Part shown: piece by piece, positions 1 through 64,000 of the stretch
How the letters are laid out: every line of letters starts with the position of its first letter
How positions within the stretch are numbered: position 1 is the first letter of the stretch
Assembly (NCBI GenBank): GCA_016875225.1
Contig: VGRW01000009.1
Coordinates: 1 to 64,000 of the forward strand
Length of the DNA: 64,000 nucleotides
Reading direction: 5' to 3'
Source of the DNA: Deltaproteobacteria bacterium
Lineage (GTDB): Bacteria > Myxococcota_A > UBA9160 > SZUA-336
Position numbers and translations under genes: made by a program
The notes under the pieces: generated by a model
What the model saw: the letters and a program-made list of their open reading frames with translations, nothing else
What the model was told of the DNA's origin: nothing
Databases searched by the model: none

Positions 1-26
1 CGTCGGCGTGTCGTGGGCGGAGGAGT

Positions 27-94
27 GCGCCGGATGGGGGTCGACGAAGCGGTCGGCTGTGCCGGGCACCGCTGAGGAGACCCCCATCCGGCGC
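27..94. repeat. Long nested inverted repeat (hairpin) downstream of coxG
   Basis: Positions 27-42 and 79-94 are perfect 16-bp reverse complements (GCGCCGGATGGGGGTC and its complement). Inside them, 48-53 pairs with 68-73 (AGCGGT/ACCGCT) and 54-57 pairs with 61-64 (CGGC/GCCG) around a TGT loop, with a symmetric purine-rich internal loop at 43-47/74-78. About 26 base pairs are possible. It lies 30 bases past the coxG stop. A T-tract is lacking on both sides, so a classical intrinsic terminator is doubtful; a processed 3' end, small RNA or mobile-element end are alternatives. No gene is visible in 1-123. Confidence 0.6.
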
Positions 95-123
95 GCCCCG
101 GCACTCACTCTCGGGTCAGGCTC

Positions 124-657
124 CTAGTCGTCCCTGCGCAGGCCGAGCAGGCGGAGCAGCGTGCGCCAGAGCAGCTGGAGGAACGAGCGGGCGGGCGGCG
201 CGGCGAGCTTCTCCTCGGGCGCCTCCGGCCGCCAGCGCTCGAAGGCGGAGAAGAACTGGCCGGCCATCTCGCGCGTCACTCCCGAGATCATGCGCTGGCC
301 CAGACGCGCGATCTGGCCGCCGATCTGCACGTCCGCGGCGTACTGGGCGCTCGTGCCCTCGTCGACCTCGGAGAGCGAGAGCGTGACCTCGCCGTCGACG
401 AAGCCGACCGGGCCCTTGCCCGTGAGTCGCAGCCGGAGCCGCTCGTTCGGCACGCGCTCGAGATACTCGATCGTGCCCTCGAAGCGCCCGGTCAGCGCGG
501 GCAGGCGCACCTCGAGCAGCGCGTCGTAGTGGTCGGGATCGCGCGCCTCGAGCTTCTCGAGCCCGGGCACGCAGGCGGCGAGAACGCGTGGATCGTTGAT
601 CCGCTCCCAGGCCGTCGCCAGAGGCACCTCGATCAGCTGCCGCCCGTCGAGCTTCAC
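124..657 (-). CDS. coxG: CoxG-type SRPBCC protein (CODH subunit G family)
   Basis: A 177-residue SRPBCC lipid-binding-fold protein of the CoxG family, which in carboxydotrophs tethers molybdenum CO dehydrogenase to the membrane and handles its quinone. The N-terminal 145 residues match the family (start MKLDGRQLIEVP, the FEGTIEYLERV strand, a GKGPVGFVDGEVTL segment). After a Pro/Ala linker the protein ends in a hydrophobic-basic helix (FLQLLWRTLLRLLGLRR) suited to membrane anchoring. The start is GTG; bases 654-657 form GTGA, overlapping the coxM stop. It is the last gene of the operon. The family call is firm; the substrate of the partner enzyme is inferred. Confidence 0.85.
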   Translation of the reverse strand: MKLDGRQLIEVPLATAWERINDPRVLAACVPGLEKLEARDPDHYDALLEVRLPALTGRFEGTIEYLERVPNERLRLRLTGKGPVGFVDGEVTLSLSEVDEGTSAQYAADVQIGGQIARLGQRMISGVTREMAGQFFSAFERWRPEAPEEKLAAPPARSFLQLLWRTLLRLLGLRRDD

Positions 658-1514
658 GAGGCGGCTCGGGCGCAGGCCGAGAGCAGCGCGCGCAGCGCGA
701 AGACGCCGGCGAGATGCGCGCGGTACGGGCCGGACGCGTGCAGATCCGCCATCGGATCGGCCTCTTCGATTCGCGCGCAGAGCGGGCGCAGCGTCGCGGC
801 GTCCGGAGTCTGGCCCACCAGCCGCTGCTCCAGCGCGCGCGCTCGGAACGGCACCGGATTCACGCCCGTGATCCCCAGAGCCGCGCGCTCGATCCGCCCC
901 TTCCGATCGAGCGCGACCTGCGCCGCCACGCCGGCGATCGCGAAGCCGGAGGCGGCCTGTCGCATCTTCGTGTAGGCGGTTCCCGCGCGCTTTCGCTCGA
1001 CAAGGAACCGCACCTCGGTCAACACCTCGTCGTGCCGCGGCGCGGACGCGAGCATGCCGGTGAAGAAGCGGTCGGCCGGAATCGACCGCTCGCCGCCGGG
1101 GCCGACGACGATCGCCTCGCCATCGAGCGCGAGGAACGCCGCGGGCCAGTCCGCCGCGGGGTCCGCGTGCACCAGACTCCCGCCGATGGTGCCGCGATTG
1201 CGGACCTGCGCGTCGCCGATCGCGCCCGCGGTCTCGCGAATCACGTGCACGTCCTCGAGCTCCGACGCTGCGGCGAGCGCGGCGTGCGTCGTGCGGCCGC
1301 CGATCGCGATCCGGCCGCGCCGCTCCGAAACGCCCTCGAGATCGGGAACCCGGCCCAGGTCGACCAGCAGCGGCGCGGTGGCGAGCCGGTGCTTCAGCGC
1401 CGGGATCAGGCTCATTCCGCCGCCGAGAAGCTTCGCGCCAGGGGTCTTCGCGACCCGCTCGACCGCCTCGGCCAGGCTTCGCGGCGCGACGTAGTCGAAG
1501 CGCTCGGGAATCAC
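654..1514 (-). CDS. coxM: CoxM-like FAD-binding medium subunit of a molybdenum hydroxylase
   Basis: A 286-residue FAD subunit that passes electrons from the Fe-S subunit to an acceptor. Both FAD signatures are present: GGGMSLIPALKHRLA near residue 33 and TIGGSLVHADPAADWP near residue 110. The C-terminal CO-dehydrogenase flavoprotein domain follows (GITGVNPVPFRA). The start is GTG at 1514, preceded by a strong AGGAGG; GTGA at 1511-1514 overlaps the coxL stop. Length is normal for the family (about 280-290). It sits between the large subunit and coxG, as in many form II cox clusters. Confidence 0.88.
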   Translation of the reverse strand: MIPERFDYVAPRSLAEAVERVAKTPGAKLLGGGMSLIPALKHRLATAPLLVDLGRVPDLEGVSERRGRIAIGGRTTHAALAAASELEDVHVIRETAGAIGDAQVRNRGTIGGSLVHADPAADWPAAFLALDGEAIVVGPGGERSIPADRFFTGMLASAPRHDEVLTEVRFLVERKRAGTAYTKMRQAASGFAIAGVAAQVALDRKGRIERAALGITGVNPVPFRARALEQRLVGQTPDAATLRPLCARIEEADPMADLHASGPYRAHLAGVFALRALLSACARAAS

Positions 1515-3853
1515 CGTGCGGCCTCCTGCAGCGCGCGCCAGATCCGCTCCGGCTTCATCGGCATGTCCAGGTGGGTCACGCCGCGCGGTCGCAGCGCGTC
1601 GAGCGCGGCCGACACCAGGCACGGCGTCGAGCCGATCGTGCCCAGCTCGCCGATCCCCTTCGCGCCAAGCGGGTTCAGCTGCGTCGGCGTGCAGGTCGAG
1701 TCGAGCTCGATGCGCGGGAACATCTGCGCCTTGGGCAGCGCGTAGTCCAAGAGCGTCGCGGTGAGCAGCTGGCCGCTCTCGTCGTAGACCACCTCTTCGC
1801 AGAGCGCCTGGCCGAGCCCCTGCACGATTCCGCCCAGCCGCTGCCCGTCGGCGAGAAGCGGGTTCACGATCCTGCCCGCGTCGTCGACCGCGACGTAGCG
1901 GATGAGCTCGAGCTCGCCGGTGTCGGCGTCGATCTCGACCTCGCAGAAGTGGGTGCCGAACGGGAACGTCGTGCCCGTCGGCTCGAAGCGCGCGACCGCC
2001 TCGAGCCCGGGCTCCTCGCCGGGAATCGGCACGTTCCAGAGGTGCGCCGCCTCGGCGACCTGCCGGAACCCGAGCTTGCGGTCGCTCTGCGCGACGCGGA
2101 ACGACTCGCCGTCGAAGTGCACCTGCTCGGGCTTCGCGTCGAGCAGGTGCGCCGCGATCCGCGACGCCTTCGCCAGCACCTTCTCGAGCGCCATGTGCAC
2201 GGCCGTGCCGCCGACCACGAGTCCGCGGCTTCCGAACGTGCCGACGCCGTGCGTGACGACGTCCGTGTCGCCGTGCAGGACCTCGACGTCGTTCACGTCG
2301 ATTCCGAACGCGTCGGCCGCGAGCTGGGCGAAGGCGGTCTCCTGGCCCTGCCCGTGCGGCGAGACCCCGGTCGTGATCACGACGTTTCCGGTCGGCTCCA
2401 CGCGCACCACTCCGCTTTCCCAGCTCCCGGTGCGCTGGATCGGCGACGCGCCGGTGCTCGGTCCAAGGCCGCAGATCTCGGTGAAGGTCGCGACGCCGAT
2501 CCCGACCAGCCTTCCCTCCGCGCGCGCCTTCGCCTGCCGCGCGCGCGCGCCCGCGTAGTCGAAGCGCTCCAGCGCCTTCGCCAGCGCGAGCTCGTAGTCC
2601 CCCGAGTCGTAGATCGCGCCGGTCGCGGTCGTGAACGGGAACGCGTCCTTGGGGATGAAGTTCCGCCGTCGCACCTCGACGGGGTCGAGGCCGGTCGCGG
2701 CCGCGATCTCGTCCATCACGCGCTCGACGGTGTAGGCGGCCTCGGGCCGTCCCGCGCCGCGGTAGGCGTCGGTCGCCATCGTGTTCGTGTAGACGCAGAC
2801 GACCTCGACGTCGATCGCCTTCGGGTGGTAGCAGCCGGGCATCATCAGCGGCGTGAAGGTCGCGATGCTCGCGCCGAAGAACGACGGGTACGCACCGACG
2901 TCGGAGATCACGCGGCCGCGCAGCGCGAGCAGCTCGCCGTTCTTGCGGTAGGCGGCCTCGATCTCGTGCACGTGGCCCCGGCCGTGCGTGGTGCCGAGCA
3001 GGTTCTCGGTGCGCGTCTCGGACCACTTCACCGGGCGGCGCAGCTTCCGCGAGATCCACGGCAGCAGACACTCTTCGGCGTAGACGGGGATCTTGGCGCC
3101 GAACCCGCCGCCGACCTCGGGCGCGATCACGCGGATCCGGATCTCGGCAATGCCCAGGCACTGCGCGACGGACTGCTTCACCAAGTGAGGGACCTGCGTC
3201 GAGGTCCAGAGCGTGAGTCGCTGCGGCCCCTCGTCCCAGTGCGCGAGCACGGCGCGGCCCTCCATCGAGACCGGCGCGAGCCGCTGGTTCAGGAGCTCGA
3301 GCCGCACGACTCCGTCGGCCTCCGCGAAGAGCTTCTGCACCTCGGGGCCTCCGGTCGCCGGGACGTGGAGCGCGATGTTGTCCGCGTGGTCTGCGTAGAC
3401 GCGCGGAGCGTCCGGCGCGAGCGCGGCGCGGGGGTCGACCACGGCCGGCGTCGGCGAGATCTCGACCGCGACGTCGAGCGCGGCGTCGCGCGCGAGGTAG
3501 CGGTCCTCGGCGACGACCACCGCGATCGGCTGGCCGACCCAGCGCACTCGCCCGTCGGCGAGGAGCGGGTGCTCCGCGTCGCGACCGGCCTCGGGCCGCG
3601 CGACGCAGGGCGTGCGCCCGACCGTCCCGCGCAGATCCTCGAACGTGTAGACCGCGACCACGCCGGGCCGCGACAGCGCGCGCGAGGCTTCGATCCGCTC
3701 GATCCTTCCGGCCGCGTAGTCGCTGCGCACGAACGAGGCGTACAGCCCGCCGTGCAGCTTCAGGTCGTCCGTGTAGCTCGCGAGCCCGCGGATCAGGCGC
3801 GGATCCTCGCGCCGCTTGATCCGCTCGCCCACCGAAACGGGTCGGACCGGCAC
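1511..3853 (-). CDS. coxL: CoxL-like molybdopterin large subunit, form II (AYRGAGR)
   Basis: The 780-residue catalytic subunit of the xanthine-dehydrogenase/CODH family, which binds molybdopterin-cytosine dinucleotide. It has the N-terminal GERIKRREDPRLIRG segment, the GGGFGAK motif, the active-site loop AYRGAGR near residue 363 and the C-terminal catalytic Glu in KGIGELGT. AYRGAGR marks form II (CoxL-like) enzymes; true form I CODH has AYxCSFR with a Cu-binding Cys, absent here. CO oxidation is therefore uncertain and an aldehyde or heterocycle substrate is possible. GTG at 3853 shares one base with the coxS TAG. Longer upstream reading frame is out of register with the family and was dropped. 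Confidence 0.88.
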   Translation of the reverse strand: MPVRPVSVGERIKRREDPRLIRGLASYTDDLKLHGGLYASFVRSDYAAGRIERIEASRALSRPGVVAVYTFEDLRGTVGRTPCVARPEAGRDAEHPLLADGRVRWVGQPIAVVVAEDRYLARDAALDVAVEISPTPAVVDPRAALAPDAPRVYADHADNIALHVPATGGPEVQKLFAEADGVVRLELLNQRLAPVSMEGRAVLAHWDEGPQRLTLWTSTQVPHLVKQSVAQCLGIAEIRIRVIAPEVGGGFGAKIPVYAEECLLPWISRKLRRPVKWSETRTENLLGTTHGRGHVHEIEAAYRKNGELLALRGRVISDVGAYPSFFGASIATFTPLMMPGCYHPKAIDVEVVCVYTNTMATDAYRGAGRPEAAYTVERVMDEIAAATGLDPVEVRRRNFIPKDAFPFTTATGAIYDSGDYELALAKALERFDYAGARARQAKARAEGRLVGIGVATFTEICGLGPSTGASPIQRTGSWESGVVRVEPTGNVVITTGVSPHGQGQETAFAQLAADAFGIDVNDVEVLHGDTDVVTHGVGTFGSRGLVVGGTAVHMALEKVLAKASRIAAHLLDAKPEQVHFDGESFRVAQSDRKLGFRQVAEAAHLWNVPIPGEEPGLEAVARFEPTGTTFPFGTHFCEVEIDADTGELELIRYVAVDDAGRIVNPLLADGQRLGGIVQGLGQALCEEVVYDESGQLLTATLLDYALPKAQMFPRIELDSTCTPTQLNPLGAKGIGELGTIGSTPCLVSAALDALRPRGVTHLDMPMKPERIWRALQEAAR

Positions 3854-4326
3854 TAGCGGCGCCCCTTCCCGACCTGCGCGGCGTGCTGCACCGCGTTCAC
3901 GATCTGCTGGTAGCCCGTGCAGCGGCAGATGTTTCCGTCGATGGCGTGGCGGATCTCGCGCTCGCTCGGATCGGGATTCGACTCGAGCAGCGCCGCGGTC
4001 GTCATGATCATCCCGGGCGTGCAGTAGCCGCACTGCAAGCCGTGCTCCTCCCAGAAGCCCTTCTGCACCGGGTGCAGGTGATCCGCGTCGCTCGCGAGGC
4101 CCTCGATCGTCGTCACGGCCCGCCCGTCGGCCTGAACCGCGAAGATCGTGCAGCTCTTCACCGCGCGGCCGTCCAGGTGCACCGTGCAGGCGCCGCAGAT
4201 CGTCGTCTCGCAGCCGACGTGCGTGCCGGTGAGCCCGAGCGTCTCGCGCAGGAAGTGCACGAGCAGCATGCGCGGCTCGACGTCGCGCTCCTGCGCTTTC
4301 CCGTTCACGGTGAGCGATAGCTTCAC
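3853..4326 (-). CDS. coxS: CoxS-like 2x[2Fe-2S] small subunit
   Basis: A 157-residue iron-sulfur subunit that relays electrons between the molybdenum centre and FAD. The plant-type cluster ligands ([21 protein letters not shown] spacing) lie near residues 38-58. The C-terminal [2Fe-2S] domain shows [12 protein letters not shown] and CRCTGYQ near 97-135. Size and order match the family. The GTG start at 4326 forms GTGA with the stop of the upstream AAA gene. Electron flow would run coxL to coxS to coxM. Confidence 0.9.
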
Positions 4327-5258
4327 TTCGCGATCTCCTCGATCAGCTCCGGAACCTTCTCGTGCACCTCTTCGGGCACGCGGAACGTGGTCATCGAGCC
4401 GAGCACCCCGAGATCCTCCCGCTCCACGCGCTCGCGGCCGGCGAGAAGCGCGCGCCCGCGCAGGAGCTTCACCGCCTTCACCAGAAAGCTGCGATCGGTG
4501 AGCAGCGAGTTGGTCTCGTCGCAAGCATAGTCGACCACGAGCCGGCGCAGGAACTCGATCAGCCGGTCCTTCTCGGCGTCGGGGACGAAGACGCGGGACT
4601 GCGCCGCGTAGAGCGCGTCGAGCTCTGCGCGCCCGAGCAGCGGCTCCGGCTCCGGCTGCTCGACCACGCGGCCGTCCGCGAACTGGTCGACGAGCGCGCG
4701 CGCTAGCGCCCGCTCCCCCGACTGGATCAGCCCCGAGACGCGCAGCTGGATCGCGAAGCGGTCCAGGTTCGCGGGATCGAGCGGCTCGTTGTAGTACTCG
4801 TCGCGAAGCGGATTGCTGGTCGCGATCGCGGTGAGCAGCGGAATCGGCTTCTCGCCGAACTTCCGCTCGTTCAGGATGCGCAGCAGCACGTTCAGCGCCT
4901 CGCCCGGCGCGCGCGAGATGTCGTCGAGCACGCAGATCTCGGCGGTCAGGATTCCCCCCGGCTCGATCGTCTGGTGGATCCGCTCGCCTGCGGCGTCCGG
5001 AAGAACGCGCCGCTCGAGCACGACGTCGCCCACCAGCTCGGAGAGCCGCGTGTCGCGGTGCATCTGGTAGAAGAAGAAGCCCAGGCCCGCGCCGCGCGCG
5101 GCGACCTCGGCCATGCGCGTCTTCGCCGACCCGGGCGGGCCCTCCAGGTAGATGTGCTCGCGGCAGACCAGCGCGAGCAGAAGCGCGTCCTTCGCCTCCG
5201 CGTGACCGACGACGTGCCGGTCGAGCAGCTCGCGCAGGCGGCCGAGACTCTGCTTCAA
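4323..5258 (-). CDS. MoxR-family AAA+ ATPase (CoxD-like)
   Basis: A 311-residue MoxR-type AAA+ ATPase. Such proteins help insert the metal centre or mature the molybdenum enzyme in cox operons. Visible motifs are Walker A GPPGSAKT, Walker [12 protein letters not shown], sensor 1 IATSNP and an arginine-finger region [11 protein letters not shown] start it at TTG 5258, where TTGA overlaps the stop of the upstream fusion gene and GAGGGG lies just 5'; frame upstream of this is not AAA-like. It is the second AAA+ protein of the operon, so two different ATPase rings or a mixed ring are possible. Confidence 0.85.
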
Positions 5259-7111
5259 CGCTCCCCTCCGCTCCGACGTCTGCCTGCGCCCGTCGATCGC
5301 TCGCGCACCGAGAGCCGCCCGTCGGGCCCGGGCCGGCCGACGAAGCCAGCTCCTTCGGTCTCGCGAGAGATCTCGTCCAGAACCTCGGGGCACTCGCCGA
5401 GCCCGAGGAAGACGGTGTGTACCTTAACTCCGAGCTCACGGGCCAGCGCGCGCTCCCGCCGCACCTGCGGGTCGCCGAGCACCGGCACGCCGTCGGTCAG
5501 CATCACGATGTGGCGCTCGCGCGCCGCGCTGCCGCGCAGCTCCGCGAGCGCCGCGCGAAGCGGGGCCTCGTAGTTGGTACGGCCCTCGGCGCGGCGACGC
5601 GAGGCGAGCGCGAGCAGTCGCCGGTAGCGGCGGTGCAGGAACGCGCCGCCCGCCTCGAAGCGCTCGGCCTCGTGGTTGAACTCGACGTAGCCCATGCGCA
5701 TGCGGCGGCGCGCGCCGGTGCGAACGAGACCCGCGACCACCTGCCCGGCCCAGCGAGAGAGTCGCCCCTCCATCGAGGCCGATACGTCGCGCAGCACCGC
5801 AAGCGACCCGCCGGCGTTGCGCCGCTCGCGCCGGGCGACCCGGACGCTCGACGCTTCGCCCTGCACCAGAAGCAGTCCGTCGACGGGATCGGCGTCGAGC
5901 AGCTCGTCGAGCCTGCGCATGCGCCGAAAGCCTCGCGGCTGTCCGCCGGGGTCGTCTCCGCGCGACACCGCCCCGCGCTCGAGCCGGCCGAGCAGCGCGC
6001 GCACGAGCTCGTCGACGGACGCGGCGTCGTCATCGCCGCGCGCGCGCGGCATCGCGGCGATGCTCTCGAGCGGCGCGGCGATCGTCTCGAGCCCTGCGAC
6101 CGGCACCGGCGCGTCCGCGCCGCCGCCGCCCTCACCGGCCGCCGTCGCGGGCCGCGCATCCGCAGGAAGCGCACGGATCGGCGTGGCTTCGAGCAGCGCG
6201 TCCTCGAGGATGGCCGCGACGTGCGGCTCGAGCGACTCGGGCACGCGTCGCGCGAGCATGTAGCGCAGCGCGCGGACGTCGATCGCCTCGACGCGCGGAG
6301 CGCCGCGCAGCCACGCGTGCGCCCGCAGGATGCGCGGCGCAGAGGCCGCGAAGGCGCGATCGCTGAGCAGCGCCGGCTCGTCGCCCGAGGCGGCGCGCAG
6401 CCGCTCCACCGCGCGGAGCAGCGCGTCGATCGCCGCCGGATCGATCGGCAGCGCCGCGGCCTCGCGCTGGATCCGATGCCGCTGCGCGGCGTCGAGCAGC
6501 GACTCCGCCGGCTCGGCCGGCGGATGATCCAGAAGCTCGCGCGCGAGCGCGAAGCGGCGCCCGAAGAGCAGACCCCGAATTCGCAGCTGCACCGCGAAGC
6601 GATCGAGCTGGCTCGGCTCGAGCGGGTCGGAATGCCCTTCGAGCTCGTCCGAGGCTGCGGTCGCGACGGCGCTCTCGAGCGGAAGCTGCGTCCCGGCGAG
6701 CCTGCGCTCGGAGAGGACGCGGAGCAGCGGCGCGAGCGCCTCGCCGGGCGCACGCGAGAGGTCGTCGAGCAGAAGGATCTCGGCGCGCGCGAGCGCGCCG
6801 GGCATTCGCTCGAACGAGATCCGCTCGCTCGTCTCTCGCCGCTCGCGGCGCAGATGGTGCTCGCCGAGAAGCTCGCTTGCGCTGGTGTCGCGGTGAAAGC
6901 TGATCCGCGCGGCGCTCGCGCCGGCGATCCGCGGCAGCGCGGCGGCGAGCGCCGACTTCCCGCAGCCCGGCGGCCCCTCCAGATAGGCGTGCTCGCGCGC
7001 GACGAGCGCGAGAAGAAGGCCCGTCTTTGCGTCCTCCTGGCCGAACAGGACGCGGTCGAGCGCCTCGCGGGCGCGATCGAGCGGCGCTCTCGAGGTCTTC
7101 GGCGTCTGCAC
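5255..7111 (-). CDS. MoxR-type AAA+ ATPase fused to a VWA domain (CoxD-CoxE-like)
   Basis: About 618 residues combining two usually separate cox accessory proteins. The N-terminal half is AAA+ (Walker A GPPGCGKS, Walker [12 protein letters not shown]). A low-complexity Ala/Pro/Gly linker leads to a C-terminal von Willebrand A domain with a full MIDAS: DVSAS, the Thr of RTNYEAPL and MLTDGVP. The layout resembles magnesium-chelatase-like ATPase/VWA pairs that remodel metalloenzymes. Start is uncertain: GTG 7111 is used; GTG 7147 would add 12 residues. It is first in the operon, reading away from the phosphatase gene, so the main promoter should lie in 7112-7199, where I see no clear -35/-10. 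Confidence 0.78.
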
Positions 7112-7199
7112 GGGTCGAGCTTCGCGTTTGTCCGTCCGATGAGCCACGTGTACGTTGCCGGCCGAACGCCGGATCGGGCACGTCCCGACGAGGTAGCGA

Positions 7200-8516
<1,317 letters not shown>

Positions 8517-8617
8517 CGCGTGCGGCAGAATGCTGTACGCCGCCTCGGCCGTCAACGCCGGCCGCAGCGCGAGCGCGGAAATTTTCCGCGCGGACGGGCG
8601 GCAGACGGATTCCTGCA

Positions 8618-8623
8618 TATACT
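8618..8623 (+). promoter_or_regulatory. Candidate -10 element for the recQ operon
   Basis: TATACT lies in the only AT-rich patch of the 141-base gap between the CopG-like gene and recQ, 35 bases before the proposed CTG start. The same hexamer precedes rnpB. No convincing -35 is visible. Confidence 0.35.
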
Positions 8624-8646
8624 CTGACCCGCATTTCCCTGTTGCC

Positions 8647-8660
8647 GGAGGTCTATCCTG
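8647..8660 (+). promoter_or_regulatory. Ribosome binding site deciding a CTG start for recQ
   Basis: GGAGG at 8647-8651 is followed after six bases by CTG at 8658-8660. The frame is closed by TGA at 8625-8627, and no ATG, GTG or TTG occurs in frame before GTG 8748. That GTG has no ribosome binding site. Starting at CTG adds 30 residues, including the first of three matching arginine tracts. Confidence 0.6.
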
Positions 8661-10646
8661 GAATCGGATAACGACCGACCCGTCGACGCACCCGGCCCGC
8701 CCCGACGCTCCCGGCGTCGACGACGACGGCGCCGGGGATCTCGGCCCGTGCTGGCCGAGGGCGCGACGACCGAATCAGCGCTCGAGGGCGCGGACGCGAC
8801 CCCGCTCGTCGGGGAATCGCAGGAGCCCGGCTCGGACTCCTCCCCGCCCGCCCAGCCCGGTTCGGGTCGCTCGCGCCGACGGCGACGGCGGCGGCGGCGC
8901 TGGGTCGGGGGGCCCCCCTCGGATCTGGCGCTCGATGGCTCGCAAGCACCGGACCCCGCGGTGGCCGGCGAGCTCTCGAGCGAGGCCCATGGCGAGACCG
9001 CGGATTTCGAGGGCGACGGGGAGCCGATCGAGGCCTCCGAGCCGGATTCGGCCGGCCGCGAGCCGGGCTTCGATCGGCCGCGCCGGCGGCGCCGCAGGCG
9101 GCGTGGCGGCGGGGAGTTCGTGAGCGACGAGCGCCTGCGGCAGATGCTCGACCTGCTGCGGCGCGAGTTCGGACTGCGCCACTTCCGGCCCGGCCAGGAG
9201 GAGGCGATCCGCGCCGTGCTCGACGCGCGCGACACGCTCTGCGTGCTCCCGACGGGCGGCGGCAAGTCGCTCACGTATCAGCTGCCGAGCCTGCTTCTGC
9301 CGGGGCTCACGGTCGTGGTCTCGCCGCTGATCGCGCTGATCCGCGACCAGTTCGAGAAGCTGCGCGCGCAGGGAATCGAGACCGTGCGGCTCGACAGCTC
9401 GCTCACCGGGACCGAGAAGGAGGAGGCCCTCACGCTGCTCGAGGAGGGCGACCAGAAGATCGTGCTGATCACGCCCGAGGGCGCGACCGGCCCCGCCTTC
9501 AAGAAGCGCGTCGCCGACCAGAAGGTCAGCCTGCTCGTGATCGACGAGGCGCACTGCGTCTCGGAGTGGGGCCACGACTTCCGGCCCGCTTATCTGGCGC
9601 TCGGCGCGCTCGCCGAGGAGCTCGGCCGGCCGCCGATCCTGGCGCTCACCGCGACCGCGCCGCCGCTCGTGCGCGAGGAGATCGTGAAGCGCCTGGGGCT
9701 GCGCGACCCGGCGATGGTGGTGCGCCCCGTCGCTCGGCCGAATCTGCGCTTCGAGGTGAAGGACTGCCCGTCGGAGGACATCAAGCGGCGCGAGCTCGTG
9801 CAGTACCTGCGGCGCCTGCGCAGGCCCGGAATCGTCTACTGCTCGACGGTGAAGGACGTCGAGGAGCTGGGCGCGCTGTGCAAGATCGCGCGCATCCCCG
9901 CCGAGATCTACCACGGCCGCCTCACGAAGGCCGAGCGCGACCACGCGCACAAGCGCTTCATGTCGTCGGGAAAGCGCATCGTGATGATCGCCACCAGCGC
10001 GTTCGGCCTGGGCGTGGACAAGGCCGACATCCGCTACGTGCTGCACTACCAAGTCCCGGGATCGCTGGAATCGTACGTGCAGGAGGCGGGTCGAGGCGGG
10101 CGCGACGGGCTGCCCACGCGCTGCATCCTGCTCTGGGATCCGAGCGACGTGGACGTGCAGCGGCACTTCCTCTCCGAGGGTCCGGCGACGCGCTCGCAGA
10201 TCAAGAAGGTGGTCGAGGGGCTCTCGGCCTGGTCGCAGGACGGACGCGCGGTCGAGGCGGCGACGCTGGCGATGGCGACCGAGGTCGGCGTCACGCGCAC
10301 GAAGGCGATCCTGGAGGGGCTGCGCGACGCGAACCTGGTCACGGAGGCCGAGGACGGATTCACGCTGGTCGGCGCGATCGACGTGAACGACGCGGTGAAG
10401 CTGCTGTCGCGCCGCAACGAGGAGCGCAAGACCACCGATCGGCGGCGCCTGGAGAGCATCATCCACTACGCCAACAACACGACGGAGTGTCGGATGATGC
10501 ACATCCGGCGCTACTTCGAGGATGGCGAACCCGCTCCCTGCGGCCACTGCGACGTGTGCGAGCCGAAGCTTCGGCGCCGGCGTCGGCGCTCGAAATCCGG
10601 CTTCCGCGGGCCCGGCCCCGGCTCGGACGAGGAAGACGACGAGTGA
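8658..10646 (+). CDS. recQ: RecQ-family ATP-dependent DNA helicase with arginine-tract N-terminal extension
   Basis: A 662-residue RecQ-type 3'-5' helicase. The core begins near residue 157: HFRPGQEEAIRAVLD, Walker A PTGGGKS (about 198-204), VIDEAHCVSEWGHDFRPAY, ALTATAPP, and the motif VI region QEAGRGGRDG. The zinc-binding region ends in CGHCDVC. A HRDC domain is absent. The first 155 residues are disordered, acidic/Pro/Gly-rich, and carry three arginine tracts (about 16-26, 71-81 and 140-149); a fourth, shorter tract precedes an acidic tail. Such tracts could bind nucleic acid. The start is probably CTG 8658. Its stop overlaps the next gene as GTGA. Confidence 0.88.
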   Translation: MESDNDRPVDAPGPPRRSRRRRRRRRGSRPVLAEGATTESALEGADATPLVGESQEPGSDSSPPAQPGSGRSRRRRRRRRRWVGGPPSDLALDGSQAPDPAVAGELSSEAHGETADFEGDGEPIEASEPDSAGREPGFDRPRRRRRRRRGGGEFVSDERLRQMLDLLRREFGLRHFRPGQEEAIRAVLDARDTLCVLPTGGGKSLTYQLPSLLLPGLTVVVSPLIALIRDQFEKLRAQGIETVRLDSSLTGTEKEEALTLLEEGDQKIVLITPEGATGPAFKKRVADQKVSLLVIDEAHCVSEWGHDFRPAYLALGALAEELGRPPILALTATAPPLVREEIVKRLGLRDPAMVVRPVARPNLRFEVKDCPSEDIKRRELVQYLRRLRRPGIVYCSTVKDVEELGALCKIARIPAEIYHGRLTKAERDHAHKRFMSSGKRIVMIATSAFGLGVDKADIRYVLHYQVPGSLESYVQEAGRGGRDGLPTRCILLWDPSDVDVQRHFLSEGPATRSQIKKVVEGLSAWSQDGRAVEAATLAMATEVGVTRTKAILEGLRDANLVTEAEDGFTLVGAIDVNDAVKLLSRRNEERKTTDRRRLESIIHYANNTTECRMMHIRRYFEDGEPAPCGHCDVCEPKLRRRRRRSKSGFRGPGPGSDEEDDE

Positions 10647-11431
10647 GCTTCGAGCGTGAGGCGGACGTCGCGCGCGAGGCGGCGCTCGCCGGTGGCGAGG
10701 TGATCCGACGCCATGACTCCGCGGAGCGACGCGCGTCCTGGGAGAAGTCGGACGACAATCCCGTCACGGCCGCGGACCTGGAGGCGAACTCCGCGATCGC
10801 GGCGGTGCTGCGCGCGGAATTTCCCGGCGACGCGGTGCTCTCCGAGGAGACCGCGGACAGCGCCGGGCGCCTGTCGGCCGAGCGGGTCTGGATCGTCGAC
10901 CCGCTCGACGGCACCAAGGAGTTCGTCGAGGGCGTGCCGCAGTTCGCGGTCTCGATCGCGCTCGCGGTTCGCGGTCGGCCGGTCGCGGCCTGCGTGTACC
11001 AGCCTTCCACGCGCGAGTGCTTCCACGCCCGGAGCGGCGGAGGCGCGTGGCTGGGATCGGAGCGGCTCGCGGTCTCGAGCGTGGAGACGCTTTCGAAGAG
11101 CGTGATGCTCTCCTCGCGAACCGAGATGAAGCGGGGCGAGATCGAGGTCTACCGCGAGCTCTTCGCGCGAATCGAGCCGGTGGGCTCGGTCGCGCTGAAG
11201 CTCGCACTGGTCGCCGCCGCGCGCGCGGATCTCTGGATCTCCGCCGCGCCCAAGAGCGAGTGGGACGTCTGCGCGGGCGACCTGATCGTGCGCGAGGCCG
11301 GCGGCACGTTCCTCGAGCTATCGCGCGGCGAACGCCGCTACAACCAGGCCGACGTTCTGCTCCACCCCCTGCTCGCAGCCGGGCCGAAGCGACTCGTCGA
11401 GGAGTTCCGGAGGCGAACGTGCAAAGGCTGA
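10643..11431 (+). CDS. cysQ: Inositol monophosphatase-family phosphatase, CysQ-like (3'(2'),5'-bisphosphate nucleotidase)
   Basis: A 262-residue Mg2+/Li+-sensitive phosphatase. Metal ligands are visible in LSEETAD (near 71-77), WIVDPLDGTKEF and the C-terminal WDVCAGDLIVREAGG. The TKEF after DPLDG favours CysQ/pAp phosphatases over inositol or fructose-bisphosphate phosphatases. pAp inhibits nucleases, which may explain its place between a helicase and an exonuclease (inference). GTG 10643 overlaps the recQ stop. Confidence 0.82.
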   Translation: MSFEREADVAREAALAGGEVIRRHDSAERRASWEKSDDNPVTAADLEANSAIAAVLRAEFPGDAVLSEETADSAGRLSAERVWIVDPLDGTKEFVEGVPQFAVSIALAVRGRPVAACVYQPSTRECFHARSGGGAWLGSERLAVSSVETLSKSVMLSSRTEMKRGEIEVYRELFARIEPVGSVALKLALVAAARADLWISAAPKSEWDVCAGDLIVREAGGTFLELSRGERRYNQADVLLHPLLAAGPKRLVEEFRRRTCKG

Positions 11432-12117
11432 AACACCCCATGCTCCGGATCCGCCCGGTCTCGGACGAGGCGTACGCCGTATCGGAGCTGCTCGTCGAGC
11501 GGCTGTCCGAGCGGCGCATCTGGCTCTTCGATCTCGAGGCGACGGGGCTCGACACGAGCCGCGAGCGAGTCACACAGATCGCCGGCTGCCTGCTCGAGGG
11601 AGGCCGACTGCGCGAGGAGACGGCGTTCACGAGCTTCGTCTGGCCGGGCGACGGGATCGAGATCCCCAAGGTCGTGCGCGAGCTGACCGGAATCACGCTC
11701 GACACGCTTCGCGGCGCTCCCGAGTTCCCCGAGGCCTGGGATCGGCACCTGGAGGCGGCGCGAAGCGCCGACTTCTGGATCGGCCAGAGCGTCTTCGAGT
11801 TCGACGTGCCGCTGCTCGAGGCGGAGCTGGCACGGCATCGCCGGAAGGTCGAGCTGCCGGCCATCCTCGATTCCGTCGTGCTCGCGACCTGGCTGCTCGG
11901 CGAGCCAGAGGAGCGCTGGAGCACCTCGAGGCTGCTGCAACACTACTCTGTGGATACCGTCGGACTGCGCCGCCACGACGCCCTCGACGACGTGAAGATC
12001 CTCGGTCGGCTGCTCGCGCCGATGCTTCGCGACGTGCGGCAGAAGCGCGGGGATCGGCTCGAGATCCCGCCCGGAGCGCCGCTCGCGGTCCGGCGCCACC
12101 CGCCGATCAAGACCTGA
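11419..12117 (+). CDS. DnaQ-like DEDD 3'-5' exonuclease
   Basis: A 232-residue DEDD-superfamily exonuclease. Exo I is WLFDLEATGLD near residue 36, Exo II includes the FWIGQSVFEFDVPLL segment near 120, and the C-terminal HDALDDVKILGRLL holds the last His and Asp (DEDDh type). No polymerase or helicase domain is attached. GTG 11419 has GGAGG five bases upstream and overlaps the cysQ gene by 13 bases, so translation is probably coupled. Substrate unknown; repair, with RecQ, or RNA end-trimming are both possible. Confidence 0.8.
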   Translation: MQRLKHPMLRIRPVSDEAYAVSELLVERLSERRIWLFDLEATGLDTSRERVTQIAGCLLEGGRLREETAFTSFVWPGDGIEIPKVVRELTGITLDTLRGAPEFPEAWDRHLEAARSADFWIGQSVFEFDVPLLEAELARHRRKVELPAILDSVVLATWLLGEPEERWSTSRLLQHYSVDTVGLRRHDALDDVKILGRLLAPMLRDVRQKRGDRLEIPPGAPLAVRRHPPIKT

Positions 12118-12135
12118 GCGGGGCTCCGTCGGCGC

Positions 12136-14055
12136 TCAGCCGGCCGCGAGCCCGAGCCAGAGCGACGCCACCCGATGGGTGACGAACGCGCCGAGCCAGG
12201 CCAGGCCGAGCATGTAGCCGAACGCGAGCGCCGGCCAGCGGAAGCTACCGGTCTCGCGCGCCATGACCACGATCGTCGAGGTGCACTGCAGCGCGAAGAC
12301 GAAGAAGACCAGGAGCGCGAGCGCGACGGGCAGAGCGAAGACGGGCTCGCCGGTCTCGGGATCGACGTCGCGGCGAAGCGCCTCGCGCAGGTTCGTGGAG
12401 TCGTCGCTCTCCGCGACGGCGTGGATCTGCGCGAGCGTCGAGACGATCACCTCGCGCGCGGCCAGGCTCGCGACCAGCCCGACGCCGATCTTCCAGTCGA
12501 AGCCGAGCGGCGCGATCAGCGGCTCGATCGCGTGTCCGAGCCGGGACGCGGCGCTCGCCTCGAGATTCGCGCGCGCCTGCTCGGCCGCCGTGAGCAGCGG
12601 GTCGGGGGTGGCGCGGGGAAACGAGAGCAGACCCCAGAGCACGATCGACGTCGCGAGGATGATGGTGCCCGCGCGGCGCAGGAACGCGCGCGCGCTGCGC
12701 CCGACCTGCCTCGCGAGCAGGCGAGCGGTGGGCCAGCGGTACGGCGGAAGCTCCATGTAGAAGACCGAGGGCGTGCCCTTGAGCAGCGTGGAGCTGAGCA
12801 GCGCGGCCGAGGCCAGCGCGGTCGCGACGCCGAGCCCGTAGAGCGCGAACATCACCAGACCCTGCAGACCGAGCGCACCGAAGAGCGTCGTGCCGGGGAC
12901 GAACGCCGCGATCAGCAGCGTGTACACGGGCAGGCGCGCGGAGCAGGTCATGAACGGCGCGACCAGGATCGTGGCGAGGCGCTCGCGGGGCGATGCGATC
13001 GTGCGCGCGGCCATGATGCCCGGCACCGCGCACGCGTAGCAGGAGAGCAGCGGCACGAAGCTTCGCCCCTGCAGACCCACCCAGCCCATCACGCGGTCGA
13101 CGACGAAGGCCGCGCGCGCCATGTAGCCGACGTCCTGGAGCAGGTGGATGAACGTGAAAAGGATCAGGATCTGTGGCAGGAAGATCAGGACCGAGCCCAC
13201 GCCGGCGATCACGCCATCGGCCCAGAGGTCCGTGATCCAGCCGGCCGGCAACACCTCGCGCGAGGCGCGCGCGAGCGCGCCGAAGCCCGCGTCGATCGCG
13301 TCCATCGCGGGCACGGCCCAGCTGAAGATGCTCTGGAAGAGCAGGACCATCACCGCGGCGAAGACGAGCAGCCCGAAGACCGGGTGCAGGAGCACGCGAT
13401 CGATCCGATCCGTGCGCGTGTCGGGAGCGAGCTCGGTCGCGCCGATCGCGCCGCAGACCTGGTCGACCCAGGCGAAGCGCCGTGCCGCGTCGTCGGCCGG
13501 CGGCAGCTCGACGGCGCGCGACCAGCGCGACGGATCGGGGAGCAGCCGCTGCAGCGGATCGATCCCGACGCCGCGGTGGCCGACGACGCCGAGCACCGGG
13601 ATGCCCAGGATCCGCGAGAGCCGCACCGGGTCGAGCTTTCCGCCGCGCGCGCGCACCTCGTCGATCATGGTCAGCACGAGGAGCGTCGGAAGCCCGCGCT
13701 TCAGCACCTCGCGCACCAGCCCGAGTCCCCGCCTTAGCGTGGTCGCGTCGACGACGCAGACGATCCCGTCGAGCTCGGGCTCGCCCGCGAGTCGGCCACC
13801 GAGCGCCTTCTCGACGATCTGCTCGTCGGGCGTCTCGCCGATCAGGCTGTAGGTTCCGGGCAGATCGAGCAGGCGCACCTCGGCGGGCGCTCCGAGCAGC
13901 CGGCCCTCGCGTCGCTCGACGGTCACACCGGGATAGTTCCCCACTCGCGCGCTCGATCCGGTGAGCACGTTGAACAGCGTGGTCTTGCCAGCGTTCGGCG
14001 CGCCGACCAGCGCGACGTGAACCGGTCGGGGGTCGTGCACGAGCGCCGCGCTCAT
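12136..14055 (-). CDS. feoB: FeoB ferrous iron transporter
   Basis: A 639-residue inner-membrane Fe(II) transporter with a cytoplasmic G domain. G1 is GAPNAGKT near residue 19, G2 lies in YPGVTVE and G3 is DLPGTYSL. The G4 position reads TMID where the family usually has N-x-x-D, which could weaken guanine selectivity. The membrane part has two gate repeats, with conserved Cys in SCYACAVPGIMAART and FMTCSARLPVY. Length is at the short end of the family. ATG 14055 overlaps the feoA stop (ATGA). Convergent with the exonuclease gene, 18 bases apart. Confidence 0.92.
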   Translation of the reverse strand: MSAALVHDPRPVHVALVGAPNAGKTTLFNVLTGSSARVGNYPGVTVERREGRLLGAPAEVRLLDLPGTYSLIGETPDEQIVEKALGGRLAGEPELDGIVCVVDATTLRRGLGLVREVLKRGLPTLLVLTMIDEVRARGGKLDPVRLSRILGIPVLGVVGHRGVGIDPLQRLLPDPSRWSRAVELPPADDAARRFAWVDQVCGAIGATELAPDTRTDRIDRVLLHPVFGLLVFAAVMVLLFQSIFSWAVPAMDAIDAGFGALARASREVLPAGWITDLWADGVIAGVGSVLIFLPQILILFTFIHLLQDVGYMARAAFVVDRVMGWVGLQGRSFVPLLSCYACAVPGIMAARTIASPRERLATILVAPFMTCSARLPVYTLLIAAFVPGTTLFGALGLQGLVMFALYGLGVATALASAALLSSTLLKGTPSVFYMELPPYRWPTARLLARQVGRSARAFLRRAGTIILATSIVLWGLLSFPRATPDPLLTAAEQARANLEASAASRLGHAIEPLIAPLGFDWKIGVGLVASLAAREVIVSTLAQIHAVAESDDSTNLREALRRDVDPETGEPVFALPVALALLVFFVFALQCTSTIVVMARETGSFRWPALAFGYMLGLAWLGAFVTHRVASLWLGLAAG

Positions 14056-14339
14056 CCGCGGGAATCCGAGCCATCCGGCAGGACCATGAGCCCGGCCATC
14101 TGCTCGGCTCTGAGACAGATCCGGTAGCCGCGCAGCTCGACCTCGACCGGATCCCCGAACGGCGCGCGCCGGAGCACCCGCAGACGCGTTCCCGGGACGA
14201 AGCCGAGGTCCTCGAGACGGGACGGGATCGCGCCGGGCCCGTCGGCGGGCGCGATCCGCGCGTCGCGCCCGACCTCGAGAGCCAGCAAGGGGATGGCCAC
14301 GTCCTGGTTCGGGCCCGCGCCCATCTTCAGCTCCCGCAT
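14052..14339 (-). CDS. feoA: FeoA SH3-like accessory protein
   Basis: A 95-residue FeoA-domain protein that supports FeoB transport. The beta-barrel core runs from DLGFVPGTRLRVLRR through FGDPVEVELRGYRICLRAEQM, typical of FeoA. ATG 14339 is chosen; ATG 14324 would drop five residues. It is first in a two-gene feoAB operon. I see no clear Fur box in 14340-14444. Confidence 0.85.
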   Translation of the reverse strand: MRELKMGAGPNQDVAIPLLALEVGRDARIAPADGPGAIPSRLEDLGFVPGTRLRVLRRAPFGDPVEVELRGYRICLRAEQMAGLMVLPDGSDSRG

Positions 14340-14444
14340 CGACGCGCGACGAATGGAATCGACGCTGATTGTCCGCGATGCAGGCGGAAGCTGCCACAGA
14401 CCGGATGCGGCCCTCGCGCGAGCGAGTGCTAGCATGCGCTGCGG

Positions 14445-15620
14445 ATGTCCGACCCCGCGCAGATCCCGCCCGGTCCGCTGGACGGACTCCTCGTCGTCGA
14501 CCTGACTCGCGTGCTGGCTGGTCCGTACTGCACGCTCGTGCTCGCGGAGCTCGGCGCGCGCGTGATCAAGGTGGAGCGGCCGGATCGCGGCGACGACGCG
14601 CGAGAGGTCGGCCCGTTCATCGCCGGGAAGTCCGCGTACTTCATGTCGCTGAATCGCGGCAAGCGCAGCATCGCGCTGGACCTCGGCGCGAGCGGCGATC
14701 GCGCGATCTTCGAGAAGCTGCTCGCGCGTGCGGACGTGCTGGTCGAGAACTACCGGCCGGGCGTGCTATTGAAGCACGGCTTCGGCTGGGACGCGCTGCA
14801 CGCGCGCTTTCCGCGGCTCGTGCTCGCCTCGATCTCGGGCTTCGGCCAGACGGGCCCCTATGCGGAGCGGCCCGCGTTCGACATGGTCGTGCAGGCAATG
14901 GGCGGCGTGATGAGCCTGACGGGCTGGCCGGGCGGGCCTCCGACGCGGGTCGGCACGTCGATCGGCGACATCACCGCGGGCCTGTTCGGCGCGATCGGCG
15001 TGCTCGCCGCGCTGCAGGAGCGCCAGAGCACGGGGCTCGGCCGGCACGTCGACGTCGCCATGCTCGACTCGCAGGTGGCGATCCTGGAGAACGCGATCGC
15101 GCGCTACGCCGCGACCGGCCAGGTGCCGGGGCCGCTCGGCGCGAGGCATCCGTCGATCGCACCGTTCGCGGCGTTTCGCGCGCGCGACCGGTATCTGGTG
15201 ATCGCGGCCGGACACGACGAGATGTTCCGCAGGCTCTGCGGCGTGCTCGGCGCCGACGAGCTGCTCGGCGATCCGCGCTTCTCCGGCGTGCAGGAACGCG
15301 CGCGCAATGCGGACGCGCTCACGCCAGAGCTGGAGAAGCGACTCGCGGCACGAGACGCCGCGGACTGGCTCGCGCGCCTCGCTGCCGCGGGCGTTCCGTG
15401 CGGGCCGATCCACGACATCGCGGGAGTGCTCGCCGATCCGCAGGTCCGCGCGCGAAACATGATCGTGTCGGTGGACGATCCGATCGCGGGCGTGCTCTCG
15501 ATGCCCGGAAATCCGATCAAGCTCGACCGCCGCGCCGATCCGACGACGCGCCCGCCCGCACCCGAGCTCGACGCGGACCGCGCGGCGATTCTCGCCGAGC
15601 TAGAGCGCGAGGACGGCTGA
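14445..15620 (+). CDS. CaiB/BaiF family (class III) CoA-transferase
   Basis: A 391-residue class III CoA-transferase moving CoA between acyl groups. Family marks are LDGLLVVDLTRVLAGPYCT at the N-terminus, the RGKRSIALDL segment and the likely catalytic Asp175 in GTSIGDITAGLFG. Substrate cannot be read from the sequence; formyl-CoA, carnitine, mesaconyl or alpha-methylacyl-CoA racemase-type chemistry are all in the family. Stands alone, divergent from feoA, and its last 21 bases overlap the frdD 3' end. Confidence 0.88.
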   Translation: MSDPAQIPPGPLDGLLVVDLTRVLAGPYCTLVLAELGARVIKVERPDRGDDAREVGPFIAGKSAYFMSLNRGKRSIALDLGASGDRAIFEKLLARADVLVENYRPGVLLKHGFGWDALHARFPRLVLASISGFGQTGPYAERPAFDMVVQAMGGVMSLTGWPGGPPTRVGTSIGDITAGLFGAIGVLAALQERQSTGLGRHVDVAMLDSQVAILENAIARYAATGQVPGPLGARHPSIAPFAAFRARDRYLVIAAGHDEMFRRLCGVLGADELLGDPRFSGVQERARNADALTPELEKRLAARDAADWLARLAAAGVPCGPIHDIAGVLADPQVRARNMIVSVDDPIAGVLSMPGNPIKLDRRADPTTRPPAPELDADRAAILAELEREDG

Positions 15621-15953
15621 GACCGTCGCGAGCGTGGCGATGGCCGCGAGCAGGTAGGAGCCGTACGCCGCGAGCGGCGCGACCGAGTGGCCGAAGAGGT
15701 CGAGCGCGAAGTGGCGCAGATGGTGCGCGCAGTGCCAGAACACCAGCGAGAGCACCGTGCACAGGAAGAGCTTCCCGACCGTGCCCGAGGCGAGCGCGTG
15801 GGCCCGCTCGTAGCCGAGCCCGCCGCTCATCAGATCGGTCGGACCGAGCAGAAGCACGCCGATGATCAATCCCGGCAGGAAGAACGCGGCGATGAAGCCG
15901 CCGCCGCCGAAGAGCAGCCACCAGACCGGTTCGAGCTTGCGAATCAGGTTCAT
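15600..15953 (-). CDS. frdD: Fumarate reductase membrane subunit D
   Basis: A 117-residue membrane anchor with three helices. It resembles E. coli FrdD closely in pattern: LEPVWWLLFGGGGF at the start, LGYERAHALA before helix 2 and FWHCAHHLRHFALDL in helix 2. With FrdC it forms the quinone site. ATG 15953 overlaps the frdC stop (ATGA). Confidence 0.88.
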   Translation of the reverse strand: MNLIRKLEPVWWLLFGGGGFIAAFFLPGLIIGVLLLGPTDLMSGGLGYERAHALASGTVGKLFLCTVLSLVFWHCAHHLRHFALDLFGHSVAPLAAYGSYLLAAIATLATVSAVLAL

Positions 15954-16378
15954 CCGATCGCCCCCCCGAGGATCAGCAAGAGCACGATCCAGAGCGTGAC
16001 GAAGCCGCCGAGCGGCGCGATGCCGAGGATCGGCATCGGCAGACCCGGGGCCGGAATCGGCCCGATCCGACCCGCCGCGATCTTGCGCCCGACCCAGCCG
16101 AAACGGAACGCGAAGTACAGCGTGAACGCGAGGCAGAACAGGTTCAGCGCCACCATTCCCGGGCTCGCAAGCCCCGCGAGCCAGGCGGCCCACGCCTGCT
16201 CGCCCTGCCCCAGGGCCGAGACGCCCTGCAGGAGCAGCAGGCCCGAGATCGCCATCGGGATGCAGGTGAACGCGAAGAGCGTGTAGCTGCGGTAGCGGCG
16301 CCAGCCGAGCGGGAAGCCCGACGGCTTGCGCGCGGGCGCGGTCGGCGTCGACGATGTCCTGGTCTGCGCGTGGCTCAT
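15950..16378 (-). CDS. frdC: Fumarate reductase membrane subunit C
   Basis: A 142-residue anchor subunit with three predicted helices ([19 protein letters not shown], the [17 protein letters not shown] stretch, and [14 protein letters not shown]). The segment [17 protein letters not shown] at the start is FrdC-like. Conserved heme-ligating histidines are not evident, consistent with a heme-free type D quinol:fumarate reductase. ATG 16378 overlaps the frdB stop. Confidence 0.82.
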
Positions 16379-17118
16379 GTGAAGCTCTTCTTCGGCACGA
16401 CGTGCAGCCACTGCAGCGCAGAGGTCAGCTTCGCCTGCTGGATCGCCATCGCCGGGTCCACGTGCTTGGGGCAGACCTGGCTGCACTCGTTCGCGTAGGA
16501 GCAGGCCCAGACGCCGTCGGCATCGGCGAGCGTGTCGAAGCGCTCGGCGTTGCCCTCGTCACGCGAGTCCATGTTGTAGCGGTGGCCGAGCGCGATCGCG
16601 GCCGGGCCGAGGAACTCGGGCTCGGAAGCGAGCACCGGGCAGGCCGCGTAGCAGAGCGCGCAGTTGATGCACATGGAGTACTGCTTGAACTCCGCCAGCT
16701 GCTCCGGCGACTGGCGGTACTCGCCCTGCCCGACGTCCTTCTCGATCTTGCGGATGATCCAGGGCTTGACGCTCTTGATCTTGTCGATGAACGATCCGAG
16801 ATCGACGACCAGATCTCGTACGACCGGGAAGTTCGAGAGCGGCTCGACGCGGATCGTGCCCGTGTAGTTGCGCACGAACGCGGCGCAGGTCAGCACGGGA
16901 CGGCCGTTCACCAGCATTCCGCAGCTCCCGCACACGCCCATGCGGCAGGACCAGCGGTGCGAGAGCGTCGGGTCGATGTCGTCCTTGATCGCGTTCAGCG
17001 CGTCGAGGACGACCCAATCCTCCATGCACGGCACCTCGTAGGTGTCGAAGCGCGGCTCGGTATCCGTCTCCGGACCGAAGCGCAGGACCTCGAACTTCAC
17101 CACCCTCATCTCGGCCAT
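16375..17118 (-). CDS. frdB: Fumarate reductase iron-sulfur subunit
   Basis: A 247-residue subunit carrying three clusters: [2Fe-2S] in [12 protein letters not shown], then [12 protein letters not shown] and [11 protein letters not shown] for the 4Fe and 3Fe clusters. It wires the flavin of FrdA to the quinone site. ATG 17118 lies one base after the frdA stop; an in-frame ATG nine bases downstream is an alternative. Confidence 0.92.
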
Positions 17119-17119
17119 C

Positions 17120-18832
17120 TCAGTACTTCCGCTCCTCGAGCTCCCAGCGGGTCTTCGTGACCGGCTTGTACGACAGGACGGGTCCATCGGCGGCGAACGT
17201 CACCAGCGAGTGCTTCCAGAATTCGGCGTCGTTGCGAGTCGGATGATCCGTGCGCGTGTGCGCGCCGCGCGACTCGCGCCGGTGCAACGCGGAGAGCGCC
17301 ACGGCCTCGGCCACGTCGAGCATGTTCCCGAGCTCGATCGCCTGGACCACCTCGGTGTTGAAGATCTGGCTCCGGTCGGTGAGTCCGATGTCGGCGTAGC
17401 GACCCTTCAGCTGCACGATCGTGTCGAGCGACGCGCGGATCGACTCCTCCTCGCGGAACACGCCGCAGCCCGACTCGGTGGCCAGGTTCAGCTCGCGTCG
17501 GATCTGCGCGATCTTCTCGCCGCCGTGCTTGCCGCGCAGGCGTTCGAGCCGGGCTTCCTCGGAGCGCGCCTGCTCGAGCGCGTTCTTCTCGTCGCCGGAG
17601 CTCGAGCCCTTGGAGAACTCCACCGCCGCGCGTCCCGAGCGCGCTCCGAACACCAGGCACTCGGTGAGCGAGTTCGAACCGAGCCGATTCGCGCCGTTGA
17701 TCGATACGCTCGCGCATTCGCCGGCCGCGTAGAGCCCGGGCAGGACCGTCGCGCCGTCCACGTTCGTGTCGACGCCGCCCATCATGTAGTGCACGACCGG
17801 CCGCACCGGAATCGGCTCGAAGACCGGATCGATTCCCACGTAGTTCTTGGCGAGCTCGCGCACGAACGGAATGCGCTTGTCGATCTTCTCCTCGCCGAGA
17901 TGCATCAGCTCCAGGTGCACGTAGTCGCCGTACGGCCCCTTGAAGCCGCGACCGGCCTGGAACTCGCGCATCTCCGCGCGCGAGACCATGTCGCGCGGGC
18001 CGAGCTCCGCCTTCCCGCCGACGCCGTAGTCGTACTGGATCAGGAAGCGCTCGCCCTTGTTGTTCTTGAGATACCCGCCCTCGCCCCGCGAAGCCTCGGT
18101 GATCAGGATCCCCGTGCCCGGCAGCCCCGTCGGGTGGTACTGCACGAACTCCATGTCCTTCAGGCCTACACCGGCACGGTACGCGAGCGGGGTTCCGTCG
18201 CCGGTCTTCACCGCGGCGTTGGTCGTGAACGGGAAGATCCGTCCCGCGCCGCCGGTGCAGAGGATCACCGCGCGCCCGAGCATCGCGTGCATCTTGCCGG
18301 TTCGCATGTCGAAGGCGGCGACGCCGACCACGCGGCCGTTCTCGACCAGGAGCTTGGTCGCGAAGTACTCGTCGTAGCGGACGATGCGGTCGTACTTGAG
18401 CGAGGTCTGGAACAGCGCGTGGAGCATGTGGAAGCCGGTCTTGTCGGTCGCGTACCAGGTGCGCTTGGTGGTCATGCCGCCGAACGCGCGCACCGAGACG
18501 CGGCCGTCCTTCTCGCGGCTCCACGGGCAGCCCCAGTGCTCCAGCTGCACCAGCTCCTTCGGGGCCGCCTCGACGAAAACCTCGACGGTGTCCTGATCCG
18601 CGAGGAAGTCACTCCCCTTCAGCGTGTCGTAGGCGTGCAGGTCTAGGTTGTCGTCCTCGCGCGCGACGCCGGCGGCGCCTCCCTCCGCGGAGACCGTGTG
18701 GCTGCGCATCGGGTACAGCTTCGAGACGCAGGCCACCGTGAGCTTCGGGTCCGCCTCCACGGCCGCGATCGCGGCGCGAAGACCCGCGCCTCCACCGCCG
18801 ACCAGAACGATGTCGTGACGACTGACCTCCAC
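17120..18832 (-). CDS. frdA: Fumarate reductase/succinate dehydrogenase flavoprotein subunit
   Basis: A 570-residue flavoprotein interconverting fumarate and succinate. The FAD fold starts at [25 protein letters not shown] holds the His that binds FAD covalently; active-site segments include [24 protein letters not shown] and HYMMGGV. GTG 18832 has GAGGAG eight bases upstream. With FrdC/FrdD of E. coli type the four genes encode one complex, which may run either way; no separate sdh operon is in the window. Confidence 0.92.
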
Positions 18833-18936
18833 GCGTTCTCCTCGTCCGGGTCAAAGGTCCGTTTCGGGGCCGCACTCTAACGGATTTCATCCGCGCGCGC
18901 GCTGGCGTCGGCGGTAGAATCGACTTGGAGGCGACG

Positions 18937-19551
18937 ATGGCGAGGCTCGAGTTCTTCTTCGATTGCAGCAGCCCCTGGACCTACCTCGCGTTCCACCGGA
19001 TCGAGGACGTCTGCCGCGAAACCGGGGCGGAGCTGGTCTGGCGTCCGATCCTGGTCGGCGGCGTCTTCAACTCGGTGAACGCGAGCGTCTACGAGCAGCG
19101 CTCGAATCCGGTTCCGTCGAAGGCGCGCTACTACGCCAAGGATCTGCGCGACTGGACGCGCTCGTACGGGCTGCGAATCGGGCAGCCTCCGGTCTTCCCC
19201 GTGAACAGCGTGAAGGCCATGCGCGGCGCGTTCTTCGCGCTGGGGCGCGGCGTGCTGCCCCAGTACGCGCGCGCGGTCTTCGAGGCGTACTGGGGCGATC
19301 TGCAGGACATCTCCCAGGACGCGGTCCTCGAGCCGATCGTGCGGCGTGCGGGTCTGCCCCCCGAGGAGTTCTTCCGCCGCATCTCCGAGCCCGAGTACAA
19401 GGCCCGGCTGCGCGAGAACACCGACGAGCTGATCGCCCGCGGCGGGTTCGGCTCGCCCACCATGTTCGTGAACGGCTCGGACATGTACTTCGGAAACGAC
19501 CGACTCGGGCTCGTGCGCGAGGCGCTCATGGCCGCTCCCGGGACTCCTTGA
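18937..19551 (+). CDS. DsbA-family 2-hydroxychromene-2-carboxylate isomerase-like protein
   Basis: A 204-residue thioredoxin-fold protein of the kappa-GST/HCCA isomerase group. The N-terminal active-site segment FFDCSSPWTYLAFHRI has Cys-Ser-Ser-Pro rather than a CxxC redox pair, and FGSPTMFVNG carries the conserved cis-Pro. These proteins bind glutathione and isomerise aromatic-degradation intermediates or reduce/transfer thiols. ATG 18937 is chosen because GGAGG lies five bases upstream. TAGAAT at 18915-18920 may be its -10. No pathway partners are adjacent. Confidence 0.82.
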   Translation: MARLEFFFDCSSPWTYLAFHRIEDVCRETGAELVWRPILVGGVFNSVNASVYEQRSNPVPSKARYYAKDLRDWTRSYGLRIGQPPVFPVNSVKAMRGAFFALGRGVLPQYARAVFEAYWGDLQDISQDAVLEPIVRRAGLPPEEFFRRISEPEYKARLRENTDELIARGGFGSPTMFVNGSDMYFGNDRLGLVREALMAAPGTP

Positions 19552-19623
19552 GCCCGTCTGTCCCGAGGCCTCGGGTGTAAAGGCCCACGCGAGCAGCTCC
19601 GATCAGGGGTGCGGAGTTCCCCG

Positions 19624-20115
19624 ATGCGACGAACACCCCCCCTGCTCGCGCTGCTCGCGCTCTGCTCCTGCGCCCCGAGCGCGGTGAACCTGGAGCGCTA
19701 TCGCGGCGCGTACAGCACGCACTTCGAACAGATCCCCGATCAGTCGGAGATCTGCGCCGTCGTGCGCAACGGAAGCGCGCGGCCGATCGAGTGGGTGGAG
19801 CTGCGAATGCGCTCCACCAGCCATCTCGCCGACGCGCCCGAGCCGTGGCGTTCGAGCTGGGTCTATCGCGGGCGCATCGAGCCCGGCCAGCGCATCTACC
19901 TGCGCTTCGAGAACCCGCCGATGGCCGACGAGATCGAGATCGCCGTGGTGCGCTTCGGCCGCGGCGAGCGCGTGCCCAGGAACGGCCGGCCCCTGCGCGC
20001 CATCGGGGAGTGCAGCGAGGAGGCGGTCCGCAGCGCGTTGCTCGCCGAGCTCGAGGATCGAGCGGCCCCCGAGATCGAGATCCGTCACGCCGCCTCCGGC
20101 GAGCTGGGGAACTAG
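19624..20115 (+). CDS. Putative lipoprotein, unknown function
   Basis: A 163-residue secreted protein. The signal peptide MRRTPPLLALLALCSCAPS has a lipobox (LCSC). The mature part looks beta-rich (EICAVVRNGSARPIEWVEL, then WVYRGRIEPGQRIYLRFENP), like a small immunoglobulin-like or fibronectin-like fold for periplasmic surfaces. I do not recognise a family. GTG 19609 would give a poorer signal, so ATG 19624 is used. Its stop shares CTAG with the stop of the convergent fusion gene. Confidence 0.65.
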   Translation: MRRTPPLLALLALCSCAPSAVNLERYRGAYSTHFEQIPDQSEICAVVRNGSARPIEWVELRMRSTSHLADAPEPWRSSWVYRGRIEPGQRIYLRFENPPMADEIEIAVVRFGRGERVPRNGRPLRAIGECSEEAVRSALLAELEDRAAPEIEIRHAASGELGN

Positions 20116-21386
20116 CGCGCTTCGGGCCCGGAGAGCGCGGCCCAGATCCGATCGGGGTCGAGCGCCGCGGCGCCGTCGAGGTGGACACGGCCGGGCGTTC
20201 CTACACCGATCGGCGTCGCGCGATGCGCGCGGGCGGGGTAGGCCAGCGCCAGGCTTCTCGCCGGGGCGCGCCGCAGCTCTCCCTCGAGTGCCGCGCGCAG
20301 GGTTTCGGGCAGACCGCCCGGCAACGCGCCGATCAGGCGGGCGCGCAGCGCCTCGGGATCGCTCGTCGCGAGTCGGCGCCGCAGCGCGAGCTCGGCATCC
20401 CGCGCGGGCGCGTCATCGGCATCGATCGCGACGACGTGGCGCACCAGAGCCGGTGAGCGAGTGGCGAGTGCGTCGGCCACGAGCGCGGCGAAGCCGGCGG
20501 CGACCAGATCGACGCGGGTGATGCGGAGCGACGTCAGCAGCTCCGCGATCTGCACGGCGACGTGCGAGGGCTCGAGCGTGCGCACCTCGCGCCGCGAACG
20601 GCCGAAGCCGGGCAGATCGACGCCGATCGCGCGCCGGCCGAGCGCCTCGGCGCGCGCGAGGATCGGCGCGAACACGCGCGCGGAGGTGCCGATGTCGGGC
20701 AGGAAGAGCACCGGCGTCGGATCGCCGGGCGATCCGTGCTCGCGGATGCCGAAGCGGGTCCCGCCGGCCTTCAGGCTGGCCGAGAGATCGTCGTCGGAAC
20801 CCGCAGCTGCTGCCGCGGAGTCGCCGCACCGCTCGAAGCGCGCGCGCAGCTTCGCCAGCGCGCTCCGCTCCAGGCCGAGGATCCAGCCGCGCGGCAGCGG
20901 AAGCGCGATCGCGCTGCCCAGATCGACCAGCGCGGGAGCGCCGCTCGGAGTCACGAGCACGTTGGTCGGGCTGCGCAGATCCAGGTAGACCACTCCGCGC
21001 CGCGCCAGCCCGTCGAGAATCGACTCGAGCGCGGCGAAGAAGCTCGTCGGGAGCGCGCGCCCGTGCGCGTGCCGGCGCAGCGGCTGCCCGTCCAGGTACT
21101 CCATCGCCAGCGCGAGACGATCGATGCGCCCGAGCAGGCGGGGAACGCCCTCGATTCCGTCGGCGCGCGCGAGCATCGCGGCCTCGTGTCGCGCGAGCCA
21201 CGGCGCGACGAACGCGCGAACCCAAGCCGAACGCCGGCCCCAGTCCTTCACGATCTGCGCTGGACCGCCGCGCTGCACCAGCAGCACGTCGGGGTTGGCG
21301 AACCCACCGAGATTCAGGACCGTGATTCCCGGACCCTCGAGGTCCGCTCGCTTCAGGACGAGAGTCCCCAGCGCACCACCATGCAC
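20112..21386 (-). CDS. Fusion of a small protein-kinase-like domain and a degenerate alpha/beta hydrolase
   Basis: About 424 residues with two domains. Residues 20-200 look like a RIO/Lipopolysaccharide-kinase-type fold: possible ATP-binding Lys47 in IVKDW, catalytic loop YLDLRSPTN (Asp136, Asn142) and a DLG metal motif near 155. Residues 210-424 are alpha/beta-hydrolase-like: VLFLPDIG, AIGVDLPGFGRS, then the nucleophile elbow AAGFA, where the usual G-x-S-x-G Ser is Gly. The hydrolase half is therefore probably inactive or binding-only. GTG 21386 overlaps the methyltransferase gene by 34 bases; CTG 21356 is an alternative. Substrate unknown. Confidence 0.7.
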   Translation of the reverse strand: MHGGALGTLVLKRADLEGPGITVLNLGGFANPDVLLVQRGGPAQIVKDWGRRSAWVRAFVAPWLARHEAAMLARADGIEGVPRLLGRIDRLALAMEYLDGQPLRRHAHGRALPTSFFAALESILDGLARRGVVYLDLRSPTNVLVTPSGAPALVDLGSAIALPLPRGWILGLERSALAKLRARFERCGDSAAAAAGSDDDLSASLKAGGTRFGIREHGSPGDPTPVLFLPDIGTSARVFAPILARAEALGRRAIGVDLPGFGRSRREVRTLEPSHVAVQIAELLTSLRITRVDLVAAGFAALVADALATRSPALVRHVVAIDADDAPARDAELALRRRLATSDPEALRARLIGALPGGLPETLRAALEGELRRAPARSLALAYPARAHRATPIGVGTPGRVHLDGAAALDPDRIWAALSGPEAR

Positions 21387-21925
21387 AGCACGCCCAGCGC
21401 GACCACGATCGCCGTGCCGGTCTCGTTGTTGTCGGCAAAGCGCGTGCGCCGCCAGGCGGTCTCGGGCGCGCGCTCGGACTCGAGCGGCCGGTAGGCGTGC
21501 AGCCGAGGCACGAGCCGCGGAACCGCCGCCGAGTAGCGCCGGTAGGCATCGCCGTAGAGCGACTCGAGCCGCGCGCTCTCGATCCGGTCCTTGTACGGCA
21601 TGTAGTAGCCGAAGTAGACCAGCAGGAAGAGCGCCGCGAAGCCGAAGGCGACCCCGCTCCAGGCCATGATCAGAAAGCCCGCCCCGATCAGAAGCGTTCC
21701 GAGATAGAGCGGGTGACGCAGATACGCGTAGGGTCCGGCGATGGTCAGGGCGTCGTTCTTGTGCAGGTGCCCGGTGGCCCAGAGCCGCAGGCTCTCGCCC
21801 GTGACGATCGGAACCGCCCCGACGAGGAGCGAGATCGGCGTGGGAGAGGACAGGAAGACCGCCGCGCCGGCGAGCGCATAGACGACGAGCAAGCGCGGGC
21901 GCAGACGTTTGCGGACGAAGCTCAC
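21353..21925 (-). CDS. Isoprenylcysteine/phospholipid methyltransferase-like membrane protein (ICMT/PEMT family)
   Basis: A 190-residue membrane protein with four to five helices. The ICMT-type signature is GPYAYLRHPLYLGTLLI (about residues 64-80), and the cytosolic cofactor-binding C-terminal half includes SLYGDAYRRY. The family methylates small hydrophobic or membrane substrates with S-adenosylmethionine. GTG 21925. Coupled to the downstream kinase-hydrolase fusion gene by overlap, which suggests a joint role in modifying a membrane lipid or polyprenyl compound (inference). Confidence 0.8.
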   Translation of the reverse strand: MSFVRKRLRPRLLVVYALAGAAVFLSSPTPISLLVGAVPIVTGESLRLWATGHLHKNDALTIAGPYAYLRHPLYLGTLLIGAGFLIMAWSGVAFGFAALFLLVYFGYYMPYKDRIESARLESLYGDAYRRYSAAVPRLVPRLHAYRPLESERAPETAWRRTRFADNNETGTAIVVALGVLCMVVRWGLSS

Positions 21926-21948
21926 GCCGAAGGGATAGCCGCGTGCCG

Positions 21949-22170
21949 TCAGTTTGAAAAGCGCGCGCGGCAGAGCGCGGCGAGCACGGCGCCGATCGAT
22001 TCCATCGCGCCGGGCCGCGCCTGATCGGGAAGCCGGTCGGCCGCGAGGAAGAGCGCGAAATCGCTGGCGTCCGGCGCCTCGATCTCGGACTCGACCGCCT
22101 CCCAGAAGCTGGCGCCGAAGCGCAGGCCGGCCGCCTGCCGTGGCTGCTGCGCTCTTCGCTTCTCGCCCAT
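21949..22170 (-). CDS. Small hypothetical protein
   Basis: A 73-residue soluble, acidic protein (FWEAVESEIEAPDASDFALF, then GAMESIGAVLAALCRARF). It has no recognised domain. ATG 22170 with a weak GCAGACG leader. It lies between the sigma factor and the methyltransferase on the same strand, and codon use looks coding, but a chance frame cannot be excluded. Confidence 0.45.
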   Translation of the reverse strand: MGEKRRAQQPRQAAGLRFGASFWEAVESEIEAPDASDFALFLAADRLPDQARPGAMESIGAVLAALCRARFSN

Positions 22171-22272
22171 CGTCTGCCCCGCATTCGGGCGGCGGGCCCG
22201 ATCGGCCCTCGTCCCGCCCTTCCCTACGTCTCTAGGTGGGCGCGGCTTGGCGGTTGGTGACGCGCTTCGGGG

Positions 22273-22827
22273 CTAGAGGGCCAGGCGCTCGCCAGGAAGC
22301 TGAGCGGCCAGGGAGCGCCGAGCGCGGTAGAGGCTCGACTTCACGGCGTCTTCGCTGCGGCCGGTGAGCTGGGCGATCTTGCGGATGTTGAGCCGCTTTC
22401 CGTGGCGCAGCTCGAGCACCCGGCGCTGCTCCTCCGGCAGATTGCCGATCGCCTCGCGAACCCGGCCGAGGGTCTGGCGCGCCTGGGCCAGGGGCTCTGG
22501 ACCCAAGTCGAGCGGCGCGGCCTCCTGGGGGATGTCGTCCAGCGAGACCAGCCGCACTCCACCCCGGCGGCGCAGGCGGTTGTTCAGGATGTTCCGGGTG
22601 ATCCCGTAGATCCAGACGATCAGGTCGGACTTGCCCTCGAAGCGGTCCAGGCACGAGAAGACCGCCTCGAAGACGTCCTGGCAGACGTCCTCGGCCTCGG
22701 CCACGTCGCCGAGCCTTCGCAGCGAGAAGCTGTGGATGCGGCGAAAGTGCCGCTGGTAGAGATCGCGAAACGCGCCGGGATCCCCGGCTCGGATCGCCTC
22801 GACGATGACTCGGTCGTCCTCGGTCAC
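22273..22827 (-). CDS. ECF-type RNA polymerase sigma factor
   Basis: A 184-residue sigma-70 family factor with regions 2 and 4 only. Region 2 runs from AIRAGDPGAFRDLYQRHF through AEDVCQDVFEAVFS to WIYGITRNILNNRLRR. Region 4 has LPEEQRRVLELRH and a helix-turn-helix with SEDAVKSSLYRARRSL. GTG 22827 is preferred; GTG 22845 or TTG 22878 would extend it. No anti-sigma gene is adjacent, so the control mechanism is unknown. The 213 bases upstream (22828-23040) show no gene. Confidence 0.85.
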   Translation of the reverse strand: MTEDDRVIVEAIRAGDPGAFRDLYQRHFRRIHSFSLRRLGDVAEAEDVCQDVFEAVFSCLDRFEGKSDLIVWIYGITRNILNNRLRRRGGVRLVSLDDIPQEAAPLDLGPEPLAQARQTLGRVREAIGNLPEEQRRVLELRHGKRLNIRKIAQLTGRSEDAVKSSLYRARRSLAAQLPGERLAL

Positions 22828-23040
22828 TTTGCCGCTCGGGGACACATGCGACAGTTGCGGGAGCAATCGCCATGCCAAGCGCGGATGCGCCCGAAATCGC
22901 TGCGAGTTCGCCGAGATCGCTGGCGAATCGGGAGCAGCGGTCAGCCGCGTCGACCGGCTCCCGCGGTCGCACAGTGAAGCGGACTACCCTCTTCGGGGAA
23001 AAGAACTTCACACGCGTGCAGATCGACGCGGACCCCGGCG

Positions 23041-23520
23041 TCAGAGCTTCTCGGGCACGATCACCCAGACACCGTCGACGCGGCGCCAGACGTCGCGGCG
23101 ATCCAGGTCGATGTCCCAGAAGCGAAGCTCGCGCTCGTGCTTGCCGGTGATGACGACGTCGACCACCGCCTGCTCCGGGCCGTCGAAGTGGAACTCGCGA
23201 ATCCGCACCGACCGCGCCTGCCCGTCGCGAAGCGTGTTCTGGCGCGCCAGCGTGGCGAGCGAGGAGTAGTAGTCCGCGAAGGCCGAGGGGGTCGGGAAGT
23301 ACTGGTGCAGCTCCCGGTTGTAGAAGGTGACCGTCGCCGGCAGGGGGATGCCCTGGAGAGACTGGTAGAAGCGCTCGGCGCGCAGCGCGAATCGCATCGC
23401 CTCCTCGTCCGAGACGGTCGGCTGGGTCGCGACGGGGTCCGCGGCGCCGCCGAAGCAGGCGACCAGCACCGCCGCGGCGACGGCGGAGAGGAGCGAGCGC
23501 GGCGCCACCCCCCGCTTCAT
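23041..23520 (-). CDS. Putative lipoprotein with NTF2-like domain
   Basis: A 159-residue protein. Its signal peptide ends in LVAC, a lipobox. The mature part follows an NTF2-like pattern: helices around AMRFALRAERFYQSLQ, then strands VRIREFHFDG, QAVVDVVITG and a closing DVWRRVDGVWVIVPE. Such domains bind small ligands or serve as scaffolds. ATG 23520 overlaps the ppdK stop (ATGA), so it is translated with ppdK although no functional link is obvious. Confidence 0.65.
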   Translation of the reverse strand: MKRGVAPRSLLSAVAAAVLVACFGGAADPVATQPTVSDEEAMRFALRAERFYQSLQGIPLPATVTFYNRELHQYFPTPSAFADYYSSLATLARQNTLRDGQARSVRIREFHFDGPEQAVVDVVITGKHERELRFWDIDLDRRDVWRRVDGVWVIVPEKL

Positions 23521-26237
23521 CCGCCCTTTCTCGGCAGCGTCGCCTGCGCGGCCGCGAGCCTCGCGATCGGCACGCGGTACGGCGAGCAGCTCACGTAGTC
23601 CATTGCGGCCGCGTGGCAGAACGCGATCGAGCGTGGCTCGCCTCCGTGCTCGCCGCAGATTCCCACCTTCAGGTCCTCGCGCGTCTTGCGCCCGGACTGG
23701 ATGCCCATTCGAATCAGCGCCCCCACGCCCTCGGTATCGAGCGTGACGAACGGATCGTCATCCATGAGCCGGCTCTCGACGTAGGCGGGCAGGAAGCGCC
23801 CCGAGTCGTCGCGAGAGAGCGCGAACGTCATCTGGGTCAGGTCGTTGGTGCCAAACGAGAAGAACTCCGCGATGCCGGCCAACCGATCGGCCAGGATCGC
23901 GGCGCGCGGAACCTCGATCATCGTGCCCACGCTGTAGCGGACCTTGCGTCCGCGCTCCTTCATCACGGCCCTCGCGGTGGCATCGACGAGCGCGCGCAGC
24001 GTCTCGAGCTCGCGGGTTCCCGCGACCAGCGGCAGCATGATCTCCGGGTGCGTGCGCACGCCTTCGTCCGCGCACACGCAGGCCGCCTCGACGATCGCAC
24101 GCACCTGCATCTCGTAGATGTCCGGATACGTGATGGCGAGCCGCGAGCCTCGATGGCCGAGCATCGGGTTGAACTCGCGCAGCGCCTCGACCTTGCGCCG
24201 CAGCTCGAGCTCGGGCATCGCGAGGTCGCGCGCGAGATTGGCCATCTCCTCGCCGGTGTGGGGCAGGAACTCGTGCAGCGGCGGATCGAGCAGTCGGATC
24301 GTGACGGGCCGGCCCGCCATCGCGCGGAAGATCCCGACGAAATCCCCGCGCTGCATCGGCAGGATCTTCGCCAGCGGCACAGCCCTCTCCTGCGGCGTCG
24401 TCGACAGGATCATGCGGCGCACTTCCAGGATGCGCTCCGCCTGGAAGAACATGTGCTCCGTGCGACACAGCCCGATGCCTTCCGCGCCGAAGCGGAGCGC
24501 GAGCGCCGCGTCCTCGGGCGTGTCGGCATTGGCGCGCACGCGCAGGCGGCGCATCCGGTCCGCCCAGCGCATCAGCGTCATGAAATCCTTAGAGAGCTCG
24601 GGCTCCACCGTCGCAAGCTCGCCCCGGTACACGTACCCGGTCGATCCGTCGAGCGTGATCGTGTCGCGTTCCGTGAGCTCGACGCCGCCGAGCAGCGCGG
24701 TGCGCCGCTCGAGGTCGATCGAGAGCGCGCTGCAGCCCGCCACACAGCACTTCCCCATTCCGCGCGCGACGACCGCCGCGTGCGAGGTCATGCCACCCAG
24801 CGCCGTCAGGATTCCCTGCGCGACGTGCATGCCGTGGATGTCCTCGGGCGAAGTCTCGCGACGCACCAGCACGACGCGCTCGCCCGCCTCGGAGGCGGCC
24901 TCCGCCTCCTCGGCGGTGAAGACGATCCGGCCGCTCCCCGCGCCCGGCGAGGCCGGCAAGCCGTGCGCGAGCGGCGCCGGAGCCTGGCTCGCGTCGAGCG
25001 TGGGGTGCAGGAGCTGGTCGAGCTGCTTCGGGTTCACCCGCAGCACCGCCGTGCTCCGGTCGATCAGTCCCTCGTTCGCCATGTCGACGGCGATCTTCAC
25101 CTCGGCGCGCGCGCTGCGCATTCCGGTGCGCGTCTGCAGCATCCAGAGCCGGCCGCGCTGGATCGTGAACTCGATGTCCTGCATGTCCGCGTAGTGCCGC
25201 TCGAGCAGCTTCGCGGTGCGCGACAGCTCCTTGAAGCGCGCCGGCATCAGCTCCTCGAGCGACGGCGGATCGCCCGGACCGCGCGCGCTCTTGCTGATCG
25301 GCTGCGGCGTGCGAATCCCCGCGACCACGTCCTCGCCCTGCGCGCGGGGCAGGAACTCGCCGAAGAAACGCCGCTCGCCGGTCGACGGATCGCGAGTGAA
25401 ACCGACGCCGGTCGCGGAATCGTCGCCGAGGTTTCCGTACACCATCGCCTGTACGGTCACCGCCGTGCCCCAGTCCGCGGGTATGCCGTTCTGCTTGCGG
25501 TAGTCCTCGGCGCGCTTGGCGTTCCAGGACAGGAACACCGCCGCGATCGCACCGTGAAGCTGCTCGAAGGGATCGTCGGGAAACGCTCTGCCCGTGGTCT
25601 CGCTCACGATCTGCTTGTAGTCGGCGACGAGACCCTCCAGGTCCTGCTCGCCGAGCTCCGAATCCAGCCGCACGCCGCGATCGCGCTTCAGCTCGCCGAG
25701 CCGCTCCTCGAACCGCTCGTGCTTCACGCCGAGCACGACGTCTCCGTACATGTGCACGAAGCGCCGGTACGTGTCGTAGGCGAAGCGGCGGTCGCCGCTC
25801 TCGGCGATCAGGCCCTGCAGGGTGCGATCGTTCAGCCCCAGGTTCAGGACCGTATCCATCATCCCCGGCATCGAGGCACGGGCGCCCGAGCGCACCGAGA
25901 CCAGCAGCGGGCGGGTGTCCGAGCCGAAGCCTCCGCCCATCACCTTCTCGACCTTCGCGAGCTGGGCGAGAAGCTCCGCGTCGAGGCCTTCGGGGAGCTT
26001 GCGTCCGGCGGCGTAGAACTCCGCGCAGACCTCCGTCGAGATCGTGAAGCCCGCGGGCACCGGCACGCCGAGCCGCGTCATCTCGGCGAGGTTCGCACCC
26101 TTGCCGCCGAGCAGATCCTTCAGCGACGCGTCGCCGTCCGCGCGCCCGGCGCCGAAGAAGTAGACGCGTCGCTTCGACGCGCGCCGTCGCTTGCGCTCGC
26201 GCGGAGCGGAGGACTTCCGTGCTCGCTTCTTCGCCAA
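23517..26237 (-). CDS. ppdK: Pyruvate phosphate dikinase
   Basis: A 906-residue enzyme interconverting pyruvate + ATP + Pi with phosphoenolpyruvate + AMP + PPi. Domains in order: ATP-grasp (KDLLGGKGANLAEM start), the phospho-His swivelling domain (LTALGGMTSHAAVVARGMG) and the PEP-binding TIM barrel (EGIGLCRTEHMFF, then GTNDLTQMTFALSRDD). The N-terminus has an extra Lys/Arg-rich leader of about 25 residues. The TTG start at 26237 has GGAGG eight bases upstream. With the TCA genes upstream it suits gluconeogenesis. Confidence 0.94.
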   Translation of the reverse strand: MAKKRARKSSAPRERKRRRASKRRVYFFGAGRADGDASLKDLLGGKGANLAEMTRLGVPVPAGFTISTEVCAEFYAAGRKLPEGLDAELLAQLAKVEKVMGGGFGSDTRPLLVSVRSGARASMPGMMDTVLNLGLNDRTLQGLIAESGDRRFAYDTYRRFVHMYGDVVLGVKHERFEERLGELKRDRGVRLDSELGEQDLEGLVADYKQIVSETTGRAFPDDPFEQLHGAIAAVFLSWNAKRAEDYRKQNGIPADWGTAVTVQAMVYGNLGDDSATGVGFTRDPSTGERRFFGEFLPRAQGEDVVAGIRTPQPISKSARGPGDPPSLEELMPARFKELSRTAKLLERHYADMQDIEFTIQRGRLWMLQTRTGMRSARAEVKIAVDMANEGLIDRSTAVLRVNPKQLDQLLHPTLDASQAPAPLAHGLPASPGAGSGRIVFTAEEAEAASEAGERVVLVRRETSPEDIHGMHVAQGILTALGGMTSHAAVVARGMGKCCVAGCSALSIDLERRTALLGGVELTERDTITLDGSTGYVYRGELATVEPELSKDFMTLMRWADRMRRLRVRANADTPEDAALALRFGAEGIGLCRTEHMFFQAERILEVRRMILSTTPQERAVPLAKILPMQRGDFVGIFRAMAGRPVTIRLLDPPLHEFLPHTGEEMANLARDLAMPELELRRKVEALREFNPMLGHRGSRLAITYPDIYEMQVRAIVEAACVCADEGVRTHPEIMLPLVAGTRELETLRALVDATARAVMKERGRKVRYSVGTMIEVPRAAILADRLAGIAEFFSFGTNDLTQMTFALSRDDSGRFLPAYVESRLMDDDPFVTLDTEGVGALIRMGIQSGRKTREDLKVGICGEHGGEPRSIAFCHAAAMDYVSCSPYRVPIARLAAAQATLPRKGG

Positions 26238-26268
26238 GCTCGTGGCCTCCCTCTCGGTCTCGTTTCAG

Positions 26269-27165
26269 TCAGAGGCGCCGATCGGTCTCGAGATCGAGGC
26301 GCGAAAGCCCGTTCTGCGTGGAAGCGCCGTCCGGAGCGACCGCGGGCGGAGTATTCACGCGCACACCGACGGCGTCAACCGCCCGATCGCGGGCCTCCGG
26401 CCCCGGCTCGTACGCGATGGCCTGGCGCAGAAACGCCGCCGTTCGGAGCTCCGTACCGATCTGGTAGCGGAAGAAGCGCTCGATCAGCAGCTCGGCGCGC
26501 TCGACGTCCTTCGCGCCGAGGCCGAGATCCGCGCGCGCGCGAAGCGGCTGGCGCAGGCCGGCCTCGAGCGCGCCAAGCAGCTTCACCGGCACGGTCGACT
26601 CCGCGGAGCCCGCGCAGGCGCGGCAGACCGAGCCTCCGTGCGCCGGCAGGAACGCGACGCGACCCGCCCCCGCGGGCAGCTCGACTCCGCACGCGGCGCA
26701 GCGGACGAGCTGCGGCCGGTAGCCCAGACGCGCCAGCGTCTTGGCGAGGACGAGCACCGAGAGCAGCCGATCGGGCTCGGCGTCGCGGAGCGTCTCGAGC
26801 ACGCCGACCGCGAAGTGGAACAGGTCCGGGTGGGCTTCGCGCTCCGCGGTGAGGCGATCGAGAAGCTCGAGGAACTGACACGCGATCGCGTAGCGGCCGA
26901 GGCGATCGGTGATCCCCTCGAAATTGCCGACGAGCTTGGCGCCCTCGAGCCGCAAGAGCTGCGCGCGCGGCGGGTCGACCAGCCGGACGTCGATCAGCGA
27001 GAGGATCTCGAGCGTCCCCGGAAAGCGGCGCTTGGAACGGCGCGCGCCCTTCGCGATCGCGCCGACCCGGCCCTGCGACTCGGTGTACAGGTGCACGACG
27101 CGGTCGGATTCGCCCTGGTCGAAGGTGCGAAGCACCAAGGCTCGGGTCCGATACTCCGGGGGCAT
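26269..27165 (-). CDS. recO: DNA repair protein RecO
   Basis: A 298-residue recombination mediator. The N-terminal OB fold (ALVLRTFDQGESDRVVHLYT) and the DPPRAQLLRL region are RecO-like. The zinc site CAACG and CRAC lies near residues 154-188. It loads RecA with RecR. The C-terminal 50 residues are longer than in E. coli and low in conservation. It is 31 bases upstream of ppdK on the same strand. Confidence 0.9.
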   Translation of the reverse strand: MPPEYRTRALVLRTFDQGESDRVVHLYTESQGRVGAIAKGARRSKRRFPGTLEILSLIDVRLVDPPRAQLLRLEGAKLVGNFEGITDRLGRYAIACQFLELLDRLTAEREAHPDLFHFAVGVLETLRDAEPDRLLSVLVLAKTLARLGYRPQLVRCAACGVELPAGAGRVAFLPAHGGSVCRACAGSAESTVPVKLLGALEAGLRQPLRARADLGLGAKDVERAELLIERFFRYQIGTELRTAAFLRQAIAYEPGPEARDRAVDAVGVRVNTPPAVAPDGASTQNGLSRLDLETDRRL

Positions 27166-27197
27166 GCCCCGAGGTTAGCCCAGACGCGTGTCCGAGC

Positions 27198-27683
27198 TCA
27201 GTCGGGCCGCAGCAGCTTCTCGACGTAGTCGGGCTTCAGAACCACCGTCGGTATGCCGTCGCGCGCGGTGTCTCCGGAGAGCCAGAGTCCGAGCAGCCAG
27301 AGTCCGATGCCGAGAAGCAGCAGCAATCCGGCGCGGCGCCCGTAGCCCCAGACCAGCCCGCGCAGCCACGCGTGGCGCTCGCCGCGGGCGCCGCGAACCG
27401 CTCGGCGCTCGCCGAGCAGCGCCGCGGCCTCGTCCGGGTCCGCGCCGATCGCAAGCGCCAGCGAGCGCGCGGTCGCGCGACCCAGGCCGTCGATCTCCAG
27501 CGTCGCGCCGGAGGCCTCGATCTCGCGCACGCGCTCGGGTGTGAGCTTGGTGCGGTCGGCCACGTAGAAGACGGAGATCCCGCGCAGCTCGCGCTGCCGT
27601 CGGTACCAATGGCCGACTGCGACCGCCTCGGGCGCGACCCCTACTGGAGCACCTTCAGGTAGTCGTTCGACTTGCGCACCCAC
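27198..27683 (-). CDS. RodZ-like helix-turn-helix membrane protein
   Basis: About 161 residues. An N-terminal RodZ/Xre-like helix-turn-helix (GHWYRRQRELRGISVFYVAD then LTPERVREIEASG) is followed by a basic stretch, a transmembrane segment (GLLLLLGIGLWLLGLWL) and a short periplasmic tail. RodZ links MreB to the membrane; this one lacks the large periplasmic domain. No ATG/GTG lies close to the domain, so GTG 27683 is used, which overlaps the TPR gene by 43 bases. PilW/PilF-rodZ neighbours occur in other proteobacteria, supporting the call. Confidence 0.65.
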   Translation of the reverse strand: MGAQVERLPEGAPVGVAPEAVAVGHWYRRQRELRGISVFYVADRTKLTPERVREIEASGATLEIDGLGRATARSLALAIGADPDEAAALLGERRAVRGARGERHAWLRGLVWGYGRRAGLLLLLGIGLWLLGLWLSGDTARDGIPTVVLKPDYVEKLLRPD

Positions 27684-28420
27684 TCGCTCTCGCCCCCCCG
27701 ATCCACGGCGACGCGGAGCGAGTCGACGGCCCGATCGCGCTTGCCCAGCCGAACGTAGGCCTGGGCCATCCGATAGCGGGCCTCCGCCTCGACCGGTCCG
27801 AACACCTTGACCGGTCGCTCCGCCAGGATCGTCACACACTCCTCGAAGCGTTGGACGGCGTCGACGAGCTCTCCCTGATCGTAGTGGACGATTCCCAGAT
27901 CGAGATGCGCGACGTAGTTGGTGCGGTCCAGCTCGATCGCGCGCTCGAAGTCCACCTTCGCCCGCTCGAGGTCACCGGATTTGTAATGGGCCCAACCCAG
28001 GTTCACAAGAGCCCGCGTCGGACGGACGAAGGTCGGATCCGCCGCGAGTCGCTCGAACTCCGCGGCCGCGTCGCTCCAGCGCTCCATCTGCAGGAACGCG
28101 ACGCCGAGCGCCAGACGCGCCTCGAGGTGCTCCGGGTCCAGGCGGAGCGCCTCGCGCAGCTCGCGCTCGGTGTCCTGGAGCATGCCCTTGCGACTGTACG
28201 CCGCGGCGATCTGGAAGTGGGTCTCCGCGTCGTCGGGATTGAAGCGGATCGCGGTCTGGTACTCCTTGATCGCGCGCTCCGTCTCGCCCTTGGCCAGCTT
28301 CACGCCGGCCAGGTCGCGGTGGGAATCCGCGCGGCTCACGTCCTTCGGTGTCGTGGTGGAGCAGGCGAAGCCTGCGAGCCCGGCGAGGAGCGCGACGAGG
28401 AGTGCTCTGGAACCGTTCAT
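27641..28420 (-). CDS. TPR lipoprotein (PilW/PilF-like)
   Basis: A 259-residue lipoprotein: signal peptide ending GLAGFACS, then about six tetratricopeptide repeats (for example AIKEYQTAIRFNPDDAETHF and AKVDFERAIELDRTNYVAHL). PilW/PilF proteins assist secretin assembly in type IV pili. No pilus genes are in the window, so the pilus role is inferred from architecture and the RodZ-like neighbour only. Confidence 0.75.
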   Translation of the reverse strand: MNGSRALLVALLAGLAGFACSTTTPKDVSRADSHRDLAGVKLAKGETERAIKEYQTAIRFNPDDAETHFQIAAAYSRKGMLQDTERELREALRLDPEHLEARLALGVAFLQMERWSDAAAEFERLAADPTFVRPTRALVNLGWAHYKSGDLERAKVDFERAIELDRTNYVAHLDLGIVHYDQGELVDAVQRFEECVTILAERPVKVFGPVEAEARYRMAQAYVRLGKRDRAVDSLRVAVDRGGESEWVRKSNDYLKVLQ

Positions 28421-28432
28421 GAAGTCCTCCTG

Positions 28433-29059
28433 CTAGTAAGAAGCGAGCAACCGTGCGATCAGCTCGAGGCGGCGAACGTCGGAGCCGTCTTTGCGAACCA
28501 GGGCGATCTTGCCGATCACGGCTCCCGCAGAATTCGTCGTTCGCGCGGGCGGCTCGGTCTGCGCGGCGGCAGCGGTGAGATCCTGGAGCTCGATCTCGTA
28601 GCCGGTCGGGACCGGCGCCGGCTCGGGAGCATCGGGCTCGACCTGGGTCGCGGGCGGAGCGGCCTCGGGCTTCTCCGTCGCGGGCGATCGCACCTTGCGA
28701 AGCTTGTTCCAGCGGTAGATGCGCTGCTCGCGCTCCGCGGACGTGAGCATCAGGAACTCCGGCGCGTCCATCGAGAAGCCCAAGCCCTCGGCGAACGCGA
28801 TCGCCTCCTCGACCGCGGTCTCGAGCTCGGACTCGCTCGAGATCGCTTCGGTCGAGACGTAGCGCTCGATCGCCGCCGGCTCGATGTCCCGCAAGATCAG
28901 CGCGACGTGTCCTTTGCGGCCGTTCCATACTCCGGCCAGGGCCGCCAACGAGGACACCTTCGCCTCGCCAGCGAGCCGCTCGACCCGATCGTGCGAGAAC
29001 GAGAGTGCCTGGACCAGATCCGCACGCAGGGCCGTCGGGCCGTCCGTCTTCGAGAACAT
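28433..29059 (-). CDS. Hypothetical protein with Pro/Ala-rich linker
   Basis: A 208-residue cytoplasmic protein I do not recognise. Residues 1-125 look like an alpha/beta domain (HVALILRDIEPAAIERYV, then helices with AVEEAIAFAEGLGF). A linker rich in Pro, Ala and Glu (about 128-150) leads to a conserved-looking C-terminal strand-helix segment (GKIALVRKDGSDVRRLELIA). ATG 29059. It lies 12 bases upstream of the TPR gene and is probably in the same operon. Confidence 0.6.
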   Translation of the reverse strand: MFSKTDGPTALRADLVQALSFSHDRVERLAGEAKVSSLAALAGVWNGRKGHVALILRDIEPAAIERYVSTEAISSESELETAVEEAIAFAEGLGFSMDAPEFLMLTSAEREQRIYRWNKLRKVRSPATEKPEAAPPATQVEPDAPEPAPVPTGYEIELQDLTAAAAQTEPPARTTNSAGAVIGKIALVRKDGSDVRRLELIARLLASY

Positions 29060-29148
29060 GACAGGCCTATCGGGAGGAAAGCGGCCGCCCTTGATGGATC
29101 TGCGGGGCGGAGCTGCGCGAGCGAGATGCCGAAAGCCCCGCGCGGCGC

Positions 29149-30048
29149 TCAGAAGCGCGTGAGCCTGCGGAACTGCTCGAAGCGCTCGTCGATCTCGGCG
29201 CGCGAGAGCGAGCGAAACCGATCCAGGCTGAAACGCTCGACGCAGAACGAGGCGAGCACGGACCCGTAGATCACCGCCCGGCGCATGGCGTCCGGGGCGA
29301 GCGATCCGCCCGCGGCCAGCGCGCCCATGAAGCCGCCGGCGAAGCTGTCGCCCGCTCCGGTGGGGTCCTGAACCTCGCGCAGAGGGAACGCGGGCGCGGC
29401 GAAGACGCCCGCCTCGTCGAAGAGCAGCGCACCGTGCTCGCCGCGCTTCACGATCACGGTGGACGGCCCGAGCCGGCGGATCGCGTCGGCCGCGCCGACC
29501 AGATTCGCGATGCCGGTCAGCTGCCGGGCCTCTTCGTCGTTGATCACCAGGCCCGCGACACGCGAGAGTGTCGCCTCGAGCTCCTTGCGCTCGCCCTCGA
29601 TCCAGAAGTTCATGGTGTCCATCGCCGAGAAACGCGGAGCTCGTGCCTGCGCCAGCACGTTGCGTTGCAGCGACGGGTGGATGTTCGCGAGAAACACCCA
29701 CTCCGAGTCCAGATACGCGGGCGGGAGCACCGGGTCGAACTGCTCGAAGACGCCGAGCTCGGTGAAGAGCGTGTCTCGCTGGTTGAGCGAGTCGTGATAG
29801 CGGCCGCCCCAGCGGAAGGTGCGCCCCGGCGCGCGCGTCACGCCCGACAGGTCGATGCCGCGCGACGCCAGGAACTCCAGGTGCTCGGTCGGGAAGTCGT
29901 CGCCGGTCACGCCGACCGCGCGCGTGCGCACGAAGTAGCTCGAGGCGACCGAGCAGTACGAGGCCGCGCCGCCGAGCACGGACTTCACGCTTCCCGCGGG
30001 CGCCTCGATGTCGTCGAGCGCGACCGAGCCTACGACGAGCAGGCTCAT
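29149..30048 (-). CDS. PfkB-family carbohydrate kinase
   Basis: A 299-residue ribokinase-superfamily kinase. Motifs: GGAASYCSVASSYF near residue 26, VIVKRGEHGALLF and the catalytic DPTGAGDSFAGGFMGAL near residue 224. The sugar is not identifiable; adenosine or 5-dehydro-2-deoxygluconate kinases are also in this family. It begins directly after the sucD stop with no gap. Confidence 0.85.
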   Translation of the reverse strand: MSLLVVGSVALDDIEAPAGSVKSVLGGAASYCSVASSYFVRTRAVGVTGDDFPTEHLEFLASRGIDLSGVTRAPGRTFRWGGRYHDSLNQRDTLFTELGVFEQFDPVLPPAYLDSEWVFLANIHPSLQRNVLAQARAPRFSAMDTMNFWIEGERKELEATLSRVAGLVINDEEARQLTGIANLVGAADAIRRLGPSTVIVKRGEHGALLFDEAGVFAAPAFPLREVQDPTGAGDSFAGGFMGALAAGGSLAPDAMRRAVIYGSVLASFCVERFSLDRFRSLSRAEIDERFEQFRRLTRF

Positions 30049-30927
30049 CTACAGAACGCCGCGCGCCGCCCGAGCGAGCGTCTCGCCGATCAGCGCGGGC
30101 GTGGGAACCACCGGGATGCCCGCCTTCTCCAGCGCCTTGGACTTGCCTTCGGCCGTCCCCTTGCCGCCCGAGATGATCGCCCCGGCGTGGCCCATCCGCT
30201 TTCCCGACGGCGCGGTCACACCGGCGATGAACGCGACCACGGGCTTGGTCATCTCGGCCGCGACGAACTCCGCGGCCTCTTCCTCGGCGCTGCCGCCGAT
30301 CTCGCCGATCATCACCACGGCCTTGGTCGCCTTGTCCTTCTGGAACAGGCGCAGCACGTCGATGAAGCTCGTGCCGGGGATCGGATCGCCGCCGATCCCG
30401 ACGCAGGTCGACTGCCCGATCCCGAGCTGCGAGAGCTGGTGCACCGCCTCGTAGGTCAGGGTTCCCGAGCGCGAGACCACGCCGACGCTGCCGGCCTTGA
30501 AGATCGAGTAGGGAGCGATTCCGATGCGGATCCGCAGGCCCGGGTCGAGCAGGCCCGGGCAGTTCGGGCCGATCAGCCGGCCCTTCCAGCCGCGCAGCGC
30601 AGCCTTCACGCGCAGCATGTCGCGCACCGGAATTCCCTCGGTGATGGCGCAGATCAGCTCGATTCCCGCGTCGGCCGCCTCGAGGATCGCGTCGGCCGCG
30701 CCGGGCGCGGGCACGAACACGACCGAGGCGTTCGCGCCGGCCTCGCGGACCGCCTCGCGCGCGGTGTTCCAGACCGGAAGCCCGCAGGCCTCCGTGCCGC
30801 CGCGTCCGGGCGTGACGCCGCCGAGCACCTTCGTGCCGAACTCCAGCGACAGATTCGTGTGCAGCTGGCCGGTCTTCCCCATGCCCTGCACGATCAGCTT
30901 CGTCTTCGCGTCGACCAGGATGCTCAT
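30049..30927 (-). CDS. sucD: Succinate-CoA ligase alpha subunit
   Basis: A 292-residue alpha subunit of succinyl-CoA synthetase. It has the CoA-binding N-terminal fold ([17 protein letters not shown]), [11 protein letters not shown] and the active-site phospho-His in [15 protein letters not shown]. It makes succinate and NTP from succinyl-CoA with SucC. ATG 30927 overlaps the sucC stop as ATGA. Confidence 0.95.
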
Positions 30928-32081
30928 GCGCGCACCGCCGCGACGATCTTCTCCGCCGCGTCCTTCATTCCCTCGGCCGGGGTGATGTCGAGACCGGAGC
31001 GCGAGAGCATCTCGCGACCCTGCACCGCGTTCGAGCCGTCGAGCCGCACGACCAGCGGCACCGTCACGCCGACCGTCTTCGCGGCGCTGATGATGCCCTC
31101 GGCCACGCGATCGCAGAGCACGATCCCGCCGAAGATGTTGACCAGGATCCCCTTCACGTTCTTGTCGGAGAGGATCAGCCGGAAGGCGTGCGCGACGCGC
31201 TCGGCGTCCGCCTGCCCGCCGACGTCGAGGAAGTTCGCGGGCTTGCCGCCGGCGTACTGGATGATGTCCATGGTCGCCATCGCGAGCCCGGCGCCGTTCA
31301 CCATGCAGCCGATGTTTCCGTCGAGCGAGACCCAGTTCAGGTCGTACTTCGCGGCCTCGAGCTCGCGCGCGTCCTCTTCGTCGAGATCGCGCAGCGCCTG
31401 GACGTCCTTGTGGCGGTACAGCGCGTTGGAATCGAAGTTCAGCTTGCAGTCGAGCGGGATCACGGAGTCGCCCGAGATCACCAAGGGATTGATCTCGGCC
31501 AGCGAGACGTCCTTCTCCATGAACAGCCGGTACATGTTCTTCACCAGCGAGACGAACGCGTCGCACTGCTTCGCGGAGAGCTCGAGGTCGTAGCCGAGGT
31601 TGCGGGCCTGGAAGTCGCAGATGCCGACCAGCGGGTCGACCTGCACCGAGAGGATCTTGTCCGGGGTCCGCTCCGCGACCTCTTCGATGTCCATTCCGCC
31701 CTCGGTCGAGCCGAGGATGGCGACGTTCTGCGTGGCGCGATCGACGAGGAACGCGAGGTAGAGCTCGCGGTCGATCTTCGAGCCGGCCTCGACGTACAGG
31801 TGCCGGACGATCTTCCCCTCCGCGCCGGTCTGCTTGGTGACCAGCCGCATTCCGATCATGTCGGCCGCGGTCTGCCCGGCCTGCTCGGCGTTCTTCACCA
31901 CCTTGATGCCGCCCGCCTTGCCGCGACCGCCGGCGTGGACCTGCGCCTTCACGACGACGGTGCCGCCGATGTCGCGCGCGGCCTGCTCGGCCTCGGCCGC
32001 GGTGTGCACGAAGCGCCCGGGCGGGACCTCGATGCCGTACTCGCGCAGCAGCGCCTTGGCTTGATACTCGTGGACGTTCAT
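30924..32081 (-). CDS. sucC: Succinate-CoA ligase beta subunit
   Basis: A 385-residue ATP-grasp subunit giving nucleotide binding. [17 protein letters not shown] is the classical N-terminus; [23 protein letters not shown] and [12 protein letters not shown] follow. Full length. It lies 16 bases after mdh in the same direction. Confidence 0.96.
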
Positions 32082-32097
32082 CGAGGGGCCTTTCCGC

Positions 32098-33027
32098 TCA
32101 GAGCTTGATGTCTGCGAGGAGCTTCTTCACGTGGTCGATCGACTTGGCGACCTCGGCCTTCTCGTCGGGGAGCAGGTCGAGCTCGAAGACCTTCTCGACG
32201 CCGCGCGATCCGAGCAGGACCGGCACACCCATGTAGATGCCGCGCGCCCCGTACTCGCCGTCGAGGTACGCGGCGCAGGCGAGCACGCGCTTCTGGTCGC
32301 GCAGGATCGCCTCGGCCATCGTCACCGAGGCCGCCGCGGGCGAGACGAACGCCGAGCCGGTCTTGAGCAGACCGACGATCTCGCCGCCCGCGTCCTGCAC
32401 CCGCTTCACGATCGCCGCGAGCTTCTCCTTGGAGAGCAGCGACTGCAGCGGGATGCCGTTCACGCTGGAGAGCCGAGGCAGCGGGACCATCGTGTCGCCG
32501 TGGCCGCCGAGCACCAGCGCCACCACGTCCTGCACCGCCACGCCGAGCTCCTGCGCGACGAAGAAACGGAAGCGCGCCGAGTCGAGCACGCCGGCCATGC
32601 CGACGACGCGCTGCTTCGGAAAGCCCGTGAGCTCCTTCATCGCCCAGACCATCGCGTCGAGCGGATTGCTGACGACGATCACGACCGCGTCGGGCGAGTT
32701 GTCCTTGATGCCCTTCGCGACGCTCTTGATGATGCCGAGGTTCGTGTTCAGCAGGTCGTCGCGCGACATGCCTGGCTTGCGCGCGATGCCGGCCGTGACG
32801 ATGTACAGGTCGGATCCGGCCGTGTCCTTGTAGTCGTTCGTTCCCACGACGCGGACGTTCGAGCCCCAGCCGTCGAGCGCGTGGCTGATGTCGAGCACCT
32901 TGCCCTGCGGCACACCCTCGACGACGTCGAGCAGCACCACGTCGCCGAGCTGCCGCTGTGCGATCAGCTGCGCCTGCACCCCGCCGATGTTCCCGGCCCC
33001 GACGAGAGAGATCTTCGGTCGCTTCAC
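32098..33027 (-). CDS. mdh: Malate dehydrogenase (LDH-like type)
   Basis: A 309-residue NAD-dependent malate dehydrogenase. The Rossmann start is [33 protein letters not shown] holds the substrate loop Arg, and [11 protein letters not shown] the catalytic His. The loop Arg and the overall pattern favour malate over lactate. GTG 33027. Four bases after the icd stop. Confidence 0.94.
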
Positions 33028-33031
33028 GCGC

Positions 33032-34279
<1,248 letters not shown>

Positions 34280-34312
34280 GGGGGTCCTCCTCGGCGCGGC
34301 GCAGTATAGGCG

Positions 34313-34936
34313 CTAGGTCGCGGGCGTCGCAATGTGACGAGCTGCCGCTTCGAACTCGCGTTCGAGCTCGGCGTACTCGTTCGTGACCGGGAACTGCGGG
34401 AACTCCGCGATCACGTTCGCCGGCGGCCGGAACAGGATGCCCGCGTGCGCGGCCGCGAGCATGGCCGTGTCGTTGTAGCTGTCGCCGGCGGCGATCACGT
34501 GGAATGCGAGCGCGCGCAGGTGCTCGACGCTGTGCCGCTTCTGGTCGGGCATGCGCAGCCGGTAGCCGGCGATGCGGCCGGAGCTCTCCACGACCAGGTC
34601 GTGCGCGAAGAGGGTCGGGTAGCCGAGCTTGCGCATCAGTGGCTTCGCGAACTGGTAGAACGTGTCGGACAGGATCAGCACCTGATGGAGCTCGCGCAGG
34701 TGATCGAGGAACTCGAGCGCGCCGGGAAGCGGCTCGAGCGTCTCGATCACGTCCTGGATCTCGCGCAAGCCCAGCGCGTGCCGGTCGAGGATCTCGAGCC
34801 TGGCCCGCATCAGCTTGTCGTAGTCGGGCTCGTCGCGCGTGGTGCGGCGCAGCTCGGCGATGCCGGTGCGCTCGGCGACGTTGATCCAGATTTCGGGCAC
34901 CAGCACGCCCTCGAGGTCGAGACACGCGACGATCAA
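34313..34936 (-). CDS. thrH: ThrH-like HAD phosphatase (phosphoserine phosphatase/homoserine phosphotransferase)
   Basis: A 207-residue HAD enzyme, close to the usual ThrH length. Motif I is [20 protein letters not shown], motif II LILSDTF, motif III the basic RMPDQKRH region and motif [18 protein letters not shown] in place of DxDxT marks ThrH, which makes serine from phosphoserine. The start is TTG 34936 with AGGAG six bases upstream. Confidence 0.85.
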
Positions 34937-34950
34937 ATCCGTCTCCTGCG

Positions 34951-36291
34951 CTACTCGCGCTTGTAGATGCTGCCGCCGCGCATCACGAAGATCACGCGCG
35001 AGAGCTCGCCGACGTCGACCAGCGCGTTGCGGCGCGTCGCGATCAAGTCCGCCTGCTTTCCCACCTCGAGCGTTCCGGCGTCCGACTCGATGCCGAGCAG
35101 CGTAGCGGACCCGACCGTGGCCGCGCGCAGCGCGTCCATCGGCAAGAGACCCGCCTGGACCATGTAGCCGAGCTCGCGCGCGTTCTCGCCGTGCGGGAAC
35201 ACGCCCGCATCGGTTCCGAACGCGATCCGCACCCCGCCGGCGTGCGCCCGGCGCAGCGCATCCTGTACCTGCGGGCCGACCCGACGCGCCTTCTCGGCGA
35301 CCGCCGGGGGATAGAAGCCGGGGATCTTTGCGCGCTCGCCGACGGACACGCCCGCGATCACGGTCGGCACGTACCAGGCGCCGCTCTTCTTGAACAGCTC
35401 GACCGAGGCGGCATCGAGGAACGTGCCGTGCTCGATCGAATCGACTCCGGCTCGGAGGGCGGCGTTCACCCCGTTCGTCCCGTGGGCGTGCGCCGCGACC
35501 CTTCGGCCGAGCATGTGCGCCGTGCTCACGATCTCCGCGAGCTCGTCGTCCATGAACTGCAGCTCCGTGCCCGCGCTGGTGTTGGAGAGCACGCCGCCGG
35601 TCGCCGTGAGCTTGATCAGGTCGGCGCCGCGCTTCACCTGCGCGCGCACGGCCTTGCGAACCTCGTAGGGACCGTCCGCCACGCCCAGATACGCACCGGG
35701 CTCGTCGAAGAGGTCCTCGCGGTAGCCGTTCGTGCGGTCGCCGTGTCCGCCGGTGGGCGTGATCGCGTGGCCTGCGACGAGCATTCGCGGCCCGGGAATC
35801 CGTCCCTGCGCGATCGCGTCGCGGAGCGCGAAGACCGCAGCCCCGCCGCCGAGGTCGCGCACGGTGGTGATTCCCGCCTCGAGGGTCCGGCGCGCGTACA
35901 CCGATCCGCGCAGCGCGGCCGCGGCCTCGTCCTCGCTCACGCGCCGCATCCGGGCGTCGGCGTCGTGCTCGAACGTCAGGTGCACGTGCGCGTCGATCAG
36001 CCCCGGCAGCACGAACGCCTCGCGCAGATCGACGACCTCGGGCTCGCCGGTCTTTCCGGCCATGATCGACTCGGGCTCGACGATCCCCGGCAGGACCTCG
36101 GCGATCCGCCCCTCGTGCACCACGAGCGTCGTCTCGCCGTGCGCCGGCTGCCCGGGCACCAGCAGCGCGGAGCCGCAGTGCACGATCGTCCAGCGCTCGG
36201 GCTCGAGCTCCTCGGCCCACGTGCCCTGCGCCGCGACGTGGATCAGAAGCGCGACGCAGAGCGCGCGGCAGATCCCGAGCCCCGTCCCCAT
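34951..36291 (-). CDS. Secreted metal-dependent amidohydrolase
   Basis: A 446-residue amidohydrolase with an N-terminal signal peptide ending near TWAEE. The TIM-barrel metal sites are visible: GLIDAHVHL, the Lys of [22 protein letters not shown] and [10 protein letters not shown]. The pattern is closest to Xaa-Pro dipeptidase/imidazolonepropionase-related periplasmic enzymes acting on cyclic amides or dipeptides. Substrate unknown. It follows the acyl-CoA ligase by one base. Confidence 0.83.
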
Positions 36292-36292
36292 C

Positions 36293-37879
36293 TCAGATCT
36301 GCCTTCCCAGCCCCTGCCAGTAACGCTCCCGGATCACGCGGCGCTGCACCTTTCCCGCCTCGGAGCGCGGCAGCGCCGGATCGAAGTCGACACCGCGCGG
36401 GCACTTGAAGTGGGCAAGTCGCTCCCGACAGTGCTCCATCAGCTCGCGCGCGAGCGCCTCGCTCGCGGCCGAGCCGGGCGCGAGCTGCACCACCGCGCGG
36501 ACCTCCTCGCCGAACTCCTCGTTCGGGACCCCCACCGCGGCCGCGTCGGCCACCGCCGGGTGCATGAGCAGCACGGCGTCGATCTCGGCCGGATAGATGT
36601 TCACTCCGCCCGAGATGATCAGCTCCGAGGTGCGGCCGGTGAGGAACACGTAGCCGGCCCCGTCCTGGTAGCCCATGTCGCGCATCGTGAACCAGTCGCC
36701 GTCGTAGCTCGACTGCGTCTTCTTCTCGTCCCCGAAATACTCGAAGCGGCCGACCGGAGGCGCGCGAAACCAGATCGTGCCGACGCTGTCGGTCGGGAGC
36801 GGGCGGCCCTCGTCGTCGCGGACCGACAGGTTGCCCTCCTCGACCGGCCGGCCCACGGAGCCCGGCCGCGAGAGCCACTCCTCGCTGGTGATGAACGTGC
36901 CTCCGCCCTCGGTGGCCGCGTAGTACTCGTAGACGATCGGCCCGAGCCAGTCGATCAGCGACTTCTTCACGTGCACCGGCGTGGGCGCGGCGCCGTGCAG
37001 GAGCACGCGCAGCGAGGACAGGTCATGCCTGGCCTTCACGTCGTCGGGAAGCGCGAGCAGCCGGTGGAACATGGTCGCGACCATGTGCGTGTGGGTGATG
37101 CGGTGCTTCTCGATCAGCCGCAGCGCCTCGGCCGCATCCCAGCGGTCCATCAGCACCGTGCCGATGCTCGCCGCGAGCGGCGCGGCGAGATTGAACGCGA
37201 GCGGCGCGGCGTGATACAGCGGCCCGGTACACAGCATCCGGTCGCCATCGGGCTGGTACTTCGAGACCTGAGCGATCGATTGGGCCAGGCGGCTCGCGGG
37301 CGGCGCCTGCCGACGGTACACACCTTTGGGTCGCCCGGTGGTGCCCGAGGTGTAGAGCATGGTCCCGCCCAGCGACGGGGAATCGACGTCGGCCGCGCTC
37401 TCCGCGTCGAGCGCCGCCTCGAAGCTCTCGAAGCCCTCGATCGGGCCGGCGATCGCGAGTCTTTCGGAGGCCCTGTGCGACTCGCGCGCGACCTCGGCGG
37501 CCGCGTCGGCGAAGCGCGCGTCGGCCAGGAACGCGCGCGCCTCGCAGTTGTCGACGATGTAGGCGATCTCGTCGCGCTGCAGGTGCCAGTTGATGCAAGT
37601 GAGTCGCAGCCCGCCGCGCAGCGCCGCGGCGTACGCGACCGCGAACTCGGGGCGGTTCGAGCAGAGCAGCGCGATCGCGTCGCCCTTGGCCACGCCACGC
37701 CGCGACAGCGCGCGCACCAGCTGATTCGCGCGCGCGTTCAGCTCGCCGAACGTGAGCGACCCCGAATCCGAGAGGATCGCCATGCGCTGCGGCGCCTCGC
37801 GCGCCGCGACCGCGATCGTCATTCCGTGCGCGGCGGCCTCCTCCGCGCGAAGCGTCGTGTGCCCGTCCGGATCGTTCAT
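36293..37879 (-). CDS. AMP-binding acyl-CoA synthetase
   Basis: A 528-residue ANL-family ligase activating a carboxylic acid as acyl-AMP and then acyl-CoA. Motifs: TMLYTSGTTGRPKGVYRR (P-loop), YEYYAATEGGG, YQDGAGYVFLTGRTSELII and the C-terminal catalytic Lys in PRSEAGKVQRR. Resembles medium/long-chain fatty acid or cholanoate-type ligases; the chain is not determinable. Confidence 0.88.
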   Translation of the reverse strand: MNDPDGHTTLRAEEAAAHGMTIAVAAREAPQRMAILSDSGSLTFGELNARANQLVRALSRRGVAKGDAIALLCSNRPEFAVAYAAALRGGLRLTCINWHLQRDEIAYIVDNCEARAFLADARFADAAAEVARESHRASERLAIAGPIEGFESFEAALDAESAADVDSPSLGGTMLYTSGTTGRPKGVYRRQAPPASRLAQSIAQVSKYQPDGDRMLCTGPLYHAAPLAFNLAAPLAASIGTVLMDRWDAAEALRLIEKHRITHTHMVATMFHRLLALPDDVKARHDLSSLRVLLHGAAPTPVHVKKSLIDWLGPIVYEYYAATEGGGTFITSEEWLSRPGSVGRPVEEGNLSVRDDEGRPLPTDSVGTIWFRAPPVGRFEYFGDEKKTQSSYDGDWFTMRDMGYQDGAGYVFLTGRTSELIISGGVNIYPAEIDAVLLMHPAVADAAAVGVPNEEFGEEVRAVVQLAPGSAASEALARELMEHCRERLAHFKCPRGVDFDPALPRSEAGKVQRRVIRERYWQGLGRQI

Positions 37880-37928
37880 CGGCTCTCCTCGCGCCGATTC
37901 TACCGGGAACGCGGAGCGATCGGGCGGC

Positions 37929-40661
37929 CTACGCCAGCCGGCCCGACCAGCGCTTCGGCAGCAGCACGATCATCGCCGGCACCAGCAGGATCGCCGCGAG
38001 CGCGTTCACGCCCATCAGGATGGAGAGCAGCAGGCTCATCTCTGCCGAGAAGCGCAGGCTCGAGATCGGAATCCAGAACACGATCCCGACCAGCAGCGTC
38101 GACGCGGTGAAGCCGATCGCGAGCCCCGTGGTCCGGATCGTGTGCTGCACGGCCTCGACTCGCGTGGCGAAGCGCGGGCGCTCCTGCAGCACGCGGTCGA
38201 CCAGGTACAGCGCGTAGTCGATCCCGACCCCGACGCCGATCGCCTGCACCGGAAGCGTGTTCACGTCGATCGCGATTCCAGCCACGGCCTGCACCGCGAG
38301 CGCCGCGAGCGACGCGGTCGCAAGCGAGCTGATCAGGAGCAGCGAGACCACCAGCGACCGGTAGCTCGCCAGGATCACCAGGAACGTCGTGATGAACACG
38401 ATCACGATGCTGAGATCGCTCGAGGCGCGGATCTCGTCGATCGACGAGGCGAGCACGCCGATCGAGCCCGCCGCGTAGCGGAGCTCGACGCCGTCCCGCA
38501 GCCAGGCGCCGCTCGGCTGCAGGGTGGGCTCGCTTGCCGGGCCGCTTCGAACCCAGAGCTCCCACGGCGAGCGGAAGCCCGAGCGCCGCAGCTCGGCTTC
38601 GATCCCGTCCGGCCCCTGCCAGCGCCGGCCCGCGACGATCTCGGGCGCGCCACCGTCGAGTGTCACCTCGAGCCTCGGCTCGACGGCCGGAAGGATGGGA
38701 TTGAGCCAGCCGAGCGCGCGCAGCCAGTCCGGGTCCCCGGGGAGCATCCGGATCGCCAGGCTTCCGTCCAGCCGCACGTCGGCAGCGAAGCGCTCCAGCC
38801 TCTCGATCGCGCCTTCGACCGTAGGCGCGCGGTGGTCGCGGTAGAAGACGCGAACCGCGAGCGACGCGGCGTCGCGCGAGCGGTACGGGTCGAGGATGCC
38901 CGGCGCGGGAACGCTCGTCTCCATCAGGTAGGTCATTCCCGACAGCTCCGAGGTCGTCTGCATCCACATCGCAAAGCGCGGATCGTTGTTGTGGAACAGT
39001 CGGCCCGTCTGCTTCTGCAGGTCGACCAGCGAGATGCTCCCGCCCGCGTTCGCGTCGGTCTCGAGCGCCCGCTGCAGCGACTCGATCAGCTTGAACGCGT
39101 CGGGGCTGTAGACCCGCCCCGGCACGTTCGAGTGCGCGACCACGAGCAGGTCGTCCAGCCCCGAGAAGCGCGTGCCGATCTCGCGCGCGGCCACGTTGAA
39201 ATCGGCGTCGGGGTACAGGATCGGCGTGCCCGGCCGGTGCTCGCCGACCGGCACGTCGCGCGCGAGCACCGCGCAGACGCCCGTCAGCACGGCGAAGACC
39301 GCGACGATCGCTACGGCGCCCGCGCGCGAGCCCACCAGTCGCGCCGCCGCGCCGAGCGCTCTGGCTGCGAGCGGCTGCACGTAGTGCCTGCGCTCGCGCG
39401 GCGCGGGCAGGTACAGGATCAGGAGCCGGTTGAGCAGCATCTCCGTCACCAGGATCGTCGCGGCCCAGAACGCGCAGAGCAGGCCGAGCTTGTGCATGAT
39501 CGGGATCGTCGCGAGCGCGATCGTGAGCAGGCCGATGCAGTCGGTGACGATTCCCAACGTGCCCGGCAGCAGCAGCTCCGACATCGAGCGGATGCAGGCC
39601 TCGTCCTTGTCGCCGAGCGCCTCGTACTCCTCGTAGAAGCGCTCGACGAACTGCACCGAGTGGCTGATCGCGCGCGAGGTGATCAGCATCGGGATGACCA
39701 GAACCAGCGGATCGAGGTTGTATCCGACCCAAGCCGCGAAGCCGAGGCCCCAGATCACGTTCACGGCCGCGCCCGACATGGGCAGGAAGACGCCGTAGGC
39801 GCGGCGGAAGTAGCTCCAGAGCAGAAGCACCGAGACCAGAAGCGTGAGCGCGAAGACCAGCAGGATCTCGGTGGCGAAGGCGTAGGTCCAGCCGAAGAGC
39901 AGTGGCTGGCCGGTCATGTGCACCGCGACCGGGTACTTCGCCTCGATCTCCCGGCGCGTCGTCTGCATGTGCTTGAAGAGCGCGCCGTAGTCGAGCCGGG
40001 TCTCGACGAAGCTCGCGCGAACCAGCGCCGCCCGCTCGTCGGCCGCCACCAGCGGGCCGAAGACCGAGGGATTGCGGCGCACGCGCTCGCGCAGCCGCTC
40101 GAGCGCTTCGGACGTGGTCGGGATCTCCTCGACCAGCTGCGGCGAGTGCAGCGTCCCGTCCTCGCGCACGCGCGCGTCCCGCGCCGTGCGGTGCGTGAGG
40201 CTCGTGACCAGATTGTGGTCGACGCCGGTCTCCACGGGCTCGGCGCTGGAGGAGCGCACGAGCCGGTCGACGAGCGACACGATCGCGTGTACGACGGCCT
40301 CGGTCCCGCCGCGCGGCTCGACGAAGGCGCTGGTCGGGAGCGCGTTCACCTCGGCCGGGACGATCGAGGAGTCCATCCGCTCGGTGAGCTCGGCGATCGC
40401 GCGCAGGATCTCGGGCCGATAGATGTCGCCCTCGCGCGGGACGACGGCGGCTACCACCGTGTTCGCGTTGCCGTAGACGTCGCGGTACGCCTCGTAGGTG
40501 CGGATGAACGGGTGCGCGCGCGGCAGCAGATCCAGGTACTGCGTGAAGATCTCGAGATTGCGCATCTCCACGGCGAAGAAGGCCGTAGCGATCGCGATCC
40601 CGGCCGCGAACCAGTTTCGCCGCCTCGCGAAGAAGCGCGAGAACCGCTCCGCCGCGCTCAC
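37929..40661 (-). CDS. RND-superfamily exporter (MMPL-type)
   Basis: A 910-residue membrane protein with the RND two-repeat plan: one helix, a periplasmic domain of about 200 residues, five helices (first block near VFALTLLVSVLLLWSYF), then the repeat, ending in GIGVGIDYALYLVDRVL and the SLLLSILMGVNALAAILL block. Family members export lipids, hopanoids or sterols. GTG 40661 overlaps the Ycf48-like gene stop (GTGA), so the two are a pair. Confidence 0.88.
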   Translation of the reverse strand: MSAAERFSRFFARRRNWFAAGIAIATAFFAVEMRNLEIFTQYLDLLPRAHPFIRTYEAYRDVYGNANTVVAAVVPREGDIYRPEILRAIAELTERMDSSIVPAEVNALPTSAFVEPRGGTEAVVHAIVSLVDRLVRSSSAEPVETGVDHNLVTSLTHRTARDARVREDGTLHSPQLVEEIPTTSEALERLRERVRRNPSVFGPLVAADERAALVRASFVETRLDYGALFKHMQTTRREIEAKYPVAVHMTGQPLLFGWTYAFATEILLVFALTLLVSVLLLWSYFRRAYGVFLPMSGAAVNVIWGLGFAAWVGYNLDPLVLVIPMLITSRAISHSVQFVERFYEEYEALGDKDEACIRSMSELLLPGTLGIVTDCIGLLTIALATIPIMHKLGLLCAFWAATILVTEMLLNRLLILYLPAPRERRHYVQPLAARALGAAARLVGSRAGAVAIVAVFAVLTGVCAVLARDVPVGEHRPGTPILYPDADFNVAAREIGTRFSGLDDLLVVAHSNVPGRVYSPDAFKLIESLQRALETDANAGGSISLVDLQKQTGRLFHNNDPRFAMWMQTTSELSGMTYLMETSVPAPGILDPYRSRDAASLAVRVFYRDHRAPTVEGAIERLERFAADVRLDGSLAIRMLPGDPDWLRALGWLNPILPAVEPRLEVTLDGGAPEIVAGRRWQGPDGIEAELRRSGFRSPWELWVRSGPASEPTLQPSGAWLRDGVELRYAAGSIGVLASSIDEIRASSDLSIVIVFITTFLVILASYRSLVVSLLLISSLATASLAALAVQAVAGIAIDVNTLPVQAIGVGVGIDYALYLVDRVLQERPRFATRVEAVQHTIRTTGLAIGFTASTLLVGIVFWIPISSLRFSAEMSLLLSILMGVNALAAILLVPAMIVLLPKRWSGRLA

Positions 40662-42142
40662 GAGCCGCCGCCGCCGCGCGCGACGCGGAACGTCGCGCCG
40701 CCGTCGTCCGAGCGCAGCACGATTCCGCGCGAGCCGACGACGTGGACCTGCCCGGCATCGGCGAACTCCACGTCGGTGAGCGTCACCGTCGCGATCGGCG
40801 AGTCCATGCGGCGGAAGCTCCGCCCCGCGTCCTCGGAGAGCGCGAGCAGGCCCCCCTCGCCCGAGACGACCACGCGCGCGCCGGAGCCGCCCACGCCGAA
40901 CAGATCGCGCTCGAACGGAACCGCCACGCGCGACCAGGTCGCGCCACCGTCCTCGCTGCGCACGACCGCGCCGCCGAGCCCGACCGCCACGCCGACCACG
41001 CCGTCCGCATCGGACCAGACGTCGAACAGGTAGAGGTCGGGCGGCACGCCGCTGAGCACACCGCGCCGGCCGGGCGGGACTCCGCGCGGGAGCCGCTCGA
41101 GCGTGCCGAACTCGCCGGCGCCGATCGCGTCGGGGCCGGCGCTGGCGATCCGCCCGAGGATCACGTCCTGCTCGCGTGGAATGCACGCCCAGTGCGCGCC
41201 ACCGTCGCTGCTGCGCAGCTGGAGCCCGTAGTCGCCCACCGCGAGCACAACCCCCGGCGCCGTCGCGTGCAGACCGAACACGTGGCGGTCGAACGGCGTC
41301 GGGCGGCGCGTCCAGGTGACGCCGCCGTCTTCGGACCGGATCACCACGCCCGCGCGGCCCGCGGCCCAGATCTCCTCGTCCGCGCCGAACGCGACGGCGT
41401 AGAGCGGCTCGTCGGTTCCGGTATTCGGAACGCTCCAGCTCGTGCCTCCGTCGCGCGAGACGATCACGGTGCCGAAGTAGCCGGCCGCGGCGATGAGCTT
41501 GCCCCGAGCGGCCACCGAGAAGAGGTCCGCGCGCTCGTGCAGTCCGTAGCGGTCCGCGACCGTCCCGTCGGTTCCGCCCCGGTCGAGCTCTCGATCGGGA
41601 TTCACCTGCGCGGTGATACGCCGCACCAGCTCGTCGTCGCCCCGCGACGCCGCGCCGCAGCGGATCTTCTCGGACAAGAGCCCCTGCGCGAGGATCGAGT
41701 ACTCGTGGCTCGGGTCCTCCAGGAAGCGCCCGAGGATTCGCGCCAGCGCGCGCAATGCTTCTGGATTTTCGCCGGCCGCGGCGGCGCCTGCGAGCTGGCT
41801 GGTGAGCGAGCGCCCGTAGGCCGCCATTGGTCCCGACTCGCGCGAGAAGCCCTCGAGCACGACCCAGACCGCCGACTCGGTCGACGCGTCCCACTCGCCT
41901 CTGGCGGTGCGCGTGAGCAGAGCTTCTAGCTCGGCGTCGTCGACGCCGGCGAGAAAGCGGTCGCCCGGCTGGATCTCGACCAGCCCGGGGTGCGCCACGA
42001 GGGTCGCCTCGATCGCCGCCGAGAGCTCCGCCGACGGCTCCGCGCGAGGGGAGCCCGAAGGAGCCAACGCCGTGAGCGCGCAGACGAGCGCCAGGATGCG
42101 AATCGCGGACTCGGACAGGCGAAGGACTCCTCGGAAATACAT
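40658..42142 (-). CDS. Ycf48-like/BNR-repeat beta-propeller protein, secreted
   Basis: A 494-residue protein with an N-terminal signal peptide (ILALVCALTALAPSGSPRA), a helical domain of about 170 residues and a C-terminal propeller of five to seven blades. The blades carry Asp-box-like repeats (SRDGGTSW, SEDGGVTW, SEDGGATW, SDDGGATF). In other proteobacteria such proteins sit next to RND exporters and DUF1329/DUF1302 genes as a putative lipid-export set; a DUF1329 gene lies 8 kb away here. Role inferred. Confidence 0.8.
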   Translation of the reverse strand: MYFRGVLRLSESAIRILALVCALTALAPSGSPRAEPSAELSAAIEATLVAHPGLVEIQPGDRFLAGVDDAELEALLTRTARGEWDASTESAVWVVLEGFSRESGPMAAYGRSLTSQLAGAAAAGENPEALRALARILGRFLEDPSHEYSILAQGLLSEKIRCGAASRGDDELVRRITAQVNPDRELDRGGTDGTVADRYGLHERADLFSVAARGKLIAAAGYFGTVIVSRDGGTSWSVPNTGTDEPLYAVAFGADEEIWAAGRAGVVIRSEDGGVTWTRRPTPFDRHVFGLHATAPGVVLAVGDYGLQLRSSDGGAHWACIPREQDVILGRIASAGPDAIGAGEFGTLERLPRGVPPGRRGVLSGVPPDLYLFDVWSDADGVVGVAVGLGGAVVRSEDGGATWSRVAVPFERDLFGVGGSGARVVVSGEGGLLALSEDAGRSFRRMDSPIATVTLTDVEFADAGQVHVVGSRGIVLRSDDGGATFRVARGGGGS

Positions 42143-42507
42143 CGGCCGAACGGGCGGGATCCTAGCGAATATGTCGGAGCTGGATACTGCGAGCAGGTCA
42201 AACGACCCATCGCCCTCGAGCCGTCGAACTCTATGGCGTGGAGTGCCCGATCAGATCCGGCGAGAAGAGGACTTGACGGGTTCTTGGAGGACGCGCGGTT
42301 CGCGGGCCGACGACCATTCGATCTCTGCCGCAAGACTCGAGTGTTGACGCGCTGGCGTGCGAACTCGACGCCGGAGACGTTCGGGCGCGTGGCGGGTCCC
42401 GATCGTGGCGCACGCGCGCTCCTGCGACACCGAAAAGCGTCGTGATACGCTTCGAACGATTCCCCTCGCGCGGCAATCACCTTCTCTCACCCCGGGAAGG
42501 CAATTCA
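42143..42507. other. Intergenic region between divergent Ycf48-like and HNH genes
   Basis: No convincing gene in these 365 bases. It is less GC-rich than its surroundings. TTGACG at 42272-42277 and TTGACG at 42343-42348 could be -35 elements for the HNH gene, and GATACG near 42447 a -10, but spacing is poor. GGAAGG at 42495-42500 is the ribosome binding site of the HNH gene. Confidence 0.4.
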
Positions 42508-43557
42508 GTGTCGCTCTCTCCGTTCGACCTCGGCACAAGCTCGGACCACGCGCTACTCGAGGGATTGAAGAAGCTCGCCGCGCTCGGCGTCGGGCTCGAA
42601 GCCGATCTGCTCGTCCACTTGGGCGAGGTCGAGACGCGCGGCCTCGCGCTCGAGCTCGGCTTCCGGTCGCTCTTCTCCTATTGCGTGGAGGTGCTGCACT
42701 TCTCCGAGTCGGTCGCGTTCCACCGCATCACCGCCGCGCGCGCGGCGCGGCGCTTTCCACAGATCCTGGATCGGATCCGCTCCGGCGAGCTGCATCTCTC
42801 GGGCCTGCGGCTCCTGGTGCCGCACTTGACGGCGGAGAGCTGCGGCGAGCTGCTCGATCTGGCGCGTAACCAGAGCAAGCGCGCAATCGAAGAGCGACTG
42901 GCGGACCGCGCGCCCAAGCCGGATGCGAAGGCGGTGCTGCGCCGGTTGCCAGAGCGCGTCGCGGTGTCCGAGCCGCTCGTGCTCGACTCACCGCCACCGC
43001 TACCCACCGCCCCCGTCGCAGCAAGCGCGCAGCCCTCGGCGGAGCCGCTCGGCGGCAGCCGCTACAAGGTGCAGTTCACGGCGGGACCCGAGACGCACGC
43101 AAAGCTCCGGGAGGCCCAAGCGCTGCTGCGCCACCAGATTCCCGACGGCGATCTCGAAAGGATCTTCGCTCGCGCGCTCGACGCGCTGCTTGGAGATCTA
43201 CGGCGCGTGAAGTTCGCGCAGACCGACGCTCCGCGCGCGCAGCGCGCGGAGGTGTCCGGCCCGGCGCCGCGCCACATCCCCGCCGCAATCCGCCGCGCGG
43301 TTGCTAGGCGCGACGACGAGCGCTGCACGTTCGTGGCCCGCGACGGCCGGCGCTGCGGCACGCGCGACGCGCTCGAGTTCCACCACTTGGTGCCGTTCGC
43401 CCGCTCGCATCGGCACCGGGCGGACGAGATCACCCTGCGCTGCCGCGCGCACAACGCTCATGCCGCGACGCGGGACTTCGGCGCCGCCCACATGGCTCGC
43501 TTCCGGCGTGACTTCGCGTCTACAGTCACTCGCCCCGGGGCGAGTTCCGAGGAGTGA
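42508..43557 (+). CDS. HNH-motif protein of the repeated deltaproteobacterial type
   Basis: A 349-residue protein. Residues 1-140 are a helical DUF222-like domain (LLVHLGEVETRGLALELGF, SYCVEVLHFSESVAFHRITA). A variable Pro/Ala linker and the YKVQFTAGPETHAKLREAQ block follow. The C-terminal HNH site is CTFVARDGRRCGTRDALEF then HHLVPFARSHRHRADEI and RCRAHNAHAA. Relatives occur in many copies in Myxococcota and related genomes; function unproven. GTG 42508 has GGAAGG seven bases upstream. Confidence 0.82.
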   Translation: MSLSPFDLGTSSDHALLEGLKKLAALGVGLEADLLVHLGEVETRGLALELGFRSLFSYCVEVLHFSESVAFHRITAARAARRFPQILDRIRSGELHLSGLRLLVPHLTAESCGELLDLARNQSKRAIEERLADRAPKPDAKAVLRRLPERVAVSEPLVLDSPPPLPTAPVAASAQPSAEPLGGSRYKVQFTAGPETHAKLREAQALLRHQIPDGDLERIFARALDALLGDLRRVKFAQTDAPRAQRAEVSGPAPRHIPAAIRRAVARRDDERCTFVARDGRRCGTRDALEFHHLVPFARSHRHRADEITLRCRAHNAHAATRDFGAAHMARFRRDFASTVTRPGASSEE

Positions 43558-43569
43558 GGTTCGCTGGCA

Positions 43570-44259
43570 TCAAGACACCGAACGAGGCCTTCGCGCGGCT
43601 ACCGCAATGACCGCTAGGCCGGCCAGCACCAGGGCGCTGGTGTCGGGCTCCGGAACATTCACGTTGTCGAACCAAACGTTGGCCAGCGACTGACTGCCGA
43701 AAAAGCTGGTCGAAGCTGTGGCCTGAAATCTGATACTCAGCTTGGCGATGGCGCTATTTGCCGGATCAAGGCCTGCCAGCGACGCGAACGAGGCGAACGT
43801 GCCGTTGTAATTGTGTTGCACGTCATCGATGGCATAGCTGTTCGCCGGGAGCCAGGACAAATCTGTCACTTGGTACAGCCCTACGGTGCCGAGCGGAATG
43901 TTGAGCCCGGTGAGGAACGACACCGCGATACCGCTCCGAGCATGTGCACACAATCCAGTGCTGCATTCAGGGATGGACTGTGCATGCATATCGAAGGACA
44001 GGATTTCAGCAGGCGAGTAGGTGAAGTCGATCGACAGCGCCTGCTGCCCGGAACCGATCTGTTTGCAGAACCCCATCTGGCTGCCGTTGTGAGATTCGAC
44101 TCCACAGGAGCCGACCCCACCCGCGACAATCGTCTGGAGCCATCCTTCGGTATTCCCATCCTCGAAATCGTCGCTGAACGCGAACGCTGAAACCGGCAGT
44201 GCGAGCAGCGTCGAAACCGCGACCAGGACACTCAACACCAGCTTGTGCAGACCACCCAT
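43570..44259 (-). CDS. PEP-CTERM sorted surface/exopolysaccharide-associated protein (copy 1)
   Basis: A 229-residue exported protein. Signal peptide KLVLSVLVAVSTLLALPVSA; the mature part begins FSDDFEDGNTEGW, typical of a carbohydrate-binding-like beta-sandwich. The end is a PEP-CTERM sorting signal: VPEPDTSALVLAGLAVIAVA followed by an Arg-rich tail. Exosortase would cleave after PEP. ATG 44259 has GGAGG six bases upstream. Base composition is visibly less GC-rich than neighbours, suggesting transfer or different selection. No exosortase gene is in the window. Confidence 0.85.
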   Translation of the reverse strand: MGGLHKLVLSVLVAVSTLLALPVSAFAFSDDFEDGNTEGWLQTIVAGGVGSCGVESHNGSQMGFCKQIGSGQQALSIDFTYSPAEILSFDMHAQSIPECSTGLCAHARSGIAVSFLTGLNIPLGTVGLYQVTDLSWLPANSYAIDDVQHNYNGTFASFASLAGLDPANSAIAKLSIRFQATASTSFFGSQSLANVWFDNVNVPEPDTSALVLAGLAVIAVAARRPRSVS

Positions 44260-44310
44260 TAGAAACCTCCAGGGCCTGAAGAAGTGAGACACGCGCAGTA
44301 GTGGCGTGCA

Positions 44311-44342
44311 TTGAAACCCGCCCCCCCCCCCCTGGGCGTCAA
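44311..44342 (-). promoter_or_regulatory. Candidate promoter with 12-G homopolymer in the spacer
   Basis: On the minus strand TTGACG (44342-44337) and TTTCAA (44316-44311) are separated by 20 bases that include a run of twelve G (C at 44321-44332 on the plus strand). It lies about 52 bases upstream of the PEP-CTERM gene at 44259. Loss of three G would give the optimal 17-base spacing. The -10 match is weak. Confidence 0.35.
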
Positions 44343-44365
44343 GCGATCTCTCGAGCGTGGCGCGC

Positions 44366-45568
44366 TCAGCGACTCTGCGCCCGACCTGCTCCGGTGTAGA
44401 CCACGCGGTACACGGCGCCGGCGAAGTCGTCCGAGACGTAGAGCGCGCCGTCGGGACCGTCCTGCACGTCGACGGGCCGGCCGATCACGTTCTCGTCGAG
44501 CTCGAACCCGGTGAGGAAGTCCGACTCGACGATCTCGCGGCCATCCGCGGACCACTCGAGCAGCACCACCTTGTAGCCGCTCTTCGCGGTCCGATTCCAC
44601 GAGCCGTGCAGCGCCACGAACGCCTGGCCGCGGTAGCGCGCCGGGAACGCGTTCCCGCGGTAGAAGCGCATGCCGAGCGGAGCGGTGTGAGCGCCGAAGC
44701 CGTGCGCCGGCGACGTCGCCTCCGCGGTCTTTGCTCCGCCCTTCGCGCCGAAGTCCGGATCGGGCACGCCCATCCCATTCACGAACGGCCAGCCGTAGAA
44801 GCGGCCCGGCTCGATCCGGTTCAGCTCACAGGGCGGAAAATCGTCGCCGAGCAGGTCGCGGCCGTTGTCGGTGGCGTACATGGCACCGTCGGCCGGGCGC
44901 CAGTCGAAGCCGACCGAGTTGCGCAGGCCCGTGGCGTAGATTTCGTAGTCGGACGCGCCGTCCTTGAAGCGGCCGATGGTCGCGCGGCGGGGATCGACCT
45001 CGATGCACACGTTGCAGTCCGACCCGATCGTCAGATAGATCCAACCGTCCGGACCCCTGCGGATGTACTTGCCCCAGTGATTGCCCCCCGGCGGAAGGTC
45101 CGGCAGCACGGTCTCGATCGATCCCTCGGTGGCGCGCGCGCGGGGGTCGAAACGCACGCGCTTCACGGCGCCGTTCTCGGCGACGTAGAGCCAGTCGCCG
45201 ATGATCTCGAGGCCTTGCGGACTCTCGAGACCGGTCATCAGCGCGCGCGATCCATCGGCGCGGCCATCGCCGTCCGCGTCGGGCTCGAGCAGGAACACCG
45301 CGCCCTCGCGCGGCGAGCTCACCAGCAGGTCGCCCGTCGGGCTGAAGTGCAGCTCGCGCGCGTCGGGGATGCCCTCTGCGAAGAGGCCGACGCTGAAGCC
45401 GTCGGGGACCTTCAGGCGCGACTCGAGCTCCGACTTCGGCGGCGGCTTCGCGCCCATCAGCAAAACGATGACCGGCGCGTTCACGGCCAGGCGTTCGGGC
45501 CAGAACGCCCGGCAGGCCACGAACGCCGCCGCGATTGCGACTCCAAGCACGATCAGCACTCGGCGCAT
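44366..45568 (-). CDS. PQQ-type sorbosone dehydrogenase-like six-bladed propeller protein
   Basis: A 400-residue exported protein. The N-terminal hydrophobic segment (VLIVLGVAIAAAFVAC) may be a lipoprotein signal. The rest is a GDH/sorbosone-dehydrogenase-type propeller: LKVPDGFSVGLFAEGIPDA, GGNHWGKYIRRGPDGWIYLT, AHTAPLGMRFYRG and FVALHGSWNRT. Family members oxidise sugars or aldehydes in the periplasm with PQQ and pass electrons to cytochromes. Cofactor and substrate are inferred. Confidence 0.82.
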   Translation of the reverse strand: MRRVLIVLGVAIAAAFVACRAFWPERLAVNAPVIVLLMGAKPPPKSELESRLKVPDGFSVGLFAEGIPDARELHFSPTGDLLVSSPREGAVFLLEPDADGDGRADGSRALMTGLESPQGLEIIGDWLYVAENGAVKRVRFDPRARATEGSIETVLPDLPPGGNHWGKYIRRGPDGWIYLTIGSDCNVCIEVDPRRATIGRFKDGASDYEIYATGLRNSVGFDWRPADGAMYATDNGRDLLGDDFPPCELNRIEPGRFYGWPFVNGMGVPDPDFGAKGGAKTAEATSPAHGFGAHTAPLGMRFYRGNAFPARYRGQAFVALHGSWNRTAKSGYKVVLLEWSADGREIVESDFLTGFELDENVIGRPVDVQDGPDGALYVSDDFAGAVYRVVYTGAGRAQSR

Positions 45569-45593
45569 TCCGGCGCTCCTCCCGGCGCGTGAC

Positions 45594-45599
45594 TATACT
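45594..45599 (+). promoter_or_regulatory. -10 element of rnpB
   Basis: TATACT ends seven bases before the predicted first base of the RNase P RNA (45606), exactly where a sigma-70 -10 should be. The -35 region is not a good consensus. Confidence 0.6.
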
Positions 45600-45605
45600 C
45601 GGCCC

Positions 45606-46039
45606 GCTGGAGGTGGACGGAGGATCGCTGCCCGCGCCCGTCTTCGGACGCGCGCGGGGAGAGGAAAGTCCGGGCTCCACAGGGCAGGGAGATGGCTAAC
45701 GGCCACCGGGGGCGACCCCAGGGAAAGTGCAACAGAAATCACACCGCCAACCTGCAAACCTTCGGGTGCGCAGCGGTAAGGTTGAAATCGTGGGGTAAGA
45801 GCCCACGCGCGACAGCCGGGTGACCGGCGGCGAGGCAAACCCCTCCCGGAGCAAGCTCGAATAGGGACACTGTCGAAGACGGCCCGTCTGAATGAGTGCG
45901 CGCGGAGACGCGCGCGCTCGGAGTGTCCGGGTCTGAGTGCTCGAGCCCGCCGGCAACGGCGGGCCTAGACGAATGATCCTCGAACCACGCCCCGCAAGGG
46001 ACGCGCGGAACAGGACCCGGCTTACAGTCCACCTCCAGC
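45606..46039 (+). ncRNA. rnpB: RNase P RNA, bacterial class A
   Basis: About 434 bases forming the catalytic RNA that trims tRNA 5' ends. The ends pair as P1: GCTGGAGGTGGAC at 45606-45618 with GTCCACCTCCAGC at 46027-46039. Conserved blocks are GAGGAAAGTCCGGGCTCC near 45660, ACAGAAA near 45731, GGTAAGAGCCCA near 45794, and AGACGAATGATC with ACAGGACCCGGCTTACAG near the 3' end. Lies between a sorbosone-dehydrogenase-like gene, divergent, and a PEP-CTERM gene. Confidence 0.96.
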
Positions 46040-46046
46040 ACTTTTT
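46027..46046 (+). terminator. rnpB: rnpB 3' end with T-tract
   Basis: The 3' arm of P1 is followed directly by CACTTTTT (T run 46042-46046), so transcript release next to the P1 stem is plausible. Confidence 0.5.
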
Positions 46047-46079
46047 CCGCAACCTACTCCATCGGGTGTAGACTCCCCA

Positions 46080-46778
46080 ATGCAGACAATCGCTCTCGTC
46101 ACGGCCCTCCTGATTGCCGGCGCGAGTCCAATGGCCCAGGCGGTCACGGTGCGGGTCGACTTCTCGGGCATCGTGGACTCGATCGGAGACAGTGGGGACG
46201 TGGGGGATCCCGTCGCGGCCATCGGGGGCTCGGTCGTACCCGGCACGGCCTTCAGTGGCCACTTCACATTCGACGACTCGGTTGCGCCGTTCCATGTCTC
46301 TGATTCGGGGTCGGAACACGGAATCACCCCGGGCGCCGGGGAGTTCGTGTCTGAAGTGGGTGCCTTCACGACCGACGCGAGCTGGGTCGATCCTGGCGAC
46401 CCGTTGCTCGGGATCTTCTCGATCTTCCTGTACGACGCGGCGGCAGGCCCGGATCCGAGCAGCGTGGGAGCTGCCGCAACGCTCTCACCGCCCCCGACGG
46501 GCGATCTGCAGCTCTACATCATCGAGCTCGAGCTCGACGGTGACCTGCCTGGGGAACCGCTCGACTCGCTCTCGCTTGCGGACGTGCCTTGGAGCTTGGC
46601 AGCGTTTCCCAATGCGCGGGTGAACTGGTACTTCCAGAATGATGTGGGCAGCTATGTCGACGTATGGGGGACCATCGACAGCCTGTCCGTGACCGTTCCG
46701 GAGCCGAGCGCAGGAGCGCTGGGCGCCGCGATGCTGGCCGGCCTGATCGCCCTCGGCTTTCGCAGGGCGCGCGGTTGA
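46080..46778 (+). CDS. PEP-CTERM protein (copy 2)
   Basis: A 232-residue exported protein. Signal peptide TIALVTALLIAGASPMAQA, then a mature beta-rich region (TVRVDFSGIVDSIGD, SGHFTFDDSVAPF) and a C-terminal sorting signal VPEPSAGALGAAMLAGLIAL with an FRRARG tail. Unrelated in its mature part to copy 1. The last 12 codons and stop belong to a segment duplicated at 53769. It begins 34 bases past the rnpB T-tract. Confidence 0.85.
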   Translation: MQTIALVTALLIAGASPMAQAVTVRVDFSGIVDSIGDSGDVGDPVAAIGGSVVPGTAFSGHFTFDDSVAPFHVSDSGSEHGITPGAGEFVSEVGAFTTDASWVDPGDPLLGIFSIFLYDAAAGPDPSSVGAAATLSPPPTGDLQLYIIELELDGDLPGEPLDSLSLADVPWSLAAFPNARVNWYFQNDVGSYVDVWGTIDSLSVTVPEPSAGALGAAMLAGLIALGFRRARG

Positions 46779-46917
46779 CCTAGAACACCTCGCCGGATGA
46801 GGCGGGTACTCCAGCACCTGATCGACCTGGACCAGATCGAGGTCAATCTGTTCCGCGGGCGCAGCCCGAAGGACGGCGGGCAGGTGCTGGTCGCCGCGGG
46901 GCGCACGGTGGACGGAC
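46740..46917 (+). repeat. Segmental duplication, copy A (PEP-CTERM tail plus tesB start)
   Basis: Closely matches 53769-53986. Both copies run from a Gly-Leu codon pair of a PEP-CTERM tail, through its stop, an 18-base spacer (differing at one position) and the tesB ATG, into tesB. Copy A lacks 9, 18 and 12 bases relative to copy B, all multiples of three and all at short direct repeats. Confidence 0.85.
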
Positions 46918-46988
46918 GCACGGAACTGGCCCCGACTTCGAGCCGAGCCCCAGCGGATTTCCTCAACCTCATGCTCGAGCGCGCGTGA
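46797..46988 (+). pseudogene. Truncated acyl-CoA thioesterase II (tesB) remnant
   Basis: The 63-codon open frame begins MRRVLQHLIDLDQIEVNLF like the intact tesB at 53826 but is missing three in-frame blocks and everything after about codon 40. Its last 22 codons are unrelated to TesB. No hotdog domain remains, so it cannot be a working thioesterase. The stretch 46989-47116 after it shows no gene. Confidence 0.8.
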
Positions 46989-47116
46989 CTCACCCAATGG
47001 GGACACACGCTGTCATCGCTGCAATTCTGACTGCGCCGCGGATTACGAGCCGCGCCGCCGGCGCCATCCGTCACCACCGCGACCCGACCCCGGAGGTCCT
47101 TCGTCCCGGTGCGCCT

Positions 47117-47542
47117 CTACCGGCGCGAAGGGCGGAAACGGGGCAGCGCGAGGTCGAGGCTCATGTCCTCGAAGATCACCTCTACGGACATGCCAATGGC
47201 GACGTCCTCGGGCTCCACCTGGACCAGGTTCGAGATCATCCGAACGCCGCCCGCCCCTTCGAGCGCGATCACGGCGATCGCGAAGGGGAGACGCTGGCCC
47301 GCGGCGAGCGGGCGGTGCACGATCGTGTAGGTGTAGACCTCGCCGCGTCCCGAGAGCGTCTTCCAGTCTGACGCCGTCGAGCGGCACGCGGGGCAGATCG
47401 GCGCGGGCGGGAGACGCATGTGGCCGCAGCCGGTGCAGCGCTGCGCGACGAGGCGATGCTCGGCCGCCGCCTGCCAGAACGGCAGCGAGATCGCGTCCGC
47501 GAGCGGCTGCGGCATTCCGTCGGGGAAGAAGCGCTCGCTCAT
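47117..47542 (-). CDS. DUF35 zinc-ribbon/OB-fold protein, partner of the thiolase-like protein
   Basis: A 141-residue acyl-CoA-associated protein. The N-terminal helix FWQAAAEHRLVAQRC leads to a zinc ribbon (CTGCGHMRLPPAPICPAC), then an OB fold (GEVYTYTIVHRPL, FAIAVIALEG). In actinobacterial steroid catabolism the DUF35 domain of ChsH2 docks Ltp2, and the pair act as a retro-aldolase. ATG 47542 overlaps the thiolase stop (ATGA). Confidence 0.85.
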   Translation of the reverse strand: MSERFFPDGMPQPLADAISLPFWQAAAEHRLVAQRCTGCGHMRLPPAPICPACRSTASDWKTLSGRGEVYTYTIVHRPLAAGQRLPFAIAVIALEGAGGVRMISNLVQVEPEDVAIGMSVEVIFEDMSLDLALPRFRPSRR

Positions 47543-48759
47543 CGGCGCCCCAGCAAGAGCGCGCTCGACGGCGTGCATGCCGCGCTCGTGACGAGGCAGA
47601 CCTCCGCGCCCTCGACCGGGCAGGTCGATTCGCCGCGCAGCGCGCGCACGCCCTCGACCACGTGGTTGAGCCCGTGCATGTACGATTCGGAGAGGCTCCC
47701 GCCGTGCGTGTTGGTCGGGAGGCTGCCATCGGGCCAGGCAAGCGCCCCGCTCTCGACGAACGGCCCGCCCTCGCCCCGCTTGCAGAATCCGTAGTCCTCG
47801 AGCTGAAGCAGCACGCAGCCGGTGAAGTGGTCGTAGATCTGCGCGACGTCGACGTCGCCCGGGCCGAGCGCCGCCTTCCCGAACAGACGCCGCGCCAGCT
47901 CCTCGCCCCCTCCCGTCGCGTACAGCTCGTCGGGGAGGTTGGCGTTCGTGAAGTGGCCAAAGCCCATGCCCTTCGGCGCGCCCTGCTCGCTCGCGAGGAT
48001 CTCGATCGGCCGCTTCGCGAGGTCGCGCGCGCGCTCGGCGGTGGTGACGACCACCGCGCAGGCGCCGTCGCTCTCGAGGCAGCAGTCGAACAGCCGGTGC
48101 GGGTCGGCGATCATGGGCGACGCTTGGTGGTCGGCGAGCGTCATGGGCTTCCCGCCCATCACGGCGCGCGGGTTCCGGCTCGCGTGCTCGCGGAAGGTGA
48201 CCGCGATGCGGCCGAGATGCTCGGTGGTCGTGCCGTAGAGGTGCATGTGACGGCGCGTCGGAAGCGCGTACGCCGCGGCCGCCATGATCAAGCCGTAGGG
48301 CAGGACGAAGCCCATCGACGCGAGGAGAAGTGAAGTCGCCTGCTGCACGGTGGGAGGCCGCGGGGGCGGCGGCGCCGAGGCGTCGACGCCGCCCGTGCCG
48401 AAACGGAAGAACTGGCCCTGGCAGAGCGAGCGGTAGACGACGACGACCTCGGCCTGCCCGGTCTCGACGGCCATCGCCGCGTTGGCGACGGCCGCGCAGG
48501 CGCCGCTGCCGCCCGGCATCCACACCATGTTCGCGAAGCGCAGCCGCGGGAGCCCGAGCTCCGCGGCGAGGAACACGGCCTCGTTGCGATCGTCGGCGAA
48601 CGAGGCGAGCCCGTCCACGTCGTCGATCGAGAGCCCCGCGTCGGCGACCGCTTTCTGGATCGCTTCGAGCGCGAGCGCGTGCTCGGTCACGTCGCCGATC
48701 TTGCCCCAGCGCGCGTAGCGGGTCTCGCCGACGCCGGCGAGGTGCGCGCGCCGGCTCAC
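47539..48759 (-). CDS. Thiolase-superfamily protein, Ltp2/SCP2-type
   Basis: A 406-residue non-decarboxylating thiolase-fold protein. It has the lipid-transfer-type start HLAGVGETRYARWG, the NMVWMPGGSGACAAVANAA region where classical thiolases have the catalytic Cys (here Ser/Gly), and the C-terminal NTHGGSLSESYMHGLNHV. With the adjoining DUF35 protein this fits an aldolase such as Ltp2, which removes propionyl-CoA from a steroid side chain. Substrate is inferred. GTG 48759 overlaps the hydratase stop. Confidence 0.82.
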   Translation of the reverse strand: MSRRAHLAGVGETRYARWGKIGDVTEHALALEAIQKAVADAGLSIDDVDGLASFADDRNEAVFLAAELGLPRLRFANMVWMPGGSGACAAVANAAMAVETGQAEVVVVYRSLCQGQFFRFGTGGVDASAPPPPRPPTVQQATSLLLASMGFVLPYGLIMAAAAYALPTRRHMHLYGTTTEHLGRIAVTFREHASRNPRAVMGGKPMTLADHQASPMIADPHRLFDCCLESDGACAVVVTTAERARDLAKRPIEILASEQGAPKGMGFGHFTNANLPDELYATGGGEELARRLFGKAALGPGDVDVAQIYDHFTGCVLLQLEDYGFCKRGEGGPFVESGALAWPDGSLPTNTHGGSLSESYMHGLNHVVEGVRALRGESTCPVEGAEVCLVTSAACTPSSALLLGRR

Positions 48760-49187
48760 GTGCGTCCCGGCAGAGTGACGACCACCGTGCCGGTGGCGTG
48801 GTCGCCGAGCTCGTTCGCCGCGCGCACCGCCAGCTCGAGCACGCACTCGTCGCCGGCCTCGCGCTTGGAGGCGACGCGCCCCGAGAAGCGCAGCGTCTTC
48901 CCCGGAACGGCGGGCGCGCCGAGCCGGATCTTGATGCTCTTCACGATCGCCTCGGGCCCGGCCCAGTCGGTGACGTAGCGCGACACATAGCCGTTCGTGG
49001 CGAGGATGTTCATGAAGATGTCGGGCGCGCCCTGCGCTCTCGCGAATGCGGGGTCGTGGTGCGCGGGCATGAAATCGCGCGAGGCGATCGCGCCAGCCAC
49101 CACCATCGTCGAGCTCAGCGCGAGCTCGAAGGGCGGCAGCTCGTCGCCGACCGCGATCGCTCGCGCCGGAGGTGCGGTGATGCTCAT
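48756..49187 (-). CDS. MaoC-like hydratase subunit (ChsH1-like)
   Basis: A 143-residue single hotdog-fold protein. The hydratase signature is SRDFMPAHHDPAFARAQGAP, with Asp and His spaced as in MaoC enzymes. A short hotdog like this usually pairs with a FAS1/MaoC-N-like partner, present just upstream, as in the ChsH1-ChsH2 enoyl-CoA hydratase. ATG 49187 overlaps the partner stop. Confidence 0.82.
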   Translation of the reverse strand: MSITAPPARAIAVGDELPPFELALSSTMVVAGAIASRDFMPAHHDPAFARAQGAPDIFMNILATNGYVSRYVTDWAGPEAIVKSIKIRLGAPAVPGKTLRFSGRVASKREAGDECVLELAVRAANELGDHATGTVVVTLPGRT

Positions 49188-49759
49188 CGAGGCGCCTTCA
49201 GCTTCGCCAGGTCGATCGTCTTCGGGTCGAACTTGAAGATGCGGAAGAGCTGGCGGCCCACCACCTCGCCGTCGGGCGTCCGGTATGTGGTCAGCCAGGT
49301 GACGAAGTAGCCCTGCCCGAGGCCCGTGGTCTTGCGGGCCGAGATCGACTCGCGCTCGTTGCTCGCGTGGAGGAGGTCGCCGGGCCGCAGATAGCGCACG
49401 AACTCGAGCTCCGAGTTCGTCGCGAGCGTGCCCGTGAATCCCTCGCGGTCGAGTGCGCGGAGCACGTTGTCGGAGTCGATCTCCACCGGAGAGCCGCCGC
49501 GCTCGGCGATGCCCTCGATCTTCGGGCTCGGCATGCTCCACGTCTGGAGCATGGCGGGTGGCGCCACGAGGCCGCCGTGCCGCGTCTTCTTCGCGAGCGC
49601 CTCGTCGAGATACACCGGGTTGCGGTCGTCGAGCGCCGCGACCCAGTGGCGGATCATGGGCACGTTCACCGGGTCGGGCGCCACCGAAGACGGTCCCATC
49701 GGCTTGCCGACGTACTTCTCGATGCGCTCGCGGACTGCGTCGTGCTCGGCGACCGTCAT
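49184..49759 (-). CDS. MaoC N-terminal-type (FAS1-like) dehydratase subunit
   Basis: A 191-residue hotdog protein. The segment RIEKYVGKPMGPSSV, then DRNPVYLDEALAKKTRHGG and LVAPPAMLQTW, is typical of the N-terminal MaoC half; no complete Asp/His hydratase motif is seen, so it likely shapes the substrate tunnel of its partner. It corresponds to the first half of ChsH2, whose DUF35 half is a separate gene here (47117-47542). First of four coupled genes. Confidence 0.8.
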   Translation of the reverse strand: MTVAEHDAVRERIEKYVGKPMGPSSVAPDPVNVPMIRHWVAALDDRNPVYLDEALAKKTRHGGLVAPPAMLQTWSMPSPKIEGIAERGGSPVEIDSDNVLRALDREGFTGTLATNSELEFVRYLRPGDLLHASNERESISARKTTGLGQGYFVTWLTTYRTPDGEVVGRQLFRIFKFDPKTIDLAKLKAPR

Positions 49760-49801
49760 GTCCGCGGCTTCCGCCTGCAGCCGGCCACCCGCGCCTCCAT
49801 G

Positions 49802-49811
49802 GTGACGTCAC
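49802..49811. promoter_or_regulatory. GTGACGTCAC palindrome upstream of the hydratase operon
   Basis: A perfect 10-base palindrome in the 88-base gap between the tetR stop and the hydratase start. Possibly an operator; short palindromes arise by chance in GC-rich DNA. Confidence 0.2.
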
Positions 49812-49847
49812 GTCGGCCACGCGAAGTCTCGCGCGACGCGCGCGCCC

Positions 49848-50516
49848 TCACCGCCGCCCCTTCCTTCGTGCGCCGCGGCTCCCGAGCCCGTCGCGCAACA
49901 GCGCGAGGTAGGCGTCGACGACGGCCTCGCGCCGCGCGCCCCTCCCGCTCTCCATCATCTGCTCGAGGAAGTGCCGCGCGCCGAGCAGGAAGTGCGCCTG
50001 GGCGGTGATCTCCGCGTCGGCCATCGGGCGGAGCGCACCCTGCGCGATCCCGGCGCGGAGCCGCGAGGCCATGCGCTCGGCCCACTCGGCGACCGCGCGC
50101 CGGTAGAGCGCCGGGTCGTGCAGCTTGATCTCGTCCGCGAGGCGCACGTGCTCGGGATTTGCGCGAAGGTGGTCGAGGTACGCGAGCAGCCCCGCGCGCT
50201 GGCGCTCGAAGAAGTCGGCGTCGTCGGCAGCATCGATCGCGTGGAGCCGCGGCATCAGGTCCGCAACGAGGGAGCCCATCAGCTCGCGCAGGAGCTGCTT
50301 CCGGGAGCCGAAGTGGTAGTTGAGGTTGCCGACCGCGACGCCCGCACGCTCGGCGATGCGCGCGACCGACGCCTTGTGCAGGCCCGCGCGGCCCGCCTCC
50401 GCGAGCGCCGCGGCGAGGATGCGCTCGCGCGTCGCGCGAGACTTCGCGTAGCCGACGCGGCGGCGCGCGCGGCGGCGCGGCGCGGAGCCCCGGGACTGGA
50501 GAGCCTTCTCGGGCAC
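49848..50516 (-). CDS. TetR-family transcriptional regulator
   Basis: A 222-residue repressor. The helix-turn-helix is TRERILAAALAEAGRAGLHK then IAERAGVAVGNLNYHFGSRKQLL (residues about 27-74). The ligand-binding half is helical. An Arg-rich leader precedes the domain. GTG 50516 is chosen, seven bases from a 22-bp palindrome; longer frames upstream cross that palindrome. Likely ligand: a CoA thioester or fatty/steroid acid, by context. Confidence 0.88.
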   Translation of the reverse strand: MPEKALQSRGSAPRRRARRRVGYAKSRATRERILAAALAEAGRAGLHKASVARIAERAGVAVGNLNYHFGSRKQLLRELMGSLVADLMPRLHAIDAADDADFFERQRAGLLAYLDHLRANPEHVRLADEIKLHDPALYRRAVAEWAERMASRLRAGIAQGALRPMADAEITAQAHFLLGARHFLEQMMESGRGARREAVVDAYLALLRDGLGSRGARRKGRR

Positions 50517-50523
50517 GGATGGA

Positions 50524-50545
50524 AAACTGAACCATTTTTCAGTTT
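50524..50545. promoter_or_regulatory. Likely TetR operator
   Basis: AAACTGAA at 50524-50531 and TTCAGTTT at 50538-50545 form perfect 8-bp arms around six bases, in the AT-rich part of the gap between tetR and the DUF1329 gene. It lies seven bases from the tetR start and 92 from the DUF1329 start, placed for autoregulation and divergent control. Confidence 0.6.
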
Positions 50546-50596
50546 CTGGCAATGCGGCTACTGAAGCCGCTCCGCTTCCTCTGCTGCGATCTGGTG

Positions 50597-50602
50597 TAGG
50601 AT
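50597..50602 (+). promoter_or_regulatory. Candidate -10 for the DUF1329 gene
   Basis: TAGGAT preceded by GTG, 35 bases before the ATG. GCTTCC at 50574-50579 is a poor -35. AGGAGGAG at 50623-50630 is the ribosome binding site. Confidence 0.3.
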
Positions 50603-50637
50603 CGGGAAGAGCGCAATCACGCAGGAGGAGAGCTCCG

Positions 50638-51972
50638 ATGCTCTGGCTAGCACTCGTCTTAGGGTTGCTCGTCTCGCCCCTGGCCCGCGCCGCCGAGCGC
50701 GCGCAGGACACCGTCCCGGGCGTCCCCTTCAAGGAGGGCGACGTGATCGCCTTCAGCTCGGCGGAGAAGCTCAAGGATTTTCTGCCGCCGGAGTTCTGGG
50801 AGAACCGCGAGTTCTTCTTTTTCGAGGGGATGCAGCTCGAGGTCGGCCCGATCTACAAGAACTACCCGCCCGCGCCCGAGTATGCGGCCGCGAGCGAGAG
50901 GTACGGCGGCCAGGCGAAGATCGGCCTGGACGGCGCGCTGGTGGGCTACACCGCCGGACTGCCTTTTCCGGCGATCGACTGCGAGGGCGACCCGGAGGCC
51001 GGGGCCAAGCTGATCTGGAACTTCACCAAGCGGTGGGAGGGAGACGGCTCCCGCTCGAAGTGGTCCTACACCTATTGGGATCGCGGCGAGCAGCTGCCGC
51101 TCTACTACGAAGGCCTGGCCAAGTTCATCAACCTGATCCAGCGCGTCGAGGCGCAGTACGACGACAGCCAGCACTCCTACTTCCCGAGTGAGAAACGGAT
51201 GCAGGTTTCGGGGATCGAGGTGGAGGCGCCCTTCGACGCGCGCGGAATCCAGGTCCTGACCTACCGCTACGCCTCGGCCGACGGCCCGCTCGCGCAGGCC
51301 AGGAACGACGACACCTGGGTCTACGTGCCCGACCTGCGGCGCGTGCGGCGCATCTCCACCGCGCAGCGCACCGACTCGGTCCAGGGCACCGACTTCACCC
51401 GCGACGACCTGCGCAGCTTCGACGGCATTCCTCCCCAGTACGAGTGGAAGTGCCTGGGCCGCAAGGATGTGATCGCGCCGTTCAACACCCCCTCACTCGC
51501 CTACCCCTATGGCGACACCTACAACTTCGGCCCCTACGGCTTCTCGTTCGCCAATGACCGCTGGGAGCTGCGCCACGCCTACGTGATCCGCTTCGATCCC
51601 CGCAACGAGGACCACCCCTATCACCACAAGGACATCTACATCGACGCGGACACTTGGGAGCCGCTGTACAGCTTCGCCTACGACCGCAAGCGGGAGATCT
51701 GGAAGGTCATCTGGCACATGCACCGCAACAGCGAGGACTGGAAGGGCCCGCCCGGGCTCTCGGACCCCGGCAAGAAGGACGGGGTCTGGTACCGACCCTG
51801 GGAGGGGATCTCGCAGGTGAACGACGTGCGCGTCGTCGGCGATGTGATCGTCAATCTGCAGACGGGGACGGGGAACCGGATCGAGTTCTGGGACAACGAC
51901 GGCGAGCCGCTCGACTCGAAGGGCAAGGTGCGGCGCTACATCGACATCGGGCGCCTGAACAAGGGCCGCTAG
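50638..51972 (+). CDS. DUF1329 (LolA-like) exported protein
   Basis: A 444-residue secreted protein: signal peptide LWLALVLGLLVSPLARA, then the DUF1329 fold, a LolA/LolB-related beta-sheet that can hold a lipid. Family segments include LTYRYASADGPLA, DTWVYVPDLRRVRRIST, TDSVQGTDFTRDD and YIDADTWEPLYSFAYDRK. DUF1329 proteins are often next to RND exporters and DUF1302 porin-like genes; here the likely partners are the divergent tetR-hydratase operon. Role in moving a lipid or sterol through the periplasm is inferred. Confidence 0.85.
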   Translation: MLWLALVLGLLVSPLARAAERAQDTVPGVPFKEGDVIAFSSAEKLKDFLPPEFWENREFFFFEGMQLEVGPIYKNYPPAPEYAAASERYGGQAKIGLDGALVGYTAGLPFPAIDCEGDPEAGAKLIWNFTKRWEGDGSRSKWSYTYWDRGEQLPLYYEGLAKFINLIQRVEAQYDDSQHSYFPSEKRMQVSGIEVEAPFDARGIQVLTYRYASADGPLAQARNDDTWVYVPDLRRVRRISTAQRTDSVQGTDFTRDDLRSFDGIPPQYEWKCLGRKDVIAPFNTPSLAYPYGDTYNFGPYGFSFANDRWELRHAYVIRFDPRNEDHPYHHKDIYIDADTWEPLYSFAYDRKREIWKVIWHMHRNSEDWKGPPGLSDPGKKDGVWYRPWEGISQVNDVRVVGDVIVNLQTGTGNRIEFWDNDGEPLDSKGKVRRYIDIGRLNKGR

Positions 51973-52027
51973 CTCGGCGCTCGACGACTGCGCCGGCCAG
52001 ATCGGCGGCTCGATGAACCACGTGCGG

Positions 52028-52061
52028 GCTGAGCGCTCGACGCCCTGGTCGAGGGCTCAGC
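52028..52061. terminator. Bidirectional hairpin between the DUF1329 and monooxygenase genes
   Basis: GCTGAGCGCTCGAC at 52028-52041 pairs with GTCGAGGGCTCAGC at 52048-52061, one mismatch in 14 pairs, loop of six. It includes the stop codon of the minus-strand monooxygenase. No T-tract on either side, so termination may need Rho or rely on the stem alone. Confidence 0.55.
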
Positions 52062-53547
52062 GCAGCTCGAAGTCGCCGATGCGGGGCGCCGCCATCTCCT
52101 GGCGCAGGCGGTCGAAGCTCCACGGCCAGACCGCCGGCACTCCGTCAGCGTCGAGGTACCAGCTGTTGCAGCCGCTGGACCAGATCGTCTTGCGGGTGGC
52201 CTCGCGGCGCTCGGCGTCGAAGCGCTCGGTCGCCTCCCGCGAGGCGGAGACTTCGCGGCACTCGCCAGCGCGGATCCGCTCGATGAGCTGCAGGGAGTAG
52301 CCGAGCTGGAGCTCGGCCACGTCGATCAGCGAGAAGTTGCCGACGGGGCCGTTCGGGCCGTTGAGCATGAACAGGTTCGGGAAGTCGGGGATCGAGATCG
52401 CCATGTAGGCGACCGGGCCGTTGCGCCAGGCGTCCTCGAGGGAGAGGCCGCCGCAGCCGACCACCTCGATCGGCCGCATGAAGCGGTCGACGCGGAAGCC
52501 GGTGGCGAGAATCAGCACGTCGAGCTCGTGCAGCCGGCCGTCGCGAGTCCTCACTCCACCCGGCTCGATCCGCTCGATCGCGTCGGTGACGAGATCGGCG
52601 TTCGGGCGCTGGATGGCGGCGTAGAAGTCCGCCGACATCACGAGTCGCTTGCACCCGGCGCGGTAGCTCGGGCGGAGCTTCTCGCGAAGCGCCGGCTCCT
52701 TCACGCTGCTCTCGAGGTTGGCGACGCAGGCGGCGTGGATCGCCGCGAGCTGCGGCGAGTTCGCGTCGACGACGGCGTTGGAGAACATGTCGGCGAACAG
52801 CTTCGAGATGTCGTCCCGGAGCTGCTTCATCGTCTCCGGGTGCCTGCGGAACTCGGCCTTTTCCTCGCCGCTGTAGGCGGGATTCTCCTGGGGCATCACC
52901 CACTGCGCGGTCCGCTGGAAGAGCGAGAGCTTCGCCACCTCGCCGACCACCGCCGGGACGATTTGGGTCGAGGTCGAGCCGGTTCCGATGACGCCGAGGC
53001 GCTTGCCCGCGAGGGAGACGCCGTGGTTCCAGCGCGCGGTGTGGAAGGAGACGCCGGCGAAGGAGTCGAGGCCGGGGATGTCGGGATAGGCGGGGTGGTG
53101 CAGGACGCCCGTAGCCGCGATCACCACGTCGCCGACGTCGCTCGAGCCGTCGGAAAGCTCGATCCGCCAGCGGCCGTCCTCGAAGGCGCAGCGCCGCACC
53201 TCTTTGCCGTAGTGGATGATCCGGTCCACGCCGTAGCGCCGGGCGACGTCCTCGAAGTACGCCTGGATCTCGGCGCCCGGCGAGAAGCGGTGGCTCCATT
53301 CGGGGTTGGGCGCGAACGAGTAGCTGTAGAGATGGGAGGGCACGTCGCAGCCGACCCCGGCGTAGGTGTTCTCGCGCCAGGTCCCGCCAAGGCGATCGGC
53401 CTTCTCGTAGATCTCGAAGTCGTGGAAGCCCGCCTCGCGGAGCTTGATGGCGCTGAGGATTCCGGACATCCCGGCTCCGAGGATGAGGAACCGGAGCCCC
53501 GGCCGGTCGGAACTCGTCGCGTGCGTCGCGGCTGCGCTTCGTGCCAT
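52057..53547 (-). CDS. Flavin-containing Baeyer-Villiger-type monooxygenase
   Basis: A 496-residue FAD/NADPH monooxygenase. The FAD site is GAGMSG at residues 24-29, the BVMO-type fingerprint FAGVSFHTARWN at about 163-174, and the NADPH site GTGSTS near 188. Such enzymes turn ketones, including steroid ketones, into esters or lactones. ATG 53547. Convergent with the DUF1329 gene; near the steroid-like hydratase/aldolase cluster, which fits ring or side-chain oxidation (inference). Confidence 0.88.
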   Translation of the reverse strand: MARSAAATHATSSDRPGLRFLILGAGMSGILSAIKLREAGFHDFEIYEKADRLGGTWRENTYAGVGCDVPSHLYSYSFAPNPEWSHRFSPGAEIQAYFEDVARRYGVDRIIHYGKEVRRCAFEDGRWRIELSDGSSDVGDVVIAATGVLHHPAYPDIPGLDSFAGVSFHTARWNHGVSLAGKRLGVIGTGSTSTQIVPAVVGEVAKLSLFQRTAQWVMPQENPAYSGEEKAEFRRHPETMKQLRDDISKLFADMFSNAVVDANSPQLAAIHAACVANLESSVKEPALREKLRPSYRAGCKRLVMSADFYAAIQRPNADLVTDAIERIEPGGVRTRDGRLHELDVLILATGFRVDRFMRPIEVVGCGGLSLEDAWRNGPVAYMAISIPDFPNLFMLNGPNGPVGNFSLIDVAELQLGYSLQLIERIRAGECREVSASREATERFDAERREATRKTIWSSGCNSWYLDADGVPAVWPWSFDRLRQEMAAPRIGDFELR

Positions 53548-53659
53548 GAGATCTCCCCCTCGTGTCGGCGCCCTAGTCTATGCCGCTCGCCGAGCCGATT
53601 CCCGCTCGATTCGCGCCGCAAGCGGTTGGTTGTGACAAGTCCAGCGCCGACGAGATCTC

Positions 53660-53760
53660 CCCGTGGCCGATGGCCGCCCCGTGATGCGGGCCCGGGGAAG
53701 ACGAGAGGGGTCCGGCCAGATGGGTCGGCCCCAACCGAGGGAGTCCCCCGAGAACCGGGG
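53660..53760. other. Structured intergenic region upstream of tesB
   Basis: The 221 bases between the monooxygenase start and the PEP-CTERM remnant hold no gene but several stems: CCCG/CGGG at 53678-53681 and 53687-53690; GGGGTCCGGCC at 53707-53717 with GGTCGGCCCC at 53723-53732; and an outer CCCGG/CCGGG pair at 53691-53695 and 53755-53759. It could be a leader RNA of tesB or decayed sequence. It matches no riboswitch I recognise. Confidence 0.35.
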
Positions 53761-53768
53761 ATGATTCA

Positions 53769-53807
53769 GGCCTGGTCGCCCTGGCCTTTCGCAGAGCGCG
53801 CGATTGA
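53769..53807 (+). pseudogene. C-terminal remnant of a PEP-CTERM gene
   Basis: The frame reads GLVALAFRRARD then stop, matching GLIALGFRRARG at the end of the PEP-CTERM gene at 46778. The stop-to-ATG distance to tesB (18 bases) is the same as in copy A. Upstream frame has no PEP motif or helix, so only the tail is left. Confidence 0.75.
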
Positions 53808-53986
53808 TCTAGAACACCTCGCCGGATGAGGCGGGTACTCCAACACCTGATCGATCTGCTCGATCTGGAGCAGATCGAGGTCAACCTGTTCCGCGGGCGC
53901 AGCCCGCAGGACGGCTGGCAGCGCGTCTTCGGCGGGCAGGTGCTGGGGCAGGCGCTGGTCGCCGCGGGGCGCACGGTGGAGGGGCG
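53769..53986 (+). repeat. Segmental duplication, copy B
   Basis: The full-length counterpart of 46740-46917, with the extra 9, 18 and 12 bases. The 12-base unit is one of two tandem imperfect repeats (53934-53945 and 53946-53957), so copy A can be derived by slippage. Confidence 0.85.
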
Positions 53987-54683
53987 CGCGGCGCACTCGT
54001 TTCACGCCTACTTCCTGCGGCCGGGCGACCCGAAGGTGCCGATCCTGTACGACGTCGACCGGATCCGCGACGGGCAGAGCTTCACCACCCGGCGCGTGGT
54101 CGGGATCCAGCACGGCAAGGCGATCTTCAACCTGGCCGCTTCGTTCCAGATCGACGAGCCCGGGCTCGAGCACCAGGTAGAGATGCCGGACGTGCCTGGG
54201 CCCGAGGGATTGCCGAACGAGGTCGAGCTGCGCGAGAAGTACGCGCACCGCATTCCCGAGAAGTTCCGCTCGAGCTTCCTGCGCCCCCGCCCGATCGAGG
54301 TGCGGCCGATCGATCCGATCGACGAGTTCGCGCCGGACAAGCGCCCGCCGTTCCAGAACGTCTGGTTCCGAGCGGTCGACACGCTTCCGGACGACCGGGC
54401 GCTCCACCAATGTGTGTTGGCCTACGCCTCGGACATGACGCTGCTCGACACCAGCGCCCTGCCCCACGCGATCTCGTGGTGGAGCGAGAAGCTGCAGACC
54501 GCGAGCCTCGACCACGCGATGTGGTTCCACCGCCCGTTCCGCGCCGACGACTGGCTGCTCTACGCGCAGGACAGCCCGCGCGCGGCGGGCGCGCGCGGCT
54601 TCAACCGCGGCAGCATCTTCACGCGTTCGGGGGAGCTGGTCGCGTCGGTGGCGCAGGAGGGGCTGATCCGGCTGCGCAGCTGA
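53826..54683 (+). CDS. tesB: Acyl-CoA thioesterase II
   Basis: A 285-residue double-hotdog thioesterase that hydrolyses medium/long acyl-CoA. Family marks: VNLFRGRSPQDGWQRVFGGQ at the start, HSFHAYFLRPGD, and in the second hotdog LAYASDMTLLDT (the catalytic Asp segment) with LDHAMWFHRPFRADDWLLY. Full length. Its last 65 bases overlap the convergent PhyH gene. Confidence 0.92.
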   Translation: MRRVLQHLIDLLDLEQIEVNLFRGRSPQDGWQRVFGGQVLGQALVAAGRTVEGRAAHSFHAYFLRPGDPKVPILYDVDRIRDGQSFTTRRVVGIQHGKAIFNLAASFQIDEPGLEHQVEMPDVPGPEGLPNEVELREKYAHRIPEKFRSSFLRPRPIEVRPIDPIDEFAPDKRPPFQNVWFRAVDTLPDDRALHQCVLAYASDMTLLDTSALPHAISWWSEKLQTASLDHAMWFHRPFRADDWLLYAQDSPRAAGARGFNRGSIFTRSGELVASVAQEGLIRLRS

Positions 54684-55464
54684 CCCGCCGCTCGCCGGGG
54701 CGCCGGAACTGCGCGAACCCGGCCGGCTGGTAGGTGAGCACGAACGCGCGCCGACTCGAACGCGTGCGGTTTCCGAGCGAGCCGTGCACGACGTCGCCGT
54801 CGAAGAAGATCACCGAGCCGGCGGGCGCCTCGATCGGCACTCGCTCGGCGCCCGGCAGCGCGCGATCCACGTCGGTGTAGAGCCGGTCGAGCCGGCCCCG
54901 GTCCTCGAAGCACGGCAGGCGACCGTGCAGATGCGAGCCGGGAATCATCCCGAGGCAGCCGTTCTCGACGGTCGCGTCGTCCAGGTAGACCTGCAGCGAG
55001 ACGAGCCGATCGACGTGAGGGCAGTCGAAGGCGAAGTACGGGCTGTCCTGGTGCCAGGGGAAGACCGCCCCGCCCGGGCGCTTGAAGTTCAGCTTGTCGG
55101 TGAAGAGCGCGAGGAAAGGCGCGTCGCAGAGCGCGGTCGCGGGCTGCCATAGCCGCGGATCGTCGACGAGCGCGTCGAGCTCGGGGTCGAGGTGCAGGAA
55201 CGGCTCCATCGAGCGGACGTCGGCGCGCGCCTCCTGCCACTCCCATTTCACGAGCGAGCCGAGCAGGTCCTGGTAGCGTTTTCCGTCGATGCGCTCGACC
55301 GGGGCCGCGCCGGCCGCGCCGGCCGCGGCCTCGACGCGCAGATGGACCCGCTCGACCGATGCCCGCATTCGCTCGAGCTCCGCGATCGCAAATACGCTCT
55401 CGCGCACGAAATAGCCGTCGCGCCGGTAGCGCGCGAGCTCCGATTCGCTGGCGGCGTGCCTCAC
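54619..55464 (-). CDS. Phytanoyl-CoA dioxygenase-family (PhyH) oxygenase
   Basis: A 281-residue Fe(II)/2-oxoglutarate oxygenase. Iron ligands: His and Asp in FPWHQDSPYF and the distal His in DVVHGS; the 2-oxoglutarate Arg is probably in [14 protein letters not shown]. PhyH enzymes hydroxylate branched acyl-CoA or small metabolites. GTG 55464 leaves only 40 bases to the divergent hldD start. The C-terminal 28 residues are coded by DNA that overlaps tesB antisense. Confidence 0.82.
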   Translation of the reverse strand: MRHAASESELARYRRDGYFVRESVFAIAELERMRASVERVHLRVEAAAGAAGAAPVERIDGKRYQDLLGSLVKWEWQEARADVRSMEPFLHLDPELDALVDDPRLWQPATALCDAPFLALFTDKLNFKRPGGAVFPWHQDSPYFAFDCPHVDRLVSLQVYLDDATVENGCLGMIPGSHLHGRLPCFEDRGRLDRLYTDVDRALPGAERVPIEAPAGSVIFFDGDVVHGSLGNRTRSSRRAFVLTYQPAGFAQFRRPGERRVSCAAGSAPPAPPTRPAPPNA

Positions 55465-55504
55465 GGCGGGGCAGGATACCGGCAGACCTTCGCGGGAGTC
55501 GAGC

Positions 55505-56446
55505 TTGATCGTCGTCACGGGCGCGGCCGGATTCGTCGGCAGCAATCTGGCGCGGGCGCTGAATCAGCGCGGCCGCTCCGATCTGCTTCTGGTCGACGAC
55601 CTCACGGACGGGCAGAAGTTCCGAAATCTCGCGGACTGCGACTTCCTGGACTTCGCCGACAAGGGCGACTTCCTGGCGCGCATCGCGGCGCGCGAGCTAG
55701 CGGACGTCGAGGCGATCTTCCATCAGGGCGCCTGCTCCAACACCATGGAGTGGAACGGCCGGACCATGCTGGCCGACAACTACGAGTACTCGAAGGCCCT
55801 CTACGCCTTCGCCACGGCGCGCGCGATCCCGCTGATCTACGCCTCGTCGGCCGCGGTCTACGGGATGGGCCCGGTCTTCCGCGAGGACCCGGCGCTCGAG
55901 AAGCCGCTGAATCTCTATGCCTGGTCGAAGGTGCTGTTCGACCGATGGGTGCGCAGGCACGCCGCGAGCGCGCGCAGCCAGGTCGTGGGCTTGCGCTACT
56001 TCAACGTGTACGGCCCGGGCGAGGCTCACAAGGGCGAGATGGCCAGCGTCGCCTGGAAGCACCACCTGCAGCTGCGCGACGGCGACGTGGTGCGGCTCTT
56101 CGAGAGCTCCGACGGCTACGGCCCCGGCGAGCAGCGACGCGATTTCGTGTACGTCGGCGACGTGGCCGCGGTGAACCTGTGGTTCCTGGATCACCCGCGG
56201 GTCTCGGGGATCTTCAACGTCGGCACGGGGCGCGCGCAGACCTTCAACGACGTGGCGCGCGCCGTGATCTCGAATCACGGCCGCGGCCGGATCGAGTACG
56301 TCCCGTTCCCACCCGCGCTTCGCGGCAGCTACCAGAGCTTCACGCAGGCCGACATCTCGGCGCTGCGCGCGGCCGGCTGCGACCACCCCTTCCTCGGCGT
56401 CGAGGAAGGGGTGTCGCGCTACCTGAAGCAGCTCGGCCCTAGCTGA
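55505..56446 (+). CDS. hldD: ADP-L-glycero-D-manno-heptose 6-epimerase
   Basis: A 313-residue SDR epimerase making ADP-L-heptose for the LPS inner core. Features: VTGAAGFVGSNLARALN, IFHQGACSNTMEWNG, YASSAAVYG, the catalytic NLYAWSKVLFD Tyr/Lys pair, and LRYFNVYGPGEAHKG. TTG start at 55505. Indicates a heptose-containing LPS outer membrane. Confidence 0.93.
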   Translation: MIVVTGAAGFVGSNLARALNQRGRSDLLLVDDLTDGQKFRNLADCDFLDFADKGDFLARIAARELADVEAIFHQGACSNTMEWNGRTMLADNYEYSKALYAFATARAIPLIYASSAAVYGMGPVFREDPALEKPLNLYAWSKVLFDRWVRRHAASARSQVVGLRYFNVYGPGEAHKGEMASVAWKHHLQLRDGDVVRLFESSDGYGPGEQRRDFVYVGDVAAVNLWFLDHPRVSGIFNVGTGRAQTFNDVARAVISNHGRGRIEYVPFPPALRGSYQSFTQADISALRAAGCDHPFLGVEEGVSRYLKQLGPS

Positions 56447-56840
56447 TCTCGATCCGCCGCGGCTTGGCGGCCTGCACCTTCGGAAGCTCCACCTCGAGCA
56501 CGCCGTTGGCGAGCTTCGCCGAGATTCGCGATCCGTCGATCTTGTTCGAGAGCCGGAAGCGCGCCTGGTAGTTGCCGACGTTGTACTCGGTGTAGATCGG
56601 AGACAGATTCTCGTACTCGGCCGTCGAGACGCGGCCGCTGATCGTGATCACGTCGTCGACGAGCTCCACGTCGATCGAGCCCTGATCCACGCCGGGCATG
56701 TCGGCCCAGAGCCGCAATCCCTGCTCCGTCTCCAGGATGTCGACGCTGGGCTGGTAGGTCCGACCCGGTCGCGTGTACTGGTCTTCCGTCCGCTGCTTCG
56801 CGGAGTCGCGAGCGATTTCTCCGTTGGCCATCTGCTTCAT
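56439..56840 (-). CDS. Hsp20 small heat-shock protein (second of pair)
   Basis: A 133-residue alpha-crystallin-domain chaperone. The core runs from YQPSVDILETEQGLRLWADM to the ARFRLSNKID strand; GVLEVELPK is the conserved end of the domain. The terminal tail is short and lacks a clear I-x-I. ATG 56840 overlaps the first hsp20 stop; ATG 56831 is an alternative. Overlaps the hldD end by eight bases. Confidence 0.88.
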   Translation of the reverse strand: MKQMANGEIARDSAKQRTEDQYTRPGRTYQPSVDILETEQGLRLWADMPGVDQGSIDVELVDDVITISGRVSTAEYENLSPIYTEYNVGNYQARFRLSNKIDGSRISAKLANGVLEVELPKVQAAKPRRIEIS

Positions 56841-57283
56841 CCTCCCGTGATGCTGATCTGCCGGGGCTTGACCTCTTCGCGCGCTGGCACGCGGATGGTC
56901 AGCACGCCGTGTTTGCACTCCGCCGTCGCGCGCGCCGGGTCGACCTCGCGCGGCAGCTGGATCGAGCGCGAGAAGTCGCCGCGCCGTCGCTCGCGCCGGT
57001 GGTAGCTCCCGGAAGCCTCGGGCTGCGCGGGCGCTTTCCCGGCGACCGAGAGCGTCTGCCCCTGGCTCGTGATCGCGAGGTTCTCCGGGGCGAAGCCGGG
57101 AACCTCGATGCGCAGCACCACGTCCTCGCCGCTCCGGAACATGTTGCACGCGGGATGCACGCCGCGGCCGAGCAGGCCGAGGTCGTGGCCGGCGCGGCTG
57201 TCGAACGCGCGCTCGAGCTCGCTTTGCAGCCGGAACAGCGCGTTCGCGGGGTCCAGATCGGCTCCGTATCGGAACAACGCCAT
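56837..57283 (-). CDS. Hsp20 small heat-shock protein (first of pair)
   Basis: A 148-residue alpha-crystallin protein: LFRLQSELERAFDS, then RIEVPGFAPENLAITSQGQT and GVLTIRVP, ending with a PRQISITGG tail that contains an I-x-I element. ATG 57283 with AAGGAGG upstream. The two paralogues have diverged, as in hsp20 pairs that form mixed oligomers. Upstream palindrome suggests heat-regulated control. Confidence 0.9.
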   Translation of the reverse strand: MALFRYGADLDPANALFRLQSELERAFDSRAGHDLGLLGRGVHPACNMFRSGEDVVLRIEVPGFAPENLAITSQGQTLSVAGKAPAQPEASGSYHRRERRRGDFSRSIQLPREVDPARATAECKHGVLTIRVPAREEVKPRQISITGG

Positions 57284-57312
57284 GAACGAGTCCTCCTTTC
57301 GGGTCCGCGCGA

Positions 57313-57338
57313 ACCGCTAGAAACCGGATTCGAGCGGT
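57313..57338. promoter_or_regulatory. 26-bp inverted repeat upstream of the hsp20 operon
   Basis: ACCGCTAGAA (57313-57322) and TTCGAGCGGT (57329-57338) form 10-base arms with one mismatch around six bases, 30 bases from the hsp20 start. On the minus strand TTGACC overlaps its upstream edge, so a bound protein could block a promoter. It is not the CIRCE sequence. Confidence 0.5.
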
Positions 57339-57393
57339 CAAGCGGGCGGCCGCACCGGTCCGGGCCGACCCATCGCTGCGCTAGACTCGGGCC

Positions 57394-58542
57394 GTGCGAG
57401 AGAGCGCGTGCATCCGGCATCTCCGCGAGTACATCGCGATCCCGTCGGTGAATCCGATGCGGCGCGACGATCTCGATCCCGCGATCACCGGAGAGCGCCG
57501 CTATGCCGAGCATCTGCGCGAGCAGCTCCGGCGCCTGGGGCTCGATGCGGAGCTGATCGGCGATCCCGAGCGACCGTCGGTCGTGGCGCACGCCCGCGTC
57601 GCCGACGCGGGCGACACGCTTCTGGTCGCCTCCCACCTCGACACCGTGCCGATCGACGGGATGGAAATCGCGCCCTTCGACCCGCGCATCGCCGACGGCC
57701 GGGTCTACGGCCGCGGCTCGTGCGACACCAAGAGCGGTATGGCGGCGCTGGTCGCCGCGCTCGAGCGCGTGCTCGCGCAGGGGACGCTGCGGCGCAATCT
57801 GATCCTGGTCGGCGAAGCCGACGAGGAGCTGGGCAGCCGCGGCGTGAACGACGTGATCGCGCACCTGGGCTCCGACCCGCCGGAATGGGTGATCGCGACC
57901 GAGCCGACGGAGCTTCGCGTCGCGACGCGCCACAAGGGCATCGTGCACGCGCGGCTTCGCGCGAGCGGAGTCGCGTGTCACAGCTCGGATCCGAGCAAAG
58001 GACGGAGCGCGGTGCTCGCGCTCTGCCGCAGCGTGCTGGCGCTGGAAGAGCTCGCCGCCGAGCTCGCCGGTCGGCCCGATCCGCGCTTCGGCCCGGCGAC
58101 GCTCTCGGTGGGCCGGATCGGCGGCGGAACCGCGACCAACATCGTGCCCGACGACGCCTGGCTGCTGCTGGACCGGCGCTGCCTGCCCGGCGAGAACGAG
58201 ACGACCGTTCGCGCCGAGCTCGAGGGCCTGCTCGCGAAGCAGGCGCTCGACGGCGTGCGCGTGGAGTGGTGCTCGCTCGAGAAGGCTGCGCTGGCCACGC
58301 CCGACGAGGACCCGTCGGTGCGATCCGTGCAGTCCGCGCTGCGCCTCGCCGCGCTCGACGCTACGCCGGGAAGTGTCGCCTTCGGGACCGACGCCGGCGT
58401 GTTCGGCGCGCACGGAATCCCGGGAGTGGTCTTCGGTCCCGGGTCGGTCGAGCAGGCGCACACCTCGGCCGAGTGGGTCGCGATCGACCAGGTCGAGGCC
58501 GCGAGCGCCGTCTTCGAGCGCATCCTGGCCTCGCGCGACTGA
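57394..58542 (+). CDS. M20-family metallopeptidase (ArgE/DapE-like)
   Basis: A 382-residue zinc amidohydrolase. Metal and catalytic residues: LVASHLDTVP, GRGSCDTKSGMAALV, GEADEELGSRG, and the dimerisation-domain His in ATRHKG; the C-terminal VVFGPGSVEQAHTSAEW carries the last metal His. It deacylates amino acids or peptides; DapE, ArgE or acetyl-lysine roles cannot be told apart. GTG 57394. Confidence 0.88.
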   Translation: MRESACIRHLREYIAIPSVNPMRRDDLDPAITGERRYAEHLREQLRRLGLDAELIGDPERPSVVAHARVADAGDTLLVASHLDTVPIDGMEIAPFDPRIADGRVYGRGSCDTKSGMAALVAALERVLAQGTLRRNLILVGEADEELGSRGVNDVIAHLGSDPPEWVIATEPTELRVATRHKGIVHARLRASGVACHSSDPSKGRSAVLALCRSVLALEELAAELAGRPDPRFGPATLSVGRIGGGTATNIVPDDAWLLLDRRCLPGENETTVRAELEGLLAKQALDGVRVEWCSLEKAALATPDEDPSVRSVQSALRLAALDATPGSVAFGTDAGVFGAHGIPGVVFGPGSVEQAHTSAEWVAIDQVEAASAVFERILASRD

Positions 58543-58543
58543 C

Positions 58544-59155
58544 TTACGGCGCGCGCGGCGCGACGGTGTCGATGTCGGCGATCACGAGCCGCGGATCGAG
58601 AAGCCCGGCGGAGTACACGTTCCGGATCCGCAGCCGGTCGTCGACCAGGAAGATCTTCAGCACGTGGCGAAGCGCCCCGTTCTCGAGCGGGCTCACGTCC
58701 TGGCCCAAGTCGGCCAGGAGCCGAGCGAGCGCGTCTGCGCTCGCGGGCGCGAGGAAGCTCCAGTCCGTCTTCGGGGCCATCTGCTCGCGCAGCTCTCGCA
58801 TGCGCTCGGGCGTGTCGTTCTCGGGATCGAAGCTCACGGTTGCCAGGCGGACCCGCGCGGCGCGCTCCGGCGTCGACTCGAGCTCGCGGTCGAGCTCGCG
58901 CAGCAGCGCGAGCGAAGCCGGGCAGCCCTGCGCTTCGTGACAGCCGCGGTAGATGAACGCCACCAGTGCCACCTGCCCCTTCGCGAGCTGCGGAAAGCCG
59001 ACGCTCGCGCCGTCCGCGTCGACCAGCGGGTGCTGCGATACGCTCGCGATCGGCGGAAGCTCGTAGCTTCCCGGCGCGGGGGCTTCGTAGAGCGCTCCCG
59101 CCCCGGCGCGAGCCGCGAGGCTCGCCGCGAGCAGCCACATCGACGCGAGCTTCAT
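58544..59155 (-). CDS. SCO1/SenC-like thioredoxin-fold protein, exported
   Basis: A 203-residue protein with a signal peptide. The thioredoxin fold starts at GQVALVAFIYRGC; the Cys pair CHEAQGC is separated by five residues, where classical Sco has three. RHVLKIFLVDD contains the likely metal-binding His. Sco proteins place copper in cytochrome oxidase or act as thiol reductases. ATG 59155 with GGAAG upstream; ATG 59170 is an alternative. Convergent with the M20 gene, one base apart. Confidence 0.75.
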   Translation of the reverse strand: MKLASMWLLAASLAARAGAGALYEAPAPGSYELPPIASVSQHPLVDADGASVGFPQLAKGQVALVAFIYRGCHEAQGCPASLALLRELDRELESTPERAARVRLATVSFDPENDTPERMRELREQMAPKTDWSFLAPASADALARLLADLGQDVSPLENGALRHVLKIFLVDDRLRIRNVYSAGLLDPRLVIADIDTVAPRAP

Positions 59156-59250
59156 CGGCGGCTTCCGCATCGGGGTCGATCGGACAAGCGCTTCTCCTCC
59201 CCGGTCGAAAGGAATGCTAACCCGTAGCTCGCGCACGAGGGGGGTGGAAG

Positions 59251-61134
59251 ATGGCGGATCGGCTCGAGCTCCTGCCACGGCCGCGCGAGCTGCGGCTCGA
59301 GGCGGGCGCGCTCCGCTTCTACGCTATGCCGGCGATCCGCGTGCGCGCGGAGCGGCCGGACCAGGCCGAGCGCGCGCGCGAGCGCGTGCGCACCTGCCTG
59401 GGCCGCGACGCCGGACTGCGCGCCCTCGAGCCCGGCGCGGACGCGCCGACCATCGAGCTCCAGATCGACCCTGCGCTCAGAACCCCCGCGGAGGGCTTCG
59501 AGCTATCGATCGGCTCTCTCGGAGTCCTGATTCGCGCGCGGGATCCGCGCGGGCTCAACTGGGGCGCGGGCCTGCTGGCGCAGATCGTGCGGCAGTCGGA
59601 CCGGCAGCTGCCGTGCCTGCGCGCGCGCGATTGGCCCGACTTCGCCTCGCGCGGCTACATGCTCGACGTGAGCCGCGACCGCGTGCCCACCATGGCCACG
59701 CTCTTCGACGTCATCGACCTGCTCGAGGAGCTGCGGCTGAACGAGCTTCAGCTCTACACCGAGCACACCTTCGCCTACTCCGCGCACGAGCGCGTCTGGC
59801 GCGACGCGTCGCCGCTCACGGCGCTCGAGATCCGCGCGCTCGACGCGGCCTGCGCCGAGCGCGGCATCGAGCTCGTGCCCAACCAGAACAGCTTCGGGCA
59901 CATGGAGCGCTGGCTGCGCCACCCCGAGTACCGCGCGCTCGCCGAGCTCGAGAGCGGCGCGCAAGGAGCGTCCTGCCTGGCGCCCGGCGCGCAGAGCGTC
60001 GCGTTCATGCGCTCGCTCTACGCGGAGCTGCTGCCGAACTTCGGCAGCCGCAGCATCAACATCGGCTGTGACGAGACGCTCGAGCTCGGCAAGGGCCGCA
60101 GCCGCGACGCGTGCGCTTCGCGCGGCCAGGGGCGCGTCTACCTCGACTTCCTGCTCGAGCTCATGCGCGGCCTGCACGACGACGGGCGCACCGTGCAGTT
60201 CTGGGGCGACATCGTCGTGCAGCACCCGGAGCTGATCGGCGAGCTGCCGCGCGAGCGAACCGTCGCGCTGGCCTGGGGCTACGAGGCGCCGCGAGATCCC
60301 GCCGCGGTCGGCGCGCAGGTGCGCGAGCTGTTCACGCGCGTCGGCATCGATCTCGAGGGCGTGCGCGGCTTCGACACGCTGGCGGGGCCGTACGCGACCG
60401 CGGGCGTGCCGTACCGCGTCTGCCCGGGAACCTCGAGCTGGCTCTCGCTGATCGGAAGGCTTCCGAATGCGCTTTCGAACCTGCGCGACGCGGTGCAGAT
60501 GGGCCGCGCGAACGGCGCGGAGGGCGTGCTGATCACCGACTGGGGCGACCGCGGCCATCTGCAGCCGCCAGTCGTGAGCCTGCCGGCGCTCGCGTGGGGC
60601 GCGGCCGCGAGCTGGTGCCTCGCGAGCCAGAGCGATCTCGACCTCGCGCGCGCGCTCGACCTGCTCCTGCTTCGCGATCGCGAGCGCGCGATCGGAGCGG
60701 CGCTGGTCCGACTGGGCGAGCTCGGCTCCGAGACGGGGCTCGACACGCTGAACACGAGCCCGCTCGCGACGGCGCTCGCCACGCCGCTAGGCCGTGCGCC
60801 CGCGCTGGCCTGGGGCGAGACCAGCCGCGCGCGGCTCGACGCGATCGCCGACGAGCTGCGCGCGCACGTCGAGCGGCTCTCGCGCGCGCGGCCGGCCGGC
60901 TTCGGCGGCGAGATATGCGCCCGCGAGCTGCGCCAGGCGGCGGCGCTGGCCCGTCACGGCGCGCACCGCCTGATGCACGCGACGCCCGAGGGCGGCCCCG
61001 CGAAGTCCGAGCTTCGCGCCGAGCTCGAGCCGCTGATCGAGGAGCAGGCCGCCTGCTGGCGCGAGCGAAGCCGCGAGGGCGGTCTGTGCGACAGCCTCGC
61101 GCGACTGCGCTCGACGCTGGCCGACTACGTGTAG
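59251..61134 (+). CDS. Glycoside hydrolase family 20 beta-N-acetylhexosaminidase-like protein
   Basis: A 627-residue enzyme. An N-terminal GH20b-like domain (LPRPRELRLEAGAL) precedes the barrel: RGYMLDVSRDRVPTM, ELQLYTEHTFAY, and the catalytic Asp-Glu in INIGCDETLELG; the C-terminal third is helical. It releases N-acetylhexosamine from glycans or glycopeptides. No signal peptide is seen, so it may act inside the cell on imported fragments. Confidence 0.85.
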   Translation: MADRLELLPRPRELRLEAGALRFYAMPAIRVRAERPDQAERARERVRTCLGRDAGLRALEPGADAPTIELQIDPALRTPAEGFELSIGSLGVLIRARDPRGLNWGAGLLAQIVRQSDRQLPCLRARDWPDFASRGYMLDVSRDRVPTMATLFDVIDLLEELRLNELQLYTEHTFAYSAHERVWRDASPLTALEIRALDAACAERGIELVPNQNSFGHMERWLRHPEYRALAELESGAQGASCLAPGAQSVAFMRSLYAELLPNFGSRSINIGCDETLELGKGRSRDACASRGQGRVYLDFLLELMRGLHDDGRTVQFWGDIVVQHPELIGELPRERTVALAWGYEAPRDPAAVGAQVRELFTRVGIDLEGVRGFDTLAGPYATAGVPYRVCPGTSSWLSLIGRLPNALSNLRDAVQMGRANGAEGVLITDWGDRGHLQPPVVSLPALAWGAAASWCLASQSDLDLARALDLLLLRDRERAIGAALVRLGELGSETGLDTLNTSPLATALATPLGRAPALAWGETSRARLDAIADELRAHVERLSRARPAGFGGEICARELRQAAALARHGAHRLMHATPEGGPAKSELRAELEPLIEEQAACWRERSREGGLCDSLARLRSTLADYV

Positions 61135-61142
61135 ACGCGCCC

Positions 61143-62027
61143 TCAGTCTCGCGGCTCGAACGGCCGCGCGAGATCCGCGGGCGCGCGCACTCGCCCCGCG
61201 AGCAGCGCCAGCACCAGAAGCGTGAGCAGGTACGGAGTCATCAGCAGCAGGTTGTACGGGATCGCGGAGCTCGCGGCCTGGAGCCGATACTGAAGCGCGC
61301 TCGCGGCTCCGAACAGAAGCGCGCCCGCCACGATCCGCAGCGGTCGATAGCCGCCGAAGAGCACGAGCGAGAGCGCGATGAAGCCGCGGCCGCTGGTCAT
61401 GCCCTCGACGAACGTGTCCGAGATCCAGAGCACCAGCGACGAGCCGGCGAGCCCCGCGCAGGCGCCGCCGAACAGAACCGCGCCCAGGCGAATCCGCAGC
61501 ACGTTCACTCCCTGCACGTGCGCGGCCTCCGCTCGCTCTCCGACCGCGCGAAGCGCAAGCCCCGAGCGCGTGCGACCGAGGTAGAACGCCACGCCCGCGA
61601 CGAGCGCGATCGCGACGAGCAGGTACAGGTTCAGCGCCGGCGCGATCTCGCCCATCTGCGGCGCGCGCGCGAGCGCGCTCCCGGCCGGATTCAAGCTGCG
61701 GAAGACCACTCCGGTGAGCCCGAGCGCGAGCACGTTCAGCGCCGTTCCAGCGACGATCGGATCGGCGCCGCGGCGCAGCACGAAGTACGCGAAGAGCGCG
61801 GCCAGCGCGAGCCCGGCGGCGATTCCCGCGGCGCACCCGGCGAGCAGCGAGCCGGTCGCGGCGCCGACAGAGAACGCGGCGAGCGCGCCGCCGAGCATCA
61901 TCCCCTCGATCCCGACGTTCAGCACTCCGGCGCGCTCCGCCACGAGCTCCCCCATCGCCGCGAGCGCGAGCGGGGTCGCGAGTCGCAGCGTCGAGAGCCC
62001 GAGCAAGAGCGTCGCGGCGTCCATCAC
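61143..62027 (-). CDS. ABC transporter permease (BMP/nucleoside type), second permease
   Basis: A 294-residue permease with eight to nine helices. Conserved: NVGIEGMMLGGALAAFSVG near the start and FVEGMTSGRGFIALSLVLFG. Resembles YufQ/NupC-type subunits of purine nucleoside importers. GTG 62027 overlaps the first permease stop; ATG 62024 is an alternative. Confidence 0.87.
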   Translation of the reverse strand: MMDAATLLLGLSTLRLATPLALAAMGELVAERAGVLNVGIEGMMLGGALAAFSVGAATGSLLAGCAAGIAAGLALAALFAYFVLRRGADPIVAGTALNVLALGLTGVVFRSLNPAGSALARAPQMGEIAPALNLYLLVAIALVAGVAFYLGRTRSGLALRAVGERAEAAHVQGVNVLRIRLGAVLFGGACAGLAGSSLVLWISDTFVEGMTSGRGFIALSLVLFGGYRPLRIVAGALLFGAASALQYRLQAASSAIPYNLLLMTPYLLTLLVLALLAGRVRAPADLARPFEPRD

Positions 62028-63040
62028 GACGTCCTCGACTTCGGCATCGCGAAGCCGACCGAGAACAGGATCACCAGCGCCTCGATCACCTGCACCGCGA
62101 CCGAGGGCACGGCCGCCACGCGCTGCATCGCGCCGCTTCCGGTCGCGAGCGCGGCGAAGAAGAACGCGGCCGGCAGCACGCCGAGCGGGGAAAGCCGCGC
62201 GAGGAGCGCGACCGCGACCGCGGTGAAGCCGTAGCCCGAGGCCAGGTTCTCGAAGAGCCGCCCCGTGACGCCGCAGATCTCGAGCGCGCCCGCGAGCCCG
62301 GCCAGCGCCCCGGAGATCAGGAGCACGCGCGTGGTCTCGCGCTCGGGAGACACCCCGGCGTAGCGAGCCGCGTCGGGCGAGAGCCCGACCGAGCGCAGCC
62401 GCAGTCCGGCCGACGAGCGGAAGATCAGCAGCCAGACGGCGAACGGGAGCACCACCGCGAGCACGAGACCCGCGTGCACGCGGCGCAGGCCGGGAAGGAT
62501 CGCGAGCCTGGCGAGCTCGGGCAGCGCATCGCTCTGCGGGTACGCTCCGCTCGCCTCCTGGAGCGGGCCGTGCACCGCCCAGGCGACGGCGAGAACCGCG
62601 ACGAAGTTCAGCAGGATCGTCGAGAGCACTTCGGAGACGCCGCGCCGAACGCGCAGCGCCGCCGCGATCCCGGCCCAGAGCGCCCCCGCGCCGGCGCCGA
62701 CGAGAAGCACGAGCGGCAGGGCGACGGCGCCGGAGCCGAGCCCGGGTCCGCGCGTCACCAGCGCGGTCGCGGCGAGCGCGCCGACGTAGAGCTGCCCTTC
62801 GCCGCCGATGTTCCAGATCCCGCAGCGGAACGCGATCGCGACGCCGAGCCCGACCAGCAGGAGCGGCCCCATACGCACGATGGTGTTCTCTAGCGCGATC
62901 GCGTCGCCGAGCGCTCCCGACACCAGCGCGCGGAACGCCTCGAGCGGATCGGCGCCGATCAGCGCGAGAAGCGCGGCAGACGCGGCCAGCGCGACCGCCG
63001 CCGCTCCGATCGGCTGCGCGAATGCGCGCAGCCGCGTCAC
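62024..63040 (-). CDS. ABC transporter permease (BMP/nucleoside type), first permease
   Basis: A 338-residue permease. Conserved: NIGGEGQLYVGALAATAL and GVSEVLSTILLNFVAV, typical of the branched-chain/nucleoside permease family. GTG 63040 forms GTGA with the stop of the ATP-binding gene. Confidence 0.87.
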   Translation of the reverse strand: MTRLRAFAQPIGAAAVALAASAALLALIGADPLEAFRALVSGALGDAIALENTIVRMGPLLLVGLGVAIAFRCGIWNIGGEGQLYVGALAATALVTRGPGLGSGAVALPLVLLVGAGAGALWAGIAAALRVRRGVSEVLSTILLNFVAVLAVAWAVHGPLQEASGAYPQSDALPELARLAILPGLRRVHAGLVLAVVLPFAVWLLIFRSSAGLRLRSVGLSPDAARYAGVSPERETTRVLLISGALAGLAGALEICGVTGRLFENLASGYGFTAVAVALLARLSPLGVLPAAFFFAALATGSGAMQRVAAVPSVAVQVIEALVILFSVGFAMPKSRTS

Positions 63041-64000
63041 GCTGCGCCCTCGCCGAGCATGCGGCGGCCGATCGCGGCCCGCGTGCGCGACTCCGGCTCG
63101 ACCGGCAGCAGCCTGCCGCGGAACAGCACGGCTATGCGCTGGCCGAGCTCGAGAACCTCGTCGAGCTCGGTCGAGATCAAGAGCACCGCCGTGCCCGAGC
63201 GCGCCTCACGGCGCAGCTCCTCGCGAACCGCGGCGGTGGCGGCCAGGTCGAGCCCGCGCGTCGGGTTCACCGCCACCAGCACCCCCGGCCGCGCGCGGAG
63301 CGCGCGCGCCACGCAGAGCTTCTGCTGGTTGCCGCCCGAGAGCGCGCGGGCGGGGTCACCGGGCTCCGCTCGGATCCCGAAGCGCTCGATCGCCGCCCGC
63401 GCGGCGTTCTCGAGCTCGGCCGTCCGCACGATCCCGGCCCGGAACACCGGCTCCGCGCCGCCGCGCGCGGCCTCGGGAAGCACCAGGTTCTCGGCGACCG
63501 ACAGGTCGAGCACGAGTCCGGTGCGCTGGCGATCGCCCGAGAGCAGGGCGAGCGGCGGGCGCAGGACTTCGAGCGTTCCCGCCCCGAGCGGGCGCACGCC
63601 CGCGAGCAGCTCTTCGAGCGCGCCCTGCCCGTTCCCGTCGATCCCGGCCAGCGCGAGGATCTCCCCCGCCCGCAGCTCCAGATCGATCCCGGCAAGCCCG
63701 GGCGCGCCGACACCGGAGAGCGACAGCGCGACCGGACCCGGCTCCGTCTGCGGCGGCCGGCCGGGCGGAGGCAGCGCGTCTCCGACCATGAGCCGGCCGA
63801 GCTCGCTCGCGTCGAGCCCCGCGAGCTCACGGCTCGCGACGGTCTCGCCTCTGCGAAGTACCGTCACGCGATCGCAGACCGCGGTGATCTCGTCGAGCTT
63901 GTGCGAGATCAGGACGATGCTCTTGCCCTGGTCGCGAAGCCGCGCGAGTAGCGCCAGAAGCGATTCGACCTCGGACGGCGCGAGCACGGCGGTCGGCTCG
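63037..64000 (-). CDS. ABC transporter ATP-binding protein, double ABC domain (partial)
   Basis: The C-terminal part of a two-domain sugar/nucleoside-type ATPase; the coding frame runs off the window end, so the first Walker A, Q-loop and signature are missing. Present: EPTAVLAPSEVE and IVLISHKLDEITAVCDRVTV of domain 1; domain 2 has a degenerate Walker A (GIDGNGQGALEELLAG, lacking the Lys) and signature ALSGGNQQKLCVARAL. That asymmetry is usual in the family. The binding protein is presumably outside the window. Confidence 0.9.
   Translation of the reverse strand, partial: EPTAVLAPSEVESLLALLARLRDQGKSIVLISHKLDEITAVCDRVTVLRRGETVASRELAGLDASELGRLMVGDALPPPGRPPQTEPGPVALSLSGVGAPGLAGIDLELRAGEILALAGIDGNGQGALEELLAGVRPLGAGTLEVLRPPLALLSGDRQRTGLVLDLSVAENLVLPEAARGGAEPVFRAGIVRTAELENAARAAIERFGIRAEPGDPARALSGGNQQKLCVARALRARPGVLVAVNPTRGLDLAATAAVREELRREARSGTAVLLISTELDEVLELGQRIAVLFRGRLLPVEPESRTRAAIGRRMLGEGAA

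Follow-up and report, generated by a model that had tools for sequence, protein, structure and literature searches.

What might be the role of a protein in which a eukaryotic-like kinase is joined to an alpha/beta-hydrolase fold lacking its nucleophile, and whose gene abuts that of a membrane methyltransferase? Such a protein is encoded once in the source assembly (a 3.87-Mb draft of 182 contigs), within the stretch of 64,000 nucleotides analysed here and hereafter referred to as the window. The original prediction, made from this DNA alone, was that an active kinase and a binding-only hydrolase fold, together with the methyltransferase, form an uncharacterised pair modifying a membrane lipid or polyprenol. 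The features of the locus are the following:

20112-21386, minus strand: kinase-hydrolase fusion open reading frame, 424 amino acids from a GTG, with an alternative start at or near the CTG at 21354-21356
20823-21356, minus strand: kinase domain of ∼180 amino acids with a short C-lobe (residues 11-188 of the 424-residue frame)
20979-20981, minus strand: codon of the putative catalytic Asp136, invariant in the kinase alignment
20115-20771, minus strand: alpha/beta-hydrolase-fold domain without a catalytic triad (residues 206-424; PF00561)
20493-20495, minus strand: codon of Gly298, at the nucleophile position
21353-21925, minus strand: ICMT/PEMT-like integral membrane methyltransferase, 190 amino acids, with a conserved motif (GPYAYLRHPLYLGT) and about four hydrophobic segments
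21949-22170, minus strand: small protein of 73 amino acids between the sigma factor and the methyltransferase, with relatives in the same place at 16 further loci
22273-22878, minus strand: ECF sigma factor (Sigma70_r2 and r4_2), syntenic class-wide
23041-23520: conserved lipoprotein-like protein of 159 amino acids, between PPDK and the sigma factor, with no Pfam family above cut-off

The fusion cannot stem from an error in sequencing or in the choice of start site, as both the architecture and the Gly at the hydrolase elbow recur in independent genomes; the Gly is found in eight of eight fused relatives, and the catalytic acid and His are gone as well. The reading frame is further backed by codon-position GC content, with a GC3 of 0.84-0.96 along the kinase and hydrolase halves as far as the methyltransferase gene. 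No hydrophobic (membrane) segment is found in the hydropathy profile of the fusion protein. At its 3′ end, the gene shares four bases (20112-20115) with a convergent lipoprotein-like gene (19609-20115, plus strand), the two overlapping at their stops.

The 5′ end is less clear. The 34-base overlap with the methyltransferase gene that had been proposed stands in part: both genes are present on the minus strand, but the overlap requires the start to be the GTG at 21386, which is shared only with a same-genus genome. Six of the nine family members, including the window (21353-21386, with loci L071, L072, L073, L075 and L076), have in the kinase frame a CTGA, in which the CTG lies over the methyltransferase stop, and one has a GTGA. 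Either arrangement corresponds to a 4-base overlap with the methyltransferase gene, and to a start near 21356. Because L071, L072 and L073 possess no ATG, GTG or TTG closely upstream of the conserved kinase N-terminus, the true start of the kinase is uncertain. The CTG overlapping the stop is a possible non-standard start, used through stop-restart, and the arrangement makes translational coupling of the methyltransferase and kinase genes plausible.

The hydrolase half is assigned to its fold by profile, matching PF00561 with 28 bits (E 2.2e-6) against a gathering score of 25.8, while five relatives reach 33-54 bits, with E values down to 2.7e-14. In the window the elbow reads LVAAGFAA, placing Gly298 where the nucleophile should be. 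The original prediction had noted this Gly in place of Ser (AAGFA) and asked whether relatives keep the Ser; no fused homologue has an intact elbow, and the eight that are readable (with the variants GHGWG, GWGFG, AAGWG, GQGWG, GLGLG and AAGFA) all carry Gly. Unfused hydrolases from the same class mostly have Ser or Asp at this position, with Phe in four and His in one. When seven fused domains were aligned against the unfused proteins, no equivalent of the catalytic acid or of the GxGH His was found, and in most fused domains the C-terminal strands are shortened or absent. With nucleophile, acid and His all lost, the domain falls outside the catalytic alpha/beta-hydrolases as these are defined by sequence (a Ser, Asp or Cys nucleophile, an acid and a His), and is therefore classed as a pseudo-hydrolase, in agreement with the catalytically dead fold that had been predicted. 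Alpha/beta-hydrolase-fold proteins that have lost the catalytic nucleophile, and are non-catalytic, are known from the neuroligins; the present domain differs from these in that all three triad positions are lost, and in its fusion to a kinase.

The four class members with Phe at the nucleophile position (L163, L175, L180 and L182) are free-standing alpha/beta-hydrolases of ∼270 amino acids from other families, with the elbow LG-x-F-x-GGM; Asp and His are kept in the three that were aligned.

A domain without its triad may simply be a relic of the fusion event, eroding and without function. This would agree with the shortened strands and with the existence of one member of only 320 amino acids, as well as with the faster evolution of this half: by the Nei-Gojobori method, on seven fused genes, dN/dS is ∼0.6 for the closest pair (0.4-1.1 over all pairs), versus ∼0.4 (0.2-0.6) for the kinase half, dS being similar between the two. 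However, as synonymous sites are near saturation and composition is biased, no more can be read from these ratios than a weaker constraint on the hydrolase half, which could reflect either slow decay or a relaxed binding role. Stops would also be expected in a half that decays freely, whereas frames of 320-477 amino acids remain open across at least six genera. The alignment of fused hydrolase domains retains 18 invariant positions, among which are the Gly and a D-L pair, and a profile of the fused domain scores its members at 243-312 bits, or at 116 and 64 where the domain is truncated (two members), versus at most 65 for any other hydrolase. I regard an eroding relic as unlikely, though worth keeping in mind.

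The origin of the domain was sought within the class, but no close unfused relative was found in 91 genomes (best score 65 bits), nor was a donor identified near succinate dehydrogenase genes, which belong to the neighbourhood of this family, in the 16 loci read. A 2005 survey of prokaryotic kinase architectures mentions a pectin esterase fusion as the only one of this kind, and no hydrolase (PMC1262709).

In contrast to the hydrolase half, the kinase half appears intact. In an alignment of 20 relatives, K47, E68, D136, N142 and D155, corresponding to the beta-3 Lys, the alpha-C Glu, the catalytic Asp, the Asn and the Mg-binding Asp that are the hallmarks of eukaryotic-like kinases, are among 22 invariant columns. 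The Lys, Asp and Asn listed in the original prediction are thus confirmed, but its DLG motif is conserved only in the Asp. On these residues, the kinase is probably catalytically active.

Which kind of kinase this is can be narrowed by profile searches, although all scores are low. The best NCBIfam kinase match, for the window protein and for its stand-alone relatives, is PRK12274 (NF008910), a family of similar length (219 positions); with 57.7 bits (E 1.2e-15) versus a curated cut-off of 372, the window protein is not a member. The protein Ser/Thr kinase family PF00069 scores 16.6 bits, and 28.8 in the best relative, against a gathering score of 31.7. No match to the Kdo/WaaP LPS kinase family PF06293 was found in the window protein, and a relative gives 11.4 bits against 21.3. 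Weak family matches include Kdo kinase, Bud32, APH and RIO. Compared with solved structures, the kinase profile retrieves mostly protein kinases, with the kinase domain of WbdD (4azw, E 1.6e-4) also among the matches. A broad search of genome contigs returned only distant protein kinases. Structure prediction from the single sequence gave a pLDDT of 35, too low for a usable model.

The activation segment and the helices G, H and I are additions specific to protein kinases, and the Kdo and RIO kinases are closest to the bare core (PMC4702295). In the stand-alone kinases, only ∼30-45 conserved residues follow the DFG position, which leaves no room for these elements and suggests that the substrate is a small molecule, a sugar or a lipid. 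By its predicted anatomy, the kinase is thus of a compact eukaryotic-like type, similar in size to Kdo, RIO and Bud32 kinases. The stand-alone proteins additionally possess a hydrophobic C-terminal stretch, of which seven alignment columns are missing in all eight fused kinases.

Across the class, the distribution of the genes was mapped in 91 genomes, of which 64 possess the kinase. A sample of 379 genomes from the phylum, searched at E <= 1e-20, yielded no kinase from any other class. Only one family has the fusion, and nine of its genomes carry the kinase; in a further family genome (G003) only a fragment matching the C-terminal part is seen, near a contig end, and in another (G004, 73% complete) the kinase was not found. 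The search for the same fusion, which the original prediction had suggested, thus finds it in independent genomes, but within this single family. In the other families, 51 of 55 loci have a stand-alone kinase, and the remaining four run off contig ends. The methyltransferase is found in 39 genomes, counting strong matches and setting aside weaker paralogues and fragments. In 36 of these, from five families, it is adjacent to the kinase and in the same direction, and in three genomes of one family it lies elsewhere, while six families possess the kinase without a detectable methyltransferase. The methyltransferase is hence tied to the presence of the kinase far more than the reverse. The proposed pairing of the two genes is borne out by their adjacency, but it is not obligatory, and methylation is not a required second step, given the six families that have no detectable methyltransferase.

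The wider gene order is also conserved, running class-wide as PPDK, the lipoprotein-like protein, one or two ECF sigma factors, the small protein, the methyltransferase where it exists, and the kinase. Because synteny across the class extends over everything between PPDK and the kinase, proximity by itself says little about a shared pathway, and the kinase and methyltransferase might belong to unrelated pathways, being neighbours by inherited gene order only. The families with a kinase and no methyltransferase would fit this explanation, but the adjacency in 36 of 39 genomes from five families does not, nor does the fact that in the family of the window the two genes overlap or nearly touch. 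Mere inheritance of gene order is improbable, though to be taken seriously.

Downstream of the kinase, the genes differ between families. Judging from names read from translations, a lipoprotein-like protein, an HCCA-isomerase-like protein and succinate dehydrogenase follow in the family of the window, and an oligoribonuclease, pilin-like proteins and an ABC transporter in others, where an oligoribonuclease-like gene is convergent with the kinase in 50 of 55 loci. None of the genes close to the kinase were recognisable as LPS or O-antigen genes. Many stand-alone kinases (L079, L084, L095, L102 and others) end in RGASRP[TM]; this tail was considered as a docking motif and rejected, because the conserved 3′ end of the oligoribonuclease-like gene, which is convergent with the kinase, runs antisense to the tail and accounts for it.

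The methyltransferase itself is recognised by PF04191 (PEMT) with 30.3 bits (E 5.9e-7) against a cut-off of 25, and falls below the cut-offs for ICMT (PF04140, 22.4 bits versus 24; NF040696, 30.9 versus 160). A profile built from 14 relatives, in the alignment of which the methyltransferase motifs are kept, matches the solved ICMT structure 5vg9 (E 2.9e-9). Among its best NCBIfam matches is LmtA, the lipid A 1-phosphate methyltransferase of Leptospira (TIGR04571, E 1.2e-7). Both are membrane methyltransferases of the ICMT type, but the window protein is shorter, and scores 31.8 bits versus a curated cut-off of 325. The similarity to LmtA and ICMT, weak and far under the NCBIfam cut-offs in both cases, is the closest lead to the membrane-lipid or polyprenol substrate that had been proposed.

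The compact kinase, combined with a methyltransferase whose nearest named relatives act on a lipid phosphate or an isoprenyl carboxylate, suggests modification of the cell envelope. This is the best reading of the locus, the step from anatomy to substrate being one that I infer. An ECF sigma factor heads the gene cluster encoding the compact kinase, which would act at the cytoplasmic face, phosphorylating an envelope molecule anchored in the membrane on one of its sugar or lipid groups. Where present, the methyltransferase may then methylate the new phosphate, or the same molecule, as a cap, which would resemble the action of the membrane methyltransferase LmtA on a lipid phosphate. The pseudo-hydrolase half, being presumably non-catalytic, would bind a ligand, the membrane or a partner, or merely stabilise the kinase. 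I put this scheme forward tentatively, as one that could well prove wrong.

The sigma factor and the small protein at the head of the cluster do not figure in the original prediction. The sigma factor suggests another role, in which the kinase is a regulatory protein kinase that phosphorylates the small protein or the ECF factor and so switches on a regulon, of which the methyltransferase is a product. Nearly all visible loci have one or more ECF sigma factors upstream of the kinase, and many have the small protein too, whether the methyltransferase is there or not; moreover, kinase-activated ECF factors are known, namely EcfP/PknT and EcfK/PknS (PMC8999054). In EcfP (group ECF43), the DAED motif of region 2.2 is absent, with Ser/Thr instead, and it is there that phosphorylation activates, while other phosphorylation-linked groups keep the motif (PMC8999054). 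Unlike EcfP, the window sigma factor and nearly all of its relatives have this acidic motif intact, as EAED, which weakens the EcfP-type version. In addition, the kinase lacks transmembrane segments and is too short to accommodate a regulatory activation segment. Action on either the sigma factor or the small protein is rather unlikely on present evidence, yet it is nearly as good a reading as that of envelope modification. The small proteins themselves form a family of 55-100 amino acids with the motif ELREFLEAD..ADP.FRERLR..LW, encoded class-wide after the one or two ECF sigma factors.

Returning to modification of the envelope, two systems offer functional comparisons. WbdD, the O-antigen terminator of E. 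coli O9a, acts first as a kinase and then adds a methyl cap (PMC3482155). The likeness, which is functional only and putative here, lies in a membrane-linked glycan being treated first by a kinase and next by a SAM methyltransferase. WbdD also carries its kinase, methyltransferase domain and coiled coil on a single polypeptide, whereas the present methyltransferase is an integral membrane protein of its own, of the ICMT/PEMT type. The second comparison, likewise functional only, is with WaaP, the LPS heptose kinase, which needs acyl-ACP as a lipid-carrying stabiliser (PMC6147952). Both would be small eukaryotic-like envelope kinases with a non-catalytic, lipid-related partner as stabiliser, but that of WaaP is acyl-ACP, and is not fused. 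It is by this analogy that the hydrolase half is proposed to act in binding or in stabilisation.

A more specific version can be formulated, in which two proteins would cap an envelope molecule with phosphate and then methyl under their own ECF control, one family having recruited a dead hydrolase as a lipid- or substrate-binding arm. As a whole this is a long shot, but if phosphate-methyl capping were true, it would extend the logic of WbdD to an integral membrane methyltransferase. The original observation thus holds, and its interpretation does so in part. In any case, the locus represents a new domain combination inside known superfamilies, and not a new kind of system. The kinase constitutes a conserved, unnamed family, limited within the phylum to one class, and in one family of that class it forms a clearly delimited fusion with an enzyme domain that is dead. 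Its fused and stand-alone forms, with or without the methyltransferase, provide a clean natural comparison for what a pseudo-hydrolase adds to a kinase.

Elsewhere in the window, an ordinary RNase P RNA of bacterial class A is encoded at 45609-46040 on the plus strand.
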